The notes under the pieces: generated by a model
Database searches by the model: none
Seen by the model: the letters and a program-made list of their open reading frames with translations, nothing else
What the model was told of the DNA's origin: nothing
Position numbers and translations under genes: made by a program
Shown: piece after piece, positions 1 to 64,000 of the stretch
Numbering within the stretch: the stretch's first letter is position 1
How the letters are laid out: each line of letters opens with the position of its first letter
DNA from: Chloroflexota bacterium
GTDB lineage: Bacteria; Chloroflexota; Anaerolineae; DTLA01
Direction: 5' to 3'
Length of the DNA stretch: 64,000 bases
Assembly (NCBI GenBank): GCA_014874485.1
Contig: JADBJK010000027.1
Span: forward strand, 1 to 64,000

Positions 1-252
1 ACTGCGACCAACACGCCCACGGCGACACCGACGGCAACGGCCACTGCGACCAACACGCCCACGGCGACACCGACGGCCACGGCCACTGCCACGAACACGC
101 CCACGGCGACACCGACGGCAACGGCCACTGCCACGAACACGCCCACGGCGACACCGACGGCCACGGCCACTGCCACGAACACGCCCACGGCGACACCGAC
201 GGCCACGGCCACTGCCACGAACACGCCCACTGCGACACCGACGAGGCCAATC
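1..252 (+). repeat. 42-bp tandem repeats encoding a Thr/Pro/Ala linker
   Basis: Five near-identical 42-bp units lie at 1-42, 43-84, 85-126, 127-168 and 169-210, followed by a degenerate sixth. Each encodes the 14-residue motif [14 protein letters not shown]. Units differ mainly by synonymous changes (GCA/GCC) and by ACC-AAC versus ACG-AAC. The 42-bp period is a multiple of three, so copy number can vary without frameshift. The array continues past the left edge. Confidence 0.95.
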
Positions 253-1770
253 GGCACTGACCCCGCGCCCACGCCGACGTTCACACCGACGCGGACGGCA
301 ACGGCGACCTGGACGCCCACGCGGACGCCGACGCGTACCGCCACAGCCACGCGGACGCCGACGCGCACGCCTACGGCCACGGCCACGCCCTGGTGCCCGG
401 GAACCCTGCCGGACGCCTACGAGGTGGACGATACGGCGGCGCAGGCGAAGTCCATCGGCGTAGATGGCTCGCCCCAGTCGCGGAACTTCCACTCTCAGTC
501 TGACGTGGATTGGATTCGCTTCAATGCGGTGGCGGGCAACGAGTACGTGATTGACACCTTCGGATTGTTCGGCGGGGTGGATACGGTCATCGCGCTGTAC
601 GGCCCGGACCTGACGCTGCTGGCAACCAATGATGACGCAGGCGGCAAGGAATCCAAGATTCAGTTCACTGCCCCGGCCACCGGCGTGTACTACGTCAGGG
701 TTTACACGAAAAACGCACAACTCCTTGAGTGCGCGAATGGGTACCAGGTTCGCGTAGCGGAGTACGCGCCCCAGGGGCCGTGCGCATGCGTGGACTGGAT
801 CGTGTTCTTGAGCACCCGCGACGGCAACTGGGAACTGTACCGCGTGGACACGACCGGCAACAATGTGATTCGCCTGACCAACGACCGGGGTGTGGACATC
901 GCCCCCGCTCGCTCGGCTGACGGCTCGTGGATCGCCTTCCAGTCCAACCGCGACGGCGCGTGGAACATCTACCGCGTGGACGCGTTGGGCCAGGGGCTGC
1001 TGCAACTGACCGCCAACGCCGGAAACAACACCGACCCCGTGTGGACTTGGGACTGCGGCTCGTCGCAGATCGCCTTCCAGTCGGACCGCGACGGCAACTG
1101 GGAAATCTACATCATGGACGAGAATGGCAATGGCCAGACCCGCCTGACGAATCACCCGGCGGCAGACGAAGACCCGTACTGGTCGCCCGATGGGTTCCAT
1201 GTGGTCTTCCAGTCCAACCGGAGCGGCAACTGGGACCTGTACAGGGTGGACATCACGGGGAGCGAGTTGGTGCAACTCACCAGCGGGCGCAGCGACGAGG
1301 TTGACCCGGTGTACTCACCGGACGGGCGGTACATCGCCTTCCGCTCCAACCGCGAGGGGCAGTGGAACGTGTACGTGATGCCTGCCGAGGGCGGCGAGGC
1401 TGTCAAGGTCAGCGGCGCGGGCAACAACCTGAACGCCGTCTGGTCGCCCGACAGCCGCTACCTGGCGTATCAGTCGGACAGGAACGGCCAGAACGACGTC
1501 TACGTGGCCGAAGTGGCGGTGGGGACGGAGATTCGGGTAACGGATCACCCCGCTGCCGACCAAGCGCCGGCATGGGACTGCAACAGCCGCCGCGTGGTGT
1601 TCCAGTCCAAGCGAGACGGGAACTGGAATCTGTACCTGGCGGACATCTTCGGCAAGAGCGCGCCGGTGCAGTTGACCGACCACCCGCGGATAGACGCTTA
1701 CCCGATGTGGAACCCGGGCGAAGAGGACGCGAGCCTGGCGGGTCTGGGAGTCCTGCTCGGCAACCGCTAA
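1..1770 (+). CDS. Secreted PPC-domain / seven-bladed TolB-like propeller protein (5' partial)
   Basis: The reading frame is open from the first base, so the start lies upstream and only the last 589 codons are present. The first ~130 codons are a Thr/Pro/Ala linker built from 42-bp tandem repeats. A PPC-type beta-sandwich domain follows (codons ~140-255, with the DVDWIRF and GVYYVRV blocks). Seven repeats of the form F-Q-S-x-R-D-G-x-W-x-x-Y then run to near the C-terminus (codons ~265-575), matching PD40/WD40-like TolB propeller blades. Such proteins are usually extracellular in Chloroflexota. The propeller probably binds protein or carbohydrate, and no catalytic residues are visible. The gene ends just before a strong hairpin shared with the convergent peptidase gene. 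The ATG at 424 is an internal Met, not a credible start, because the upstream linker is in frame. Confidence 0.85.
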
Positions 1771-1800
1771 TCCAGCGACAGGGCACAGCAACGCACACAA

Positions 1801-1829
1801 AAGCAGCCCTCCGACAAGGAGGGCTGCTT
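1801..1829. terminator. Bidirectional terminator between convergent genes
   Basis: A perfect 12-bp stem (1801-1812 with 1818-1829) closes a 5-nt loop. It lies between the stop of the plus-strand propeller gene (1770) and the stop of the minus-strand peptidase (1853). A-rich and T-rich flanks on the two sides fit Rho-independent termination in both directions. Confidence 0.8.
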
Positions 1830-1852
1830 TGCTTTGAGGATGTGTCGGGCGA

Positions 1853-4264
1853 TCACGGGATTTGCCAGGAGGCGGGGGCCGTGGCGTAAATCCAGTACCC
1901 GCGCCCAGGCTCAAACGTCTGCAAGGTGTTGGCTTCTGGGGGTGCCGAGGGGCTGTAACTCAGCCATGCCCCATCGCCGTTGTTGTCCAGCGTGAAGGCC
2001 GACTCCACCGCCGAGGCGATGTTCCGGAGCGCGTCTTCGGCGGACATCGGCGCGTTGCCGGGGAACCCCACCAGGTTCCAGCCCGGGTGAATCTGCACGG
2101 CCTGGCCCGATGCGGCCATGGACGTCGGCACGTTGAGGGTCAGCGTGGCGTCGGCATTGGCCAGGAGCCAGAACCCCTGCAGCGAGTTCAGTTGGCGCAG
2201 GGTGTTGGTTTCCGGGGCCGTGCCTGCCACGAAGAACTTCCACGGCTGCTCGGTGTCGGTCGGGTCGTAGGCGTGGATCTCTTGCCACGTGCCTGCGATG
2301 GAGGACAGGGCGTCGGGCAGCGCGAGCGGTTGCGCCAGGGCGGGCATCGCCAGCAGGTTCCAGCCCTGCTTGACCTGAATCTGTACGGTCTGGAACGTCT
2401 GTTGCCGTTCGCGCGGTTTCATCTGGAGCGACGGGTCGCCGTAGAGCGCGAAGGCGAGGAGGGTCTGCTGCTGGCCGGGCGACGACAGGTAGCGGGCGCT
2501 GTGGAGTTCGCGCGCACGGGCCAGAGCCTGCCCTACGGTTTGCTCCTTGGTAACCAACTCGTCGCCGAAGTAGTAGGCGAGGGTCGCGCTTCCGCCGTCG
2601 GCGGGGGACCGCCAGCCCGTGCGATACCAGGTGATAGCGGTAGGCGCGACCGTGGCGATGGCCCCGTACCGCAGCACCTGCGCGGCCAGACTATACGTCT
2701 GCGGGACGCCGTTGGAGCAGGCGTTCTGGAAGACGATGGGCGGGTTGTCGGTGCTGAGGCCGCTCAGGTGGTAGATGTCGGCGAAGGGCTTGCGCACCGT
2801 CTGGTTACTGGCCCACAGCGTGCGATAGGCGCCTGTTGAACTGCCGTGCCCCCACCAGGAGACGAAGCCGTAGCCGCTTGCCCAACTCGCCGCCAACATG
2901 TCCCGGTCCAACGGCGCATCGTGCGGCAGTCTGGTGCCGTTGCCGTCTTCCTCGTACATGCGCCAGGTGCTGAATCCGGCCTTGGACAGGTATCCGCGCA
3001 TGGCCTCGCCCAGGTATGCGCCGTCGGTCTGCGGGCCGCCGTTTGACTCGTAGTCCAGGATGGCCATGGCGAGCAGCGCGCGCTTGCGCCATTCGCCGTA
3101 GGTGGTCTCGTAGGTGATTGTGCGCTGAAGCACCGGGTTGATGAGCACTTCGGCGTCAAAGGGAATGCGGCCTACGAGCAGTTCGGCGCCAAAGTCCACG
3201 GCGTCGTCTCTGAACTCGCCGTAGAAGCCGTCGCCGTCCTTGTCCCAGTTGCCTGTCAGGTCGGCGTAGTACATGTCTGACGGCGTGGCCCAGGTGCTCT
3301 TGTGGTCGGTGTTGGACGGGTAGAGCGTCTTCATCGGGATGGACGAGGCGCTGCCGATGATGAGCAGGTACTGGAGGTTCCAGGGCTGGCGCTTGTCCTG
3401 GAGGAAGGCCCGGAGTTTGTCGGCTCCGTCCTTGCCGGGATAGTTTGCCCAGTCGTTGGGCGTGATCAGGTACACCGTGAAGCCCTCAGACTCCTTGTGG
3501 CGCTTGAAGTCCTGGATGCTGGCGGCCTGGGCCAGGTCGCTGCGCACAGCGATGGCGTAGCCCGTGCTGCTGGCGGCGTTTGCTTCGGATACGCCGGTCG
3601 GCGCGGATTGGCCTGTGATCGCCCGCGCGGCCACTTGCCTCATGCGCTGGTACCGCACGGATAGCCGCGCGCTGCGGATGAACGTGAGGGCGCGGGTCTC
3701 CAGGTTGTACTGGAGCGGGTAGAACCGGAACGTGATGACCTGAACATCGCCGCGCTGATGGACTGCGCTCACCTCCAGCGGGGACTCCGGGAACACGCGC
3801 GACGCCGGCGGGTCAAACAGGATGGGGGCTTGGAGTCCGCCTTCGCTTTCGGCCTCGGACATGACCCGCTGGATGTCGTAGGCGCCGGGCAGGGTTTCCG
3901 ACACGATGTCGCGCAGGCTGTAGTCGGCCAGGCGCGCCCCGGCGGGCAACTGGATTTCCACATGCTGCACAGGCAGGCGCGGCGCGCCCGCGATGCTCAC
4001 GTAGTCCAGGCCGTCCACGGCGATTTCCGAATAACCCCCGCCCGCGTCGGTGATTTGCGGCTGTCCGGGGGCGAGCGCAATGCTGATTTCTCCTGCCCTG
4101 CTGGGGTTGTCGGGAGTCTGGGTTTTCTCCTGCGGCGCAGGAGGAACATACGGGGGTTGCTGGGCCAGGGCCACGCCTGGCACGAGAGCGAACAGAGCAC
4201 AGACAACAAGAACGCATAGGGCGCGCTCGTGCAGCCTCAAGCGTCTTGTCGTTGCAGGGTTCAT
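1853..4264 (-). CDS. Secreted C25-family (gingipain-like) cysteine peptidase with two C-terminal GWNL repeats
   Basis: An N-terminal signal peptide (Arg-rich start, hydrophobic stretch, ALA-Q) is followed by a propeptide-like region and a C25 peptidase core. The catalytic pair is visible as His in WWGHGSS (~residue 472) and Cys in FQNACSNG (~515), 43 residues apart. The C-terminal ~170 residues contain two copies of a module beginning GWNL(L/V) and ending G-(F/Y)-W. This module recurs in Chloroflexota secreted proteins and may be a cell-surface or beta-sandwich domain. AGGAGG (4275-4280) lies 10 nt from the ATG at 4264 but only 1 nt from the GTG at 4273, so the ATG is chosen, giving 803 residues. 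Arg- or Lys-specificity cannot be predicted. It is probably an extracellular protease used in protein scavenging. Confidence 0.85.
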   Translation of the reverse strand: MNPATTRRLRLHERALCVLVVCALFALVPGVALAQQPPYVPPAPQEKTQTPDNPSRAGEISIALAPGQPQITDAGGGYSEIAVDGLDYVSIAGAPRLPVQHVEIQLPAGARLADYSLRDIVSETLPGAYDIQRVMSEAESEGGLQAPILFDPPASRVFPESPLEVSAVHQRGDVQVITFRFYPLQYNLETRALTFIRSARLSVRYQRMRQVAARAITGQSAPTGVSEANAASSTGYAIAVRSDLAQAASIQDFKRHKESEGFTVYLITPNDWANYPGKDGADKLRAFLQDKRQPWNLQYLLIIGSASSIPMKTLYPSNTDHKSTWATPSDMYYADLTGNWDKDGDGFYGEFRDDAVDFGAELLVGRIPFDAEVLINPVLQRTITYETTYGEWRKRALLAMAILDYESNGGPQTDGAYLGEAMRGYLSKAGFSTWRMYEEDGNGTRLPHDAPLDRDMLAASWASGYGFVSWWGHGSSTGAYRTLWASNQTVRKPFADIYHLSGLSTDNPPIVFQNACSNGVPQTYSLAAQVLRYGAIATVAPTAITWYRTGWRSPADGGSATLAYYFGDELVTKEQTVGQALARARELHSARYLSSPGQQQTLLAFALYGDPSLQMKPRERQQTFQTVQIQVKQGWNLLAMPALAQPLALPDALSSIAGTWQEIHAYDPTDTEQPWKFFVAGTAPETNTLRQLNSLQGFWLLANADATLTLNVPTSMAASGQAVQIHPGWNLVGFPGNAPMSAEDALRNIASAVESAFTLDNNGDGAWLSYSPSAPPEANTLQTFEPGRGYWIYATAPASWQIP

Positions 4265-4302
4265 GGGTTCCACGCCTCCTACCGAGTATGGACTCTACGC
4301 CC

Positions 4303-4308
4303 AGTATA
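4303..4308 (-). promoter_or_regulatory. Possible -10 box for the C25 peptidase
   Basis: TATACT on the minus strand lies about 40 nt upstream of the ATG at 4264. No good -35 box is visible 16-18 nt further upstream, so this is tentative. Confidence 0.35.
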
Positions 4309-4407
4309 GGGTGCATATGGGGAGGCGGGAATGGGAAAAGAGTACCAGCAGGGGTAAACGTTACGTGAACCGCGTGGGAACACGCGGCGTTTGGGTATTG
4401 AACGGGT

Positions 4408-4895
4408 CTAGTACCTGACTACAGGGAAGATCGTATGTTGTCATTGCGAGCGAAGCGAAGCAATCCCACGTGCGACGCACCTCCGAGGTGCGTCGCACGT
4501 GCCTTCTCACGTCATTCCGAGCGAAGCGAAGCATCTCGGTTGACGAGATTCTTCGGCGCTTCGCGCCTCAGGGTGACGGTCGCTGGGATTGCTTCGGGGG
4601 CTGCGCCCCCTCGCAATGACAACTTCTGCCTGTCATGCTGAGCGAAGCGAAGCATCTCGGTTGACGAGATTCTTCGGCGCTTCGCGCCTCAGGGTGACGG
4701 TCGCTGGGATTGCTTCGGGGGCTGCGCCCCCTCGCAATGACAACTTCTGCCTGTCATGCTGAGCGAAGCGAAGCATCTCGGTTGACGAGATTCTTCGGCG
4801 CTTCGCGCCTCAGGGTGACGGTCGCTGGGATTGCTTCGGGGGCTGCGCGCCCTCGCAATGACACGCCATCAAGGCTCTCTGTGGTAACGCACTAG
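4408..4895. repeat. Palindromic cassette R1 with three 121-bp tandem copies
   Basis: The cassette runs between outer ends CTAGTA and ACTAG. It begins with the core GTCATTGCGAGCGAAGCGA, followed by a perfect 17+1+17 palindrome (4467-4501). A 121-bp unit is then repeated three times (4512-4632, 4633-4753, 4754-4874), containing GAGCGAAGCGAAGC, a GACGAGATTC segment and GCGCCCTCGCAATGACA. The right end supplies the TAG stop (4892-4894) of the sugar transferase gene. No open reading frame in it is credible. Confidence 0.85.
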
Positions 4896-6307
4896 TAAGC
4901 GCCCCTGCCGCGAATCACCGACCACAGGGTCATGAGGAGAATCCGCAAGTCCAGGAGAAGGGAGTAGTTCTGGATATAGTAGAGGTCATCTTCTGTGTGC
5001 CAGTACATCGGTTTGTCGCTGCGCTCGTGCACCTGCCACCAGCCGGTGAGGCCCTGGGGCACGCCGAACCGCTTGCGCTGCCACGGCTCGTAGTGCTCCA
5101 CGAAGGCGGGCAATTCTGGCCTGGGGCCGACCAGGCTCATGTCGCCCTTGAGCACGTTCCACAGTTGCGGCAGTTCGTCCAGGCTCGTCCGGCGCAAGAA
5201 CCGGCCCACGCGGGTAACCCTGGGGTCGGCAGGCGACTTGAAATGCGCCCCCAGGGCCAGGGCGTTCTCCACGATGCCACGCTCCATCTGTTCGGCGCCG
5301 ACGCGCATGGTGCGGAACTTGTACATGGTGAACAGTCTGCCGCCCTCGCCCACGCGCTGCTGGCGGAAGATGACCGGGCCGGGCGAGTCCAGTTTGATGG
5401 CCAGGGCGATGGGCAGCCATGCGGGCAGGGATACCAGCAGGGCCACCGCAGAGATGGTTATGTCCATCATCCGCTTCAGGGCGCGCTGGTGGGGACGGAT
5501 GACCGGCTCCTTCAGCCCGATGAGCGGGATATCGCCGAAGGTCTCCACCGTCATGCGGTAGAACACCAGCGGGCCGAGGTCCGGGGCCACCTTGATGTTC
5601 ACGGGGAGTTGTTCCAGGTGCGCCACCACGTTGGCCATCTCTTTGTGGGCCCGCAGGGGCAGCGCCAGCACAACATCCGTGATGCCGTGCCCTGCGACGA
5701 TGCGCGGCGCATCCTGGAGCGAGCCGAGTACCGGGATGCCACCGATGTCGTGGCCCTGCTTGGCCGGATCATCGTCCAGAAAGCCCACGACTTCTAGCCC
5801 CATCCAGGCGTGTTCCAGGAACGAACGGGCCATGTCCTGGCCCAAGGCTCCGGCCCCGATGATGAGGAGGCGCGATGTCGGCAGGCGGCGCACCCCGATG
5901 CTTCGCCACAGGATTCGCAATAGCAGCCTCACGGTTACCAGTGCAACGGTGTCCAACAAGATGAAGTAAACGACGAGGAGGCGCGACACGGCCCGATAGG
6001 AGAAGTAGAGAGCGCCCGCAAACAGCAGGGATGCAATGGCGATGGCCACCAGCACGCGGGTCAGTTCACGCTCGGTGCGGAGGATGCGCCGCGGGTCGTA
6101 GGCCCCAGAGGCGATAAGGGCCACGGTCCAGGCGACGAGCGCGATGGCGAAGATGACGGGATTGAGGCCGCCGTACCGCTCCATGAAGACCTTGCCGAGC
6201 GGCAATGCACGCCGGGCCAGCAAGGCCGCGTACAGGGAGCCGAGTGTGGCGGCCATGTCCAGAATGTAGAGCGCCAGCATGTAGCGGAAAGAAGCCCTTT
6301 GCAGCAT
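4892..6307 (-). CDS. Polyprenyl-phosphate sugar-1-phosphate transferase (WbaP/CpsE-type)
   Basis: The product starts a membrane-bound exopolysaccharide or O-unit by moving a sugar-1-phosphate from a UDP-sugar to undecaprenyl phosphate. The N-terminus has about four hydrophobic helices. A Rossmann-like CoA-binding domain follows (IIGAGALGQDMARSF, ~135-260). After a further hydrophobic segment comes the bacterial sugar-transferase core with KFRTMRVGAE, the RRTSLDELPQLWNVLKGDMS block and VGPRPE. The start at 6307 (471 residues) is chosen because GGAG lies about 8 nt upstream and homology begins there. An upstream in-frame ATG at 6460 adds 51 basic residues unlike the family. A promoter lies 100 nt upstream. 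The stop codon is formed by the edge of palindromic cassette R1. No other glycan genes adjoin it. Confidence 0.9.
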   Translation of the reverse strand: MLQRASFRYMLALYILDMAATLGSLYAALLARRALPLGKVFMERYGGLNPVIFAIALVAWTVALIASGAYDPRRILRTERELTRVLVAIAIASLLFAGALYFSYRAVSRLLVVYFILLDTVALVTVRLLLRILWRSIGVRRLPTSRLLIIGAGALGQDMARSFLEHAWMGLEVVGFLDDDPAKQGHDIGGIPVLGSLQDAPRIVAGHGITDVVLALPLRAHKEMANVVAHLEQLPVNIKVAPDLGPLVFYRMTVETFGDIPLIGLKEPVIRPHQRALKRMMDITISAVALLVSLPAWLPIALAIKLDSPGPVIFRQQRVGEGGRLFTMYKFRTMRVGAEQMERGIVENALALGAHFKSPADPRVTRVGRFLRRTSLDELPQLWNVLKGDMSLVGPRPELPAFVEHYEPWQRKRFGVPQGLTGWWQVHERSDKPMYWHTEDDLYYIQNYSLLLDLRILLMTLWSVIRGRGAY

Positions 6308-6414
6308 GGATGCGACTCCAGACCTGCGTCTGCGAGAATGCGAAGCCCTGAGAATGCGAGTATCCTGCCTGAGATCACGACCGCGGCGTCCCTGCGCGCC
6401 GTTGGCTGCTCGGT

Positions 6415-6443
6415 AGTATAGCACGTGCGGCACGGCGTCGCAA
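6415..6443 (-). promoter_or_regulatory. Sigma70-type promoter for the sugar transferase
   Basis: On the minus strand, TTGCGA (6438-6443) and TATACT (6415-6420) are separated by 17 nt. The distance to the ATG at 6307 is about 100 nt. Confidence 0.6.
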
Positions 6444-6487
6444 ACTCCCTGGGTGCGCATTTGCGGTCGGATGTCCGTGCGTGCAAC

Positions 6488-6515
6488 TTGTCATTTTCGG
6501 CAATTGGGGTATAAT
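6488..6515 (+). promoter_or_regulatory. Sigma70-type promoter for the two-gene unknown operon
   Basis: TTGTCA (6488-6493) and TATAAT (6510-6515) are separated by 16 nt. Transcription would start near 6522, leaving a 260-nt leader that consists almost entirely of palindromic cassette R2 before the TTG start at 6781. Confidence 0.65.
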
Positions 6516-6528
6516 TCCTCCCAGCGCG

Positions 6529-6760
6529 TAGTGCTTGACCACAGAGGCGATTGTCTGTTGTCATTGCGAGCGGAGCGAAGCAATCTCGCGCTCCGTCTGT
6601 CATGCTGAGCGAAGCGAAGCATCGGCGAAGCGAAGCATCTCGGTTGACGAGATTCTTCAGCGCTTCGCGCCTCAGTAGGGACAATTCATGAATTGTCCCT
6701 ACGGGCGCTGCGCGCCCTCGCAATGACACACCATCAAGAACCCTGTGGCAGAGCAGTAGC
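6529..6760. repeat. Palindromic cassette R2 in a 5' leader
   Basis: The outer ends are TAGTGCTTGACCACAG on the left and CCCTGTGGCAGAGCAGTAG on the right. Inside are the core GTCATTGCGAGCGGAGCGAA, a GAGCGAAGCGAAGC duplication, the GACGAGATTC segment, and a perfect 28-bp palindrome (6675-6702) with halves GTAGGGACAATTCA and its complement. The 28-bp palindrome interrupts the usual CTCAG-to-GGGCGC sequence and so looks like a nested insertion. Confidence 0.8.
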
Positions 6761-6780
6761 ACAGGCAACGGAGGTTCATC

Positions 6781-8370
6781 TTGGTTCCGCAGAAACTGAA
6801 TCAACCAACAGATTTGACAGGGGAATTCGCCATCACCGATGATGACGTGGCGTTCCTGTACGAGTGGCTTCACCAGCAGGGCAAGCCTTGCGCGGTCAAG
6901 GACTTGGCGCTTGCGCTGGTGAGCCAACGCCTGGCCGAGCAGGCGAAGGCATTGCAGGCCAGGCTCGCCCATGGCGAACCCTACCAGCCCAAGAAGTCCT
7001 TTACAGTGGGGCAGACGCTCGTGTTCCCCGCGTTGGATTTCGCTGTGGGCAAAGTGGTGGGGTTTCGGGACGGCGTGAATCCGGCGTATCCGCCTTTCAA
7101 GGTCATTCAGGTTGAGATAGAGGGCGAGAACGAAGTCCGCGAGTTCCCCGCGGAACTGGATTTTCCCCACAAACTGAACACGGACATTGCGCAACTCCTG
7201 CAAGGTGCGTCCCCGAAGCAGGTGTATCAGGAGCACAAGGCGGCCCTGGATGCCGCGATCACGGACAAACTCACGCAGGCAGAGGCGCTTGGCTTCGTGC
7301 AGTTGGACGGGCACTGGTTCCTGCGCGAACTGTTGCCGGAGATTCACATCGGCTACCTGAACCTGGCCGAGGCGATGATTGAACTCAACAATCGCCCTGT
7401 GAGTTCCGATGAGGTGCTCAAGGAACTCGCGCTGCCCGCCGAGGTGCCCCACGAAATCCAACGGTTCGCCGTGGACGTGGCCCTGCGCGGCGACGAGCGG
7501 TTCATGAACCTGGGCACGACCAAAGAGCCGACGTGGTACCTGCGCCGCCTGCTCCCGCCAGAGGTTTTGCAGACGCCCGTCTGGCTGGCGTACACGCCGA
7601 TTGCCTTCAATCGCAAGGGCATCAGCGCAGTCCTGCACCAGGTTGAGGGTGAGATTGACGACGAGGTGAGCGACCTGGCGACCGGCCCCGCGGAGAAGCG
7701 GAAGCCCGGCGACAAGGTCTCCATCGTGCTGATCGCGCCGCACCGCAAGGCGGGCACGTTGCCGCTGACGCCGCGCACGCGCGGGTTCTTCCCCGACGGC
7801 CCAGGGGCCATCGTGCCGGTGCGGCTGATCAACGGCCAGAACGGCGAGGCGATGAACGGCTGGGTCGTTCCCGCCAACGGGTACGTCTTCGGCCTGCGCG
7901 ACTGGTACCTGCAGAACGAGATTCCGGCGGGCGCGCTCATCTGGCTGCAGAAAACCGGCAACCCGTCGGAGATCATCGTGGACTTTGAGCCACGCCGCAT
8001 GAGGCGCGAGTGGGTTCGGGTGGCGCGCGCCGACGCGGGCAGGTTGACGTTCCAGATGACGAAATACCCCATCAGTTGCGAGTACGACGAGACGATGCTG
8101 GTGGCCGAGGAAGAGTCGCCTGCGCTGAACGAACTCTGGATCGCCGAGCAGGAGCGAGGACGGCCGGTGCTGGACATCCTGCTGGAACTGTTCCCCGAAT
8201 TGGCGAAACTGGGCCCGCGTGTCCACGCCAAGACGGTGTACGCGGCGTTCAACCTCGTTCGTCGCTGCCCGCCGGGGCCGATCTTCTATGAGTTGTCGGT
8301 GAACCCGTGTTTTGTGGACGAGGGCAACGGCTACTGGGCCTTTGACCCGACCAAAATCCAGAAGCGCTAG
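6781..8370 (+). CDS. Conserved-looking protein of unknown function (529 aa)
   Basis: I do not recognise this protein. It starts with TTG at 6781, supported by GGAGG 6 nt upstream. The N-terminal ~80 residues are helical (FLYEWLHQQGKPCAVKDLALALVSQRL) and resemble a winged-helix segment. They are followed by a beta-rich block (KVVGFRDGVNPAYPPFKVIQV), a helical domain around 150-240 with a second possible winged helix, and a long mixed alpha/beta C-terminal half. No signal peptide or membrane segment is present. It is cotranscribed with the 147-residue protein 11 nt downstream. Alternatives are a DNA-binding or restriction-associated protein. The 780-residue antisense reading frame over it has no family features. 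Confidence 0.6.
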   Translation: MVPQKLNQPTDLTGEFAITDDDVAFLYEWLHQQGKPCAVKDLALALVSQRLAEQAKALQARLAHGEPYQPKKSFTVGQTLVFPALDFAVGKVVGFRDGVNPAYPPFKVIQVEIEGENEVREFPAELDFPHKLNTDIAQLLQGASPKQVYQEHKAALDAAITDKLTQAEALGFVQLDGHWFLRELLPEIHIGYLNLAEAMIELNNRPVSSDEVLKELALPAEVPHEIQRFAVDVALRGDERFMNLGTTKEPTWYLRRLLPPEVLQTPVWLAYTPIAFNRKGISAVLHQVEGEIDDEVSDLATGPAEKRKPGDKVSIVLIAPHRKAGTLPLTPRTRGFFPDGPGAIVPVRLINGQNGEAMNGWVVPANGYVFGLRDWYLQNEIPAGALIWLQKTGNPSEIIVDFEPRRMRREWVRVARADAGRLTFQMTKYPISCEYDETMLVAEEESPALNELWIAEQERGRPVLDILLELFPELAKLGPRVHAKTVYAAFNLVRRCPPGPIFYELSVNPCFVDEGNGYWAFDPTKIQKR

Positions 8371-8381
8371 GGAGCGGTAGC

Positions 8382-8825
8382 ATGACCCCGTGGGTGAAGC
8401 CAACGCTGGAAACCAAGTTTCATATAGATTTTGACTGGTGGGCCGAGAAGGGCGCCAACTTCCGCATCGTGCTGCACAGTCGGCTGTGCGACGACTGTCG
8501 GGAGAAGTATCCGCCCATGGGCTCTGTGGGCGAGATTGACTGGATTGACCCGGACACTGCGGAGATCACCCGCGTGGACGGGTTGTGGCACAGCCTGCGC
8601 ACGTGCTGTAGCCAGAAGCCGACCTACATCACGGAGTACACGCCCCTGGCCGAGGCGGCGTTCCGCATCTTCCTGGCCAACGACAACACGCCGCTCACGC
8701 CGGTGGAACTGCACAAGATGATTGGACGGAAGACGCCGGAAGCCATCCTGGCGACGCTGGGGGGCAAGCAGGTGTACATGGGCATCAAGCCCATCAACCC
8801 GCCCAAGGGACGCGCCAAGAAGTAG
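8382..8825 (+). CDS. Small protein of unknown function with CxxC and CC motifs (147 aa)
   Basis: The gene starts 11 nt after the previous one, so the two form an operon. The N-terminal half has CDDC (~37-40) and a Cys-Cys pair (~75-76), which together could bind a metal. The C-terminal half (LTPVELHKMIGRKTPEAILATLGGKQVYMGI) looks like a small winged-helix or helical domain. No membrane segment is seen and the family is not recognised. Its TAG stop (8823-8825) is directly continuous with palindromic cassette R3. Confidence 0.6.
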   Translation: MTPWVKPTLETKFHIDFDWWAEKGANFRIVLHSRLCDDCREKYPPMGSVGEIDWIDPDTAEITRVDGLWHSLRTCCSQKPTYITEYTPLAEAAFRIFLANDNTPLTPVELHKMIGRKTPEAILATLGGKQVYMGIKPINPPKGRAKK

Positions 8826-9050
8826 TACTTTACCACAGGGATTCTTGATAGTTTGTCATTGCGAGGGCGCGCAGCGCCCGTAGGGACAATTCGTGAATTG
8901 TCCCTACTAAGGCCGAAGCGCCGAAGAATCTCGTCAACCGAGATGCTTTGCTTCGCAGTGACGTGAGAAGGCACGTGCGACGCACCTCCGAGGTGCGTCG
9001 CACGTGGGATGGCTTCGCTTCGCCCGCAATGACAAGTGGTGAAGGAGTAG
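8823..9050. repeat. Palindromic cassette R3
   Basis: The cassette begins at the TAG stop of the upstream gene and continues TACTTTACCACAGGGATTC. It carries the GTCATTGCGAG core, a 28-bp palindrome (8880-8907) nearly identical to the one in R2, and the perfect 17+1+17 palindrome (8972-9006). It is in reverse orientation to R1 and R7. The rest of the gap contains only a terminator. Confidence 0.8.
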
Positions 9051-9066
9051 TCGCCCCAGGACAACG

Positions 9067-9094
9067 AAAAGCGCCCGCAGAAGGGCGCTTTTTT
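9067..9094 (+). terminator. Rho-independent terminator
   Basis: A 10-bp stem (9067-9076 with 9083-9092, AAAAGCGCCC and complement) closes a 6-nt loop and is followed by a run of T to 9094. It lies downstream of the two-gene unknown operon. Confidence 0.85.
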
Positions 9095-9201
9095 GTTGCC
9101 GTGCGCCCGGCGTGGAGATTTTGTGAACTCGCGCGTTTGGAGCGGAACTCCGGGCCCGCCTGCAGCGTTTATCGCTGTAGATACGGCAATGGAGGTCTCC
9201 C

Positions 9202-9411
9202 ATGAGAATGCTGCGCACGACGACGCTTCCGATGATGGGCCTCACTGCGGTGTTCGGACTGGCGCAGGTGGGGGCGGCGGCGTTTCTCATCCAGCGGGCC
9301 GAGTCGTATCATCCGTTCACGAGCCTGGAGCGGGTGTTGGTTGTTGGGGCGGTGTTGCTGCTGGTGTGTGCGGAGATGCTGGTGGCGGCGGGCGGGGCCA
9401 GACCCGACTAG
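9202..9411 (+). CDS. Small two-helix membrane protein (69 aa)
   Basis: The ATG at 9202 is preceded by GGAGG at a suitable distance. The product has two predicted membrane helices (about residues 10-30 and 42-63) joined by a short polar loop. No family is recognised and no partner gene adjoins it. It stands alone between a terminator and a repeat block. It is supported mainly by the ribosome-binding site and clean hydrophobic pattern. Confidence 0.5.
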   Translation: MRMLRTTTLPMMGLTAVFGLAQVGAAAFLIQRAESYHPFTSLERVLVVGAVLLLVCAEMLVAAGGARPD

Positions 9412-9446
9412 CGCTTGACGCATTGCGGGCGCGGCGGGCGGCCGGG

Positions 9447-9843
9447 GATTTGGAGCACGAAGGGCGCGAAACTTCACGAAAGGCGCGAAATGGGTTCGCG
9501 CCTTTCGCGTTCTTCCGCGGCGTTTGTGTTCCAACCCCTCCGCCTGTCATTGCGAAGCCTCTCGGCTGGCGGGATTCTTCGCGGCTTCGCCGCTCAGGAT
9601 GACATCCCATCTGTCATTGCGAGCGAAGCGAAGCAATCTCGCACCCCGGGGGATTGCTTCGGGCGCTGTGGGCTTGCGATGACAGGTCATTCTTCCTTCT
9701 CCATGCCGTCAGGCCGTGCGTCATCGTGGATGCGCAGGGTGCGCGGCGGACGGCCGGAGATTTGGAGCACGAAGGGCGCGAAACCTCACGAAAGGCGTGA
9801 AATGGGTTCGCGCCTTTCGCGTTCTTCCGCGGCGTTCGTGTTC
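9447..9843. repeat. Two copies of an ~85-bp GAGCACGAAGGGCGCGAAA repeat flanking palindromic cassette R4
   Basis: Copies at 9447-9531 and 9757-9843 share TTTGGAGCACGAAGGGCGC, an internal inverted segment (CGAAAGGCG against CGCCTTTCG) and GCGTTCTTCCGCGGCGTT. Between them (9543-9684) lies cassette R4 with the GTCATTGCGAGCGAAGCGA core. A partial third copy is at 16687-16730. No credible gene is present in 9412-9870; reading frames crossing it are made of the repeats. Confidence 0.7.
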
Positions 9844-9876
9844 CGACTCGCCCGTTTTGTTGCGAAAGTGATTTTC

Positions 9877-9905
9877 TTGACAAACGACCGGCCCCGTGCT
9901 ATAAT
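9877..9905 (+). promoter_or_regulatory. Consensus sigma70 promoter of the iolM operon
   Basis: Perfect TTGACA (9877-9882) and TATAAT (9900-9905) boxes are separated by 17 nt. Transcription is expected near 9912, inside the putative operator. It is one of the two best promoters in the window, and a consensus promoter of this kind usually needs a repressor. Confidence 0.9.
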
Positions 9906-9910
9906 GGCAA

Positions 9911-9924
9911 TGCAAACGTGTGCA
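9911..9924 (+). promoter_or_regulatory. Putative LacI-family operator O1
   Basis: TGCAAACGTGTGCA is a 14-bp quasi-palindrome (12 of 14 positions symmetric about ACGT). It starts 5 nt after the -10 box and overlaps the predicted transcription start. The first 13 bases recur identically, with the same spacing and orientation, in the promoter of the divergently placed lacI-type gene (26302-26315). Confidence 0.75.
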
Positions 9925-9994
9925 GTATCCTGTCCACCGAATTTGCGCTTTCCGGCAGCGCAAGACTTCAAAATACACAAGGAGGGCTATCCAA

Positions 9995-11146
9995 ATGAAG
10001 GGACTCGTACTCACCGCAGAGTGGCAACCTCGGCCAGACTACCACGTGTCGGAGTTTGAGCGGACGACAGGGAAGGCCATCACCGGCAACGCCTTGTGGC
10101 GCAACCCCCAACTGGTCGTCAAGGAAGTCCCCAAGCCGCAAATCGCGCCCGATCAGGTCTTGATCCGCGTGCGGGCGTGCGGCGTTTGCGGCTCGGACAT
10201 GCATTTCTACGAAACCGACAAGGACAACTACATCCTGTATCCGGGCCTCACCAAGTTCCCGTGCATTCTGGGCCACGAGTTCTCGGGCGAGATCGTGGAG
10301 GTCGGCAGCGCCGTCAAGGACTTCGTGGTGGGCGATTTCGTTACTGCCGAGGAGATGATCTGGTGCGGCCACTGCCGTCCGTGCCGCGATGGCTACCCCA
10401 ACCAGTGCAAGAACCTGGAGGAGATCGGCTTCACCATTGACGGGGCGTTTGCCGAGTACATCGCCGTCGGTGCCAAGTACTGCTGGAAACTGAACGCGCT
10501 GCGCGACCGGTACGACGACGACAAGATCTTTGAGGCAGGCGCGTTGGTAGAGCCCACGTCGGTGGCGTACAACGGCATCTTCGCGCGGGCGGGCGGGTTC
10601 AAGCCCGGCGCGTATGTGGCCGTGTACGGCGCGGGGCCTATCGGCCTGGCTTCCATCGCCCTGTGCAAGGCATCGGGCGCGGCGAAGGTGATCGCCTTTG
10701 AGGTGTCCGAGGCGCGCCGCGAACTGGCCAAGAAGGTGGGGGCCGACTACGTGTATGACCCGCGCGCGGTGAAGCCGAGCGAGGTCGTGATGCAACTCAC
10801 CAACGGCGAAGGCGCGGACCTCCACGTGGAAGCGGCGGGCGCTCCCTCCAAGACCATCCCGGAGATGGAAGCGTCCATGGCGGTCAACGCCCGCGTGGTC
10901 CAAATTGGCCGCGCAGCCGAGCGGGTGCCCATGTACCTGGAGCACTTCCAGACCCACCATGCCCAGGTCTTCGGCGCGCAGGGGCATTCGGGCAACGGCA
11001 CCTTCCCCAACGTCATCCGGCTGATGGCGTCGGGGCTGATTGACATGACGCAGATCATCACGGCCCGCTACGACCTGGTGAGCGTGGTGGACGCCATTCG
11101 GCAGTCCACGAGCCGCCAGGACGGCAAGGTCATGGTGCGAATCTAG
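9995..11146 (+). CDS. iolM: Scyllo-inosose 3-dehydrogenase-like Zn-dependent dehydrogenase
   Basis: The protein is a 383-residue zinc-dependent medium-chain dehydrogenase. It has CGVCGSD (catalytic Zn region), GHEFSGEIVE, a structural Zn Cys cluster (WCGHCRPCRDGYPNQC) and the Rossmann motif YGAGPIGL. The overall pattern, including the N-terminal MKGLVLTAEWQPRPDY and the late GSGNGTFP-type block (GAQGHSGNGTFPNVI), closely matches remembered Thermotoga maritima IolM (TM0412). That enzyme oxidises 2-keto-myo-inositol (scyllo-inosose) to the diketone with NAD. The start at 9995 is set by GGAGG at 9981; the frame upstream is leader. It is the first gene of the plus-strand operon, behind promoter and operator O1. 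An alternative is another polyol dehydrogenase, but neighbours IolO, IolG and IolI support the inositol role. Confidence 0.8.
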   Translation: MKGLVLTAEWQPRPDYHVSEFERTTGKAITGNALWRNPQLVVKEVPKPQIAPDQVLIRVRACGVCGSDMHFYETDKDNYILYPGLTKFPCILGHEFSGEIVEVGSAVKDFVVGDFVTAEEMIWCGHCRPCRDGYPNQCKNLEEIGFTIDGAFAEYIAVGAKYCWKLNALRDRYDDDKIFEAGALVEPTSVAYNGIFARAGGFKPGAYVAVYGAGPIGLASIALCKASGAAKVIAFEVSEARRELAKKVGADYVYDPRAVKPSEVVMQLTNGEGADLHVEAAGAPSKTIPEMEASMAVNARVVQIGRAAERVPMYLEHFQTHHAQVFGAQGHSGNGTFPNVIRLMASGLIDMTQIITARYDLVSVVDAIRQSTSRQDGKVMVRI

Positions 11147-11211
11147 GGGCGCTCTGGGCGGTTCCGCAGGGGGCCGCCCAGGCTCGCGTTTCTGGTCGTT
11201 GGGTGGTGCGC

Positions 11212-11952
11212 ATGGATGTCGTCATCCTCGGTTCGGGAACGGGCTATCCCAACCCGCAGCGGTTCCCGCCCGGCCTTCTGGTGTACGTGGGCGAGCAGGC
11301 GCTGCTGTTTGACGCCGGGTCGGGCACACTGCACCGGCTGCTGCGGGCGGGTGTGGACGTGGGGGCGCTGGGGTACGCGTTCTTCACACATTCGCATTCC
11401 GACCACTGCGGCGACCTGGTTCCCATGCTCCAGGCGTTGGCCCTGATGCGCCGGACCCAGCCGCTGCACGTCATCGCGTCGCCGGGCTTCCTGGCCTACC
11501 TGCGGGCGATGCTGGACTTGAACCCGTGGGCACGCCCGTCGCTGTACGAATTGCGCGAAGTGGACATAACAAACGGCCCGTTTGAGGGGCCGGGCTGGGT
11601 GGTGGACGCGGCGCTTACGGGCCACACGCAGGAGTCGCTGGCGTTTCGGGTGCGCGCGGAGGGCAAGACCCTCGTGTACACGGGCGACGCGGTGGCGGGG
11701 GAGCGGCTCGTGGCGTTCGCGCGGGGCGCCGACTTGCTCATCGCCGAGTGCTCGTTCCCGGACGAGTGCGCCGAGCCGTACCATCTGACGCCGAGCAGCG
11801 CCGGCACGCTGGCCGAGGAGGCGAGGGCGCGGCATCTGGTCCTGACCCATTTCTACCCGCCGTGCGACCGCGTGGACGTGGCATCCATCGCGGCGAAGGT
11901 GTATTCGGGCAAGATCACTGTGGCGCAGGACGGCCTAGCCCTGCGCGTGTAG
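11212..11952 (+). CDS. RNase Z-like metallo-beta-lactamase-fold hydrolase
   Basis: This 246-residue protein has the metal motif HSHSDH, followed by later ligand candidates (TGHT, YTGDAV, THFYPP), in the order of the RNase Z/ElaC-like MBL subfamily. The start is ambiguous: GTG at 11203 or ATG at 11212, and ATG is preferred because GGTGG lies 5 nt upstream. It lies between iolM and a second dehydrogenase, 15 nt from the latter, so it is part of the inositol operon. It could hydrolyse a lactone or cyclic intermediate, or be a general phosphodiesterase; the sequence does not decide. Confidence 0.75.
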   Translation: MDVVILGSGTGYPNPQRFPPGLLVYVGEQALLFDAGSGTLHRLLRAGVDVGALGYAFFTHSHSDHCGDLVPMLQALALMRRTQPLHVIASPGFLAYLRAMLDLNPWARPSLYELREVDITNGPFEGPGWVVDAALTGHTQESLAFRVRAEGKTLVYTGDAVAGERLVAFARGADLLIAECSFPDECAEPYHLTPSSAGTLAEEARARHLVLTHFYPPCDRVDVASIAAKVYSGKITVAQDGLALRV

Positions 11953-11967
11953 AGGAGGTGTGGACTT

Positions 11968-12993
11968 ATGGAGAAAACCATGTTGGCCGCGGTGTTTGAG
12001 GGCCAGGGCAAGTTGAGCGTGCGGGAGGTCCCCGTCCCGCAGGTCAAGAACCCCGACGACGTGCTGCTGGAGGTGGAGGCGGCGGGCGTGTGCGGCACCG
12101 ATTTGCACATCCTGGAGGTCCCACCCGGCCATCCCGCGACGCCCGGCGCGATCCTGGGGCACGAGTACGTGGGGCGCGTGCTGGAGACCGGCAGCGCGGT
12201 TACGACCGTGCAGCCCGGCGACCGCGTCGTGGTCGCGCCGAACTTGTACTGCGGCATCTGCGGGCCGTGCACCAGCGGGCGGCCCAATCAGTGCGAGCAC
12301 TTCACGACGCTGGGCATCTATCTGGACGGCGGGTTCGCCAAGTACAACGTGGCGCCGGAGCGGGCGCTGTTCAAGGTCGCGCAGACTCTGCCGCCGGAGG
12401 AGGCCGTCTATGTGGAACTCCTGTCCTGCATCGTGGGGGGCACGGAGAAGGTGCGCCTGCAACCCGGGGAGACGGTCGCCATCCTGGGCGCGGGGCCGGT
12501 GGGCCTGATGTTTGAGTTGGTGTTCAAGGCGGCGGGCGCGGGCAAGATCATCATGACCGACATCGCGCCGTACCGGCTGGACTACGCGCGCAAACTGGGG
12601 GCCGATGTGGTGGTGAACGTCAAGCACGAGGACCCGGTGGCCCTGACCCGCGAGGCGACCGACGGGCGCGGCGTGGATGTGGTGGTGGACGCGGTGGGTT
12701 CGCTGCTGCCCCAGGCGATTGAGCAGGCGGCCGTGGGCGGCAAGATCGTGCTGTTCGGGATGAACCAGCAGGCGTACCCGCAGGTGCATCAATTTGACAT
12801 AACGCGGAAAGAACTCACCGTCATGGGCACGTACATCGGCATCAACACGTTCCCCAAGGCGATCCGCATGTTGGAAAGCGGCGTGGTGAAGCCGTCGGCG
12901 CTGACCACGCACACCCTGCCCCTGGCGCGAATTCTGGAGGGGATCGCGGCCCTGCGCGCCGGCGAGGGCATCAAAGTCGTCATCAAACCGTGA
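11968..12993 (+). CDS. Zn-dependent medium-chain alcohol/polyol dehydrogenase (threonine/iditol dehydrogenase-like)
   Basis: The 341-residue protein has CGTDLH, GHEYVGRV, a structural-Zn loop (YCGICGPCTSGRPNQC) and the NAD-binding motif LGAGPVGLMF. Its start is fixed by AGGAGG 8-10 nt before ATG. It is a second oxidoreductase in the inositol operon. The proposed route ends at D-fructuronate, and no recognised mannonate-forming reductase (UxuB) is seen in the window. This enzyme might do that step, or oxidise another cyclitol isomer. Both suggestions are inference from position. Confidence 0.8.
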   Translation: MEKTMLAAVFEGQGKLSVREVPVPQVKNPDDVLLEVEAAGVCGTDLHILEVPPGHPATPGAILGHEYVGRVLETGSAVTTVQPGDRVVVAPNLYCGICGPCTSGRPNQCEHFTTLGIYLDGGFAKYNVAPERALFKVAQTLPPEEAVYVELLSCIVGGTEKVRLQPGETVAILGAGPVGLMFELVFKAAGAGKIIMTDIAPYRLDYARKLGADVVVNVKHEDPVALTREATDGRGVDVVVDAVGSLLPQAIEQAAVGGKIVLFGMNQQAYPQVHQFDITRKELTVMGTYIGINTFPKAIRMLESGVVKPSALTTHTLPLARILEGIAALRAGEGIKVVIKP

Positions 12994-13002
12994 GAATCAT
13001 CC

Positions 13003-13075
13003 CTACCGCAGAGATCGCGGAGGCCGCGGAGAAACCTGGAACGTCTCTGCGCTCTCAGCGCCCCCTGCGGTGAAA
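13003..13075. repeat. Imperfect inverted repeat of the ACCGCAGAG type
   Basis: ACCGCAGAGATCGCGGAGG at the left is partly complementary to the right end (CTCTGCGCTCTCAGC and CCTGCGGTG). It lies between two genes of the inositol operon, in the transcribed strand, and could form a hairpin. It resembles widespread small intergenic inverted repeats. Confidence 0.55.
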
Positions 13076-13103
13076 CAATCTCGTGCACATAAGGAGAGTG
13101 AAC

Positions 13104-14090
13104 ATGGCAAGGCACAAATGGGAATTGCCCCCCAAGGGCGGGCACATGGACCTGCCCACACAGGTCTATCTTCAGAACATGACGTGGAAGCAGATCGAGG
13201 AGCGCCTGAAAAAGAACGACCTCATCATCGTCCCGGTCGGCTCCACCGAGGCGCATGGCCCACACGCTTGCCTGGGCGAGGACACGTTCCTCGTTACGCG
13301 CATGGCCGAGGCGGTGGCGCTGCGCACCGGCTGCACCGTGGCCCAGCCGATTTGGTACGGGTCGCATCCCTATCACCACATGGGCATGCCGGGGACGATC
13401 ATCGTGCCCGAGGAGATTTTCGTCGGCCAGTTGAAGGCGGTAATGGCGGGGCTGTGGAACATGGGGTTCCGCAAGCAGATTCTGCTCAACGGCCACGGGC
13501 AGGAGTACGTCATCCCCACGGCCATCCACCAGTTTGCCAAGACCTACCAGGTGCCGGGCGTGTTCGTCAACCTGAACTGGTACCACGCGATTCCCGACCA
13601 CTTCAAGACGAAGGCCGAGGGCGGCCCCTACGAGACCAACTTCATCCACGCGGACGAGGTGGAGACATCGTGGTCGCTGGTGCTGTTCCCGGAACTGATG
13701 GACATGAGCGCGGTGGTGGACACGGAGCCCACGAGTTTCCTGGGCGACAAGATGGCGAAGCACGTGGACAAGGCCGGCAACCTGCTCCACCGGCCCATCG
13801 CGTGGTATGGCCAGGTGGGGCTGGGGCCGATTGAGGTGGCCGCCTACAAGCCCGGCGTCGTCGGCAAGGCGAGCCTGGCCGATGCGAACAAGGCCAAGCC
13901 CGGCGTGGAGGCCCTCCTGGACTACATCGTGGAGTTGGTGAACGACATCATGGAGCGGTTCCCCGCGGGCGTCCTGCCGCCCATTGACCAGATCACGCAG
14001 CGGCGGCGCGACGAGATTGAGGCCGCCATCAAAGGCCCGCTGGCCGAGGGCGGTTGCAGCATCTACGCGCTGGCCTATCCGCCGGCCTAG
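13104..14090 (+). CDS. iolN: Creatininase-family metallohydrolase, candidate 3-dehydro-scyllo-inosose hydrolase
   Basis: The 328-residue protein has creatininase-superfamily metal motifs: GSTEAHGPHACLGEDTF (Glu, His and Asp ligands, ~42-58) and LLNGHGQE (~130). The usual NGHGGN ends in QE here. AAGGAG 8 nt upstream of ATG 13104 sets the start; the GTG at 13083 lies before this site. It sits between iolM and iolO homologues. In the Thermotoga pathway the ring-opening diketo-inositol hydrolase (IolN) acts between those two enzymes. I recall IolN as creatininase-like but cannot verify it here. An amidohydrolase acting on another substrate is possible. Its TAG stop is the left edge of cassette R5. 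Confidence 0.75.
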   Translation: MARHKWELPPKGGHMDLPTQVYLQNMTWKQIEERLKKNDLIIVPVGSTEAHGPHACLGEDTFLVTRMAEAVALRTGCTVAQPIWYGSHPYHHMGMPGTIIVPEEIFVGQLKAVMAGLWNMGFRKQILLNGHGQEYVIPTAIHQFAKTYQVPGVFVNLNWYHAIPDHFKTKAEGGPYETNFIHADEVETSWSLVLFPELMDMSAVVDTEPTSFLGDKMAKHVDKAGNLLHRPIAWYGQVGLGPIEVAAYKPGVVGKASLADANKAKPGVEALLDYIVELVNDIMERFPAGVLPPIDQITQRRRDEIEAAIKGPLAEGGCSIYALAYPPA

Positions 14091-14212
14091 CAGTTGGCCA
14101 CGGAGAGAATTGCCCGTTGTCATTGCGAGCGAAGCGAAGCAATCTCACGCTGCGGAGATTGCTTCGGGCGCTGTGCGCCCTCGCAATGACATACAACCAA
14201 CAGTGGTCAAGC
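14088..14212. repeat. Palindromic cassette R5 inside the inositol operon
   Basis: It begins at the iolN stop TAG with CAGTTGGCCACGGAG, then the core GTCATTGCGAGCGAAGCGA, and ends GCGCCCTCGCAATGACA and CAGTGGTCAAGCAC. It separates iolN from iolO and could cause partial transcription attenuation or mRNA stabilisation. Confidence 0.8.
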
Positions 14213-14295
14213 ACAAGGGCGAGTCGGCAACGCGAGGCCGGCAGCAGTCGCCGGCCTCGCTGCTTGTCGGCGGTGCCGCACCTGCGAGGAGGGCT

Positions 14296-15105
14296 ATGAA
14301 GAAGGCCATCGTCGTTTCCACCCACACGGCCCAGTTCAACGCGGTCGCGTTCAAGGGCAACCTGGAGGCCAACCTGGCCCGCGTGGCGTCGCTGGGGTAC
14401 GATGGCGCGGAACTCGCCATCCGCGACCCCCGCGCCGTGGACGCAGAGGCGCTCGTCGGCCTGGTGCGCAAGTACGGGCTGGGAGTCCCCGCCATCGGCA
14501 CGGGGCAGGCATGGGGCGAGGAGGGCCTGTCGTTCACCGACCCCGATGCGGGCGTGCGGCGGGCCGCCGTGGAGCGCGTGAAAAGCCACGTGCCGCTGGC
14601 GTCTCGGTTCGGCGCGGTCATCATCATCGGCCTGCTGCGCGGCATCGTGCGGCCAGGCGTTTCGCGCGAGCAGGCGTGGGCCTGGATGGTGGAGGCGCTG
14701 CGCGAATGCGCGGAGGCGGCGCTATCGGCGAACGTGCGGATCGCCATAGAGCCGATCAATCGCTACGAGACGACCCTGGTGAACACAGCGGCGGAAGGGC
14801 TGGCCGTGCTGGAACAGGTGGGACTGCCCAACCTCGGCCTGCTCCTGGACACGTTCCACATGAACATAGAGGAGCCGGACATCCACGAAAGCATCCGCGC
14901 GGCCGCCCCCAGGCTGTTCCATTTCCACGTGGCCGACTCCAACCGCTGGTACCCCGGCGCGGGCCACCTGGACTTTCCGCGCATCGTGGCGACGCTGCGC
15001 GAAGTGGGGTACGACGGCTACGTGTCGGTGGAAGCGATGCCGATGCCCGATGGCGATACGTGCGCCGTGGAGTCCATCAAGGCCATGCGGGCGTGGGGAC
15101 TGTAG
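14296..15105 (+). CDS. iolO: 5-keto-L-gluconate epimerase-like TIM-barrel protein
   Basis: The 269-residue AP-endonuclease-2/xylose-isomerase-like TIM barrel matches remembered T. maritima IolO (TM0416, a D-tagatose 3-epimerase relative) through its length: AFKGNLE, ELAIRDP, AIGTGQAW, IIIGLLRG, EPINRYET, DTFHMNIEEPDI and FHFHVADSNRWYPG. The Glu, Asp, His and Glu positions expected for the divalent-metal site are present. IolO interconverts 5-keto-L-gluconate and D-tagaturonate. GAGGAGGG just before ATG 14296 sets the start; longer frames run through cassette R5. uxaE follows after 14 nt. Confidence 0.85.
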   Translation: MKKAIVVSTHTAQFNAVAFKGNLEANLARVASLGYDGAELAIRDPRAVDAEALVGLVRKYGLGVPAIGTGQAWGEEGLSFTDPDAGVRRAAVERVKSHVPLASRFGAVIIIGLLRGIVRPGVSREQAWAWMVEALRECAEAALSANVRIAIEPINRYETTLVNTAAEGLAVLEQVGLPNLGLLLDTFHMNIEEPDIHESIRAAAPRLFHFHVADSNRWYPGAGHLDFPRIVATLREVGYDGYVSVEAMPMPDGDTCAVESIKAMRAWGL

Positions 15106-15119
15106 GGCGGGAGGTGGAC

Positions 15120-16682
15120 ATGGAGGAGTTGCTGCTGAGCCTGGTCAAGGCCCCATCGGCGGGCTACGTGCGGGAGGACTACCGCGCCGGTCTGGCCGAG
15201 AGGCTGGGGCTTGTCGTCGGGGGCGCAGTGTACGCGAGGTCTATTGCCGCATCGCCCGATGGGGTGTTCTTCCTGTGGCGCGGCGAGGAGGGCAAGCGCC
15301 TGGCCTGGCTGCGCGCGCAGGTGCCAACGGAGATGTCGGAGAGCATCCGCGCGATTGAGTGGGGCGGGCAGAGGTTGTACCTCGCCACAGGGGCGCTTTC
15401 GCACGACAACCTGGGAATCCTGCAGCAGCGGTTCGCGTTCCTGCGCCCGCGAACGGTGGGGCTGCGCGGCTCGTTCGGGTTCGGCGACCGCATGGGCCTC
15501 GCCACGCCGGGGCACGTGCGCGCGGCACGGCGGAGCGGCCTGGTGCCCTTCTTCGCCCAGCAGTCCATCCGCGAGATGGTGCGCACCGAACGCACGCCGC
15601 AGGGCGTCATGGACGACGCCGTGTGGGGAGCCTTCCAGGAGGGCTGGGATGGCGACTTCGGGTCGGACGCCGACCATCTGAAGACGCCCGAAGACGTGGC
15701 GGCGTGCGCGGCGGCGGGTTACACGATGTTCACCATAGACCCGGGCGACCATGTGGACAATCAGGCGGACGTGGCCGATGTCCCCGCGCTGCGGGAGCGG
15801 CTGGAGCGTGCCCCGTGGGGCGAACTCCGCACGTCTTGGAGCGCCCTGGCGCAGCGGTATTCGGGCAGGTCGTGGCGGATTGAGGGGGGCGTGGTGGTGG
15901 AATTTGACGACGAGCGGCTGGCCCGCGCGGTGGTGAAGTATGGCCGGGCCATCGCCCACACGGCGGCGCTCTACGCGCACGTGCGGGATCAGATGGCGTC
16001 GCGCGCGTTTGAGTTGGAGATGTCCGTGGATGAGACGGAAGCGCCGACGACGCCGGAGGAGCACTTCTTCATCGCCCAGGAACTCCAGCGGCTCGGCGTG
16101 GAGTGGGTGAGCCTGGCCCCGCGCTTCGTGGGGAGTTTCCAGAAGGGGATAGACTACATCGGCGACCTCAAGGAGTTTGAGCGGTCGTTTGCGGCGCACG
16201 CTGCGATTGCCCGCCGCGTGGGCCCGTACAAGATCAGCATTCACTCCGGCTCGGATAAGTTCAGCATCTACGGCATCGCGGCGCGACACACGGAGGGGCT
16301 GCTCCACGTGAAGACGGCAGGCACCAGTTACCTGGAGGCGCTGCGGGTAACGGCGCACAAGGCCCCCGACCTGTTCCGCGAGATTCTGGGGTTCGCCAAG
16401 GAGCGGTTTGAGCACGACCGCGCGACGTATGCCATGTCGCCCGATTTGCGCAATGTGCCCGACCCCGACGCGCTGGCCGACGGGCAATTGCCGGGCCTGC
16501 TGGAGCAACCCGACGCGCGGCAGGTGCTCCACGTTACGTTTGGGTCGGTGATGACGCAGCGGGATGCGGACGGGGGGTACCGGTTCCGGAACCGGCTGCT
16601 GGCGGTGCTGGACGCGCACGAGGATGCGTACTACCGCGCGCTGGAGGCGCATTTCGCGCGGCACCTGGAGGCGTATGGGTAG
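15120..16682 (+). CDS. uxaE: Tagaturonate epimerase (UxaE-like)
   Basis: The 520-residue protein matches remembered T. maritima UxaE (TM0440), which converts D-tagaturonate to D-fructuronate. Visible blocks include GLRGSFGFGDRMGLATPGHV, FAQQSIREM, DDAVWGAFQEG, FGSDADHLKTPED, FTIDPGDH, ELEMSVDETEAPTTPEEH, YKISIHSGSDKFS, LLHVKTAGTSYLEAL and HVTFGSV. Conserved His, Asp and Glu in these blocks are likely metal ligands. Length is within a few dozen residues of the family. GGGAGG lies 6-8 nt before the ATG. It is the last gene of the plus-strand operon and delivers inositol carbon into the hexuronate route. Confidence 0.88.
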   Translation: MEELLLSLVKAPSAGYVREDYRAGLAERLGLVVGGAVYARSIAASPDGVFFLWRGEEGKRLAWLRAQVPTEMSESIRAIEWGGQRLYLATGALSHDNLGILQQRFAFLRPRTVGLRGSFGFGDRMGLATPGHVRAARRSGLVPFFAQQSIREMVRTERTPQGVMDDAVWGAFQEGWDGDFGSDADHLKTPEDVAACAAAGYTMFTIDPGDHVDNQADVADVPALRERLERAPWGELRTSWSALAQRYSGRSWRIEGGVVVEFDDERLARAVVKYGRAIAHTAALYAHVRDQMASRAFELEMSVDETEAPTTPEEHFFIAQELQRLGVEWVSLAPRFVGSFQKGIDYIGDLKEFERSFAAHAAIARRVGPYKISIHSGSDKFSIYGIAARHTEGLLHVKTAGTSYLEALRVTAHKAPDLFREILGFAKERFEHDRATYAMSPDLRNVPDPDALADGQLPGLLEQPDARQVLHVTFGSVMTQRDADGGYRFRNRLLAVLDAHEDAYYRALEAHFARHLEAYG

Positions 16683-16746
16683 GGGTGTTTGGAGCACGAA
16701 CGACACGAAACCGCGCGAAAGGCGCGAAAGGGGGCAGGCAGGGCCG

Positions 16747-16766
16747 CGCGGGGCTGAACCCCCGCG
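16747..16766. terminator. Hairpin between convergent operons
   Basis: A 7-bp GC stem (16747-16753 with 16760-16766) closes a 6-nt loop. It lies between uxaE and the convergent small gene. No T-tract follows, so intrinsic termination is uncertain. The adjacent 16687-16730 is a partial GAGCACGAA repeat. Confidence 0.4.
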
Positions 16767-16771
16767 AGGGC

Positions 16772-17005
16772 TTACGCGGTCAACTTGAGGGCGCTCACCG
16801 CGGCTTCCGGCAACTCTAGGCGGATGAAGTACTCCGCAGGATACAGATAGTCCTCGCCGGATTCGTCAATGACCCTTACGTAGCCATCTTTGGCTGCGGG
16901 CTCGTCCTCAAGGAGTTGGTACACCTTGCGGAGTTCCAGGTCTTCAGCCCCCTCATTTCGTATGCACAGCACGAATTGCGGTTCGGATTGAGTCCTTCTC
17001 ATCAT
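16772..17005 (-). CDS. Small protein of an uncharacterised pair, downstream member (77 aa)
   Basis: The product contains FVLCIRNEGAEDLELRKVYQ, then DESGEDYLYP and ends in a hydrophobic, small-residue tail. I recall similar short proteins in cyanobacteria and Chloroflexota but no assigned function. The start is Met at 17005 or 17002; it lies 2-5 nt after the stop of the 77-residue gene upstream, so the two are translationally coupled. The fold is likely a small beta-barrel. Confidence 0.65.
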   Translation of the reverse strand: MMRRTQSEPQFVLCIRNEGAEDLELRKVYQLLEDEPAAKDGYVRVIDESGEDYLYPAEYFIRLELPEAAVSALKLTA

Positions 17006-17007
17006 CG

Positions 17008-17241
17008 CTAATCCAGAAATCGCTTGATCTTGAATCGCTTCCTGCCAATGCCGTGTGCTTCGTACCAATGAATTTCGGCACGGCGAATAGAGCCCGTGGC
17101 GATGCGAACCTCAGCGATGCCTTTCATCTTACGCCAGCGGCCAGCCCCGTACCGCTTTTCCAGGCGCGCGAGGTCCCGGATCGCTTTGCCAGTGGCAATC
17201 GTCTCAATGTCGGTTATCTCGCCAAGGATCTCAAAATGCAC
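17008..17241 (-). CDS. Small basic protein of an uncharacterised pair, upstream member (77 aa)
   Basis: The GTG start at 17241 follows GAGTGGG. The protein is basic and ends EIHWYEAHGIGRKRFKIKR, a pattern I associate with a conserved family of unknown function in cyanobacteria and Chloroflexota. Size, charge and tight spacing with the acidic partner resemble a toxin-antitoxin layout, but no nuclease or DNA-binding motif is seen. It lies downstream of the PfkB gene but may be an independent unit. Confidence 0.65.
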   Translation of the reverse strand: MHFEILGEITDIETIATGKAIRDLARLEKRYGAGRWRKMKGIAEVRIATGSIRRAEIHWYEAHGIGRKRFKIKRFLD

Positions 17242-17296
17242 TGCCCACTCGCTGCTATCAGTCTACACGCAATTGCCAGGGATGTCAAAGCCGCGA

Positions 17297-18190
17297 CTAC
17301 CGTAACACCCTCACCGGCAGCGTGGCGGCGAGGGCCTCAATCTCCGCGAGCGAGCGATTCAGGGGGCCGGGCTGCGACAGTTTCAGCGAGGTGGCGGCGG
17401 CGGCGAATCGGCACGCCTCGTCGGGCTCGCGCGTCAGGCGGCGGGCCAGGTAGGTGGAGATGCAGGTGTCGCCGCGGCCCGTGCGCCCGCTCAGGTTCTC
17501 CGCCACGAACGGCGACTGGTAGATTCGGCCCTCGGCCCACACGGTTACGCCCGACGCGTGCGTGAGGACGATTTCCTTCGGCCCGTATGCGGCCACCTGG
17601 GGGAGGGCGGCCAGCGGGTCGGTCTCGCCGGTCAGCGCCTCGGCCTCGGCTTGGTCCAGTTTCAGCGTGTGCACGAGGGCCAGCCCCTCGCGGCGCTCCG
17701 GCCACTCCTCGGTGGGCAAATCGTTGCCCCGCGGGACCCGCACGAACCCCTGGATGTCCAGGGCGATCTTCGCCTTGCGGGCGTAGTGCCTCACCAGGTC
17801 CAGCGACACGATGCCGGCCATGATGGGGCCGATGAACACGTACTTGCCGCGCCAGGGCGGAAGGTCGTTCATGTCAAACAGGCCCGCGTGGCCGATGGGG
17901 TGGCAGATGCGCCGGTCCCTGTCGGCGGTGTTGTAGATGTTCTCAATGCCCGAGGTCTGCGGCGCGGGCTGCGCGTGGACGGCAATGCCCGCAGCCCGGA
18001 GTTCGTCCAGGTAGGGGAAGTCGTTCGGATGCAGGCGCGTGATGACGCCGGTACGGATGCCGAGCCTGGCGACGGCGATCGCGCCGTAGTACACCGACCC
18101 GCCGGATGCGGCGACGCGCTCTTCGCCGTGCACGAGGATGTCGCGGGCGAAGTCGCCGATGAACAGGATGTCAAAGGTCTGTGTTCTCAT
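17297..18190 (-). CDS. PfkB-family carbohydrate kinase
   Basis: The 297-residue ribokinase-fold protein has the N-terminal Gly pair and sugar-binding block (ASGGSVYYGAIAVARLG) and the C-terminal anion hole with catalytic Asp (SGRTGRGDT; canonical form DTxGAGD). It starts 4 nt past the ABC ATPase stop, so it belongs to the minus-strand operon. Candidate substrates are 2-keto-3-deoxygluconate, which would follow D-fructuronate, or a cyclitol. Substrate cannot be read from the sequence. Confidence 0.8.
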   Translation of the reverse strand: MRTQTFDILFIGDFARDILVHGEERVAASGGSVYYGAIAVARLGIRTGVITRLHPNDFPYLDELRAAGIAVHAQPAPQTSGIENIYNTADRDRRICHPIGHAGLFDMNDLPPWRGKYVFIGPIMAGIVSLDLVRHYARKAKIALDIQGFVRVPRGNDLPTEEWPERREGLALVHTLKLDQAEAEALTGETDPLAALPQVAAYGPKEIVLTHASGVTVWAEGRIYQSPFVAENLSGRTGRGDTCISTYLARRLTREPDEACRFAAAATSLKLSQPGPLNRSLAEIEALAATLPVRVLR

Positions 18191-18193
18191 ACC

Positions 18194-19282
18194 TTACCTC
18201 ACGGGACAGACGAGACTTTCCAGGATGATGCGGCAGCGTTCGTGGGGCAGGTACACGTACACGGCCTGCCCGTTGTCAAAGCGCTCGGCCCCGTGGGTCT
18301 GCACGCGCACCTCAACGCCGTGCACGTCCACGCGGTAGTCAAACTTGTCGCCCAGGTAGGTGCTCTTGGCGATGACGCCGGCGATCTCGTTGGGCTGTCG
18401 GTCGCCTTCGGCGGCGCGCAGGCGCACATCGTTGGGGCGGATGAACAGGAGCACGTCCAGGCCGGGCGAAACCGACTCCGAAGGCGGGGCGGCGATGCGC
18501 TCGCCCTGCACGTCCAGCACGACGCGCTCGGGTTCCACCGCCACGACCTTCGCGGGGATGAAGTCGGACAGGCCGATGAAGTCGGCCACGAACTTGGTGG
18601 CGGGGTGGTCGTAGATTTCGGCGGGCGTGCCCACCTGCTGTACGCAGCCCTTGTTCATGACGGCGACCCTGTCGGAGAGCGCCAGGGCCTCCTCTTGGTC
18701 GTGGGTAACGTACACGGCGGTGATGCCCAGGCGTTGCTGCAGATCCTTGATTTCAAACCGCATCTCTTCGCGGAGTTTGGCGTCCAGGTTGGACAGCGGC
18801 TCGTCCAGGAGCAGGACTTTGGGGCGGTACACCAGGGCGCGGGCCAGCCCCACGCGCTGCTGCTGCCCGCCCGACAGTTGCCGGGGATAGTGCTTCTCGT
18901 ATCCCTCCAGGCGCACCAGTTTGAGCGCATCGCGCACCAGTTTGGCGCGCTCGGATTTGTCCATGCGGCGGATCATCAGCGGGAACTCCACGTTCTCAAA
19001 CACGGTCATGTGGGGGAACAGGGCGAAGTTCTGGAACACCATGCCGAGTTCTCGCCGATGGGTGGGCACGTCGGTAACGTCTTTGCCGTCAATGAACACG
19101 CGCCCCTCGTCGGGGATGTTCTGGCCGGTGATGCAGCGCAGGGCGGTGGTCTTGCCGCACCCGCTGGGGCCGAGCAGCGTCATCAGTTCGCCCCGGCGGA
19201 TGCGCAGGGTTACGTGATCGTTGGCAACGATGTTGCCATAGCGTTTGGTGATATCTACAAGTTCAATCATCCAGTCGGACAT
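18194..19282 (-). CDS. ABC importer ATPase (PotA/FbpC-type)
   Basis: The protein has Walker A (GPSGCGKT), Q-loop (MVFQNFALFPHM), signature LSGGQQQR, Walker B (VLLLDEPLSNLDAKLR), H-loop (VTHDQEEA) and a C-terminal TOBE-like region. GGAGG lies 5 nt before Met 19282 and 2 nt before Met 19285, so the second Met is preferred. It energises the two permeases encoded immediately upstream. The family transports iron, polyamines, thiamine or phosphonates, not usually cyclitols. Confidence 0.9.
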   Translation of the reverse strand: MSDWMIELVDITKRYGNIVANDHVTLRIRRGELMTLLGPSGCGKTTALRCITGQNIPDEGRVFIDGKDVTDVPTHRRELGMVFQNFALFPHMTVFENVEFPLMIRRMDKSERAKLVRDALKLVRLEGYEKHYPRQLSGGQQQRVGLARALVYRPKVLLLDEPLSNLDAKLREEMRFEIKDLQQRLGITAVYVTHDQEEALALSDRVAVMNKGCVQQVGTPAEIYDHPATKFVADFIGLSDFIPAKVVAVEPERVVLDVQGERIAAPPSESVSPGLDVLLFIRPNDVRLRAAEGDRQPNEIAGVIAKSTYLGDKFDYRVDVHGVEVRVQTHGAERFDNGQAVYVYLPHERCRIILESLVCPVR

Positions 19283-19312
19283 CATGGCCTCCGATGTGGG
19301 TCTCTTGAAAGG

Positions 19313-20149
19313 TTACACGCCCTTGAATCCGCCTACCAGTTTTTCCGGCTGGACCTGGCGCTGGATCATGAACAGGACGAAGAGCGAGGGGATGATGAGG
19401 ATCATGGACAGGGCGCTGGTTACCTCCCAGTACCCCTCGCCGACGGCCAGGTAGGTGCGCACGGGCAGGGTGATAGTCTTCGGGCCGTAGGTCATCAGCG
19501 TGAGCGTGAACTCGTTGTACGATGTCGTGAAGGTGAAGATGATGGACGAGAGGATGCCGGGCATGACCAGCGGCAGCGTAACATGGAAGAACGTGCGCAG
19601 GTTGTTGGCTCCGCAGACGCTGGCGGCCTCCAGCACGCGCTCGTCCAGGCCCTCAAAGGTGGACGAGAGCACCAGGATGGCATAGGGCGCGCAGATGGCC
19701 ACGTGGGCAATCGCCACGCCGATGTGCGTGTCAATGAGGTGCAGGCGGTAGAAAATCTGCGCAACGCCCAGGGCGTAGGCAATGGGCGGGATCATGCGCG
19801 GCAGGAGGATGGTTGACATAATCACTTCTTTGCCGGGAATTTGGCGGCGGCCCAGCGCCCAGCCCGTTGGAATCGCGATGAGCGTGGAGATGGTAACGGC
19901 GATGCCCGCGATGACCAACGTGTTGCGCAGCACCTCCGGGACGTTGGTTACCGTGATGGCCCACTTGTACCAGTCCAGCGTGAATTCGGGCGGGAACCAT
20001 AGTTTGCCGAACCAGTTCCGCCCGAAAGATTTCAGCAGGATCATCAAGAAGGGCGTGGTAACCCACAGGAAGAAGCACAGCAGGAACGTGTAGGCCAGCA
20101 GTTTCTTGGCGTTGAGCAAGGCTTGCAGGTATTGGCGCAGGGTTCTCAT
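19313..20149 (-). CDS. ABC transporter permease (PotC/FbpB-type)
   Basis: The 278-residue protein has about six membrane helices. The EAA-type cytoplasmic loop reads LEAASVCGANNLRTFFHVTLPLVMPGI, which contacts the ATPase. Its ATG overlaps the stop of the other permease by 4 nt (ATGA), indicating coupled translation and a heterodimeric channel. Confidence 0.88.
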   Translation of the reverse strand: MRTLRQYLQALLNAKKLLAYTFLLCFFLWVTTPFLMILLKSFGRNWFGKLWFPPEFTLDWYKWAITVTNVPEVLRNTLVIAGIAVTISTLIAIPTGWALGRRQIPGKEVIMSTILLPRMIPPIAYALGVAQIFYRLHLIDTHIGVAIAHVAICAPYAILVLSSTFEGLDERVLEAASVCGANNLRTFFHVTLPLVMPGILSSIIFTFTTSYNEFTLTLMTYGPKTITLPVRTYLAVGEGYWEVTSALSMILIIPSLFVLFMIQRQVQPEKLVGGFKGV

Positions 20150-21003
20150 GATGCGGTCGGTCTCCTTAGCACGCGCATGTAGAAGGTGAGGAACACCAGT
20201 TGGAGCAGGGCCATGACGACGGCCATGGCGCTGGCCGCCTCCCAGCGGGCCGGTGTGAACACCTCAATTTGCTTGTAAATCTGGACGGCGAGGGGGCGGT
20301 AACTGCCGCCGGTGATGAGCGGGATGCTGAACGCGCCGAACGCCGCCATGAAGGTCAGCACCGAGCCTGCGAGGATGCCCGGCATGATGAGCGGGATGAC
20401 CACATGGCGCAGCACCTGCCACGGGCTGGCCCCGGCCACCCGCGCCGCTTCTTCAAACGCGGGGTCCAGTCCCTCCAGCGTGGAAAGGGTGGTAACCGCC
20501 GTGTACGAGAAATAATGCCACACGTAGAAGATGACCAGGCCGGTCAGGGTGTAGTTGATCTTCACAGGCTCTTGCACGACGTGCAGCCCCTGCATCAAGA
20601 GCAGGTTGAGCCAGCCGCGGCTACCGTAGAACAGGAGCAGCCCCAGTGCGCCCACCAGGCCGGGGACCGTGATGGGCACGAGGATGGTCAGCCGGAAGAG
20701 CCGATGCCCGGCCAGTTTCTGGCGCAGGAGCAGCGTGAGCGGCACGGACAGGACAATGGATAGCAGCGTGCACGCGATGGCGAGGAAGAACGTGAGCAGG
20801 ATGACCTGGCGTGTGGACGCCTGCCCCAGAAAATCCGTGTAGTTCCGCAGGGTCCACGCCGTCGTAACGCCTTCGGGCCGGAAACTGCGGACAACGGTAA
20901 CTAGCATGGGGTAGAAAAACAGGCCGAAGAAACTGGCCAACCCCGGCAGGAGCATCACGAAACTAATCAACGCATAGCGGTGCTTCTTCAGGAAAGAAGC
21001 CAT
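20146..21003 (-). CDS. ABC transporter permease (PotB/FbpB-type)
   Basis: The 285-residue protein has about six membrane helices. Its EAA loop reads FEEAARVAGASPWQVLRHVVIPLIMPGI. The start at 21003 is preferred because GGAGG lies 11 nt upstream; the GTG at 21021 overlaps that site. It follows the binding-protein gene after a strong hairpin (21055-21087). Confidence 0.88.
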   Translation of the reverse strand: MASFLKKHRYALISFVMLLPGLASFFGLFFYPMLVTVVRSFRPEGVTTAWTLRNYTDFLGQASTRQVILLTFFLAIACTLLSIVLSVPLTLLLRQKLAGHRLFRLTILVPITVPGLVGALGLLLFYGSRGWLNLLLMQGLHVVQEPVKINYTLTGLVIFYVWHYFSYTAVTTLSTLEGLDPAFEEAARVAGASPWQVLRHVVIPLIMPGILAGSVLTFMAAFGAFSIPLITGGSYRPLAVQIYKQIEVFTPARWEAASAMAVVMALLQLVFLTFYMRVLRRPTAS

Positions 21004-21054
21004 GACCTTTCGTGCCTCCACAAGCGCGGATAGGATGAACCGGACCGACGGAAG

Positions 21055-21087
21055 TGATCTGGGCGTCCGCCCTGGACGCCCAGATCA
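21055..21087 (-). terminator. Intra-operon hairpin between binding-protein and permease genes
   Basis: A perfect 14-bp stem (21055-21068 with 21074-21087) closes a 5-nt loop directly after the substrate-binding-protein gene. No T-tract follows on the minus strand. Such hairpins usually stabilise the upstream message or partly terminate, giving more binding protein than permease. Confidence 0.7.
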
Positions 21088-21102
21088 CGAGACGCGTGCC
21101 GA

Positions 21103-22335
21103 CTATTTGGGCAGGAGCACTTCCGCTCCCTTTTCCTTGACCCAGTCGGTGAACTCCTTGTTGTTGAGCCGGACGCGGACTGGCTCAATCTCTTTCCACT
21201 TCGGGATCTTGCGCCAGACGACATCGGGGACTTTGTCCTCAATGTCGGTGCCGGTGTACTGCCACATCTCCGTGATGAGGCGAATCTGCTGGTCATCCGA
21301 CAGCAGGTAGTTGATGACCTTCATGGCCACCTGCTTGTACTCATCCGGGATGTTGGCCGGGATGGATAGGTAGCCATCGGAGCCGGCCGGCATGCCATCG
21401 CTCAGGGACCCCGCCGCGATGGTGGGCGGCATCGTGCCCTGGCTGATGGACCACAGCGAGTAGTCCATGGCATAGCACGCGATCCAGGTGTCGCCCGCGT
21501 TGAAGTCCTCAAACATGTTGGTGGGCTCGTTGGCGATCTTGCAGTAGGTCATGAAGTCCTTCAACTTGGCGATGGCATCCTGGTACTCGGGCTTCTTCTC
21601 CAGTTCGGCCAGCGGGATGGGGCTGCCGTCGGGGTTGGTGAGCGGGACGAACGCGTTGACGAACGCGTAGGGCAGGCTACGACCCGAGCCGGACTTGGAG
21701 TCGGGGCGCATCCAGCCGATGTGGCCTTTCCACTCGGCGCGGCGCTCGTAGAACTCCTTCCAGGACTTGGGCGGGTTCTTGACGTATTCGGTGTTGTAGA
21801 TGAGCGTGTACTGGCTGCGCCAGTAGAGCGCGCCCGTGCCCTGGATGTCCACGCCCTGCGCCGTCTTCAGGTACTCCTCCGGGCACTTGGCGAGGTTCGG
21901 GATCATGTCCAGCCGGTCGGGATACAGTTTGACCAGCGGGATGTTGCTCTTGATGAGGTTCGCCAGGTCGTCGGGCTTCATGAACAGCAGGTGGATGTCG
22001 CCCTTGCCCGGCTCCCAGGCCTTCATGCGCTCGGCGACCTCGGTGCCCTTGGAAACCACGTAGTTGATCTTGATGCCCAGTTGCTCCTGCACGGACGGGA
22101 TGATGCGGGTCTGCCAGAACAACTGGAAGTTGGCGCCGGAGTTCGTGTCCACCACCGTGATCTCGGTCGGCAGGGGCGGTGGCGGCGTCGCGGTTACGGG
22201 CACGACGACCGTTTCCTTGACGGGTACCGGCACGGTGACGACGATCTTCTCCGGCGTGGGCGTGGGCCCGCAGGCCGGCAATACGGCCGCTGCGACCAGC
22301 AACAGACTTACGACCAGAAACAGTGACTTACGCAT
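21103..22335 (-). CDS. ABC transporter substrate-binding lipoprotein (iron/polyamine-type cluster)
   Basis: The 410-residue protein begins with a lipoprotein signal (LPAC lipobox, Cys ~22), then a Thr/Pro/Val spacer (~25-55) and a type-II periplasmic-binding fold resembling spermidine/putrescine and iron-binding proteins. The start has GGGAGGAG upstream. In this operon a cyclitol or uronate ligand is expected, although no binding residue pattern can be assigned. It is preceded by the dehydrogenase gene 104 nt upstream and followed by a hairpin. Confidence 0.85.
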   Translation of the reverse strand: MRKSLFLVVSLLLVAAAVLPACGPTPTPEKIVVTVPVPVKETVVVPVTATPPPPLPTEITVVDTNSGANFQLFWQTRIIPSVQEQLGIKINYVVSKGTEVAERMKAWEPGKGDIHLLFMKPDDLANLIKSNIPLVKLYPDRLDMIPNLAKCPEEYLKTAQGVDIQGTGALYWRSQYTLIYNTEYVKNPPKSWKEFYERRAEWKGHIGWMRPDSKSGSGRSLPYAFVNAFVPLTNPDGSPIPLAELEKKPEYQDAIAKLKDFMTYCKIANEPTNMFEDFNAGDTWIACYAMDYSLWSISQGTMPPTIAAGSLSDGMPAGSDGYLSIPANIPDEYKQVAMKVINYLLSDDQQIRLITEMWQYTGTDIEDKVPDVVWRKIPKWKEIEPVRVRLNNKEFTDWVKEKGAEVLLPK

Positions 22336-22439
22336 GGTTCTCCTCCCTCTTTGAGATTCTGAACTGGATGCGGTACGCCGATACGGTCAATCCTAGCGGT
22401 CCGAATCCTGCCTGCACATCACCTCCTCTCGTGGCCCCT

Positions 22440-23423
22440 TCAGGCTTCCAGCGGCAGGCGAACGGGCTTGCCCGACTTGGCGCTGCGGTACATGGCCTCG
22501 GCCAGTTCCACAGCGCGGTAGCCATCCAGGGCTTTCACTGGTGGGAATCCTTCTCCCATCAGGGCATCCACGAAGAGTCTGTCCTCCTCCACGTACCCCC
22601 ACTTCTCTGCTGCCGACAGTTGGAAGCAGTCGTGGGTGAGAATCTGCTGCCCAAGTCCGGGGCTGTACGTTACCTTCTCCATCTCCTCGGTTACGATGGC
22701 GGCGTGTTCCCCGTAGAGTTCTATCCGCTCAAAGGGGAACGCCCAGGTGCTGTGGGCACAGGATGAGAACACGGCATGGTGGCCGCTGTCAAAGGTTAGG
22801 ATGGCCGAGAAGTCGTCCAGTTCCTTGTACACGTTGGCCTCGGCCCGGCAGTACACTTCCACCACCTCGCCCATCAGCCAGCGGATCATGTCCAGCAGGT
22901 GGATGGTGGATTCGTACAGGAAGCCGCCGGTGAGGGCCGTGTTGCCCACCCAGGGCGGGTTGAGCAATTCGCCGCGGTTCATCTTGACGTTCGCGGACAG
23001 GGGGACGAACCCCTGGGCGATGCGGTCTTTGGCGAACTTGTACACCAGCGCGAAGCGGCGGTTGAAGCCGATCTGGTAGATGAGGCCCGTGCGCTCCACC
23101 TCGTCCAGAATCTGGCGGGCTTCCCGCAGGTCCGTCGCCATGGGCTTCTCGCTGAACACGTGGATTCCCCGGTCCAGGGCTGCGATGACCGGTTCCAGGT
23201 GCAGCGCGTTGGGCGTGGTTACGTACACGGCGTCGGGCTTGTGGGCGAAGATGTCGTCCAGCGACGTGCACGCGGCGCACTGGTATTCCGCCGCGGCCTT
23301 CTCGGCGTTGGCGGGCACGATGTCGCCGATGGCGACGATCTGCACACGGTCGTCGCGCCGCAGGTTCTGCGCGTGGACGCGGCCCATGTGGCCTGCTCCG
23401 ATGATGGCGATCTTGACGGTCAT
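22440..23423 (-). CDS. iolG: Gfo/Idh/MocA-family dehydrogenase, candidate myo-inositol 2-dehydrogenase
   Basis: The 327-residue protein has the Rossmann motif GAGHMGRVHAQNL and the family hallmark EKPMATDL (catalytic Lys). A later GGFLYESTIHLLDMIRWLMG block has the His of the DxxxHxxD-like site. AGGAG lies 8 nt before ATG. IolG oxidises myo-inositol to scyllo-inosose with NAD. Its assignment depends on operon context with iolI and with the iolM-iolO-uxaE operon. Other glycoside- or cyclitol-oxidising members of this family cannot be excluded. Confidence 0.75.
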   Translation of the reverse strand: MTVKIAIIGAGHMGRVHAQNLRRDDRVQIVAIGDIVPANAEKAAAEYQCAACTSLDDIFAHKPDAVYVTTPNALHLEPVIAALDRGIHVFSEKPMATDLREARQILDEVERTGLIYQIGFNRRFALVYKFAKDRIAQGFVPLSANVKMNRGELLNPPWVGNTALTGGFLYESTIHLLDMIRWLMGEVVEVYCRAEANVYKELDDFSAILTFDSGHHAVFSSCAHSTWAFPFERIELYGEHAAIVTEEMEKVTYSPGLGQQILTHDCFQLSAAEKWGYVEEDRLFVDALMGEGFPPVKALDGYRAVELAEAMYRSAKSGKPVRLPLEA

Positions 23424-23435
23424 TGCGGCATCTCC

Positions 23436-24269
23436 TTACGCGACCTGGAAGCCTGCTCGTGTGAGCAGGGCCAGGGTCTTGGCGCGGGCGTCGGACGCGA
23501 GTTCGCGTGCGTCGCGCTTCCAGTAGGCTGGCCTGAAGAGTTCAATGGAGCAGAGGCCGTCAAAACCTATTGTACGCAGGTTGCCCAGGATATCAAGTAG
23601 CGGGATGACGCCCTCGCCAGGCAGCAGCCGATGCGCGTCGGTCAGGGTCGCGCGGGGCTTGTCCTCCGCGTCGTTGATGTGGAAGATGTAGACCTTCTGC
23701 GGGTCAACCTGCAGGATGGAGTTCAGCGTGGAGCCGCCCGCGTAGAAGTGGAACGTGTCCAGCACAAGGCCCACGTTGGGCAAATCGGCCTCGCGGACAA
23801 TCTCCCAGCACTGGGCCAGGGTCGACACCGAGCAATCGGGCTGCCCCAGGAACTCGTAGGCGAGTTTCACCTTGTGCGCCGCGGCGATCTCGGCCAGGTC
23901 GCCCAGGACGCGGATGGACTCGCGCTTGATGTCGGCCCACGTGGCGCCGGGCGGCGTGGGGCTGGGCACGACCACGATCTTGTCGCAGCCAACCGCCTCG
24001 GCGATCTCGCTGTAGCGGCGGCACTGCTCCCGTATCTCTCCGTAGTCGTCGCCTTTGAACGTGATGTGCTCAATGGAGTTGATGCTGACGGGTTGGATTC
24101 CGTTGGACGTGAACAGCGCGCGCAAATCATCCAGCGAGTGGGCCTGCAGGTAGTGGTTCATCTTGCCGGCCCAGATTTCCAGCGCCTTGAAGCCCGTCCT
24201 GCTGGCTGCCTTCACGTCTTGCTCAAGGGTGGCTCTCATGGTCGTAGCGCCGTTGAAGCCCAGAAGCAT
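23436..24269 (-). CDS. iolI: Inosose isomerase (IolI-like TIM barrel)
   Basis: The 277-residue protein matches remembered Bacillus subtilis IolI along its length: LGFNGATT, NHYLQAHSLDDLRALF, YEFLGQPDCSVSTL, NVGLVLDTFHFYAGGS, IFHINDAED and CSIELFRPAYWK. Four metal ligands (Glu, Asp, His, Glu) fall in these blocks. IolI interconverts ketone isomers of inositol. The start is the ATG at 24269, with GGAGG upstream; the upstream extension to 24404 overlaps the preceding gene and lacks homology. It is the strongest sign that the minus-strand operon handles cyclitols. Confidence 0.85.
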   Translation of the reverse strand: MLLGFNGATTMRATLEQDVKAASRTGFKALEIWAGKMNHYLQAHSLDDLRALFTSNGIQPVSINSIEHITFKGDDYGEIREQCRRYSEIAEAVGCDKIVVVPSPTPPGATWADIKRESIRVLGDLAEIAAAHKVKLAYEFLGQPDCSVSTLAQCWEIVREADLPNVGLVLDTFHFYAGGSTLNSILQVDPQKVYIFHINDAEDKPRATLTDAHRLLPGEGVIPLLDILGNLRTIGFDGLCSIELFRPAYWKRDARELASDARAKTLALLTRAGFQVA

Positions 24270-24289
24270 ACCGTCCTCCGAGAATAGTG

Positions 24290-25099
24290 TTATGCGAAAA
24301 CCCGCTGCAAGTACACGCGCGACCGGTGCAGGTATTCGGTGAGTTGGTCTCGCCAGCCCTCGCCCTTGATCGGCGTGAACGGGTCGGGGCCCGAAGCGGT
24401 GCATTCCACGATGACGTCGCCTGTGTAGCCGATTCTCCTCAGCGCCGCGGCGAGGGCGGGGAAGTCCGTGTGGCCCAGGCCCAGGCCCGCGCGGTTGGAA
24501 TCGGCTACGTGGAACAGGAACAGGCGCTGGCCCGCGTGCTCCACGGCCTGGGCGGGGTTGGCCTCCTCAATGTTCATGTGGTAGGCGTCCAGCAGGATGC
24601 CCACGGACGGGTGCCCCACGGCCTGCACGAACTCCACCGCCTGCGCTGCCGTGTTCAGCAGGTGGCTCTCGTAGCGGTTGAGCACCTCCATGGCGATGCG
24701 GATGCCCGCGTCGGCGGCAAGGGGCGCGAGGGTGGCCACTCCGCCCAGCAGGTAGCCGTACTCCTGCTCCTGCGAGGTGATGGCGCGAACCCGACCCACC
24801 GCGCCGTGGCACGACACGATGGGACAGCCGACCTCGTGGGCGAAGTCAATCAGGCGGCGGTAGTAGTCCAGGGCCGCGCTGCGGATGGCGGCGTCGGGGT
24901 GGGCCAGGTCCACGTTGTCGGGCGTGAGCGACAGGACGGAGAGGCCCGCTTGCCCGCAGGCAGCGCGTATCGCCGCCGGACGATGGGCCTGGAGATCGCC
25001 CATCAGTTCCATGCCATCGTAGCCCAGGCGGGCAAGCGCGTCGGCGATTTGCTCTACGGGCATGTCGCCGAATATCCAGGTGCAGACCCCGAATCTCAC
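24290..25099 (-). CDS. Ketose 3-epimerase-like TIM-barrel protein
   Basis: The 269-residue AP-endonuclease-2-fold protein has EVLNRYESHLLNT, GILLDAYHMNIEEAN and LFHVADSNR, the blocks of D-tagatose/D-psicose 3-epimerases and of IolO. It is related to, but distinct from, the plus-strand IolO. It starts with GTG behind AAGGAGG. Position suggests epimerisation of a keto intermediate or a second cyclitol isomer. The exact substrate is unknown. Confidence 0.78.
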   Translation of the reverse strand: MRFGVCTWIFGDMPVEQIADALARLGYDGMELMGDLQAHRPAAIRAACGQAGLSVLSLTPDNVDLAHPDAAIRSAALDYYRRLIDFAHEVGCPIVSCHGAVGRVRAITSQEQEYGYLLGGVATLAPLAADAGIRIAMEVLNRYESHLLNTAAQAVEFVQAVGHPSVGILLDAYHMNIEEANPAQAVEHAGQRLFLFHVADSNRAGLGLGHTDFPALAAALRRIGYTGDVIVECTASGPDPFTPIKGEGWRDQLTEYLHRSRVYLQRVFA

Positions 25100-25137
25100 A
25101 GGTGGCCTCCTTGCCAGGGTGGGTGTGCGAAGTGCTT

Positions 25138-25265
25138 CGCCGCCTTGATTGTTGGTTGTATGTCATTGCGAGGAGCGCAGCGATGAAGCAATCTCCTGCT
25201 TGCACGGGATTGCTTCGCTTCGCTCGCAATGACATATGGACAATGTTCTCTATGGTCAAGTGCTA
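25138..25265. repeat. Palindromic cassette R6 inside the minus-strand operon
   Basis: It contains GTCATTGCGAG at one end and GAGCGAAGCGAAGCAATC read on the minus strand at the other, with the outer sequence CACTTGACCATAGAG. The outer TAG is the stop codon of the LacI gene (25263-25265). It separates that gene from the downstream operon. Confidence 0.78.
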
Positions 25266-26270
25266 GGCTCGTCTGGGTGCGCTCGTGGACTCCCGCAAGA
25301 CCAGCGTAGGCTCAATGGTAACGTCCTGCACGTCGGCCGCGCCGTTCAGCAGGCGCAGGAGCATATCCATGGCCATGCAGCCCATGTCGTATTTGCGCTG
25401 GCGAATGGTCGTCAGCGGGGGGTCCAGGTATTCCACGATGGGGATGTCGTCGTAGCCCACGACCGAGATGTCGTCGGGAACCCGGATGCCCGCCTTCCTG
25501 AGGGCGCGGATGGTGCCGATGGCGGTCATGTCGTTGTAGCAGAAGATGGCCGTCGGGCGGATACCGCGCGACAACAGGTGCTCGGTTGCACGCATGGCCG
25601 CCGCGGGCCTGCCATCGCCGTCGGCCACCAGCGCCGGGTCAAAGGCGATGCCGGCGGCCTCCAGGGCGGCGCGGTAGCCGTCCATGCGGGCCTGGCTGGA
25701 GTTGACGTTGTTGGGTGAGGCGATGTAGGCGATGCGCGTGTGGCCCAGCGACAGCAGGTGTTCGGTGGCGATTTGCCCGCCGCGCAGGTCGTCGGTGCCG
25801 ATGGAGTACACGTACTTGCCGGTCTGCTGGTTGTTGATGAGGACGATGGGCACGCCGAAGTCCTCCAGCAGAGGCAGGTACAGGTCGCCGATGCGCGAGG
25901 CGGTTACGATGATGCCGTCCACGCGCTTCTCGCGCAGGGCCTTGACGGCGGCAAGTTCGCGGCGCGGCTCGGCGTTGGAGTTGCACAGGATGATGGTGTA
26001 GCCGTGGTTCTGGCCGGTTTCTTCCAGGCCGCGCACGATTTCGGACACGAAGGGGTCTGCGATGGTGGTAACGACGACGCCCACGGTCTGCGTGCGGCGC
26101 GTTACCAGGCTTCGCGCGAGGGCGTGGGGGCTGTAGCCCATCTCCTGGGCGAGTTGCTTGATGCGCTCTCGCGTCTCCTCTTTGACAAGAGGGCTATCGG
26201 CCAGGGCTCTGGAGACGGTGGAGTGAGAAACCCCGGCGGCTCGGGCAATGTCCTTTATGGAGACTCCCAT
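25263..26270 (-). CDS. LacI-family transcriptional repressor, candidate inositol regulator
   Basis: The 335-residue protein begins with the LacI helix-turn-helix (SIKDIARAAGVSHSTVSRAL, residues ~4-23) and hinge, followed by a periplasmic-binding-like effector domain (GVVVTTIADPFVSEIVRGLEE...). The ATG at 26270 is preceded by GGAGGG; the frame to 26306 adds residues before the HTH. It is the first gene of the minus-strand operon. An operator-like site in its own promoter (26302-26315) matches the one at the iolM promoter, so autoregulation and control of both operons are likely. Confidence 0.88.
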   Translation of the reverse strand: MGVSIKDIARAAGVSHSTVSRALADSPLVKEETRERIKQLAQEMGYSPHALARSLVTRRTQTVGVVVTTIADPFVSEIVRGLEETGQNHGYTIILCNSNAEPRRELAAVKALREKRVDGIIVTASRIGDLYLPLLEDFGVPIVLINNQQTGKYVYSIGTDDLRGGQIATEHLLSLGHTRIAYIASPNNVNSSQARMDGYRAALEAAGIAFDPALVADGDGRPAAAMRATEHLLSRGIRPTAIFCYNDMTAIGTIRALRKAGIRVPDDISVVGYDDIPIVEYLDPPLTTIRQRKYDMGCMAMDMLLRLLNGAADVQDVTIEPTLVLRESTSAPRRA

Positions 26271-26301
26271 CGCAACCCTCCGCAAGTGCGCGTGGCGCAA
26301 G

Positions 26302-26315
26302 CGCACACGTTTGCA
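26302..26315 (-). promoter_or_regulatory. Putative LacI-family operator O2
   Basis: TGCAAACGTGTGCG on the minus strand shares its first 13 bases with O1 at the iolM promoter. It begins 5 nt after the -10 box, the same position as O1. Confidence 0.72.
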
Positions 26316-26320
26316 GTATG

Positions 26321-26349
26321 ATTATAGCATGCAGGCGCGGAGTTGTCAA
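26321..26349 (-). promoter_or_regulatory. Consensus sigma70 promoter of the lacI-led operon
   Basis: Perfect TTGACA (26344-26349) and TATAAT (26321-26326) boxes on the minus strand are separated by 17 nt. It mirrors the iolM promoter in strength and operator placement. Confidence 0.9.
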
Positions 26350-26389
26350 CCCGTCGCGGCCCGAATGTCGTTAGGTTGTCGCGCAGAAT

Positions 26390-26620
26390 CTACCTCACCT
26401 ATCCCCACCCCACCCTCCCCTTTCCTCTCCGCGGGCGGAGAGGAAAGGGGAGGGTGTGGGAGAGGTTAGGTGAGGTCAGGCAGCCCCTTCGCGGTGCGTC
26501 GGGCGGCGAAAGTGGATTTCGTTGGTGGGGAGCGGCTCACGGCCCTGCTCCGACCTGCCAATTGCAGCAGGCTTGCCCCAAACTGAAATGCACCCCGGCC
26601 ACGTCCATGCATTGCAGAGT
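26390..26620. repeat. Intergenic repeat block with a 20-bp-arm inverted repeat
   Basis: A perfect inverted repeat (26411-26430 with 26437-26456, loop GCGGGC) is flanked by shorter complementary ends (ACCTCACCTA and TAGGTGAGGT). From about 26535 the sequence GGCCCTGCTCCGACC, ATTGCAGCAGGCTTGC and CAAACTGAAATGC resembles 57998-58056. No gene is seen in 26350-26777. Confidence 0.7.
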
Positions 26621-26777
26621 GCCTCTGGCGCACTTCATGCCGCAGCAACGGAAGGCTCGTGGAAGTCACAGGGGCCGGAGCGGCGACCGAACACCCCCCG
26701 CCTACCGGCCCCCGCGATGCCGCCTCAGAAGATGCAGCCGGAACCCTGGAAGTCCCGCTGGGCCAACCGTCGCTACG

Positions 26778-27920
26778 CTACAGCCCCAGCACCTGGCGGG
26801 CGATGACCAGCCGCTGAATCTCGCTGGTCCCTTCGCCGATGGTGCACAGGCGCTGGTCGCGGTAGATGCGCTCCACGTCGTAGTCCTTGGTGTACCCGTA
26901 GCCGCCGTGAATCTGGAGCGACTTGAAGGCGGCGCGTTCGGCCACCTCCGAGGCAAACAGTTTCGCCATGGCCGCCTCTTTGGTGAAGCGCACGCCTTTG
27001 TCCTTGAGCCAGGCGGCGCGGTACACCAGGAGCCGGGCCGCGTCAATTTCCGTCGCCATGTCGGCGATCATCCACTGGATGGCCTGGAAGTTGGCGATGG
27101 GCTGGCCGAATTGGACGCGCTGCTTGGAATAGGCCACGGCGTTCTCAAAGGCGGCCTGCGCCAGGCCTAGCGCCATGGCTCCGATGGAGATGCGCCCGCC
27201 GTCCAGCGTGATGAGAAACTGCTTCAGCCCTTCGCCGGGCCTGCCCAGGATGTTCTCCTTCGGCACGCGGCAATCCTCAAAGAAGAGTTGCGAGGTTACC
27301 GAGCCTTTCAGGCCCATCTTCTCCTCGTTGCGGCCCGCACGGAAGCCGGGCGATGTCTTCTCCACGATGAGGTTGGAGATGCCCCGCGTACCGGCGGCGG
27401 GGTCCGTCCGCGCGGCGACGATGATGACGTCGGCGATGGAGCCCGACGTGATGAACACCTTCTGGCCGTTGATGATCCACTCGTCGCCCTTGAGGACGGC
27501 CGTCGTCTGGATGGCCGATGCGTCCGAGCCGGCGTTGGGTTCGGTGAGGCCGAAGGCGCCGATCTTCTCCCCGCTGGCCAGGGGGACAAGATACTTGCGT
27601 TTCTGCTCTTCGGTGCCGAAGTACACGAAGGGCATGCAGGCGAGCGAGGTGTGGGCGGCGACGGTGATGCCGGTGGAGCCGCACACGCGGGAGATTTCCT
27701 CCACGGCGATGGCGTAACTGACGTAGTCGGAGCCTGCGCCGCCGTACTCCTCGGGCACCGGCAGGCCCATCATCCCCATGGCGGCCATCTTGCGGATGGT
27801 GTCCCAGGGGAACTGCTCCCTGGCGTCGGTTTCGCGGGCGATGGGGCGGATTTCCTTCTCGGCGAAGTCGCGCACCGCCTTCTGGAACATCTTCTGTTCT
27901 TCGTTCAGTTCAAAGTCCAC
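26778..27920 (-). CDS. Acyl-CoA dehydrogenase
   Basis: The 380-residue protein carries the family pattern end to end: N-terminal helical domain (MDFELNEEQKMFQKAVRDFAEKEI), FAD-binding loop FGLTEPNAGSDASAI, FITSG, and the catalytic Glu near the C-terminus in IGEGTSEIQRLVIAR. It removes alpha-beta hydrogens of short or branched acyl-CoAs and passes electrons to ETF. It may function with the DUF35 and thiolase-like genes that follow, but cassette R7 intervenes. The exact chain length is not predictable. Confidence 0.92.
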   Translation of the reverse strand: MDFELNEEQKMFQKAVRDFAEKEIRPIARETDAREQFPWDTIRKMAAMGMMGLPVPEEYGGAGSDYVSYAIAVEEISRVCGSTGITVAAHTSLACMPFVYFGTEEQKRKYLVPLASGEKIGAFGLTEPNAGSDASAIQTTAVLKGDEWIINGQKVFITSGSIADVIIVAARTDPAAGTRGISNLIVEKTSPGFRAGRNEEKMGLKGSVTSQLFFEDCRVPKENILGRPGEGLKQFLITLDGGRISIGAMALGLAQAAFENAVAYSKQRVQFGQPIANFQAIQWMIADMATEIDAARLLVYRAAWLKDKGVRFTKEAAMAKLFASEVAERAAFKSLQIHGGYGYTKDYDVERIYRDQRLCTIGEGTSEIQRLVIARQVLGL

Positions 27921-27994
27921 GGATGCCTCCCACGATGGCAGTGATTGTAACGGCTCCCGATACGCACTGTATCAGGAACCGCTACACGCATGGG

Positions 27995-28131
27995 CTAGTA
28001 GTTGACCACAGAGAAAATCACCCGTTGTCATTGCGAGCGAAGCGAAGCAATCTCACGCTCCGGAGATTGCTTCGGGCGCTGCGCGCCCTCGCAATGACAC
28101 CCCATCAAAAATCCCTGTGGCATAGTACTAG
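27995..28131. repeat. Palindromic cassette R7 (best-defined ends)
   Basis: This 137-bp unit runs from CTAGTAGTTGACCACAGAG to CCCTGTGGCATAGTACTAG, so its ends form terminal inverted repeats. Inside, GTCATTGCGAGCGAAGCGA is mirrored by GCCCTCGCAATGACA. Its right TAG is the stop codon of the DUF35 gene at 28128. Confidence 0.85.
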
Positions 28132-28592
28132 TCCACCGGGCGGAAGTAGAGGATGTCCAGAATGGAGCCTGTCCTCTCGGCGGCGGGCTTGAAGACTGGC
28201 TCCACGTTCATGCCGATGTAGAGTTCGTCCAGTTCTACTTCGCCCAGGCGATGTACAAGGCCACCGTCGCCGAGTCGGACGAACGCAACGATCTCCGGCT
28301 CGGGCAAGCGATTGCCGTCCATGTCTTCAAACAGCAGGGTGTAGGTGTGAACCTCGCCAATCTCGCCCGCATCCACCCATTCGGTGAGTTCCGCCATGCA
28401 CCGCTCGCAGAACAGAGTGGCAGGCACATAGGTGATGTCGCATTCGGGGCACCGCGTTCCTAGGATGCGGCCCTCGTCCTTGATTGCGCGGAAGAAGCGC
28501 TCGCCGGCCAGGCCAAACGTGTAGCGGCTGGTTACAGGCATGTTGCCCTTCCAGAAGACGGGGGCATTGGGGTCTCGTTCCAGGAGTGTCAT
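28128..28592 (-). CDS. DUF35 OB-fold / zinc-ribbon acyl-CoA-associated protein (1)
   Basis: This 154-residue protein has a rubredoxin-like zinc ribbon (CPECDI...CERCM) followed by an OB-fold (EVHTYTLLFEDMDG...VAFVRLGDGG). DUF35 proteins partner thiolase-like enzymes, as in archaeal HMG-CoA formation and the steroid aldolase Ltp2-ChsH2. Its ATG overlaps the stop of the other DUF35 gene by 4 nt. AAGGAGGTG lies upstream. Residues upstream of 28592 in the same frame belong to the other gene. Confidence 0.85.
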   Translation of the reverse strand: MTLLERDPNAPVFWKGNMPVTSRYTFGLAGERFFRAIKDEGRILGTRCPECDITYVPATLFCERCMAELTEWVDAGEIGEVHTYTLLFEDMDGNRLPEPEIVAFVRLGDGGLVHRLGEVELDELYIGMNVEPVFKPAAERTGSILDILYFRPVD

Positions 28593-29113
28593 CGCTTCTT
28601 CACCTCCTTGAGTGGGCGCCAGTAGAGGATGTCGGTGATGGCTCCCTCTCGTTCCTCGGCGGGTTTCCAAACCGCCTGAACCCTCATCCCGATGGTAACT
28701 TCCTCGGGATTTACGTCGCCCAGTTTGTGCAGGATGCCGTGTCCCGGGGAGGCCCCGTCAATTTCAATGACCGCGGGAATCTCTGGCTTCTCTATGCGCT
28801 TCACGTCCCATGTAACGTAGCAGATGGAGAACGTGTTGACCGTGCCGGTGTCCTGGAGCGGAACGTATTCGGTCAGGGGTCGGAAACACCACTCGCACAC
28901 GGTCCGCGGTGGGACGACGATCTTGCGGCAGTGATCGCAACGGGCTCCTAGAATGACGCCTTTCTTCAGGCCGGCCAGATAATGGCCGATGGCGATGCCG
29001 GTATCCCATGCGTACTCGCCGCGCAATGCGTCATGTACGTAGAGCACCTTGCCCTCCTGGAAATCGCTCTCGCGCAAGGGCGTGCCCCGGAAGTCTTTGA
29101 TCTGCTTGCTCAT
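28589..29113 (-). CDS. DUF35 OB-fold / zinc-ribbon acyl-CoA-associated protein (2)
   Basis: The 174-residue protein has the zinc ribbon CDHCRK...CEWCFR and OB-fold (VNTFSICYVTWDVKR...PAVIEIDGAS). It has a longer N-terminal segment than its partner. The start is Met 29113, 6 nt from GGAGG; Met 29116 is too close. It lies 12 nt after the thiolase-like gene and overlaps the next DUF35 gene by 4 nt. It probably forms a complex with one or both of those proteins. Confidence 0.85.
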   Translation of the reverse strand: MSKQIKDFRGTPLRESDFQEGKVLYVHDALRGEYAWDTGIAIGHYLAGLKKGVILGARCDHCRKIVVPPRTVCEWCFRPLTEYVPLQDTGTVNTFSICYVTWDVKRIEKPEIPAVIEIDGASPGHGILHKLGDVNPEEVTIGMRVQAVWKPAEEREGAITDILYWRPLKEVKKR

Positions 29114-29124
29114 CATCTTCCTCC

Positions 29125-30291
29125 TTAGCGTCCCATCACGACGACCGTGCCCACTTGCATCAGGTCGCCCCATGCCTGTGCAACGCCGCGCCTGGGGTTG
29201 CCGGGCACCTGACGCGCTCCGGCCTCGCCCCGCAGTTGCCAGAACAGTTCCGCGATCTTCATCAGGCCGGCTGCGGCAATGGGGTTGCCCACACCCAGTA
29301 GCCCACCCGAAGGGCAGACCGGCATATTGCCGGTACGCGCGGCTGTGCCGTCTATGTACAGTTGGACGGCCTGGCCCCGGTCGGCCAGTTGTAACCCCTC
29401 CAGGTGGTGGAGCGCCTTGTAGTCAAACGGGTCGTAGGGTTCGGCGATGTCAATCTGCTTGCGCGGCTCGGTGATGCCCGCCATCTCGTAGGCCATCCGT
29501 GCGGCGACCTCCACGTAGCGGGGATAGCACAGGTCGCGGTTGGTCCAATACGCGGTGTCCAGGCACCAGCCCACGCCCTCAATCCACACCGGCTTGTCCG
29601 TGATGCGCCGTGCGACATGCTCGGCCGCGAGGACGATGGCGACGGCTCCGTCGCTGACCGGGCTCACGTCGTACCGCTGCACGGGCCACGCCAGCACCTC
29701 GGAATTGAGCACATCCTCCACCGTGATGTCCGGCTCGCCCAACAGCGCGCAGGGGTGGTCCGCCGCGTTGCGCTTGTGGAGCACGGACACGAGGGCGATG
29801 TCCTCCTTACGGACGCCGTAGGTGTGCATGTAGCGGTTCATCTCCAGGGCGAAAATCCACAGCAGGTTGGGTTTCAACGCCCTTTCGGTGGTGTGGTCAA
29901 AGATGGTCAGGAAGGCAGCCTGTGCGTGCGGGTAGAAACTGGACATTTTCTCTTCGCACACCACCAAGCACGTGTCAAACAGGCCCGACGCGACGTGATA
30001 CCACCCCTGGATGGGTGCAAAGATCCCTGTGCCTCCACCTACATAGGAGCGCATGTAGGGTTTCAGCCAGGCTCCGGCACCGTCGCTCAGGTACTCGGCT
30101 TTCATGTGAAGGCCATCAAAGGCGTCGGGCGCAGTGCCCATGCAGACGGCCTCAATGTCGTCTATGGTCATTTCGCAGGAGTCCAGAGCCATGCGGACGG
30201 CTTCCCACGAGAGTTCCTTGCCCGTCTCCTGGGCACGGCGGACGAATTTCGTCATGCCGGCCCCAACGACAGCGACTTTTCTCATACCCAT
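29125..30291 (-). CDS. Thiolase-superfamily protein lacking the usual nucleophilic Cys (1)
   Basis: The 388-residue protein has thiolase-fold hallmarks: MRKVAVVGAGMTKF, the DGAVAIVLAAE block and the terminal GLLGVGNPIAAAGLMKIAELFWQLRGEAG. The N-terminal active-site Cys segment of SCP2/acetyl-CoA thiolases (CASG) is replaced by YVGGGTGIF, and the C-terminal GHP His is Asn in VGNP. It may be an aldolase-type or non-catalytic partner, as for Ltp2-like proteins with DUF35 subunits. It is encoded next to a second degenerate paralogue. Confidence 0.83.
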   Translation of the reverse strand: MGMRKVAVVGAGMTKFVRRAQETGKELSWEAVRMALDSCEMTIDDIEAVCMGTAPDAFDGLHMKAEYLSDGAGAWLKPYMRSYVGGGTGIFAPIQGWYHVASGLFDTCLVVCEEKMSSFYPHAQAAFLTIFDHTTERALKPNLLWIFALEMNRYMHTYGVRKEDIALVSVLHKRNAADHPCALLGEPDITVEDVLNSEVLAWPVQRYDVSPVSDGAVAIVLAAEHVARRITDKPVWIEGVGWCLDTAYWTNRDLCYPRYVEVAARMAYEMAGITEPRKQIDIAEPYDPFDYKALHHLEGLQLADRGQAVQLYIDGTAARTGNMPVCPSGGLLGVGNPIAAAGLMKIAELFWQLRGEAGARQVPGNPRRGVAQAWGDLMQVGTVVVMGR

Positions 30292-30303
30292 GTCCGTTTC
30301 CTC

Positions 30304-31455
30304 CTAGTTGCTCAGGACGGCGACGACCCCGCTGGTCGTCGGAACGCCTCGCCAAGACTGCACCAGGCCCACCTCCACATCTTCCAGTTGCCTGGGGCCT
30401 GCTTCCCCGCGCAGTTGGAGGACCACCTCCAGAGCGCGGGCCAGGCCCGTGCCGTCCAGCAGGTGCCCTACGCCGAGGCTGCCGCCCGAAACGTTGACCG
30501 GAAACTCGCCATCAGGCTCGGTCGCGCCCTGCTCCGTCAGCAGGCCTGCCTCCCCGGGCAAGCAGATGCCCAGTGCCTCCAAGTGTTGGAGTTCCTTGAA
30601 GGCGTAGGTGTCATCCACCTCTGCGAAGTCAATCTCTTGGAATGGATCGCGGATGCCTGCCTGGCGGTATGCGAGACGAGCGGCCTCGCGGATGTGCGGA
30701 GCGTCTGCCCAATCGCGGCTTTCCAGTGAGGCAGGGCCGTTGCACCAGCCGATGCCGCGAATCCAGACGGGCTTGTCGGTGAGAAGACGAGCCTTTTCCT
30801 CTGATGCCAGCACCATGACGACCGCACCATCAGCCAGGGGAGCGACCTCATGGCGTCCCAGGGGCCAGGCAACCGGCGGCCCGTTGAGGACCTCATCCAG
30901 CGTGAGGTCAGCGGCGAAGGATGCCAGGGGATTGAGCAGGGCATTGCGCTTGTTCTTCACGACGACGGCTGCGCATTGTTCGGGGGTTGTGTCGGTCTCG
31001 TACAGGTAGCGGTGCATTTCAAGCCCCGCGATATACTCGGGGTTCAGCCGCAGGGGGCGGTTCAGCACCGGGTCTTGCGCATACGCGGTGATGTAGGGCA
31101 GGGTAAGGATGTTGGAGGCCTTGCTGTGGGCTTCCACGGTAACGAGGCTGAATCGGCCGGTGCGGACAAGCATGTATCCAGTTGCGAGGCCGTGGAGCCC
31201 ATCGCCGCCGATGGTGTGCACCGGCTTGAGGGCGCCGCCCAGTTGGTCAGGGGTGTATTCGTCAAAGATGCTCGTGCCCTCGTGGAAGTCCTCGGAAACC
31301 GTAACGAACGTCTCTATGTCCCGTCGGGGATCCACACCCGCATCCGCATAGGCTCGGACAGCGGCTTCGTACATGAGTTCCTTGTAGGATTGGTAGGGCG
31401 TTGACGGCCGAAAACCGGCCCATCCCACCCCTACGATGGCAACACGTTCACTCAT
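30304..31455 (-). CDS. Thiolase-superfamily protein lacking the usual nucleophilic Cys (2)
   Basis: The 383-residue paralogue has SERVAIVGVGWAGF, the DGAVVMVLASEEKA block and SGGSLGVGHLLDGTGLARALE. The Cys segment reads TIGGDGLHG. His is kept in VGHLL, but the following Pro is lost. The start at 31455 is fixed by GGAGGACTCC before the ATG; the preceding 42 codons lie in the untranslated leader. It is first in the operon that continues with its paralogue and the two DUF35 genes, so a heteromeric complex of two thiolase-like and two DUF35 subunits is plausible. Confidence 0.83.
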   Translation of the reverse strand: MSERVAIVGVGWAGFRPSTPYQSYKELMYEAAVRAYADAGVDPRRDIETFVTVSEDFHEGTSIFDEYTPDQLGGALKPVHTIGGDGLHGLATGYMLVRTGRFSLVTVEAHSKASNILTLPYITAYAQDPVLNRPLRLNPEYIAGLEMHRYLYETDTTPEQCAAVVVKNKRNALLNPLASFAADLTLDEVLNGPPVAWPLGRHEVAPLADGAVVMVLASEEKARLLTDKPVWIRGIGWCNGPASLESRDWADAPHIREAARLAYRQAGIRDPFQEIDFAEVDDTYAFKELQHLEALGICLPGEAGLLTEQGATEPDGEFPVNVSGGSLGVGHLLDGTGLARALEVVLQLRGEAGPRQLEDVEVGLVQSWRGVPTTSGVVAVLSN

Positions 31456-31840
31456 GGAGTCCTCCTTACTCGGCGACTGATAGGAGCAGAACTCGGACAC
31501 GTTTGGGTTTCCCGTGTGCCAACTCCCAGCGGCGCGTGGGTATGGAGCAACAGGTGCTCGGGGGCTAGCGGCCCGGAGCATGCACGCGCACTGGGAGGTC
31601 TACATGCCCATATTGCCTCACCTCCTTGACATAAGATGCCCGCACGAACGGGCCGAAGCCCGGCGGGGGCGGCGGGCGTGTGTGCGCCAGCGCGAAACGG
31701 AACCGAAACAAGCCTGCGTCGGGGCGGCGATGTGTGCGACAGGGGTATCCCCATTGATCATCTACAGGAGCGTCCATGCTCCTGGTGGGTGCCTTGAGGC
31801 GGTGTCGCGGGCGCTGAACTCCCGCGGCATCATCTGCCTC
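31456..31840 (-). other. Long leader of the thiolase-DUF35 operon
   Basis: Between the promoter near 31849 and the ATG at 31455 lie about 385 nt. On the minus strand they contain the stem CAGGAGC with GCTCCTG, the stem CGGGCTTCGGCCCG, and a strong AAGGAGGTGA site 6-7 nt before a three-codon frame ATG GGC ATG followed by TAG. No protein family matches the longer frames here. The leader may regulate translation or transcription, but no known riboswitch class is recognised. Confidence 0.45.
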
Positions 31841-31848
31841 CGAGAATC

Positions 31849-31876
31849 ATTATAGCACAGGAAAGGCGCGTGTCAA
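31849..31876 (-). promoter_or_regulatory. Sigma70-type promoter upstream of the thiolase operon
   Basis: TTGACA (31871-31876) and TATAAT (31849-31854) on the minus strand are separated by 16 nt. The -35 box overlaps the last codons of the acetyltransferase gene. Confidence 0.75.
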
Positions 31877-32562
31877 GGGTTTTGGACGGTTTCCTGTGCG
31901 GATGTGCCCGCGGGAAGCCGCAGGCCGAAGGCGATGAGGCGCAGCGGCCCGCCCACATGGCGTTTCCACGCGGCGGTGGTGGCCTCGGCGAGCACCGTGA
32001 AGCCGAACCCAAGGTACAGGTGCACGGCGGCCTCGTTCCTGTCGGTGGTTACCGCATGGACGCCAGGCACGCCATCGGAGGACAGCCTGGCGAGGTAGGC
32101 GCGCAGGAGAGCCGTTCCCAGCCCGTGGCCGCGATGGGTGGGGAGCAGGTTGATGTGCAGGTTAGCGGGGTAGAGGTCGGAGTGAATCTCTATGAGTTCG
32201 CCCCGCGCCGCGGCGATGGCCTGGTCCCAGACGTAGGAGAGCGTCTTGCGGCCCACGCGGTAGCGGCCCGCTGCCAGCCGCCCCAGGATGCGGGGCAGAC
32301 GCGCGAGGTTGCGCCGCCGAACCTCGCCATCGCCCCGCGGGCAGCCGACGATGTATCCGACCACGCTCCCATCGCTCTCGGCCACCCAAGCGTAGTCGGC
32401 GTAGTGCTCCAGGTACGAGTCTATGCCGAGGTCGGCGAAGAGGCCGCGGTCGTCAAAATACGCTTCTACAGGTGCGCCGAAGAAGGCCGTGTCGGCGTAG
32501 ATGGTGCGGACTGCGTCGCGGTGATGGGGCTGGTAGGGCACGACGCGCTCATGCGGGGGCAT
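31873..32562 (-). CDS. GNAT-family N-acetyltransferase
   Basis: The 229-residue protein has the acetyl-CoA-binding motif A (LHINLLPTHRGHGLGTALLRAYL; R-G-x-G-x-G/A region) and motif B (AVTTDRNEAAVHLYLGFGF) of GNAT enzymes, plus an N-terminal part with E-S-D-G-S-V-V-G-Y-I-V-G. The start at 32562 is 4 nt after the stop of the deacetylase gene, indicating coupling. The substrate is unknown. Pairing with a LmbE-type deacetylase suggests sugar-amine or secondary-metabolite acyl exchange. Confidence 0.82.
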   Translation of the reverse strand: MPPHERVVPYQPHHRDAVRTIYADTAFFGAPVEAYFDDRGLFADLGIDSYLEHYADYAWVAESDGSVVGYIVGCPRGDGEVRRRNLARLPRILGRLAAGRYRVGRKTLSYVWDQAIAAARGELIEIHSDLYPANLHINLLPTHRGHGLGTALLRAYLARLSSDGVPGVHAVTTDRNEAAVHLYLGFGFTVLAEATTAAWKRHVGGPLRLIAFGLRLPAGTSAQETVQNP

Positions 32563-32566
32563 CGCC

Positions 32567-34000
32567 TCAATCCAGGTTGACGAGGACCCAGCCGATGCGG
32601 TCAATGGTCTTCCCCCCAGGATAGTTGGCCGAGAAACTGACGACCGCCGCATGCGGGTGGCCCAGTTCGGCAAGGTTGAAGCGGGCGAGGATGTACGGGC
32701 CTAGTGCCTCGGTCTTGGGGCGGGCTCCCAGTTTGGGCGGGTACAGGATGCGCGAGCGGGCCACCTCTGCGCCGTTGACGGCCCGCACCAGGCACGTGTA
32801 GGAAAGCAGCGGGTTGGACGTGCCCCGCAACCGGGCCGAAATCCAGAGTTCGGTTTCGGTTCGGGCCGCGTACAGCGCCACGAAGTCGGCCCCGGCGCCC
32901 AGTTCCTGCGACGTGCTGTCGCGCGCTGAGTCCTCTGCCACAGGCAGGACGGGGCTGGCGTCCAGTGTCTGCCAGTCGCCTGGGTCGGGCGTGATGGTCT
33001 GCTCTGACGGGAGCCGAGTCGCCCTCTGCGGCAGCGGCTCGCAGAAGAGTTCATTCTGGCGGACGAAGGATCGCAGGAAGTTGCCGAGGAGCGGCATCTG
33101 GCTCCTGTAGGCGTTCAGCGCCGCGCCCTTTTGCTCCACCGATTCGTGGGACAGGGTGAACCGACCCCATACCGTGTTGTCGTTCACCAGCCGTGCGGGT
33201 GGCAGGAGCAGTGCGAAGGGGATGTAGCCACGGGGCACCGGGTAGTCCGCCCGATGCACAAGGTACAGAAGCAGCCTCGGCCGGGGCGTGTGGTTTTGTG
33301 CGGCGATGGCCAGGGCGGTGAAGGCCCCGGTCGCCCAGTGATCCGGGTGCACGTCGGCGGGATGGGGCGCGACGACGGTGTCGGGGTCAAACGTCTGCAG
33401 GACGGCTTCCAGGTCCGTAACCAGCGAGTGGCCGGAATAGACGGCTCGCGGGTTGAAGGTGCGCTGGTACGGGCTTTGGGCCGCCTTTGTGTACGGCGAG
33501 CGGTAGGGCCGGCTGTTGTCCCAGTATTGTTCCCACAGGCGCATGGTTCCTCGGTCGGGGTAACTGAGGAACAGGACATCCTCGCTTGCGACGCCGAGCG
33601 CCGCCAGCGCGTTCAGGGATTCCTGTTGGCGGATGGAGCCGGCGCGGACGTAGTCGTTGGCGCTTGGGTAGAGTTTGCGGAATTCGGCGATGGTGCCCGA
33701 GAACGAGCCATCGCCGTTGGTGACGATGACGACCCGCACCTGGCCGCCGCGCTGGAGCACTTCGCGGATGAGGCCACCCGCCGCCAGCACCTCATCGTCG
33801 CAGTGGGGCGCGATGACCAGAAGCCGCTGGATGGATTCCGTGCCCGGCAATTCCTGGACGAAGGGGGTCGGAACGGACGAGAGTCTGCCGAGATATGCAT
33901 TTGTGCCTACCCAGGCGAGCAGTGCCAGGGCAGGGAGCAGCACGGCGACCCGCCTTAGCGTGAACAGCCGCCGGAACAGGGACCGTCCTTCTCGTCTCAT
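32567..34000 (-). CDS. Membrane-anchored LmbE/PIG-L-type deacetylase
   Basis: An N-terminal signal-anchor helix (LRRVAVLLPALALLAWVGTNAYL) precedes a LmbE-like domain with the metal motif APHCDDEVLAAGG and the late HPADVHPDHW motif. A ~130-residue C-terminal beta-rich extension is of unknown role. The family deacetylates N-acetyl sugars, or mycothiol and bacillithiol precursors. The start is uncertain. ATG 34000 gives 477 residues with the anchor near the N-terminus. A TTG at 34057 adds 19 residues. Confidence 0.8.
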   Translation of the reverse strand: MRREGRSLFRRLFTLRRVAVLLPALALLAWVGTNAYLGRLSSVPTPFVQELPGTESIQRLLVIAPHCDDEVLAAGGLIREVLQRGGQVRVVIVTNGDGSFSGTIAEFRKLYPSANDYVRAGSIRQQESLNALAALGVASEDVLFLSYPDRGTMRLWEQYWDNSRPYRSPYTKAAQSPYQRTFNPRAVYSGHSLVTDLEAVLQTFDPDTVVAPHPADVHPDHWATGAFTALAIAAQNHTPRPRLLLYLVHRADYPVPRGYIPFALLLPPARLVNDNTVWGRFTLSHESVEQKGAALNAYRSQMPLLGNFLRSFVRQNELFCEPLPQRATRLPSEQTITPDPGDWQTLDASPVLPVAEDSARDSTSQELGAGADFVALYAARTETELWISARLRGTSNPLLSYTCLVRAVNGAEVARSRILYPPKLGARPKTEALGPYILARFNLAELGHPHAAVVSFSANYPGGKTIDRIGWVLVNLD

Positions 34001-34077
34001 AGGATGCTCATGGGACTGACCGTGTTGCACGATGGATATGCGGATGGAAAACTGCAACTTCCCCCGAATAAGCCAAC

Positions 34078-34113
34078 GCCCTTCTGTGCTCTACGGACGA
34101 GGAACAGAAGGGC
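34078..34113 (-). terminator. Hairpin downstream of tRNA-Arg
   Basis: A perfect 10-bp stem (34078-34087 with 34104-34113, GCCCTTCTGT and complement) closes a 16-nt loop. It follows the tRNA on the minus strand without a clear T-tract. Confidence 0.5.
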
Positions 34114-34131
34114 TTGCGTCTTTGCAACAGG

Positions 34132-34205
34132 CGCGCCCGGCGGGACTTGAACCCACAGCCTGCTGATTCGAAGTCAGACGCTCTGTCCTATTGAGCTACG
34201 GGCGC
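34132..34205 (-). tRNA. tRNA-Arg (UCG anticodon)
   Basis: The minus strand folds into a standard cloverleaf. The acceptor stem is GCGCCCG with CGGGCGC, the D-arm contains AGCTCAATAGGACAGAGC, the anticodon loop CTTCGAA reads TCG, and the T-arm contains GTTCAAGTC. CCA is not encoded (the 3' flank is CCT). The 27-43 position is a mismatch. Confidence 0.93.
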
Positions 34206-34216
34206 GCATTATGAGA

Positions 34217-34245
34217 ATTGTACCCTGCTTGCGCGGGGTTGTCAA
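34217..34245 (-). promoter_or_regulatory. Promoter of tRNA-Arg
   Basis: TTGACA (34240-34245) and TACAAT (34217-34222) on the minus strand are separated by 17 nt, and the tRNA 5' end is 12 nt downstream of the -10 box. Confidence 0.85.
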
Positions 34246-34260
34246 ACGACACGATAGGGT

Positions 34261-34287
34261 AGGGGCACGACACCATGCCGTGCCCCT
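34261..34287. terminator. Hairpin after glcD-type gene
   Basis: A 9-bp stem (34261-34269 with 34279-34287, AGGGGCACG and complement) lies between the convergently read-out tRNA promoter region and the 3' end of the FAD-oxidase gene. It is similar to common GTAGGGGCACG intergenic hairpins and may act as a terminator. Confidence 0.5.
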
Positions 34288-34336
34288 GTGAGTTCGGCGC
34301 TGTCGTGGCCGCGTGCTTCGCGGTCGGGGTCGCGGT

Positions 34337-35722
34337 TTACGCCGCGGGGAATTTCTTGCCCGGGTTCAACAGCCCCTTGGGGTCAAACACCTTCTTGATG
34401 CCCTGCTGCAGGGCGATGACGGTCTGCCCTAGCGCCAGTTCCAGGTAGGGCTGCTTGAGGACGCCCACGCCGTGCTCGCCGGTCAGCGTGCCGCCCAGTT
34501 CCACCGCCATGCCGAAGATCTCGGCGGAAACCTGCTCCACGCGGTGCCACTCGTCGGGGTCGCGCTTGTCAAACAGGATGTTGGGGTGCAGGTTGCCGTC
34601 GCCGGCATGGCCGAACACTACGATGGGCAGGTTGTACTTCGCGGAGATGGCCTTGATGCGGCGGATGGCCTCCGGGATGGCCGAGCGGGGCACGGAGATG
34701 TCCTCGCCCAGTTTGTTGGGACGGCGGCGTGCCAGCGACGGCGACACCGAGCGGCGGCCGCGCCACAGTTCGTTGCGCTCGGCCTCGGTCTTGGCCACCC
34801 TCACGTCGGTGGCGCCGCACTCGCGGGCGACACGGGCCACCGTCTCCATCTCGCGCAGCACCGTCTGCTCGTCGCTCCCGTCGGTCTCAATGATGAGGAT
34901 GGCCGCCGCGTCGGTGGGCAGGCCCAGGTGAAGGTACTCCTCAATCGTGTTGATGGTGGTGTCGTCCATGAGTTCAATGGTGGCGGGCACCACGCCCTCC
35001 AGCAGGATGGCGTTCACCGTTTTGGCGGCGTCGTCCAGGTCGGCGTAGACGGCCATGGCCGTGCGGGCATACTTCGGCTTGGGCATCAGGCGCAACAGGG
35101 CCTCGGTGATGACCGCCAGCGTTCCCTCGGAGCCGAGCAGCAACTGGGTCAGGTTCAGGCCGGTTACGTTCTTGATGGCCTTGCCGCCGGTCTTGATGAT
35201 GTCGCCGTTGGGCAGGACCGCAGTCAGGCCCAGCACGTAGTCGGACGTAACGCCGTACTTCAGGCAGCGCGGTCCGCCGGCGTTGCAGGCGATGTTCCCG
35301 CCGATGGTGGAGTGCTTGATGGACGACGGGTCGGGGGGATAGAACAGGCCCATCTCCTCCACCGTCGCCTGGAAGTCCGCCGTAACGACGCCCGCTTCCA
35401 CCGTGGCGATCATGTTCTCCTGGTCAATCTCCAGGATGCGGTTCATGCGCGTGAGGTTGAGCACCATGCCGCCGGAGTAGGGGATAGACGCGGCCGCAAG
35501 CCCGCTGCCCATGCCTCGCGGTACTATCGGGATGTTCTCGCGGTAGGCGATGCGCATGACCCGCGACACCTCTTCGGTGTTGGCCGGGCTTACGATGATG
35601 TCGGGCCTGTGCTCCTCAAAGGTGCTGTCGTAGGAGTATGCGATCAGGTCTTCGGGAGAAGAGAGCACGTGCTCCTTCCCGACGATTGTTTCCAGTTCTT
35701 TGACCACACGGGGTTCTATCAT
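34337..35722 (-). CDS. glcD: FAD-linked glycolate/D-lactate oxidase subunit (GlcD-like)
   Basis: The 461-residue protein has the PCMH FAD-binding domain (IPIVPRGMGSGL, PDPSSIKHSTIGGNIACNAGG, GLNLTQLLLGSEGTLAVITEA) and the C-terminal VAO domain with the active-site block VFGHAGDGNLHPNI and GTLTGEHGVG. It oxidises a 2-hydroxyacid to the 2-oxoacid and passes electrons to its Fe-S partner. ATG 35722 is 9 nt from AGGAG and 4 nt after the stop of the partner gene, so coupling is likely. Confidence 0.9.
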   Translation of the reverse strand: MIEPRVVKELETIVGKEHVLSSPEDLIAYSYDSTFEEHRPDIIVSPANTEEVSRVMRIAYRENIPIVPRGMGSGLAAASIPYSGGMVLNLTRMNRILEIDQENMIATVEAGVVTADFQATVEEMGLFYPPDPSSIKHSTIGGNIACNAGGPRCLKYGVTSDYVLGLTAVLPNGDIIKTGGKAIKNVTGLNLTQLLLGSEGTLAVITEALLRLMPKPKYARTAMAVYADLDDAAKTVNAILLEGVVPATIELMDDTTINTIEEYLHLGLPTDAAAILIIETDGSDEQTVLREMETVARVARECGATDVRVAKTEAERNELWRGRRSVSPSLARRRPNKLGEDISVPRSAIPEAIRRIKAISAKYNLPIVVFGHAGDGNLHPNILFDKRDPDEWHRVEQVSAEIFGMAVELGGTLTGEHGVGVLKQPYLELALGQTVIALQQGIKKVFDPKGLLNPGKKFPAA

Positions 35723-35726
35723 CTCA

Positions 35727-37052
35727 TCAGTCTCCTGTGGACGGATCATCTGCGGCGATTTCGGCTTCTTCGCGCCGATAGGCTTCTTCCAGCAGTTGGA
35801 TGGGGTGCACGACGCGCACGTTGACGTTGTAGTGGTTGGAGCCCATGTTCAGTTGCATCTGGCAGCCTGGGCATCCGGTGGCGACGATGTCCGCACCTGT
35901 GGCGCGCACGTTCTCCATTTTGCGCCGGTTGACGGCGAGGGAGTTGTGGTAGTGCGTGAGAATCTGCGTGCCCGCGGAGCCGCAGCACCAGTCGGATTCC
36001 TTCATCTCCACGAACTCCACGCCGGGGATGAGTTGCAACAGGTCGCGGGGCTGCTTGCGCACCTTCTGGGCGCGAACCAGGTGGCAGGGGTCGTGATACG
36101 TAACCCGTGCGCGGACCTCGCCCTTCGGCGGCCGGATGTCAATGGACATGAGGAACTCGGAGATGTCGCGCACCCTGCTGGAGAACAGCGCAGCCTTCTC
36201 GGCGTAGGCGGGGTCGTCCTTGAGAATCTCGCCGTAGTGCTTCAGCGTGGAGCCGCAGGTGGCGCAGTCGGTAACGATGACGTCCGGGTTCAGCGGCAGG
36301 AACAGGTCAATGTTGAAGCGGGCGAGGCTCTTGACCAGGTCAATGTCGCCGTAGCCCGCGGCGGGCATGCCGCAGCACTTGACCTGCTTCGGCGTGAAGA
36401 CGCGGCAGCCGTTGCGGGCCATGACCCGCACGCTGGCCTCGCTCTCCTGGGCGAAGATGGTGCTCTGGAAGCAGCCCAGGAAGAACGCCACGCGGTGCTT
36501 CTCCTCGCCCGCGGGCGGGACCTCTTCCGGCAGCACCTGGCGCAGAGGCCGCGCGGGCAGTTTGGGGACCATGTGCTCCATGTCCTGCAACTGGCGCGGC
36601 AGGAGTTTCAGGATGCCCAGTTTGCGGGCCAGGGCTTGCAGCCCCAGCCGCTGGTACAGGAGCAACGGCAGCACCGACAGTTCCTGAATCAGCGGGTGCG
36701 GGAAGTAGCCGTGGAAGATGGGCTTCTTGAGCCACGGCTGCGGCTGGGTCTTGTGGATGACCTGCCGCATCTCCATCGCCAGGTCCGCCGGGCGTATCCC
36801 GACGGGGCAGATGGCGTTGCACGCCTCGCAGTCCAGGCACTTGTACATGAGGTCCACGAATTCCGGGCTGATGTCAATCTCGCCCTCGGCGTACTTGCGG
36901 GTGAGCACCACATGGGCGCGCGGGCCGTCGGTTTCCCGCAGCGTCTCGCGGTAGATGGGGCAGGCCGAGAGGCACAGGCCGCAGCGGATGCAGTTCAGGT
37001 ACTGCTCTTCCGTGGGCAGGTGTGGGATGTCGTCTCGTCGGTGTTGGGCCAT
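35727..37052 (-). CDS. glcF: Fe-S/CCG-domain oxidase subunit (GlcF-like)
   Basis: The 441-residue protein has two 4Fe-4S ferredoxin motifs (CIRCGLCLSACP and CLDCEACNAICP) and two CCG-type cysteine-rich domains (KCCGMPAAG with CATCGS; CCGSAG with CPGCQ). It carries electrons from GlcD to the quinone pool or another acceptor. The start is ATG 37052 with AAGGA upstream; the longer frame adds non-homologous residues. Confidence 0.9.
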   Translation of the reverse strand: MAQHRRDDIPHLPTEEQYLNCIRCGLCLSACPIYRETLRETDGPRAHVVLTRKYAEGEIDISPEFVDLMYKCLDCEACNAICPVGIRPADLAMEMRQVIHKTQPQPWLKKPIFHGYFPHPLIQELSVLPLLLYQRLGLQALARKLGILKLLPRQLQDMEHMVPKLPARPLRQVLPEEVPPAGEEKHRVAFFLGCFQSTIFAQESEASVRVMARNGCRVFTPKQVKCCGMPAAGYGDIDLVKSLARFNIDLFLPLNPDVIVTDCATCGSTLKHYGEILKDDPAYAEKAALFSSRVRDISEFLMSIDIRPPKGEVRARVTYHDPCHLVRAQKVRKQPRDLLQLIPGVEFVEMKESDWCCGSAGTQILTHYHNSLAVNRRKMENVRATGADIVATGCPGCQMQLNMGSNHYNVNVRVVHPIQLLEEAYRREEAEIAADDPSTGD

Positions 37053-37069
37053 GATGTTTTCCTTTGCGA

Positions 37070-38356
37070 TCACGGTTGCACGATGGGCAGGGTCAGCAGG
37101 GCATGGGGGACTACCAACACGTCGCACTCAGGCCCCAGGTCGGCCTGGATGATGGCGAAAGCCTCGTCCATGGTCGCGGTGGGGATCATCTTCGCCTGGC
37201 GGATCATTTCGGGGTCCTTGCTGCCGACCACGATGACCTTGTTCTTCTCCAACACCTTCGCCATGACGAAGGCGCGCTGCTCGCCGGGCTTGTAGCCGTA
37301 CTTGCGGGCGTCGTCCAGAATTTGCTGGGGCGAGGCGGCGTTGCGCATGGTCTCAAAGAAGCGCTGCTCGCCGACGCCCTCGCCGGGGCCTTCCTCGCAC
37401 CCCGCCGGCAGGATGATGTAGCCGCCGTCGCGGACGACCTGGGTCGGGGCGAAGAACAGGTAACTGGCCGCGCGGGATGCCTGGTACAGGTTGGCGTCCT
37501 TGGGGAAGCCGATTCCGGCCACGGCCACGTCGTACTGCTGCGGGATGGGAACCTCAAAGATGGAGCGGGCGATGGCGACCAGTTCCATGAACGCCGCTTC
37601 GGGCGCACCCGCGCGCACGGCGACGACCTGCTTGTTGTCGTCAATCACGACGTTGACGATGAACCGCAGGCCCGCGCGCCGAGCGGCCTCCGTAACGGCC
37701 TCGTGGAAGGGGTTGCCCTCAATCTTGCCCAGGCGCGTGCCCGGGTGGTCCACGATGTGGGGCCCGTGGCTGTAGGCGATCATCTCCTCGCCGGCGGCCC
37801 CCACGGCCAGGGTCTTGCGCCCGCCGCTGTATCCGGCGTACTGGTGCGGCTCCACGATGCCCGTCGCGATGAGCAGGTCGGCCTCGTAGGCGATCCTGTT
37901 GACCGTGAGCGGGATGCCCGACGGCGTCTTGCCGAGGTCCACCAGCGCATCGGGGTTCTGGGGCTCGTGGTCAATGACGCGGTAGTTGCGCACGACGTCC
38001 GCGCCGAGTTTGGCGATCTTCTCCTCGTGGGTGCTGGGCCGGTGCATGCCGACGCCGCACAGGAGCGTGATGTCCTCGCGCCGGACGCCCGCTGCCTCCA
38101 ATTCCTCCAGCACGGGCGGCACGAGGAGATAGTCCGGGCTGGCGCGGGTGATGTCGGTGAAGACGATGCAGACCTTGTCGCCGGGGCCTGCCAGTTCGCG
38201 CAGCGGGGGCGACGCGACCGGGTCTTTCAGGTACCGGCGCACCTCCGCCGGAACGTCGGCGATGGGCGGCAGGGTCTTGGATTCCACCACGTGGCCGCGG
38301 AAGCCACGGGGCAGGTCAAATTCAAGTCGGCCTTTGCCGAACGGAACGCTGTACAT
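37070..38356 (-). CDS. larA: LarA-family nickel-dependent lactate racemase-like protein
   Basis: The 428-residue protein has DITRASPDYLLVPPVLEEL, GVGMHRPSTHEE (His) and EPHQYAGYSGGRKTLAVG. The last contains the Lys that binds the nickel-pincer nucleotide cofactor in LarA. It interconverts D- and L-isomers of lactate or another 2-hydroxyacid. The start is ATG 38356 behind GGAGGAG. The cofactor genes larB, larC and larE are not in this window. The D-lactate it makes could feed GlcD/GlcF. Confidence 0.87.
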   Translation of the reverse strand: MYSVPFGKGRLEFDLPRGFRGHVVESKTLPPIADVPAEVRRYLKDPVASPPLRELAGPGDKVCIVFTDITRASPDYLLVPPVLEELEAAGVRREDITLLCGVGMHRPSTHEEKIAKLGADVVRNYRVIDHEPQNPDALVDLGKTPSGIPLTVNRIAYEADLLIATGIVEPHQYAGYSGGRKTLAVGAAGEEMIAYSHGPHIVDHPGTRLGKIEGNPFHEAVTEAARRAGLRFIVNVVIDDNKQVVAVRAGAPEAAFMELVAIARSIFEVPIPQQYDVAVAGIGFPKDANLYQASRAASYLFFAPTQVVRDGGYIILPAGCEEGPGEGVGEQRFFETMRNAASPQQILDDARKYGYKPGEQRAFVMAKVLEKNKVIVVGSKDPEMIRQAKMIPTATMDEAFAIIQADLGPECDVLVVPHALLTLPIVQP

Positions 38357-38373
38357 GGCGGTCTCCTCCGACG

Positions 38374-39477
38374 TCATCCTGAGAACGGCACGTTCAGTTC
38401 CACGGCGATTTGGCGCAGCGTGGCGACCACCTTCTCGTGCAGCGGGATGCCGTTGGCTTCGCGCTCGGCCTGCTTCTCAAACTCCTTCTCGCCGTGGATG
38501 TAGATGCGGTCGGCTCCCTGCGCCTTGGGCGAGTTCTTGATGCGGGTGATGAGTTCGTCCATGTCGGCCTTGAACTCGTGCACAGGGCGGAAGCCGTCAA
38601 TTCGCAGCGCGCCGAAGAAGTGGCCGATGTTGGCGGGCAGGGGCTTGCCGTCGGGCGTCTTGGGATAGACCAAGTCGGCATACGCGGCGCCCGGCAGGAC
38701 AGCGGACAGGATGTCCACCAGGAGCGCCAGGCCGTAGCCCTTGTGCCCGCTGTGGAGTTCGCCCTCGCCGCCCAGGGGGAGCAGGCCGCCGCCGGCGCGG
38801 GTGGCGAAGTTGCGCAGAACCCGCGTGGCGTCGGTGGTGCCCACGCCAGTCTCGTCGGTGGCCCAGCCGTCGGGCATGGGCTTGCCCAGGCGGTCGTACA
38901 CTTCCAGTTTGCCGCGCGGCACCACCGACGTGGCCATGTCCAGCACGAAGGGGCGCTCCTTGCCGGCGGGCGCGGCCACGGCGATGGGGTTGGTGCCGAA
39001 CATGGCGTTGCGCCCGAAGGTGGGCACCACGAGGACGTCGGCGTTGGTGGTGGAGATGCCGATCATGTCCTTGTCCAGCGCCATCATGGCGTAGTAGCCG
39101 GCGATGCCATAGTGGTTGGAGTTGCGGACGGCGACGAACCCCGCGCCGAGTTTCTCGGCCTTGGCGATGGCCATCTCCATGGCGCGGTAGGACGGGGGCT
39201 GGCCCAGGCCGCCGTCGGCGTCTATCGTGGCGGTGGTGGGCGTCTCATGGACGACGCGGGGCTTGGCGTCCACGCGCATCATGCCCGTGCGGATGCCGTC
39301 CACGTACCGCTTGAGGCGGGCGACGCCGTGAGAGTCCACGCCCCGCAGGTCGGCGGCCACCAGTACGTCGGCGGTGATGTAGGCATCTCTCTCCGGGACG
39401 CCAAGCGCCACGAACACGCGCGTGCAGAACTCCTTGAGTTCCTCGGGCCAGATTCGGAATTGGGTCTCTTGCGCCAT
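38374..39477 (-). CDS. LDH2/YlbC-type (malate/L-lactate/ureidoglycolate) dehydrogenase
   Basis: The 367-residue protein belongs to the NAD(P)-dependent LDH2 (malate/L-sulfolactate/ureidoglycolate) family. Visible blocks are DSHGVARLKRYV, SNHYGIAGYYA, GTNPIAVAAPA, the PFVLDMATSVVPRGKLEVY block and GHKGYGLALLVDIL. The ATG at 39477 is preceded by AGGAG. It heads an operon with larA, glcF and glcD, so a role in reversible oxidation of a 2-hydroxyacid is likely. Its specific substrate is unresolved. Confidence 0.88.
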   Translation of the reverse strand: MAQETQFRIWPEELKEFCTRVFVALGVPERDAYITADVLVAADLRGVDSHGVARLKRYVDGIRTGMMRVDAKPRVVHETPTTATIDADGGLGQPPSYRAMEMAIAKAEKLGAGFVAVRNSNHYGIAGYYAMMALDKDMIGISTTNADVLVVPTFGRNAMFGTNPIAVAAPAGKERPFVLDMATSVVPRGKLEVYDRLGKPMPDGWATDETGVGTTDATRVLRNFATRAGGGLLPLGGEGELHSGHKGYGLALLVDILSAVLPGAAYADLVYPKTPDGKPLPANIGHFFGALRIDGFRPVHEFKADMDELITRIKNSPKAQGADRIYIHGEKEFEKQAEREANGIPLHEKVVATLRQIAVELNVPFSG

Positions 39478-39633
39478 TTCTGTTCTCCTTTCAACGGTGT
39501 GCGATGAGAGTGCGACGGTATTCAAAAAACGCGGAACAGGGGACGCGCCTTTCCGTCAGCCTGTTCCTGCGCTTGCACCTCGTTTTTCGCCTCGCTCCTT
39601 TGCGCGGCCAGAGCCCCCACGAGAAGGCCGATT

Positions 39634-40302
39634 TCACTCCTGCTGGAATCGGCGCTCCAGTTCCTCCAGCATCGTCGCGGCTTCAATGAGTTTGTCCAGG
39701 GGGTTGCGTTCCCCGATGAAATAGCGGTAGTCGCAGGGCATGATGTCCAGCGTTTCCATCAGTTGCCGATGGCGGGTGCGTACCCGCGTGGCCGTGGTGC
39801 CGTAGAACCGCGCGATGTCCTCCGCGGTCGCGTCCCCGAAGTTTACCCTTTGGACGGTGTAGTCCAGCGCGGCAGCCCACGCTTCGGGGGCCAATCGGGT
39901 GATGGGGCTGCGCCCCTGCGCGATGCGGAACTCCAGCCACATCTGGAGCGCCGCGCCCGTGGCCTCCAGCGAGGCGCCTCTCGCTTTCATCTTGTCGGTG
40001 AGGATGGCCTCAACGGCGTCAAAGGAGTTGGCGAAGAACTTCTGGAAGCGGGCGGCCAGTTCCCCGGTGGGCTCGCAGCGCAGGAAATCGGCGATGGACT
40101 TGAGGGCCAGGCTGTAGTCGCCGGCCCGCGCAAGCGCCCGCGCGAGGTTGAGATGGTAGTCGGCGTTGTCGGGCGCGATCCGAATGCTCTTGCGGAAGCA
40201 GTCAATGGCCTCGTCCAGTTCCCAGTTGACATAATGGGCGAGGCCCTGTTCGTTCAGCATTTGGGCTCGTTGCTGCCGCCGCCTCTGGGGGCTTGTGGCC
40301 AC
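39634..40302 (-). CDS. TPR-containing protein (222 aa)
   Basis: The N-terminal half contains two to three TPR-like helical repeats (NEQGLAHYVNWELDEAIDCFRKSI, NADYHLNLARALARAGDYSLALKSI). The C-terminal half is predicted helical with DATAEDIARFYGTTATRVRTRHRQL, which resembles a helix-turn-helix. The GTG start at 40302 is 7 nt from GGAGG. It may be a regulator or a scaffold. It has no operon partner. Confidence 0.7.
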   Translation of the reverse strand: MATSPQRRRQQRAQMLNEQGLAHYVNWELDEAIDCFRKSIRIAPDNADYHLNLARALARAGDYSLALKSIADFLRCEPTGELAARFQKFFANSFDAVEAILTDKMKARGASLEATGAALQMWLEFRIAQGRSPITRLAPEAWAAALDYTVQRVNFGDATAEDIARFYGTTATRVRTRHRQLMETLDIMPCDYRYFIGERNPLDKLIEAATMLEELERRFQQE

Positions 40303-40375
40303 CTTGTGTCCTCCGATTTCGCTGTCGCTATTATATCACCGCCCGCCGATTCCCGCAAGACTCATGGAGCATGAC

Positions 40376-41347
40376 TCATTCCGAAGTTTGTTGGTCTCGC
40401 CGTGGGTTCAGGTGCGTCGCACCTTGGTCCCCCACACGAGACGGAAGCGAACCCAGCGCATCGGCTGGCGCGTTCTCCGATTTTGCGTCCTCATCCAGCA
40501 CGCGGGTGAGGGCGCTGATGGCCACTTCCACCATCTTGGCGTCTGGCTCGCGCGTCGTGAGCCGCTGGAGCGCCAGGCCGGGCGCCGAAATCCAACTGAC
40601 CCACCGCCGCGCCTGATGGTTGGCCGAGAACCGCAGCCACTCGTAGGACAGTGCCGCGATGACGGGGATGAGCAGGATTCGCGATGCGTAGCGCACGGGC
40701 CAGGATGGGCGTCCCAGAAACGCGAACACGAAGACGGAGACGACGGCCACCACCAGCAGGAATGCCGTGCCACAGCGCGTGTGGGCTGTGGTGTGCGTTT
40801 GCACGGCTTCGGGGGTGAGGGGCGTGCCACTCTCGTAGGCGTTGACCGTCTTGTGCTCGGCCCCGTGGTAGGCGAACACGCGCTGGATGTCGGGGATGAA
40901 CCCGATGGCCCACACGTAGGCGAGGAAGATTCCCAGGCGGACGATGCCCTCCAGCAGGTTGCTGACCAGCGCCGATGCGATGTATCGGTCCACCAGGTTG
41001 ACGAGGGCCAGCGGGAGTACGAAGAACAGGCCGATGGCGAGGGCGAAGGATACCGCAATCGTGCCCCAGGCGATGGGCCCGGAGAACTGCACATCTTCCT
41101 CGCCCAGGGCGACGTCGGCGGAGTACATGAGGCTGCGGATGCCCAAGACCAGCGTGTCCACAAGCATGGCGACGCCGCGCAGGAACGGGAGTTGGAGCGC
41201 ACGGCTCTTGTGGAACCTGCTGGTGAGGGGTTCCGAGTGGACGATGATCTCGCCATCGGGTTTGCGCACTGCGACGGCCATGTTCTGCCGCCCCCGCATC
41301 ATGACGCCTTCAATGACGGCCTGGCCGCCGTAGTGGTACTTTGACAT
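40376..41347 (-). CDS. DUF1385 membrane protein (YqhQ-like)
   Basis: The 323-residue protein begins YHYGGQAVIEGVMMRGRQNMAVAVRKPDGEI, the DUF1385 hallmark. It contains the AYHGAEHKTVNAYE and TRCGTAFL blocks and about four membrane helices. The start at 41347 has AGGAG upstream; the longer frame runs into cassette R8. Its molecular role is not established. It has a good promoter at 41384-41413. Confidence 0.83.
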   Translation of the reverse strand: MSKYHYGGQAVIEGVMMRGRQNMAVAVRKPDGEIIVHSEPLTSRFHKSRALQLPFLRGVAMLVDTLVLGIRSLMYSADVALGEEDVQFSGPIAWGTIAVSFALAIGLFFVLPLALVNLVDRYIASALVSNLLEGIVRLGIFLAYVWAIGFIPDIQRVFAYHGAEHKTVNAYESGTPLTPEAVQTHTTAHTRCGTAFLLVVAVVSVFVFAFLGRPSWPVRYASRILLIPVIAALSYEWLRFSANHQARRWVSWISAPGLALQRLTTREPDAKMVEVAISALTRVLDEDAKSENAPADALGSLPSRVGDQGATHLNPRRDQQTSE

Positions 41348-41383
41348 GCGCCGCGATTCTCCTTCTGTCCTAGACCTGCGCGG

Positions 41384-41413
41384 ATTGTACATGCATAGGC
41401 GGGGGAGTGTCAA
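41384..41413 (-). promoter_or_regulatory. Promoter of the DUF1385 gene
   Basis: TTGACA (41408-41413) and TACAAT (41384-41389) on the minus strand are separated by 18 nt. Confidence 0.7.
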
Positions 41414-41455
41414 TTCTGTTGCGGCGGCGTGGATGTCTGCCGATTCGGCCCCGAA

Positions 41456-41668
41456 GCAATCCCGGCAGGCTGGCATTCTGAGTGGCGAAGCCGCGAAGAA
41501 TCTCGTCAACCGAGATGCTTCGCTCACAATGGCGTGAGAAGACACGTGCGACGCACCTCCGAGGTGCGTCGCACGTGGGCCGACCGGATTGCTTCGCTTC
41601 GCTCGCAATGACAGGCAGAGGTGTCATTGCGAGGGTGTGCAGCGCCCGAAGCAATCCCCCGCAATGAC
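41456..41668. repeat. Palindromic cassette R8
   Basis: This mosaic contains GCAATCCCGGCAGGCTGGC, the GAATCTCGTCAACCGAG segment, the perfect 17+1+17 palindrome (41543-41577) and two GTCATTGCGAG/GCGAGGGTG elements. It lies between divergent genes and has no gene of its own. Confidence 0.8.
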
Positions 41669-41694
41669 AGAACCGAGTCCGTCCAGCCTCGCAG

Positions 41695-41724
41695 TTGCGC
41701 GGCAGCGGGAGTTGCCGCTATACT
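41695..41724 (+). promoter_or_regulatory. Promoter of the FG-GAP protein gene
   Basis: TTGCGC (41695-41700) and TATACT (41719-41724) are separated by 18 nt, with the ATG 47 nt downstream. Confidence 0.55.
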
Positions 41725-41770
41725 GCGCGTGGCGCCCGTGGGTCGCAGGGGCTGCCCGTTGGAGGTCGGC

Positions 41771-44371
41771 ATGAGATTCCGCGCTCTCTCGTTGGCTCTG
41801 CTTCTGGCCGGGGTGCTCGCCGTCGGGTCGCAGGGCGAGGCGACGGACGCCCGTCCGGTGCTGGCGGCTGCGCTGCATTTCCCCGCGGGGCGCGCCCCCG
41901 TGGCCCTGCTGGGCCTGGATGCCAACGCGGACGGAATCCCTGACATCGTGGCGGCGGCCAGGGATGACGATAGCATCGCGTTCTTGCGGGGCGTCGGGAA
42001 CGGCACGTTCCGCAGCGCCGTGCTTTCTCCGGCCTGCCCCGCCATCACGGCGCTGGCGTATGCGGATTTCAACCGCGATGGCCGCGTGGACTTGGCCTGC
42101 GTGGGCCAGACCGAGGAGGCGGTGCGCGTCCTGCAGGGCAGTGGTGCGGGCACCTGGGCGCTGCGCGTGTCGTTGCCGCTGGAGGGGCTACCCGGCGGGG
42201 TGGCTGTGTCCGACGTGAACGGGGATGGGCGGGCCGATGTGGTCGTGTCGGTCCCCGGTGGCGGCAAGGTGGTCGTCTTCCCTGGGCGCGGCGACGGCAC
42301 GTTTGCGACCGGGCTGGTCGTGGAAGTGTCGCCGGGGGTGGCCGATGTTGCGCTCGCGGACTTTGACGACGACGGGGTTGTGGACATGGCGGCGGCGATT
42401 CCCACCGCGGGCCGCATATCCCTGCTCGCAGGGACGGGTTCTGGCTCGTTTGCGCCGGCGGGCGCTCTCCTCGCGTCGCCGGGCTTGCATGGCCTCGTTG
42501 CTGCCGATGCGAACGCGGATGGTCATGTGGACCTGGTGGCGGTGGATTCGGCAACCGACCGGGTGTTCTGGTGGCGCGGCCTCGGCGACGGGACCTTTGC
42601 CGAGCCGCTCTACGCACTGGCGGACCGAGAGCCGATGGGTGTGGCCGTGGGCGACGTGAACGGGGACGGTTTGCCGGACCTGCTCACCGCGAACGCTGCG
42701 GGGCGGACGCTGTCGGTTGTCCACTCCTCGGCCGGGGGGCTGGGCGTGGCATCTCATGTGCCTGCGGGCGAAACCCCGGCGGCGGTGGCCCTGGCCGACT
42801 GGAACCGCGACGGGTGGCTGGACGCGGCGGTGGCCGACGCCTCGCGGGACAGGGTTGTGCTCTTCCTGGGCGATGGCGAGGGCGGGCTGGCATCCGCGCG
42901 CAGGTATCCGGTCGGCGACGGGCCGGTTGCCGTGCGGCTCGCGGACGTGGATGGGGATGCTTGGCCCGACGTGCTGGTGCTCAACAGCCAGGGCCGGACG
43001 TTGACGTTGTTTCGGGGCAGGGGAGTTGGCGGGCTTGAGCCGTGGGCCGCGCTGGGCACCGGCAGTTATCCCCGCGATGTCGTCGCCGGCGATTTCAACC
43101 GCGATGGGCGGGCGGATGTCGTCATCGCCAACATGGGGAGCGGGGATGTGTGGGCATATTTCGCCACCGCCGATGGCACCTGGGATGGGCCGCGCACGAC
43201 TTTCCTGTCCGGGTGGCCCGAAGGACTGGCGGCAGGCGACTTCAACGGCGATGGCAACCCCGATTTGCTCGTGGGCGACACGTTGGCCGATGCCGTGCGG
43301 GTGCTGTACGGCACAAGCGGCGGCGATTTCCACGAGGGCGCGCTGCAGTACGCGGCCGGGCCCGACCCCCGACATCTGGCCGTGGCCGACCTGAACCGCG
43401 ACGGCAGCCCGGACGCCGTGGTGGGGTGCGAGGCCGGGCAGCAGATCACCGTGTTGCTCGGCACGTCGGCGGGGACGTTTTTGAAGTCCGCATTGCCCGC
43501 CGGCGGGCGGGTTGGCGGGCTGGATGTGGGCGATGTCAACGGCGATGGCGTGCCCGACATCGCCATTGCGCTTCGGGACGCGGGCCAAGTGGGGATTCTG
43601 CTGGGCAACGGGAATGGCTCGTTCGGAACGATGCGCAAGTTCGGCGTTGGCGCGGACCCGACGGGGATTGTCCTCGCCGATGTGGACGGCGACGGTGCGC
43701 TGGACGTGGCGACGGCGAACCGAGGTTCGGGGAGCGTCAGTGTGCTTCTGGGGGACGGGAGCGGCGGGTTCGGCGGCCCGCAGGATTACGAGGCCGGGCT
43801 GTGGCCGGCGGACGTGGGCGCAGCGGATGCGGACCGCGATGGCGATGCCGATGTCTTCGCGGCCGACGCCCACAGCGATGCATTGTGGGCGCTGGTGAGC
43901 ACGGCGGCGCCACACCCCCGCGTGTTCAAAGGCGACTTGCTGGATCCCATCCGCGCGGGCGACAATCAGCGCTACTTCATCACCGTAACGAACCTGCGGC
44001 GCGTGCCGATCACGCAGGTGGTGCTCACTGACACGCTGCCCCCGGGCCTGGATTTCGTGAGCGCGGACTCGGGCGGCGTGGGGCAGTGGGGCAATCCCAT
44101 CGTTACGTGGAATCTGGGCACGTTTGGGCCGGGCGAGGAGCGGACGATTCGCCTGGTCGCGCACACCCGCTCGTCGCTGGCGGGCGGGTCGGTGTTCACG
44201 AACACAGTGGTGCTGGCCTGCGCCGAGTGTGTCCCGACGACGGCGCGGGCGGATACGACGGTGCTGGCCCCGACCCCGACGCCTAGCCCCACGCCTACGG
44301 CGTCGCCCGTGCCCACGCGCGTGCCGGTGTCGCATTGGCTTCGGCTGCCGGTGATTTGGGTGGGCAAGTGA
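41771..44371 (+). CDS. Secreted FG-GAP/VCBS-repeat protein with C-terminal DUF11-like domain
   Basis: The 866-residue protein has a signal peptide and then about 14 repeats with calcium-binding-type loops (D-x-N-x-D-G-x-x-D, such as DFNRDGRVD and DVNGDGRAD), expected to form beta-propellers. A DUF11-like Ig domain follows (NQRYFITVTNLRR...WNLGTFGPGEERTIRLVA). It ends with a Thr/Pro tail and a short hydrophobic C-terminus with LPVIWVGK. GGAGG just before ATG 41771 sets the start. It is likely a surface adhesin or extracellular binding protein; no catalytic motif is seen. Confidence 0.85.
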   Translation: MRFRALSLALLLAGVLAVGSQGEATDARPVLAAALHFPAGRAPVALLGLDANADGIPDIVAAARDDDSIAFLRGVGNGTFRSAVLSPACPAITALAYADFNRDGRVDLACVGQTEEAVRVLQGSGAGTWALRVSLPLEGLPGGVAVSDVNGDGRADVVVSVPGGGKVVVFPGRGDGTFATGLVVEVSPGVADVALADFDDDGVVDMAAAIPTAGRISLLAGTGSGSFAPAGALLASPGLHGLVAADANADGHVDLVAVDSATDRVFWWRGLGDGTFAEPLYALADREPMGVAVGDVNGDGLPDLLTANAAGRTLSVVHSSAGGLGVASHVPAGETPAAVALADWNRDGWLDAAVADASRDRVVLFLGDGEGGLASARRYPVGDGPVAVRLADVDGDAWPDVLVLNSQGRTLTLFRGRGVGGLEPWAALGTGSYPRDVVAGDFNRDGRADVVIANMGSGDVWAYFATADGTWDGPRTTFLSGWPEGLAAGDFNGDGNPDLLVGDTLADAVRVLYGTSGGDFHEGALQYAAGPDPRHLAVADLNRDGSPDAVVGCEAGQQITVLLGTSAGTFLKSALPAGGRVGGLDVGDVNGDGVPDIAIALRDAGQVGILLGNGNGSFGTMRKFGVGADPTGIVLADVDGDGALDVATANRGSGSVSVLLGDGSGGFGGPQDYEAGLWPADVGAADADRDGDADVFAADAHSDALWALVSTAAPHPRVFKGDLLDPIRAGDNQRYFITVTNLRRVPITQVVLTDTLPPGLDFVSADSGGVGQWGNPIVTWNLGTFGPGEERTIRLVAHTRSSLAGGSVFTNTVVLACAECVPTTARADTTVLAPTPTPSPTPTASPVPTRVPVSHWLRLPVIWVGK

Positions 44372-44459
44372 AACACGGCCCGCCTGCGCGGGAGGTGCAA
44401 CCTCAGCAGAGCGGGTTCCATGTTGTGTTGGTAAGTTCATACAGACAGATACCCTGCCG

Positions 44460-44533
44460 CGTCATTGCGAGCGAAGCGAAGCAATCCCGCGCTCGCACAG
44501 AGATTGCTTCGGGGCTTCGCCCCTCGCAATGAC
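44460..44533. repeat. Palindromic cassette R9 upstream of tRNA-Gln
   Basis: A 74-bp copy runs from GTCATTGCGAGCGAAGCGA to CTCGCAATGACA. It lies 90 nt upstream of the tRNA. Confidence 0.8.
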
Positions 44534-44581
44534 AGCGCTCCCCCGACCGAAGGCGAAACCGAATCGGCGGAGGCCCGATTT

Positions 44582-44610
44582 TTGCATTGGCGGCGGATTT
44601 GTGCTATCAT
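44582..44610 (+). promoter_or_regulatory. Promoter of tRNA-Gln
   Basis: TTGCAT (44582-44587) and TATCAT (44605-44610) are separated by 17 nt, with the tRNA starting 12 nt after the -10 box. Confidence 0.6.
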
Positions 44611-44621
44611 AGGTGCGGTTC

Positions 44622-44692
44622 TGGGGGATCGTCTAGCGGCAAGACAACTGACTCTGGATCAGTCGACCCAGGTTCGAATCCTGGTCCCCCAG
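44622..44692 (+). tRNA. tRNA-Gln (CUG anticodon)
   Basis: Acceptor arms TGGGGGA and TCCCCCA pair, the anticodon loop CTCTGGA reads CTG, the D-arm contains GTCTAGCGGCAAGAC and the T-arm GGTTCGAATC. CCA is not encoded. glnS lies about 730 nt downstream. Confidence 0.95.
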
Positions 44693-44768
44693 CCTGATGC
44701 AGTGTCCGGCTGGCAGAAGGCGATTCTGCGAGTCGGATTTTTGTTATGGCGCAGCGACCCCGCTAGGC

Positions 44769-45316
44769 GTGAGATTGCTTCGCTTCGCTCGCAATGGCGG
44801 ATGATGGGGTGTCATGGGCACGTGCGACGCACCTCCGAGGTGCGTCGCACGTGGGGCCGACTGGATGACTTCGCTTCGCTCGCAATGACAGGTAAGGGTT
44901 GTCATTGCGAGGGGCGAAGCCCCGAAGCAATCCCCGGGGTGCGAGATTGCTTCGCTTCGCTCGCAATGGCGGATGATGGGGTGTCATGGGCACGTGCGAC
45001 GCACCTCCGAGGTGCGTCGCACGTGGGGCCGACTGGATGACTTCGCTTCGCTCGCAATGACAGGTAAGGGTTGTCATTGCGAGGGGCGAAGCCCCGAAGC
45101 AATCCCCGGGGTGCGAGATTGCTTCGCTTCGCTCGCAATGGCGGATGATGGGGTGTCATGGGCACGTGCGACGCACCTCCGAGGTGCGTCGCACGTGGGG
45201 CCGACTGGATGACTTCGCTTCGCTCGCAATGACAGGCAGAGGTGTCATTGCGAGGGTGCGAAGCACCCGAAGCAATCCCCGGGGTGCGAGATTGCTTCGC
45301 TTCGCTCGCAATGACA
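44769..45316. repeat. Palindromic cassette R10 with three 172-bp tandem copies
   Basis: Tandem copies begin about 172 bp apart (ATGATGGGGT at 44801, 44973 and 45145). Each contains GATTGCTTCGCTTCGCTCGC, the perfect 17+1+17 palindrome (44819-44853, 44991-45025, 45163-45197) and GTCATTGCGAGGGGCGAAGC. The copies are nearly identical, implying recent amplification. No gene is seen between tRNA-Gln and glnS. Confidence 0.9.
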
Positions 45317-45340
45317 AGATGGACGCTTCGGCAGCGCCGC

Positions 45341-45369
45341 TTGATTCCGGGGCAACTCCATGCTATAGT
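45341..45369 (+). promoter_or_regulatory. Promoter of glnS
   Basis: TTGATT (45341-45346) and TATAGT (45364-45369) are separated by 17 nt. The ATG is about 50 nt beyond the expected start of transcription. Confidence 0.65.
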
Positions 45370-45424
45370 ATGCGCGCGGCGGTATGAGCCGGCGCAACCC
45401 TGCGCGCAACGAGGGAGTGAATCC

Positions 45425-47125
45425 ATGGCAACGACAAACGAGTCTCCTGTCCCATCCAATTTCATCCGAGACGCCATTGAGGAGGACTTGCGCACGGGCA
45501 GGTTCACCTACGTGCGCACGCGGTTCCCCCCGGAGCCGAACGGCTACCTCCACATCGGCCACGCCAAGGCCATCTGCATTGACTTCGGCATGGCCGAGGA
45601 GTTCGGCGGCCAGTGCAACCTGCGATTTGACGACACGAACCCGGTCAAGGAGGAGTCGGAGTACGTAGAGGCCATCAAGCGCGACATCCGCTGGCTGGGG
45701 TTTGACTGGGGCGACCGCGAGTACTACGCCTCCGACTACTTTGAGCAGTTGTACGAATGGGCCGAGCAACTCATCAAAGAAGGCAAGGCCTACGTGGACA
45801 GCCTCAGCGAGGAGGAGATCAAGGAGTACCGCGGCGCGTTCGGCATCCCCGGCAAGGAAAGCCCGTACCGGAACCGTTCCGTGGAGGAGAACCTGGACCT
45901 GTTTCGGCGGATGCGTGCGGGCGAGTTTCCCGACGGCGCGCATGTGCTCCGCGCGAAGATTGACATGGCGTCGGGCAACATGAACCTGCGCGACCCCATC
46001 ATGTACCGAATCCGCCACGTGTCGCACCATCGCACCGGCGACAAGTGGTGCATATACCCGCTGTACGACTGGGCGCATGGGCAGTCCGACTCCATTGAGG
46101 GCATCACCCACTCGCTGTGCGACCTGGCCTACGAGGACCATCGGCCACTGTACGACTGGTTCCTTGAGCAACTGGGCATCCACCACCCTCGGCAGATTGA
46201 GTTCGCGCGGCTCAACCTGAGTTACACGGTATTGAGCAAGCGGCTGCTGCTGCAACTGGTGGAGGCCGGGCACGTCAGCGGCTGGGACGACCCGCGCATG
46301 CCGACCCTCGCGGGGATGCGCCGCCGTGGCTACACCCCAGAGGCCATCCGCACCTTCTGCGACCGCATCGGCGTGGCCAAGAACGAGAGCATCGTGGACA
46401 TCTCGCTGCTGGAGCACTACGTGCGAGAGGACCTGAACAAGCGGGCGCAGCGCGTGATGGCGGTCCTGCATCCGGTGCGGCTGGTCATCACGAACTACCC
46501 CGAGGACAAGGTGGAGTACGTGGAGGCGGTGAACAACCCCGAGGACCCCGCTGCCGGGACGCGGTTGGTGCCCTTCTCCCGTGTGCTGTACGTGGAGCGC
46601 GACGACTTCCGCGAGGACCCGCCCAAGGGGTGGTTCCGGCTTTCGCCCGGCCGCGAGGTGCGTTTGCAGCATGCGTACTACGTAACGTGCCGGGAAGTGG
46701 TGAAGGACGCATCGGGCGAGGTTGTGGAACTGCGCTGCACATATGACCCCGAGACGCGGGGCGGGCGCTCGGCGGATGGCCGCAAGGTGCCGGGCACGCT
46801 CCACTGGGTGTCGGCGGCCCACGCCCTGGATGCGGAGGTGCGCCTGTACGACTACTTGTTCACCAAGCGCGACCCCACCGAGGTGGAGGAGGGGAAGGAC
46901 TTCAAGGAGTACCTGAACCCCAACTCGCTGGAGGTGGTGCGCGGGTGCAAGGTGGAGCCGAGCCTGAAGGGAGCCGCGCCCGGAAGCCGTTATCAGTTCT
47001 TGCGGGTGGGCTACTTCTGCGTGGACCCGGATTCCACCGACGAACGGCTCGTGTTCAATCGCACCGTGGGCCTGCGGGATACGTGGGCGAAACTGGAGCA
47101 GTCCCTGGGCAAGGGCAAGGCGTAG
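45425..47125 (+). CDS. glnS: Glutaminyl-tRNA synthetase
   Basis: The 566-residue class I synthetase has [16 protein letters not shown] with the HIGH motif and VLSKR in place of [18 protein letters not shown], the FDDTNP block and the C-terminal anticodon-binding beta-barrels (GCKVEPSLK...[12 protein letters not shown]) are diagnostic of GlnRS rather than GluRS. The start is ATG 45425 behind AGGGAG; the longer frame to 45242 runs through repeats. It charges the tRNA-Gln encoded upstream, so the genome does not need the GatCAB route for this tRNA, although it may have it as well. Confidence 0.95.
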
Positions 47126-47159
47126 CCCAAGGGCCTGGGGCAGTGCTTGCTGTGATGTC

Positions 47160-47196
47160 AACGCCACCGACTGCGGATGTCAGCCGGTGGCGTTTT
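47160..47196 (+). terminator. Rho-independent terminator after glnS
   Basis: A stem with perfect 9-bp arms (47161-47169 with 47185-47193) is followed by TTTTC. Confidence 0.75.
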
Positions 47197-47237
47197 CATA
47201 GGGGGCCGGCCCCCGACCTGAAGACGGAGGCACGCTC

Positions 47238-47852
47238 ATGGCAAAGGCAAGGAGGCTTAAGAACGCATGGGTGCTCTGGGTCATCGCGCTGGCGACCGTT
47301 GGGATCACGGTGGCCGCGGAGTTGACCGCGCCCGTGGCCAACCCGCTGGGGGCAGCGATCCGCGGGTTGGCGCTGACCGGCTACCAGTTGATCTTCTGGG
47401 CCATTGTGTCGTCGGCATACGTGCCCCAACTGGTGCGCTTCTTCGGCAGGCCGTTCATCAAGATCCATCACCTTGCGTCCGTAACGGGCCTGGTGTGCAT
47501 CACGCTGCACCCGATTTTGGTGGCGGTGGACAGCCGAAGCGCGGGCGTGTTCCTGCCGCGGTTTGACTCGGTGCAGGTGTTCCTGCAACTGGGCGGGCGG
47601 CCGGCGTGGTACCTCATCGCCCTGGCGGTCGCGGCGGCTCTGCTGCGGCAGCGCCTCGGCGCGGGATGGCGGGCGGTGCACATGGCGAACTACGTGGCGT
47701 TCGCCCTGGCGACGGCCCACGCGAACCTGCTGGGCGGCAACTTCCAATCGCCCGTGCTGCGCGTCGGGTCATGGGTTCTCCTGGCCGCAATGGTGGCCGC
47801 CTTCGCACGGAGGCGATTCGTGGCAAGGCGCAGCGCCCGCCGCAAGGCATGA
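47238..47852 (+). CDS. Ferric-reductase-like transmembrane protein
   Basis: The 204-residue protein has about five membrane helices. Paired His (HHLASVTGLVCITLH and VHMANYVAFALATAH) are spaced like haem ligands of ferric-reductase or cytochrome-b domains. It lacks the flavin domain of NOX enzymes and may be MsrQ-like or an orphan electron carrier. GGAGG lies before the ATG. It appears monocistronic. Confidence 0.72.
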   Translation: MAKARRLKNAWVLWVIALATVGITVAAELTAPVANPLGAAIRGLALTGYQLIFWAIVSSAYVPQLVRFFGRPFIKIHHLASVTGLVCITLHPILVAVDSRSAGVFLPRFDSVQVFLQLGGRPAWYLIALAVAAALLRQRLGAGWRAVHMANYVAFALATAHANLLGGNFQSPVLRVGSWVLLAAMVAAFARRRFVARRSARRKA

Positions 47853-47905
47853 GCACAAGGGAGCAAGTTCGCACGAAATTTTAAACTCCGCTTTGCGCGG
47901 GGCTC

Positions 47906-47934
47906 TTGACAGGGCTTCGCGCATGCGCTACACT
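47906..47934 (+). promoter_or_regulatory. Promoter of the 5'-nucleotidase gene
   Basis: Perfect TTGACA (47906-47911) and TACACT (47929-47934) are separated by 17 nt. Confidence 0.75.
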
Positions 47935-47941
47935 TCTAGTG

Positions 47942-48246
47942 AGCTCCGTGAGGGGCGCGGGCAGAGGATTCCATCGCTTCTTGAGCGGGCCTCTGGTTTG
48001 GGTCATGAGCGTGTCGCCGCGAAGGGCACGACTACTGGACCTGCTGCACCCCAGCCCATCGGCAACGCACGCTCTCCGTGGTCTGCGTCGTCGTGCTCGT
48101 CGCACAGCGGCATCGCTGCAGCGGCAGAAAGGAGGTGAGACCAGGGCTTCGATTGTGTACCCTCGGGACGCCCCGCCTTGTTGGCGGCGTACCCCCCAGA
48201 ATCGCGTGTATCCCCCGTTTGTTCATACGCGGAAAGGAGGTTCCGT
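47942..48246 (+). other. 305-nt leader of the 5'-nucleotidase gene
   Basis: The leader contains a nested hairpin (CAGAGG with CCTCTG enclosing CGCT/AGCG near 47965-47998) and two AGGAGG sites, one at ~48131 with no convincing gene after it and one just before the ATG at 48247. A basic frame beginning ATGAGCGTG at 48005 has no family match. No known riboswitch is recognised. Confidence 0.4.
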
Positions 48247-51200
48247 ATGAAAGGCCGACTGTTCGGTTTGTTTGTGATCCTTTCGCTCCTGCTGGCGGCG
48301 ATTCCCGCCACCGCTGCGCCGCCCAGCGCATCGGGTGGCCCATCCGCTGCCGCAATCCCCGATGACCTGGCCCACGCAGTAACGCTCACGGCGGTAGAGG
48401 ACACGTGGATCAACGGCTGGCAGCCCAACGCCAACTACGCCACCCGCAACGAGTTCTACGTGCGCAACGGCAACGTCCACGCGGCGCTCCTCAAGTTTGA
48501 CCTGTCGGGCATCCCGGCGGGTGCAACGGTGCTGCAGGCGCGGCTGACGGTGTATCCGGTGGACGCGGCGTGGACGATCCCCCACCCATTTACCCTCTCG
48601 GCGTACCAGGTGTACCGCGCTTGGAACGAACGGGAGGCGACGTGGCTGAACGCGACGATGGGCGACATGTGGGGCATGCCTGGCGCCAATGACTCGGCGA
48701 CGGACCGCGATGCGACCGCCGCGGATTCCGTTACGCTTCTGGGCACCGAGACCGAGGCCAGCCTGGATGTTACCTCGGTGGTGGCCGACTGGGTCGCCGG
48801 TACAGCCGCGAACAACGGTCTGTTCCTGGGCGGCAGCGCCACCAAGGCCATGGCCCGCGCCTTCGCGTCGTCCAGTTACTACGACCCGACCATGCGCCCG
48901 AAACTGTACGTCCTGTACACCACGTACCCGGTGGATGGCAAGGGCGTGATGAACTTCCCGGCCTCCGCGGACACCTGGATCAGCGAATGGTCGCCTGGGA
49001 TGAACTACGAGGGCCGCGACCGCATCAAGGTTCGCACTGGCGGCGAGTTTGAAAGCCTGGTCAAGTTTGACCTGAGCAGCGGCATGATTGCCGAGATGCT
49101 GCCCGAGGGTGCCGTCGTTGCGAAGGCCACGCTGAAACTCTACAACCTCACCGAGCCGCCCGTGTATGACGGACTACCCCCCGGGGATGATTGGAAGGCG
49201 CCGATCGCGACCTTCTCGTTGGCTCCCAAAGCCAAGCCCAAGGGTGGAGCGGCTCCCAACGCCATCGGTGCCGCCGATGCGCCGTACTGCTCGCCCGACA
49301 TGTACGAGCCCGACAACACGATGGATCAGGCGCAGTGGTTCACGGTGGACGGCCTGCCCCAGACCCATGGCTTCCATGTGTGCGAAGACGTTGACTTCGT
49401 GAAGTTTGAGGCTATGGCCGGCACGCGCTACATGATCCAGACCCTGCGCCTGGGCCAGCGGTACGACACGATGCTGTTCCTGTACGATGCCAGCGGGACG
49501 CTGCTGGCCATGGATGACGACAGCGGCCCAGGATACGCGTCCAGCATCGTCTGGACGGCTCCCGCCGACGGCGTGTACTACGTCAAGGTCATAGAGTGGC
49601 CGTACGACTGCAATCCGCTCAGCCCGTGGTTTGACTGCTCCAGCGGCAGTTACGACCTGGCGATTCGGTCGCTGGGCCTGCACGTGTACAAGTCGCTGAA
49701 GGGCTGGTCCGCGGGCGAAGCGACGTGGACGAACGCGTCGGCAAGCGAGATGTGGGAGATCGCCGGTGGCCGCGGCGCATCCGACCGCCAGACGCCCACG
49801 CTGGACCTGGTTCCGATGCCCACCCACAAGGGCTGGGTGGAACTGGATGTAACGCAGGCGGTGCGCGACTGGACGATGGACATGACCGCCGCCGAGGACA
49901 ATTACGGGTTCCTGGTGGAGGCGGCCGATGACGTCGCGCGCGAGTACGTCTTCGCGTCCATGGAGTACAGCGATCCCACCAAGCGGCCGGTGCTGGAAGT
50001 CGTGTACGTGGTCAAGCCGGCCGACATCCTGCTGAACGTGGTGGCGACCAATGACTTCCACGGCGCGCTGGTGGGCCGCACCTACTCATGGTCCCGCGGG
50101 AATGTGGTCGGCGGGCTGGCCTGGATCGCCGGGTACTACAACGTGCTCCGGAACCTGAACCCGGGCGGCGTCATCCCGCTAGATGCGGGCGACATGATGC
50201 AGGGCACGCTGGAGAGCAACTACTTCTTCGGCGAGTCCACCATCGCCGGCTTCAACGCCCTGGGACTGATGGGCGCGACCTTCGGCAACCACGAGTTTGA
50301 CTGGGGCATAGACAAACTGCTGGACCGTGTGGCCCAGTCCAACTTCCCGTGGGTGTCGGCGAACATCCGCCTGAAGGCGACGGGCGAGCGGCCCGACTGG
50401 GCTGTGCCCTACACGTACATTGAGGCGAAGGGCATCAAAATCGGGCTGATCGGCGTCGCGTTGCCGGAGACGGGCAGCATCACGAATCCGGCGTACACCG
50501 GGCACCTGGACTTCACCGACCCGGCCACCGAGATCAACGCCATCCTTGACGAGGTCTGGGCGGGCGGCGCGAACATGGTCATCGTCCTCGCGCACATCGG
50601 CGGGTTCGCGCCCGACTACGGCGACATCGCCAAACTCGCCAACGCCCTGGACCCCGCCAAGGTCAACATGCTGATCTCGGGGCACACGCACTCGCAGATC
50701 GCCACGACCATCCACGGCATCCCCGTGATCCAGAGTTACAACGGCGGCAGCGCGTTCGGGCGCGTGGACTTCCTGGTTGACCCGTGGCTCAAGACGGTGA
50801 ATTCGTTCACCGTGAAGCCCACGCAGAACGTGTACAACACGTGGGGCGGCGGCCCGGCCACGTATGAAGGCCAGCCGGTCGCGCGCGATGAGGCCGTCGC
50901 CGCGGCGCTGCAGCCCTACCTGGACGCGGTGCAGGAACTCAAGAACACGGTCATCGGCGAGGCGGCGGTGCCCCTGGTCCGCAACTATCGGTACGAGTCC
51001 AACATGGGCAACTTTGTAACGGACGCCATGCGGGCCTATGACGACACGATAGACTTCGCCATGACCAACAGCGGCGGGCTCCGCGCCGACATAGACGCCG
51101 GGCCCATCACCTACGGCGAACTGTTCTCGGTGCTGCCGTTCGGCAATACGTTCGTCAAGGTGTGGCTGACCGGCGAGCAGGTGCGCGCCACGCTGGAGGA

Positions 51201-51528
51201 CGGCATCACGGGTCAGCACGGCATCGTGCAGGTGTCGGGGCTGCGGTTCACGTTTGACTACGACCTGCCGGCGCAATCGCGCATCATCGGCGACGTGATT
51301 GATGCCCGCACCGGCGAGCCGCTGGATCCGACGCGCACGTACGTGGTGCTCGTCAACAACTTCATGGCCAGCGGCGGCGATCACTACGGGACGCTGCCTC
51401 TGGCTCCGCAGCAGGACACGTACACCGTGGACATTGAGTACATGGTGGAGTACGTGAGGACGCACTCGCCCATCAGTGCCACGGTGGAAGGACGGATCAC
51501 GGCGCTGGGCACGCCTCCGCCGTACTAG
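48247..51528 (+). CDS. Secreted DNRLRE/PPC-domain 5'-nucleotidase (UshA-like), 1093 aa
   Basis: A signal peptide (MKGRLFGLFVILSLLLAAIPATA) is followed by two DNRLRE-type beta-sandwich domains (TAVEDTWINGWQPNANYATR and PASADTWISEWSPGMNYEGR). A PPC domain is inserted inside the second (DMYEPDNTMDQAQWF...GVYYVKVIEW). A metallophosphatase follows (NVVATNDFHGALVG, GNHEFDWG, LISGHTHSQ) and the 5'-nucleotidase C-terminal domain (NMGNFVTDAMRAY, TNSGGLRADI, LPFGNTF). It probably hydrolyses extracellular nucleotides to nucleosides and phosphate. The inserted PPC domain resembles that of the propeller protein at the left edge. AGGAGG lies before the ATG. Confidence 0.9.
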   Translation: MKGRLFGLFVILSLLLAAIPATAAPPSASGGPSAAAIPDDLAHAVTLTAVEDTWINGWQPNANYATRNEFYVRNGNVHAALLKFDLSGIPAGATVLQARLTVYPVDAAWTIPHPFTLSAYQVYRAWNEREATWLNATMGDMWGMPGANDSATDRDATAADSVTLLGTETEASLDVTSVVADWVAGTAANNGLFLGGSATKAMARAFASSSYYDPTMRPKLYVLYTTYPVDGKGVMNFPASADTWISEWSPGMNYEGRDRIKVRTGGEFESLVKFDLSSGMIAEMLPEGAVVAKATLKLYNLTEPPVYDGLPPGDDWKAPIATFSLAPKAKPKGGAAPNAIGAADAPYCSPDMYEPDNTMDQAQWFTVDGLPQTHGFHVCEDVDFVKFEAMAGTRYMIQTLRLGQRYDTMLFLYDASGTLLAMDDDSGPGYASSIVWTAPADGVYYVKVIEWPYDCNPLSPWFDCSSGSYDLAIRSLGLHVYKSLKGWSAGEATWTNASASEMWEIAGGRGASDRQTPTLDLVPMPTHKGWVELDVTQAVRDWTMDMTAAEDNYGFLVEAADDVAREYVFASMEYSDPTKRPVLEVVYVVKPADILLNVVATNDFHGALVGRTYSWSRGNVVGGLAWIAGYYNVLRNLNPGGVIPLDAGDMMQGTLESNYFFGESTIAGFNALGLMGATFGNHEFDWGIDKLLDRVAQSNFPWVSANIRLKATGERPDWAVPYTYIEAKGIKIGLIGVALPETGSITNPAYTGHLDFTDPATEINAILDEVWAGGANMVIVLAHIGGFAPDYGDIAKLANALDPAKVNMLISGHTHSQIATTIHGIPVIQSYNGGSAFGRVDFLVDPWLKTVNSFTVKPTQNVYNTWGGGPATYEGQPVARDEAVAAALQPYLDAVQELKNTVIGEAAVPLVRNYRYESNMGNFVTDAMRAYDDTIDFAMTNSGGLRADIDAGPITYGELFSVLPFGNTFVKVWLTGEQVRATLEDGITGQHGIVQVSGLRFTFDYDLPAQSRIIGDVIDARTGEPLDPTRTYVVLVNNFMASGGDHYGTLPLAPQQDTYTVDIEYMVEYVRTHSPISATVEGRITALGTPPPY

Positions 51529-51549
51529 ACTGAGACGGTTGCCCAATCC

Positions 51550-51582
51550 CTCGGCGCAGCAGGCCCTGCTTGCTGCGCCGAG
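51550..51582. terminator. Bidirectional terminator
   Basis: A 12-bp perfect stem (51550-51561 with 51571-51582) closes a 9-nt loop and is followed by TGTTTT on the plus strand. It lies between the nucleotidase and the convergent CDP-alcohol transferase. Confidence 0.75.
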
Positions 51583-51607
51583 TGTTTTCCGGGCAGAGGA
51601 TTCTGGG

Positions 51608-52147
51608 CTACTCGTCCTCGCGCCGGAGTTGCGGCCAGCGGCGCGCCAGGGCAGGGATTCCGGCGGCGAAGAGCCGTAGTCGGTACATGAACCGCCGTCG
51701 GTCCAGCGCGAGCGCCACCGCAGCCCAGCCGATGATGGCGCCGCCAAGGGCGAATGCCTGCTGGAAGGCATTGATGACCAACGTAAGGACCACGAGGGCG
51801 TTGGCAGCGATGGCCCCAGATCGGGAGCGCAGTATGAACCGCACGAGGCCCACAGCGCCTACCCAGAGGGAGAAGAGCCACGCGGAGACGATGCCCGAAA
51901 GCGCGAAGAAGAAGGCCACGCAGCCGTTGAAGAAGACGTCAAAGGTGAGGTCGTGGCGGCCGATCCAGTTGGGGGGCTTGCGGGCAGCGCGCTTGAGATG
52001 ACCGTCCACGCTGTCCACCGTCCAGGCGAGCAGGGACAGCCAGATCACCTGGGGAAGGGCCGACGCCCCGCCGTTCAAGCCGGCATACACAACCGCGAGC
52101 CCCATCGGCACGCGGCTCAACGTCAGCAGGTCGGCAAATACACTCAT
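51608..52147 (-). CDS. CDP-alcohol phosphatidyltransferase-family membrane protein
   Basis: The 179-residue protein has several membrane helices and the motif DSVDGHLKRAARKPPNWIGRHDLTFD. This fits D-x2-D-G-x2-A-R-x8-G-x3-D-x3-D, with Lys replacing the usual Ala before the Arg. The family makes phospholipid headgroups such as PG-phosphate, cardiolipin or PI-phosphate. Homology begins at Met 52147; the longer frame is untranslated. The exact alcohol is undetermined. Confidence 0.72.
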   Translation of the reverse strand: MSVFADLLTLSRVPMGLAVVYAGLNGGASALPQVIWLSLLAWTVDSVDGHLKRAARKPPNWIGRHDLTFDVFFNGCVAFFFALSGIVSAWLFSLWVGAVGLVRFILRSRSGAIAANALVVLTLVINAFQQAFALGGAIIGWAAVALALDRRRFMYRLRLFAAGIPALARRWPQLRREDE

Positions 52148-52218
52148 CGCGCACCCTCGCTCCCCGTGACGCCTGTGGGGAATACGTCCCCCCAGGAATC
52201 GCCGATGCCCTCGGATGT

Positions 52219-52246
52219 AGTATAGCGCGCTCCGTCGGCGGGACAA
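52219..52246 (-). promoter_or_regulatory. Promoter of the CDP-alcohol transferase
   Basis: TTGTCC (52241-52246) and TATACT (52219-52224) on the minus strand are separated by 16 nt. Confidence 0.55.
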
Positions 52247-52367
52247 ATCGGGCATCGGCGTGGATTCGGTGCCCACGGGTGTCGGAGGCTGTCGTTGCGA
52301 CGGCGCGCGGTTCCCGTCGGAGATTGCCTTGCCTCGCTTGCGACACGATGATGGGAGGGCTTGAGTT

Positions 52368-52395
52368 TTGACAAATCATGCGCGATCAGTAGAAT
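52368..52395 (+). promoter_or_regulatory. Promoter of tRNA-Glu
   Basis: TTGACA (52368-52373) and TAGAAT (52390-52395) are separated by 16 nt, 11 nt before the tRNA. Confidence 0.75.
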
Positions 52396-52405
52396 ACGCA
52401 CGCAA

Positions 52406-52481
52406 GCCCCCATCGTCTAGAGGCCTAGGACACAGCCCTTTCAAGGCTGCGACAGGGATTCGAATTCCCTTGGGGGCACCA
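52406..52481 (+). tRNA. tRNA-Glu (UUC anticodon)
   Basis: Acceptor arms GCCCCCA and TGGGGGC pair, the anticodon loop CTTTCAA reads TTC, the D-arm is TCTAGAGGCCTAGGA and the T-arm ATTCGAATTC. Unlike the other two tRNAs, CCA is encoded (52479-52481). Confidence 0.95.
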
Positions 52482-52551
52482 ACACGGGAGCCGCACGCAC
52501 GTTCGGGGTGCGGCTTTTGTTTACAGGACGCTGGACATCTGGAGGTGAGGC

Positions 52552-53481
52552 GTGGGCCAGTACTTCATAGACGGGAATAATCTGAAGGAGTACATGGCCC
52601 GCGTCGGCCTTCTGCACTCCGCCGACGATGCCCTGCTCGTGGCTTGGCTTCAGCGTTGGGCCACACAGAGCGGGGCCAAGCGCCGCAAGCAGCACCGCGT
52701 TGATGTGTACTTTGACGCGGGACCTCAAGGGCGGCACCCCTCGCAAGGAAATGTGCGGGTTCGTGTCGCTCCTCCTGGCATCACCGCCGACGAGGCCATC
52801 GTGCGCGAGTTGAGCCGCATCCCCGCCCGCGGCGGCCAGCGCGACGCGACGCTGGTTACGTCCGACCGTGCCCTGGCCGAGCGTGCCCAGGCGCTGGGCG
52901 TGCGCGTGGTGGACTGCGCCCAGTTCGCGGGGCGCTCCCGCGAGGCCGCGCCGAAGGTGGACGAAGCCCAGGAGAAGGTGGAGGCGGAGAAAAGGCTGGG
53001 GCGGGCGCTGGATGCCTACTTCCTGCCCCCCGACGAGCGCAAGGCTCCTGCCAAGCCGTCGCCTGCACGTGCGCGCATCTCCCCGTCCAAGGTGTCCCAG
53101 ATGCGCGACCCCGCCCGCCTGGTGGACTTGCTGCGACGCGGCGATCGCGTCATCCGTCGGCGGGCGGTGCTGGCGCTGGGCGTTGTGGGCACCGACAAGG
53201 CGCGCCAGGTGCTGGAGGAGATCATGGTGAGCGATCCCGTGCCAAGCGTGCGCGCGGCTGCTGCCGAGGCCCTGGGCAACCTGGGCGATGTGCAGGCAGC
53301 CCGCGCGCTGGAACGAGCCGCGGCCGACCGCTTCCCGCTGGTGCGCGCGGCGGTGGCTCGCGCCCTTCGCCGTTGCGGCGATGAGCGCAGCGCGGCCACG
53401 TTGGCGCGGCTGGCGCAAGACCCGCGCCGCAGGGTTCGCCGCGCCGCGTCTGGTGAGGTGGAACGCCCCGCAAGAAGTTGA
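52552..53481 (+). CDS. NYN/PIN-like nuclease domain fused to HEAT repeats
   Basis: The first ~130 residues resemble YacP/NYN RNase domains: YFIDGNNL with an acidic Asp, DVYFDAGPQ, TADEAIVREL and VTSDRALAERAQALGV. A linker (~135-185) leads to three or four HEAT-like repeats (PARLVDLLRRGDRVIRRRAVLALGVVG... to the end), typical protein- or nucleic-acid-binding scaffolds. The GTG start follows GGAGGTGAGGC. It follows tRNA-Glu by 70 nt. Ribonuclease activity is inferred from the domain; the fusion is unusual. Confidence 0.78.
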   Translation: MGQYFIDGNNLKEYMARVGLLHSADDALLVAWLQRWATQSGAKRRKQHRVDVYFDAGPQGRHPSQGNVRVRVAPPGITADEAIVRELSRIPARGGQRDATLVTSDRALAERAQALGVRVVDCAQFAGRSREAAPKVDEAQEKVEAEKRLGRALDAYFLPPDERKAPAKPSPARARISPSKVSQMRDPARLVDLLRRGDRVIRRRAVLALGVVGTDKARQVLEEIMVSDPVPSVRAAAAEALGNLGDVQAARALERAAADRFPLVRAAVARALRRCGDERSAATLARLAQDPRRRVRRAASGEVERPARS

Positions 53482-53506
53482 CATAACTTTCGCGTGGAGG
53501 CCACAC

Positions 53507-54247
53507 ATGGGACATCGCGTTCTGAATCTGGGACACAGGGGGGCGAGCCACGACGCGCCGCAGAATACCCTGGCTGCGTTCCGCCTCGCCAATGCATACG
53601 GCGCGGACGGGTACGAACTGGACGTGCACCTCACGAAAGACGGGGTGCCGGTGGTGATTCACGACTTCACGGTGGACAAGACCACCGACGGCACGGGGCC
53701 GGTGGCGGGGTTCACGCTGGCGGAGTTGAAGCGCCTGGATGCGGGCGTGAGGTTCTCGTCCCAGTTCGCGGGCGAGCGGATTCCCACGCTGGCCGAGGTG
53801 TTTGACGTCCTGGAACCGCACACCATCGTCAACGTGGAACTGAAGACGAAGAGCCTGGGCGACAACGGGCTGGAACGGGCGACCATTCAACTGATTCGCG
53901 AGCGTGGGCTGCAGGACCGCGTGATTCTGTCCTCGTTCAATCCGTTCTCGCTGCTGCGCGTGCGGCGAATCGCGCCGGAACTCAAGATCGGCCTGCTGTA
54001 CGCGCCTGACTTGCCTCTGTATCTCCGCAAGGCTTGGTTTCGGCTCGTGGTGAAGCCGCAGGCGCTGCACCCGCACTACCGCATGGTGGACGAGCGGTAC
54101 ATGGCGTGGGCCAAACGCAACGGGTACGAGGTCAACGTTTGGACCGTGGACGACCCGGACGACATGCGGCGGCTGGCGGGGCTGGGCGTCAACGCCATCA
54201 TCACCAACCGCCCCGACGTGCTGAAGTCGGTGCTCAGCGGCGCTTAG
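53507..54247 (+). CDS. ugpQ: Glycerophosphodiester phosphodiesterase
   Basis: The 246-residue TIM-barrel protein has NLGHRGASHDAPQNT (catalytic His-Arg), ELDVHLTKDGVPVVIHD (Glu, Asp metal ligands and second catalytic His) and the late VNVWTVDDP block. It splits glycerophosphodiesters into glycerol-3-phosphate and alcohol. GGAGG (53496-53500) precedes ATG 53507. There is no signal peptide, so it is cytosolic. Its TAG stop shares two bases with the TAA stop of the convergent kinase gene. Confidence 0.9.
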   Translation: MGHRVLNLGHRGASHDAPQNTLAAFRLANAYGADGYELDVHLTKDGVPVVIHDFTVDKTTDGTGPVAGFTLAELKRLDAGVRFSSQFAGERIPTLAEVFDVLEPHTIVNVELKTKSLGDNGLERATIQLIRERGLQDRVILSSFNPFSLLRVRRIAPELKIGLLYAPDLPLYLRKAWFRLVVKPQALHPHYRMVDERYMAWAKRNGYEVNVWTVDDPDDMRRLAGLGVNAIITNRPDVLKSVLSGA

Positions 54248-55173
54248 GTGGAGGGCGTTTCGGCTTCTTCGGGCCGTTCGTCCCCCGGCCGGCTCTCCAG
54301 GGCTTCCCAATGCCACGCGGTGTCTATGGTTACCACGCCGGGTACGAGCAGGCTCTGGAAGAACTGCATGGCGGAGGCATGACGGGCCGAGGGCTTCTTG
54401 GATAGCGCGATGTGAATCTGCCGCGCGACGGTCAGCGGGACGTCTGGGTTGAACACGCGCGGCGACGGCGCGGGCCTGCGGATTTGCTCCCAGCGGATGC
54501 GCTCACTGGCCGACCCCCGAATGGTGGCCGTGTCGCCCTTGAACGGACGCTCCAGCGTGATCATCTCAAACAGCGTTATCGCCAGCGAGTAGATGTCGGT
54601 CTGGGCACTCACCTCTTGGCCACGGCACTGCTCAGGGGCCATGTAGGCGGGGGTTCCGGGTGTGAGACTGGTCGCCGTCGCCACTCCCGTCATGCGGGCG
54701 ATGCCGAAGTCGGTCAGGACGACCCTGCCGTCGCCCTGGATCATGATGTTGGCCGGCTTGATGTCGCAGTGGTAGATGTCCAGCGAGTGGGCATATTCCA
54801 GGGCCTCGCAGACCGGCTTGAGGATGCTGAGGGCCTGGCCGATGGTGAGGGGGGATTTGAGCCTGCGGAGTTTGCGGCGCAGCGTCTCGCCGTCCACATA
54901 CTCCACGACGATGAACGCCTTGTCGCCGCTCTCCTCAAATCCGTAGTAGGCCATGATGTTGGGGTGGCGCAATTGCTCCAGGACCTGGGCCTCGCGGCGG
55001 AACCGTCGCAGGAAGACCCGGTCCTCGGCGAGGTCATCGCGGAGGAACTTCAGGGCCACGTCGCGCCCGGTCTGGCGGTCGTGGGCTTTGTACACCTCGG
55101 CCATGCCGCCGCGTCCCAAGAATGTGGCTACCTCGTAGCGGCTGTTGATCGTAGTCCCTTCCAGTCGTGCCAT
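54244..55173 (-). CDS. Soluble Ser/Thr protein kinase
   Basis: The 309-residue Hanks-type kinase has the Gly loop LGRGGMAEVYKA, VALKFL (Lys), catalytic loop HCDIKPANIMI (Cys replaces Arg of HRD), DFGIAR and GTPAYMAPEQ. It has no membrane segment or sensor domain. It is closely similar to the neighbouring kinase and likely arose by duplication. With PP2C it forms a phospho-signalling operon. Confidence 0.9.
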   Translation of the reverse strand: MARLEGTTINSRYEVATFLGRGGMAEVYKAHDRQTGRDVALKFLRDDLAEDRVFLRRFRREAQVLEQLRHPNIMAYYGFEESGDKAFIVVEYVDGETLRRKLRRLKSPLTIGQALSILKPVCEALEYAHSLDIYHCDIKPANIMIQGDGRVVLTDFGIARMTGVATATSLTPGTPAYMAPEQCRGQEVSAQTDIYSLAITLFEMITLERPFKGDTATIRGSASERIRWEQIRRPAPSPRVFNPDVPLTVARQIHIALSKKPSARHASAMQFFQSLLVPGVVTIDTAWHWEALESRPGDERPEEAETPST

Positions 55174-55210
55174 GGTGCATCTCCTTGCTCGTTCTTGCGA
55201 ATTTGGGGCG

Positions 55211-56806
55211 CTATCTGCCTGTGCCGCCAGATGATGTATTGATCTTCTGGGGTGGCGGGGGCGTCGGCGTGGACACCGGGACGGCCTCTACATTCCCCGA
55301 TATTTCCCCGCGGTCCTGATAAACCCAACCGCGCTTGCCCTGTATGCAGCAGATTTCAAACCAGTCGTTCTTGGGTGATCGCGCCAGGACCTCAAAGCGC
55401 TGGCCCTGTTCGGCCACGGCGATGATGGGGTACACGGTGGCGGGGCCGCTGCGGATGTTGGCCTTCTCGGTCTCTATGGTCAGATAGACGGCGTTCGCGC
55501 TCAGCGCGGTCGCGGTTGGGGTGGCCGGGGGTGTCGTGAAGCGCGTGGCGGCCGCCGTCGTCGCCCGCGTGGGCGTGGCGGTTGCAGCGGTGCCTGCGGG
55601 TGTCCCCCTGCCGGCCAGCGCCCATGCAGCGAGGCCGATGCCGACGACGACTGCGCCCGCGAGAGCGTACAGCACGCCAGGATTAGCGCGAAGTCTCCGC
55701 CCGAAGCCAGCGGCCCGTTCTCTTGCGGTGGCGAGCCAGCGGGCAGGCCCCGCCGCGATGGCGTGCCGCACCCGCTGCGCGGCCTGGTCCCATGCGTCGG
55801 CGACCCGCCGCCATGTGCGACGCGCCGCCCAGAGCGCATCGGTGAGGCGTTGCTCCCATTGGCCATGTCGGGTAGCGCCTTCGGGCGTGGACGGCTCAAC
55901 CAGGGTGGGCGGCGCAGGTTCTGCCTCGCCTTCCTCGGTCCACGGGAGCACGGGGTCGGGCGTTACCTTGCCGCCGTTGCTGAGCGCATCGTAGAAGGCG
56001 AGGACGCTGGGGAACCGCCGGTTGCGCTGTTTCTCCAGGGCCTTCAGGATCGCTTGCTCGGCCCATGGCGGGATTTCGGGGTTGTACTTGCGCGGCGACG
56101 GCGGCGTGGCCTTGAGTTGTTCCCAGCGGATTCGCTCGGACACCGCGCCCTGGATTGTCGCCATGTCGCCGGTGAACGGGCGATCCAAGGTCAGCATCTC
56201 AAAGGTCGTGATGGCCAGCGCGTAGATGTCGGTGCGCGCGTCCACCTTCTGGCCACGGCATTGCTCCGGGGCCATATAGGCGGGCGTGCCGGTGGTGCTG
56301 GATGTAACCGTGGCGCTTTCGGCCAACTTGGCGATGCCGAAGTCCGCCACGACGACCCGCCCCGTGCGGTCAATCATGATGTTCGCGGGCTTGATGTCGC
56401 AGTGGAAGATGCCTTCCGCGTGGGCGTAGTGCAGGGCATTGCAAACCGGCTCCAAGATGGCCAGCGCCTGGGCCAGGGTGAGCGGTCGGGACAGGCGCGA
56501 GAGTTTCTTCCGAAGTCCCTCACCGTCTATGAACTCCACCACCAGGAAGTGGAGGTTGTCGGTCTCCTCAAAACCGTAGTATCGGACGATGTTGGGATGC
56601 TGGAGAGTTTCCAGCACCCGCGCCTCGCGTCGGAATCGGCGCAGGAACACCTCGTCTTCGGCCATGTCCTCGCGGAGGAACTTCAGGGCGACGGTGATGC
56701 GGCGGCGAAGGTCGCGTGCGCGGTACACTTCCGCCATGCCGCCTCTGCCAACGAATTCCTCAACGTAGTATCGGTCTAGCAGTGTCTGGCCTACAAGGTC
56801 TTCCAT
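55211..56806 (-). CDS. Membrane Ser/Thr protein kinase with extracytoplasmic SH3-like domain
   Basis: The 531-residue kinase has GRGGMAEVYRARD, VALKFLRED, HCDIKPANIMIDRTG, ADFGIAKLAE and GTPAYMAPEQCRG. Its C-terminal tail has a helical juxtamembrane segment, a membrane helix (~420-440), a Thr/Ala linker and an SH3b-like domain (KANIRSGPATVYPIIAVAEQG, WFEICCIQGKRGWVYQD), typical of cell-wall sensing. The start is Met 56806; a GTG at 56821 is an alternative. It lies 22 nt after the PP2C stop, so one transcript encodes PP2C and both kinases. Confidence 0.9.
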   Translation of the reverse strand: MEDLVGQTLLDRYYVEEFVGRGGMAEVYRARDLRRRITVALKFLREDMAEDEVFLRRFRREARVLETLQHPNIVRYYGFEETDNLHFLVVEFIDGEGLRKKLSRLSRPLTLAQALAILEPVCNALHYAHAEGIFHCDIKPANIMIDRTGRVVVADFGIAKLAESATVTSSTTGTPAYMAPEQCRGQKVDARTDIYALAITTFEMLTLDRPFTGDMATIQGAVSERIRWEQLKATPPSPRKYNPEIPPWAEQAILKALEKQRNRRFPSVLAFYDALSNGGKVTPDPVLPWTEEGEAEPAPPTLVEPSTPEGATRHGQWEQRLTDALWAARRTWRRVADAWDQAAQRVRHAIAAGPARWLATARERAAGFGRRLRANPGVLYALAGAVVVGIGLAAWALAGRGTPAGTAATATPTRATTAAATRFTTPPATPTATALSANAVYLTIETEKANIRSGPATVYPIIAVAEQGQRFEVLARSPKNDWFEICCIQGKRGWVYQDRGEISGNVEAVPVSTPTPPPPQKINTSSGGTGR

Positions 56807-56828
56807 ACGGTTGCTGAACACGCCCCTT

Positions 56829-57707
56829 TCACGATGTGTGCGACGTTCTGTCCCGGGATGGCTCTGCCAGGGCCGCGATGACGGCTTCCACGGTGGGCTC
56901 CTGTGCGGGCGGCGCGACGAGAATCCCGTGCGCGCGTGGCGCTGCGAGCGGCCCGCGATCCCAACAGGCGAGGATGACCGCGATGTTGTCCTCGCCGCCC
57001 CTGTCGTTGGCCAATTCAATGAGCGTGCGGACGGCCTCCTGGGGTTCGGGCGATTGGGTGCAGATGGCTGCGAGTTCCGCCTCATCCACATGCCGCGTGA
57101 GCCCGTCGGAGCATAGGATGACCGCGTCGCGGGGTTGGAGGCGCGCCTCCGCGAAGTCGGGCGATACGGTGCTCTCGCCGCCCAGCGAGCGCAGAAGCAG
57201 ATGGCGCTGGGGGTGATGGCTGGCCTGCTCCCTGCTGATGAGGCCCTCCCGCGCCAGTTGCGCCGCCAGGTTGTGGTCTTCGGTCAGAAGCCGCACGTTG
57301 CCGTCCCGCAGGAGGTACGCCCGGCTGTCCCCTGCGTGGGCGACGTACAGGCGGTCGTCGTGAATGGCCGCGCAGACGATGGTCGTTCCCATGGTGGCGA
57401 ATCTGCTGTGGGTGTGGGCGTATCGGTGCAGGTTGTCGTTGGCGCGGGCGATGGCGAGGTGGAGGCTTCTGGATGGCGCGGCGGGGCTGTCGTAGTAGTG
57501 GAACGCCACCGCGAGGGCCGCAAATCGGCTGGCGATCTCGCCGCCCGCGCCTCCTCCGATGCCGTCGGCGACGATGTACAGATGTCCCTTGCTCTGCTGA
57601 AGGGATGGGGCCTCGGGTTCGCAGGCGAGCGCGTAGTCTTCGTTGTTCCTGCGCTTCCGCCCGATGTCGCAGGCAAGCGCCGTCCGCGTATGCCAGTCGT
57701 TGCCCAC
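56829..57707 (-). CDS. PP2C-type Ser/Thr protein phosphatase
   Basis: The 292-residue protein has the PPM motifs RRNNEDY, VADGIGGGAGGEIAS (metal Asp), HAGDSRAYL, LCSDGLTRHV and GGEDNIAV. It dephosphorylates proteins modified by the two adjacent kinases. The GTG start follows GGAG. It is the first gene of the operon downstream of the promoter at 57759-57787. Confidence 0.93.
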   Translation of the reverse strand: MGNDWHTRTALACDIGRKRRNNEDYALACEPEAPSLQQSKGHLYIVADGIGGGAGGEIASRFAALAVAFHYYDSPAAPSRSLHLAIARANDNLHRYAHTHSRFATMGTTIVCAAIHDDRLYVAHAGDSRAYLLRDGNVRLLTEDHNLAAQLAREGLISREQASHHPQRHLLLRSLGGESTVSPDFAEARLQPRDAVILCSDGLTRHVDEAELAAICTQSPEPQEAVRTLIELANDRGGEDNIAVILACWDRGPLAAPRAHGILVAPPAQEPTVEAVIAALAEPSRDRTSHTS

Positions 57708-57758
57708 TGCCAGGCTCCGTAAATGCGTATTGCGGGCGCAACGTGAGTACCCTAGTGA

Positions 57759-57787
57759 AAGATAACACCAAATGGCGCGGTCGTCAA
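57759..57787 (-). promoter_or_regulatory. Promoter of the PP2C-kinase operon
   Basis: TTGACG (57782-57787) and TATCTT (57759-57764) on the minus strand are separated by 17 nt. Confidence 0.6.
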
Positions 57788-57799
57788 CTGTGGGGGCGG

Positions 57800-58170
57800 G
57801 CCGCGGGTGCGTTTCAGTTTGGTGGCAAATCCGCTGCGATGCGCAGGCTCTACGAACAGTAGGCGGCGCCGAACCTCGGCGCGGGGCTAAACCCCCGTGC
57901 TGAAAGGGCCAAGCCCCTTCGGGACTGGATTAGCCCGCAGGGCTTTGTGCTTTCAGCCCAGTGCTTGAGGGCCGGGGTGGGGATAGGTGAGGTCAAGCAG
58001 GCCCATCGCTGCTCCGGGGCTGCCCATTGCAGCAGACTTGCGGGCAGACTGAAATGCCCTCGGCGGGCGCGTGGGAAATCGCAGCGGGAGCAGCATTCGG
58101 GGGGCGGCCTGCTCCCGCAAACCTCGCCGCCGGAGGTCGGGCATTCCGTCGCGGGCGGGCCAGTAGGTGG
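57800..58170. repeat. Repeat-rich intergenic region between PP2C and HtrA genes
   Basis: Several inverted elements occur, such as GCGCGGGGCTAAACCCCCG near 57880 and GGCCAAGCCCCTTCGGG near 57908. From 57998 the text CTGCTCCGGGGCTGCCC, ATTGCAGCAGACTTGC and CAGACTGAAATGCCC resembles 26543-26600. No gene is supported. Confidence 0.6.
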
Positions 58171-58190
58171 AGAACCCGCCCGGTCCAAGG

Positions 58191-59426
58191 CTAGGTGTTG
58201 CGCTCGCGGGTCGTGGGGCGTTCGCCCAGGGTTACCTTGATCTGCATCTCCTTGCCGTCGCGGAGAATCGTCAGGGTAACCTGCTGGCCCACTGCTGTGC
58301 GGCGCACCAGGTAACTGATGAGGTCCTCGGACCGCTTGATGTCGGTGTCGTCAATCCGAATGATGACGTCGCCGCCCACGGTAACCTGGTTGCCGTCTAT
58401 CTGCACGACGCGGGTGCTGGGCTTCAGCCCGGCGGCGGCCGCGGGCCCGTTGGCCGTTACCTCCACGACCAGCGCGCCCTGCTGCTTGCGGGGCAGGCCC
58501 ATGGCCTCGGCGACCTTGGACGAGAGCGTGGCTACCGTAACGCCGAGCCAGGGATGCCGGTACGAGCCGGTCTGGATGAGCGACGGGACCACCTGCTTGA
58601 CGATGTTCACCGGGATGGCGAAGCCGATGCCGGAGGATGTGCCGGTGGACGACTCAATCGCCGCGTTGACGCCGATGACCTCGCCGTTGCTGTTGAGGAG
58701 CGGGCCGCCCGAGTTGCCCGGATTGATGGGCGCGTCGGTCTGGATGACGTCGGGAATGCGGTAGCCGACCAGGTTCGCGCCTGTGGATGCGGCCGGAAGG
58801 TCCCGGCCCAGGGCGCTGATGACGCCCGCGGTGAGCGTGCCTTCAAGGCCGAACGGGTTGCCGATGGCGATGGCGCGCTGCCCAACCTTCAGTGCGTCCG
58901 AGTCCCCCAGTTTGACGGGCTTCAGGTCGTGCTCCGCCGGGTCCACCTTGATGACGGCCAGATCGCTATCGGGGTCTGTGCCCACGAGTGTGGCGGGCAG
59001 CGATATGCCGTCGTTGAAGGTTACCTCTATCGCGGTGGCGTCTTGCACCACGTGGTAGTTGGTAACGATATGGCCTTGCGTGTCCCAGACGAAGCCGGAC
59101 CCCTGGCCCTGCTGGACGAAGTCGCCGAAGCCTGGGAATCCGCTGCTGACCCGGGTGCTGACGCGGATGTTCACCACGGACGGGATTGCCTCTTCATACA
59201 CGCGCACGAGCAACTGCTCTTCGTAGTCCGCCTGGGGCACCGCCAGGGTCGTTGCGGGCGCTGCTGCGGGGGCTACAGGAGTCGCGGTCGGCAAAGGCGT
59301 GGCCGTTGGCTGGGCTGTGGGCGACACCTGCCCCGCCGCGAACGGCGCTACCGAGCACCCGACGAGGAAGATGGCCAGGAACAGCATAACGAGACTGAAC
59401 ACGAGCGAGTTCGTTTTTCGGAACAT
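58191..59426 (-). CDS. HtrA/DegP-type trypsin-like serine protease lipoprotein with PDZ domain
   Basis: The 411-residue protein begins with a lipoprotein signal (LFLAIFLVGC) and a Pro/Thr/Ala linker. The protease triad is visible as His in VTNYHVV, Asp in DPDSDLAVIKV and Ser in NPGNSGGPLL. A PDZ domain follows (LVVEVTANGPAAAAGLKPSTRVVQIDG...VGGDVIIRIDD), so the enzyme is anchored outside the membrane and degrades or senses misfolded proteins. The start is ATG 59426, 9 nt from GGAGG; TTG 59432 is too close. Confidence 0.92.
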   Translation of the reverse strand: MFRKTNSLVFSLVMLFLAIFLVGCSVAPFAAGQVSPTAQPTATPLPTATPVAPAAAPATTLAVPQADYEEQLLVRVYEEAIPSVVNIRVSTRVSSGFPGFGDFVQQGQGSGFVWDTQGHIVTNYHVVQDATAIEVTFNDGISLPATLVGTDPDSDLAVIKVDPAEHDLKPVKLGDSDALKVGQRAIAIGNPFGLEGTLTAGVISALGRDLPAASTGANLVGYRIPDVIQTDAPINPGNSGGPLLNSNGEVIGVNAAIESSTGTSSGIGFAIPVNIVKQVVPSLIQTGSYRHPWLGVTVATLSSKVAEAMGLPRKQQGALVVEVTANGPAAAAGLKPSTRVVQIDGNQVTVGGDVIIRIDDTDIKRSEDLISYLVRRTAVGQQVTLTILRDGKEMQIKVTLGERPTTRERNT

Positions 59427-59457
59427 GAGCAATCACCTCCTTCCTTTCTGACATACG

Positions 59458-59463
59458 ATTATA
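59458..59463 (-). promoter_or_regulatory. -10 box for the HtrA gene
   Basis: TATAAT on the minus strand, about 30 nt before the start codon. No clear -35 box is seen at 16-18 nt. Confidence 0.45.
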
Positions 59464-59533
59464 GCGGCAAGAGATTAAAGGTGGGTTAGAGGCAGGTTAG
59501 GGGAGCGTAAGAAAAAGCGACGCCCTGCGCGTG

Positions 59534-59562
59534 TTGCCGATACGGGGCTTCTTGCATACAAT
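59534..59562 (+). promoter_or_regulatory. Promoter of the ttuB-ttuA-yhhQ-era operon
   Basis: TTGCCG (59534-59539) and TACAAT (59557-59562) are separated by 17 nt, just before the CAGGAGG site of the first gene. Confidence 0.6.
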
Positions 59563-59583
59563 GGCCTCCAGGAGGCAAATCTT

Positions 59584-59775
59584 ATGGTCGTGGTGCGCTA
59601 TCGCGGAAAGGAATACGAACTGAAGCCGGGGATGACGGCCCGCGACGCCATCCTGAAACTGGGGCTTGACCCGGAGGCCGTCCTGGTCCTGCGCAACGGC
59701 AAGTTGGTGGACGACTCGGCCATACTGGAAGACGGCGACGAGGTTACCATCGTGGCCGTGGTTTCGGGTGGGTGA
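59584..59775 (+). CDS. Ubiquitin-like sulfur carrier (TtuB/ThiS/MoaD-like)
   Basis: This 63-residue beta-grasp protein ends in the di-glycine tail (VVSGG) that is adenylated and thiocarboxylated. GGAGG is at ideal spacing from ATG 59584. It lies 13 nt before a TtuA-like gene, so it most likely donates sulfur to tRNA rather than to thiamine or molybdopterin. Confidence 0.82.
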   Translation: MVVVRYRGKEYELKPGMTARDAILKLGLDPEAVLVLRNGKLVDDSAILEDGDEVTIVAVVSGG

Positions 59776-59788
59776 GGGCAGGTGGGCG

Positions 59789-60742
59789 ATGGGCGACAGC
59801 AGGATGAAGTGCCGCAAGTGCGGGCGGCCCGCTGCCATCAACATGCGCCGCCACAAGTTGGCCCTGTGCGACGAGTGCTACCCGGCCTGGTTCCGCGGGC
59901 AGGTGGAGCGCACCATCCGCCAGTTCCAGATGCTCGCGCCCGATGACCGGGTGCTGGTGGCCGTGTCGGGCGGGAAGGACAGCCTGAGCGTGTGGGACGT
60001 GCTCTTGCGCCTGGGCTATCATGCGGAGGGCCTTTACATTGACCTGGGCATTCCAGACGGGGGCTATTCCACCGAGTCCAAGGTTCGCGCCCTGCGCTTT
60101 GCAGAGGCGCGCGGCGCGGTGTGCCATGTCGTGAGCGTGCGCGACCGCTACGGGCTTTCGGTGCCCGAACTCGCCATGCGGCGCGGGCGCGGGCACAAGG
60201 TGTGTTCCCTGTGCGGGCTGGTCAAGCGGCACATCATGAACGGCTTCGCCTGGGAGGGCGGCTTCTCAGTGCTGGTTACGGGCCACAACCTGGACGATGA
60301 GGCGGCCGTGCTGATGCAGAACACCCTGACATGGCAACCCGGCTACCTGGCCCGCCAGTCTCCCGTGCTGCCCGCCGACAGCGAGGGCCTGGCGCGCAAG
60401 GTGAAGCCGCTGTGCCTGATGTACGAGCGCGAGGTGGCCGCCTACGCGCTGGTGTGCGGCATTGACTACATCCAGGACGAGTGTCCCCATGCCGTGGGGG
60501 CGCGGACACTGTTCTACAAGGAGATTCTCAACCAACTGGAGCAGCGTTCGCCGGGCGCGAAGGCGTACTTCTTCACCCAGTTCCTGCGCGCCAAGCAGAG
60601 CGGCGCGATTCGGTTTGTGGAAGGAGAGGAGGCCGCTCTCCACGCGTGCGAGCGGTGCGGGCAGCCGACCACCGCGCCCGGGCTGTGCGCTTTCTGCCGC
60701 CTGTGGCAATCCGACACGCAAGGTGATGAAGAGGGAGCATGA
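59789..60742 (+). CDS. ttuA: TtuA-like tRNA 2-thiouridine synthetase
   Basis: The 317-residue protein has an N-terminal zinc finger (C8, C11, C27, C30), PP-loop SGGKDS (60-65), the catalytic/Fe-S cysteines C139 and C142 (KVCSLCGLVK) plus C232 (ECPHAVGAR), and a C-terminal zinc finger (C287, C290, C300, C303). This is the TtuA arrangement; TtuA makes 2-thioribothymidine at tRNA position 54, which stabilises tRNA in thermophiles. The ATG at 59789 follows AGGTGGG; 59804 is an alternative. It overlaps yhhQ by 4 nt. Confidence 0.88.
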   Translation: MGDSRMKCRKCGRPAAINMRRHKLALCDECYPAWFRGQVERTIRQFQMLAPDDRVLVAVSGGKDSLSVWDVLLRLGYHAEGLYIDLGIPDGGYSTESKVRALRFAEARGAVCHVVSVRDRYGLSVPELAMRRGRGHKVCSLCGLVKRHIMNGFAWEGGFSVLVTGHNLDDEAAVLMQNTLTWQPGYLARQSPVLPADSEGLARKVKPLCLMYEREVAAYALVCGIDYIQDECPHAVGARTLFYKEILNQLEQRSPGAKAYFFTQFLRAKQSGAIRFVEGEEAALHACERCGQPTTAPGLCAFCRLWQSDTQGDEEGA

Positions 60743-61458
60743 GCATCGCGCACGAACGGCGGGCGTACCGCTACTTTGACCTGGTCATGGCGCTGTTTGT
60801 TGCCGTCTTGCTCATCAGCAACATTGCGTCATCGGCCAAGATCGTAACGTTCGGCGTGCCGTTCCTGACCTTTGACGGCGGCACGCTGCTGTTCCCGTTG
60901 AGTTACATCTTCGGCGACATCCTGACCGAGGTGTATGGATACCGGCGGTCGCGGCGCGTCATCTGGACGGGGTTCTTCTGCACGGCGCTGATGAGCCTGA
61001 CGCTGTGGGTCGTGGGGCGCATCCCCGGCGAGGCCGAGTGGTCCGCGCGGGTTGGGCAGCAGGCCTACGATGCCGTGCTCGGCGCGACGCCCCGCATCGT
61101 GGTGGCGAGCCTGGTGGCCTACTTCGCCGGCGAGTTCTCCAACTCCTACGTGCTGGCGAAGATGAAACTGCTGACGCGCGGGCGCTGGCTCTGGACGCGC
61201 ACCATCGGCTCCACCATCGTGGGCCAGGGGATTGACACGTTGCTGTTCGTTACGCTGGCGTTCGCCTTCTCCATGTCCTGGGGTGTGGTGTTCAGCATCT
61301 TCGTGTCCAACTACCTGTTCAAGACCGGGCTGGAAATCGTGATGACGCCGGTAACCTACCAGGTCGTCAACTTCCTGAAGAAAGCCGAGAATGAGGACTA
61401 CTACGACTACGGCACGGATTTCAACCCGTTCCGCATAGGTGGGGAGCGCGTGTCATGA
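60739..61458 (+). CDS. yhhQ: Queuosine-precursor transporter (YhhQ/VUT family)
   Basis: The 239-residue protein has about six membrane helices and the family-typical FDGGTLLFPLSYIFGDILTEVYGYRRSR and FAGEFSNSYVLAKMK blocks with an SKR/NQ-like pattern. YhhQ imports the queuine or preQ precursor used for tRNA wobble modification. It overlaps ttuA and era by 4 nt each (ATGA junctions), linking the tRNA-modification genes to a ribosome-assembly GTPase. Confidence 0.87.
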   Translation: MSIAHERRAYRYFDLVMALFVAVLLISNIASSAKIVTFGVPFLTFDGGTLLFPLSYIFGDILTEVYGYRRSRRVIWTGFFCTALMSLTLWVVGRIPGEAEWSARVGQQAYDAVLGATPRIVVASLVAYFAGEFSNSYVLAKMKLLTRGRWLWTRTIGSTIVGQGIDTLLFVTLAFAFSMSWGVVFSIFVSNYLFKTGLEIVMTPVTYQVVNFLKKAENEDYYDYGTDFNPFRIGGERVS

Positions 61459-62411
61459 GCGACGAGATGGATTTGCTGATTCCGGAGAGCCTTCCCGAAG
61501 ATCACCGGTCCGGGTTCGTGGCGCTGGTGGGCCGGCCCAACGTGGGCAAGTCCACGCTGATGAACGCATACCTGGGGCAGAAGATCGCCATCGTGTCGGA
61601 GAAGCCCCAGACGACGCGCCAGCGCATTCTGGGCATCCTGACGGAGCCGAAGTACCAGATCGTGTTCGTGGACACGCCCGGCATTCACTCGCCGCATCAC
61701 CTGCTCGGCGAGTATATGGTAACCACGGCCAAGCGCACGCTCAAGGATGCGGATGTGATCCTGTGGCTGGTGGACGGGTCGGTTCCGCCCACGCCCGAGG
61801 ACGTGGACATCGGCCAGACGCTTCGGGAAGCGGCGAAGGTGCCGATCATCCTCGCCGTCAACAAGATAGACCTGGTGCCCGAAGGGGACCGGGACGGCAT
61901 CGCGGCGCAGTACCTGGCCCTGGCGGACATCCACGCCCACGCGCTGATTTCGGCGACGCGGGGAGACAACCGCGACCGCCTGCTGGAGATGATCGTGGAT
62001 GCGCTGCCGCTCGGCCCGCGCTATTTTCCCGAAGATCAGGTTACGGACCAGGACGAGCGTTTTCTGGCTGCGGAGTTGATTCGCGAGCAGGTGCTGCGCG
62101 AGTGCCACCAGGAAGTGCCCCACTCGGTGGCGGTCATCGTGGACGAGTTCAAGGACCGCAGCGATGAGCTGTCCTACATCAGCGCGACGATTGCGGTGGA
62201 GCGCGAGTCGCAGAAGCAGATCGTCATCGGGCGCGGGGGCGGCATGCTGAAGCGGATTGGGCAGGGCGCGCGGCTGGAGATAGAGAAGGCGCTGGGCAGG
62301 CGCGTGTACCTGGAACTGTGGGTCAAGGTGCTGCCCAAGTGGCGGCGGGATCCGGCCCTGCTCAAGCGTCTGGGGTACGTCCTGCCCCCGGAAGCGGATA
62401 GCAAGGATTGA
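61455..62411 (+). CDS. era: GTPase Era
   Basis: The 318-residue protein has G1 GRPNVGKST, G2 TTRQR, G3 DTPG, G4 NKID and a C-terminal KH domain (QKQIVIGRGGGMLKRIGQGARLEIEKAL). Era binds the 3' end of 16S rRNA and helps 30S assembly. It overlaps yhhQ by 4 nt and is the last gene of this operon. Confidence 0.95.
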   Translation: MSDEMDLLIPESLPEDHRSGFVALVGRPNVGKSTLMNAYLGQKIAIVSEKPQTTRQRILGILTEPKYQIVFVDTPGIHSPHHLLGEYMVTTAKRTLKDADVILWLVDGSVPPTPEDVDIGQTLREAAKVPIILAVNKIDLVPEGDRDGIAAQYLALADIHAHALISATRGDNRDRLLEMIVDALPLGPRYFPEDQVTDQDERFLAAELIREQVLRECHQEVPHSVAVIVDEFKDRSDELSYISATIAVERESQKQIVIGRGGGMLKRIGQGARLEIEKALGRRVYLELWVKVLPKWRRDPALLKRLGYVLPPEADSKD

Positions 62412-62493
62412 CACCCCGGCCAAGGGTGCTACAATCGGACTACCTTGCGACGTCGGTCGCATCTTCAATCCCACACCAAGGAAGGCTGTCGCG

Positions 62494-64000
62494 TTGGCAC
62501 TGACGAACAAGAAGTGGCAAGTGGCTCCACGGATACGCGATGATGTGCTCCAGCGTTTCAGTGCGGCGGGCGTGCATCCCTTGATCGCGCAGGTGCTGTA
62601 CAATCGGGGGGTGGAATCTCCCGACCATGCGGAGCGCGATTTCTTCAGCGCCAGCGAAATCCCCGCCCCGTTTCTGCTGACCGATATGGACAAGGCGGTT
62701 GTGCGCCTGCGCGACGCCATCCGCAGGGGCGAACTCATCATCGTCTGCGGCGACTACGACGTGGATGGCGTTACGGCGACGGCGCTCATGTGCGAGACGC
62801 TGGCGTCGCTGGGCGCGCGCGTGGAGCCTTACATCCCGACCAGGGCCGGCGAGGGGTACGGGCTGAGCCTTCGCGCCGTGGACCAGTTCGCCGAGGAGGG
62901 CTGCCGCCTCATCGTTACCGTGGACACGGGCATCCGCTCCAACGCCGAGGCGGAGCGGGCCCGCGAGCACGGCATAGACATGATCATCACCGACCACCAC
63001 TCGGCGCACGGCGCGTTGCCCCCCGCGGTTGCCTGCGTCAATCCAAAGCGCGCGGACAGCCGGTATCCGTTCGCGGACCTGTCCGGTGTGGGCGTGGCGT
63101 ACAAACTGGCCCAGGCGCTGTTGCGTTCCCACAGCCAGTCGTCCATTCTCCCAGACGCGCGCCCTGTGCAGGAGTCGGATTTGCTGGATTTGGTGGCGCT
63201 AGGCACGGTGGCGGACTTGGCCCCGTTGCGCGGCGAGAATCGTGCCCTGGTGCTTCGGGGAGTGGGGGCGCTTCGCCACACGCGCCGCCCCGGACTGCAG
63301 GAACTGATTGCCACCAGTTGCCTGCGCGGGCCTGTAACGGTGGACAGCATCGGCTACATCCTCGGCCCGCGACTGAACGCGGCGGGAAGGCTGGACACCG
63401 CCATGGACAGTTACCGCCTGCTCACCACGCGCGATCGCGAGGAGGCTATCCGGCTCTCGCGGAAACTGGACGAGTACAACCGCGAGCGCCAGCGGCTGAC
63501 CCTGGAGGCCATTGAGCGCACCCGCCCGATGGCCCAGGAGGCGGCAGCGCGCGCTCTGCTGCTGTTCGTGGCCGATCCGGAGATTCCCGAAGGAATCGCG
63601 GGGCTTGTGGCCACCCGCCTGGTGGAAGAATTCTACCGCCCGGCCATCGTAATCCAGAAATCGGATGGCGTGAGCCGTGGCTCGGCCCGGAGCGTGCCCG
63701 AGTGGAACATCACGCAGGCGCTGGATCGGTGCAGCCATCTCCTCGTGCGGCACGGGGGCCACGCGGCGGCCGCGGGGTTTGAGGTGGAGACGGAGCGCCT
63801 GGACGCCCTGCGCGACGAGTTGCTTCGCATGGCGCATGCGGAACTGGCGGGGCGCACGCTGCTGCCCACGCTCATCGCGGACGCCGAGGTGCAGTTGGGC
63901 GAGATGACGTGGGATTTCCAGCGCGAACTCGCCCGCCTGGAGCCATTCGGGTACGACAACCCCGCGCCCGTCTTCGTGTGCCGCAACGTGCGCATCAGAG
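62494..64000 (+). CDS. recJ: Single-strand-specific exonuclease RecJ (3' partial)
   Basis: The TTG start at 62494 is preceded by AAGGAAGG. The frame stays open to the right edge (502 codons), so the end is outside the window. Motifs are CGDYDVDGVTATALM (metal), VDTGIRS, TDHHSAHG (DHH) and the DHHA1 GGHAAAAGFEV, followed by the beginning of the OB-fold region. RecJ degrades single-stranded DNA 5' to 3' in recombination and mismatch repair. Confidence 0.95.
   Translation, partial: MALTNKKWQVAPRIRDDVLQRFSAAGVHPLIAQVLYNRGVESPDHAERDFFSASEIPAPFLLTDMDKAVVRLRDAIRRGELIIVCGDYDVDGVTATALMCETLASLGARVEPYIPTRAGEGYGLSLRAVDQFAEEGCRLIVTVDTGIRSNAEAERAREHGIDMIITDHHSAHGALPPAVACVNPKRADSRYPFADLSGVGVAYKLAQALLRSHSQSSILPDARPVQESDLLDLVALGTVADLAPLRGENRALVLRGVGALRHTRRPGLQELIATSCLRGPVTVDSIGYILGPRLNAAGRLDTAMDSYRLLTTRDREEAIRLSRKLDEYNRERQRLTLEAIERTRPMAQEAAARALLLFVADPEIPEGIAGLVATRLVEEFYRPAIVIQKSDGVSRGSARSVPEWNITQALDRCSHLLVRHGGHAAAAGFEVETERLDALRDELLRMAHAELAGRTLLPTLIADAEVQLGEMTWDFQRELARLEPFGYDNPAPVFVCRNVRIR

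Follow-up and report, generated by a model that had tools for sequence, protein, structure and literature searches.

Two adjacent genes in the stretch of DNA analysed here (the window; 64,000 nucleotides) are a core pair of the class Anaerolineae. The large gene (6781..8370, forward strand; 529 codons plus stop) and the small gene (8382..8825, forward strand; 147 codons plus stop) both have relatives across the class, and in its genomes the small gene follows the large one almost without exception. Predicted folds lead to a tentative reading, to which we give somewhat less than an even chance: that the pair is a chromosomal, two-protein DNA-binding regulator, associated with promoters or with RNA polymerase and common to Anaerolineae. 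Because the pair is near-universal in a large class, as sampled, and belongs to no curated family, it is likely to be important to Anaerolineae biology.

A conserved gene pair

The layout is as the original prediction described it: two genes on the same strand, with 11 nt between the stop codon of the large gene and the ATG of the small one. The large gene starts with TTG at 6781, which is the sole ATG, GTG, or TTG from the upstream in-frame stop to about ten codons beyond it. The 60 loci first fetched come from 58 distinct assemblies, L031 being a repeat of L002 and L032 of L018; in them the two genes are separated by -4 to 160 nt. A candidate sigma-70-like promoter (6488..6515, forward strand; TTGTCA-16-TATAAT, 11/12) lies upstream of the large gene. 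It is a consensus match only; positions 6400-9200 hold three such consensus sites, against 0.5 expected. No Rfam family reaches its gathering score in 6300-9300. The flanking genes, labelled from a reading of their open frames, are sugar-transferase-like on the 5' side (opposite strand) and alcohol-dehydrogenase-like on the 3' side.

The window also carries a dispersed 26-base repeat, CATTGCGAGCGNAGCGAAGCAATCTC, present in 13 copies (at most three mismatches; none expected) and found on both sides of the gene pair. Seven copies lie at 4442, 6562, 9006, 9615, 14121, 25206, and 28029; a further six lie within 41585-45288, at 41585, 44463, 44771, 44943, 45115, and 45288. The four at 44771-45288 are spaced almost regularly, by 172-173 bases.

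Among 60 close genomes, counting the window's own, 56 contain the large gene and 57 the small one. The large gene is missing from G012, G042, G044, and G047; of these G044 has the small gene, and G012 and G047 belong to one family. Apart from a second, weak partial match to the large protein in four of the 60, each genome with the gene has one full-length copy. A broader sample of 400 genomes from the phylum lists 55 of the same class, and 54 of these have both genes (G317 has neither). With the two sets pooled, 96 distinct genomes carry the large gene, and all but one of them (95) have the small gene immediately downstream in the same orientation. In the exception, G023, the two genes sit at the ends of different contigs, which looks like a contig break. 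Synteny across Chloroflexota had been proposed as a check: it holds within Anaerolineae and fails phylum-wide, the linked pair being a feature of one class.

Named relatives of the large protein are those of 'Anaerolineae bacterium isolate A05DMB-I-30' (97% identity) and of a Caldilineales bacterium (40%), in keeping with which the window is assigned to Anaerolineae, Chloroflexota. Against two congeners, dN/dS is 0.107 and 0.072 for the large gene and 0.074 and 0 for the small one, so purifying selection on the pair is strong. Relatives across a bacterial class, together with these low ratios, argue that neither gene is a chance open reading frame.

Neither protein matches a curated family. 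Pfam gives nothing at curated thresholds for either (best, DUF4777 at E 0.073 and DIPSY at E 0.067), nor do NCBIfam (best E 0.2), PHROGs (best E 0.3), or PADLOC (no match); these four collections assign no nuclease, methylase, or ATPase family to either protein. No sequence relative was found in the PDB, where nothing falls below E 0.17. The original suggestion of a co-conserved pair of unplaced proteins is thereby supported at curated thresholds, by synteny in the class as well as by these searches, and no search linked either protein clearly to a known family with an assigned function. The literature covered, which is partial and leaves subscription journals mostly outside, yielded no paper joining 'B3 domain' and 'Chloroflex' and no such family name; given that coverage, we claim no priority for a class-wide bacterial B3-type pair.

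Two further comparisons returned null results. Co-evolution of the two proteins beyond that with a control protein was not detected in a small mirror-tree test of 13 genomes: with the control partialled out, the distances give a partial r of 0.098, and 572 of 2000 permutations were at least as high. Likewise, when the neighbours of 20 long Anaerolineae loci were compared with each other from a rough gene list, none recurred in more than about six of 31 other loci, frames antisense to the pair aside.

Predicted modules of the two proteins

The large protein was modelled with AlphaFold2 from three sequences. The model is poor overall (mean pLDDT 50.8, pTM 0.30) and locally fair (block means 56-85 over residues 301-400), and the folds described below are predictions. 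Read together with profile comparisons, it suggests five modules in a row, counted from the N-terminus: a segment resembling a winged helix, a Tudor barrel of CarD type, a winged helix of HARE type, a B3 barrel, and another winged helix at the C-terminus.

Residues 308-407 (7702..8001, forward strand) are predicted to form a B3 pseudobarrel, the fold of a DNA-binding domain familiar chiefly from transcription factors of plants. In the VIA structure comparison the segment matches VAL1 (Z 12.3, rmsd 2.1 over 97 residues of the predicted model), followed by FUS3 (12.2), ARF5 (11.7), LlaJI (10.1), BfiI (9.2), EcoRII-N (7.6), and NgoAVII (7.5). The first 22 rows are 19 plant B3 proteins and three rows of LlaJI and BfiI; some of the matched chains are ones that we take to be B3 domains, their titles not saying so. 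The bacterial B3 matches are all restriction enzymes: LlaJI, BfiI, EcoRII, NgoAVII, and UbaLAI. Foldseek returns B3 rows at probability 1.00 with E values of 4.4e-3 to 3.5e-2, and none at E ≤0.001. By sequence, no Pfam B3 match (PF02362) occurs among 58 full-length class members or 72 barrel segments (of 84 prepared, after removal of 12 near-duplicates or outliers), and a PDB search with the barrel profile returned no B3 match. The barrels do share a conserved motif, G-L-x2-W-Y...G-A-x-I-x-L. A loose pattern with this spacing, which resembles that of the plant B3 motif, fits 45 of the 72.

The barrel is also the sole clearly basic module of the large protein. Its mean net charge over the 58 class members is +5.4, and the remaining modules, like the linker, average between -9.4 and +0.3. 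It ends in a conserved basic stretch, PRRMRREWVR (residues 404-413; 7990..8019, forward strand), in which R406, W411, and R413 are each kept in at least 90% of the 58 rows. The barrel may bind DNA in a sequence-specific manner. The homologous barrel outside the class is acidic (mean -6.2, 19 rows), which counts against DNA binding there, so the property does not extend to the family as a whole.

The CarD likeness of residues 73-133 (6997..7179, forward strand), a Tudor/SH3-type barrel, has some independent profile support, unlike the B3 fold. By structure the segment matches Thermus thermophilus CarD (4l5g; VIA Z 7.1, rmsd 2.0 over 57 residues, 25% identity) and, with Z 7.4, chain H of an AfsR transcription complex. 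The segment also fits further barrels of the Tudor type, among them a Tudor domain at Z 6.6, so the fold by itself does not single out RNA polymerase as the binding partner; in Foldseek, chromo-barrels (MSL3, E 0.018) rank above CarD (E 0.065). By profile, hhalign scores the region at 72.5% against 19 CarD sequences of relatives, with 100 column shuffles reaching at most 10.3%; control barrels compared with the large protein score 0.4% (EF-P) and 1.9% (KOW). Against the CarD reading counts the related TRCF barrel, which reaches only 4.5%, compared with 97.3% for CarD against TRCF as the positive control. Pfam finds no CarD_TRCF_RID domain (PF02559) in the large protein or in any of the 58 members, and the sole PF02559 match in the window's genome is a 1195-residue frame (G000:C56), taken as TRCF. 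CarD barrels contact RNA polymerase, and by this likeness the large protein might bind the polymerase through residues 73-133.

Stand-alone CarD genes are unevenly distributed in the class: among the window's genome and 40 relatives, a short CarD-like frame occurs in 15 of 41, and the window's genome has none.

The remaining segments of the large protein are helical or winged-helix-like. Winged-helix-like ends had been predicted from the sequence. The C-terminal end bears this out: residues 447-529 (8119..8367, forward strand) match the winged helices of FoxP3 (VIA Z 8.3) and BlaI (Z 8.1) in the model. At the N-terminal end, residues 14-64 (6820..6972, forward strand) are helical at pLDDT 26-43, and a winged helix there is presumed and unproven. 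Their profile nevertheless resembles that of the small protein's winged helix (64.9%, with none of 100 shuffles as high); repeats among the modules reach 64.9% at most by hhalign. A middle segment, residues 190-258 (7348..7554, forward strand), is HARE-HTH-like and not confidently modelled. Compared with HARE-HTH by hhalign, residues 147-262 score 44.4% and residues 447-529 score 45.6%, in each case with none of 100 shuffles (of columns, for the middle segment) as high. The first segment of the large protein, at 5.5% with one of 100 shuffles as high, does not stand out. Pfam detects no HARE-HTH (PF05066) in the window's genome, and the best value among the 58 members is E 0.14, in one member.

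The small protein is modelled with a mean pLDDT of 70.7 as an N-terminal alpha/beta part and a C-terminal winged helix (residues 87-141; 8640..8804, forward strand). Over the winged helix it matches LexA at VIA Z 2.8, and a Pol III winged helix at Z 4.0; nothing exceeds Z 4.0 in VIA, and Foldseek returns nothing at E ≤0.001. A WH_GDS1 match is present in 16 of the 58 small members (best E 2.6e-4). The CxxC and CC motifs noticed originally are there, as C36-x2-C39 and C75-C76 (8487..8609, forward strand), and the sequence pattern suggests a probable metal site. All four positions (36, 39, 75, and 76) hold Cys or His in 39 of 58 members. Ten members have Cys at 36, 39, and 76 but a different residue at 75, and in nine both Cys of the CxxC are replaced, eight of these also lacking C76. 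Such joint loss is how a metal site behaves, and hence fits one.

Homologues outside the class

The two proteins have separate relatives elsewhere in the phylum. Homologues of the large protein occur outside the class in 56 of the 400 sampled genomes, and homologues of the small protein in 41, always in different genome families, with none shared. The 27 large homologues that were fetched (530-725 aa) match only from about residue 130-160 onward. In six of these 27 loci, a short upstream open reading frame shows a weak match to residues 1-50 of the large protein (i-E 0.003-0.61). The N-terminal half of the large protein was found in none of the 41 genomes outside the class that carry a homologue of the small protein, a search that had no positive-control genome and shows little. 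In its linked form, the pair seems to have arisen within the class from parts that already existed.

Within the class, two genomes from different families (L069, L070) retain just 250-265 residues from the N-terminal end of the large protein, and the small gene still follows. Retention of just that half along with the small protein points to the N-terminal half as the small protein's partner. The C-terminal half, barrel and winged helix, appears in turn in a genome outside the class (G328), at residues 1560-1773 of a 2193-residue open frame (L062:6404-12982) whose N-terminal part matches Sacsin as well as TmtA defence models (TmtA E 4.3e-125). A reverse search with it over the 400 genomes returned itself, the window's large protein (E 3.4e-9), and three other proteins of the class. 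Presence inside a TmtA-like protein is as expected for a movable recognition module. Neighbours of the G328 frame match the mad3 model and, weakly, the DpdF model.

Gene neighbourhoods outside the class as a whole point several ways. Downstream of the large homologue there are often HEAT-repeat, PIG-L, FemAB, and Mur-ligase genes, and upstream of it a ROK gene (L061, L063-L067, L171-L190). By BLAST, the HEAT-repeat, FemAB, and Mur-ligase neighbours recur in as many as 22, 19, and 15, respectively, of the 26 other fetched loci, families having been named for a few of these genes. Of 20 loci with the small homologue, seven (L094, L103-L108) have MoeA nearby, four of them as PheS-PheT-MoeA, and five (L097, L099, L101, L102, L112) have YebC nearby, three of them with RuvC-RuvA. 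This suggests two different older contexts of the small protein.

Searches among mobile elements gave little. No relative was confirmed in viral contigs from 18 and 141 pattern matches; matches were at chance level in phages (large protein only, best E 3) and in plasmids (small protein only, best E 2); and a fold search of the large model against viral predicted structures found nothing at E ≤0.001. A defence or mobile origin was rejected on these searches, along with the PADLOC and PHROGs results.

Possible functions and known systems

How might such a pair work? The B3 barrel, as the basic module, would read DNA. The acidic N-terminal half of the large protein would contact RNA polymerase, in the manner of a CarD barrel, or the small protein, or both. 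The small protein, encoded in the same operon and combining a winged helix with a probable metal site, would partner the large one, attached to its N-terminal half. The gene pair, its conservation, synteny, and selection, and the Cys/His pattern are observed, whereas the folds are predicted. We infer that the proteins would bind DNA, RNA polymerase, a metal, and each other, and would act in transcription; the original idea of a new function is likewise drawn from predicted folds. Besides the poor overall model and the missing sequence match to B3, other observations count against this regulator: the neighbouring genes, none of which recurs widely, suggest no pathway; the metal site is absent in nine of 58 members; and the small mirror-tree test detected no co-evolution. 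In a stronger form, the pair would be a class-wide general transcription factor, combining a plant-like B3 reader with a CarD-like contact to RNA polymerase in a fixed complex with the small metal-site winged-helix protein. We regard that form as rather unlikely; if true, it would provide a bacterial B3 factor for gene regulation, not restriction.

The same modules might instead belong to a nucleoid-organising protein, or to one of DNA maintenance (replication, recombination, or repair), that coats or marks DNA while the small protein acts as an accessory. Several winged helices and class-wide presence fit such a role, as does the proximity of small homologues outside the class to YebC-RuvC-RuvA in three of 20 loci, and to YebC in two more. 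However, the more frequent MoeA surroundings, with PheS-PheT in four loci, mark the RuvA link as lineage-local, the 20 Anaerolineae loci offer no widely recurring neighbour, and the CarD-like barrel is left unexplained; we consider this role unlikely, though a serious rival. The same holds for a structural function, or one in binding proteins, that involves no specific recognition of DNA, in which barrels and winged helices serve as protein-protein modules, for example around envelope genes. The acidic barrels outside the class, and the HEAT-repeat, FemAB, and Mur-ligase genes downstream in many loci there, speak for it, but class members have a basic barrel with the conserved basic stretch at its end, and their loci show no widely recurring neighbour.

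A sensor of DNA modification or of foreign DNA, of the defence type, is suggested by the bacterial B3 chains matched, all restriction enzymes, and by the barrel and winged-helix half inside the TmtA-like protein of G328. HARE-HTH, too, is named after restriction endonucleases, among others. Yet defence genes usually spread patchily, and this pair is near-universal in its class, with no PADLOC match, no confirmed relative in viral contigs, and only chance-level matches in phages (large protein) and plasmids (small protein). Near-universal presence and the lack of any recognised catalytic domain (nuclease, methylase, or ATPase) make a defence role less likely, and we judge it decidedly improbable.

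Should the B3 and CarD-like readings both hold, the large protein would be a bacterial B3 protein outside the restriction enzymes, and the pair would add to the transcription or chromosome machinery throughout the lineage. The origin of the B3 domain and the control of transcription in these Chloroflexota would then become testable in cultured Anaerolineae.

Among known systems, the HARE-HTH domain (PF05066) resembles the middle and C-terminal winged-helix segments of the large protein by profile; unlike it, they have no Pfam match in the window's genome. The RNA-polymerase-interacting domain of CarD and CdnL (PF02559) resembles the Tudor-like barrel by fold and profile comparison, but in the large protein the barrel is not N-terminal, further modules follow it, and Pfam does not match it. 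A working analogy, by description only and not a relationship, is offered by CarD and CarG of Myxococcus. There CarD combines a Tudor barrel with a DNA-binding part of its own, reading DNA through AT-hook repeats, and works with CarG, a zinc-associated partner of 170 residues that does not bind DNA (PMC4374960).

The closest structural likeness is to the B3 domains of plants (VAL1, FUS3, ARF) and bacteria (BfiI, LlaJI, EcoRII-N, NgoAVII), which the predicted pseudobarrel at residues 308-407 resembles, unlike known B3 proteins in having no detectable B3 sequence similarity. Bacterial B3 barrels are described in the restriction enzymes CglI and NgoAVII (PMC4267653). In contrast to a B3-type restriction endonuclease, neither protein of the pair matches a recognised nuclease or methylase family, though an undescribed one may be present; and unlike the barrels of the restriction enzymes, that of the large protein is not joined to a nuclease but chained with winged helices and a CarD-like barrel.
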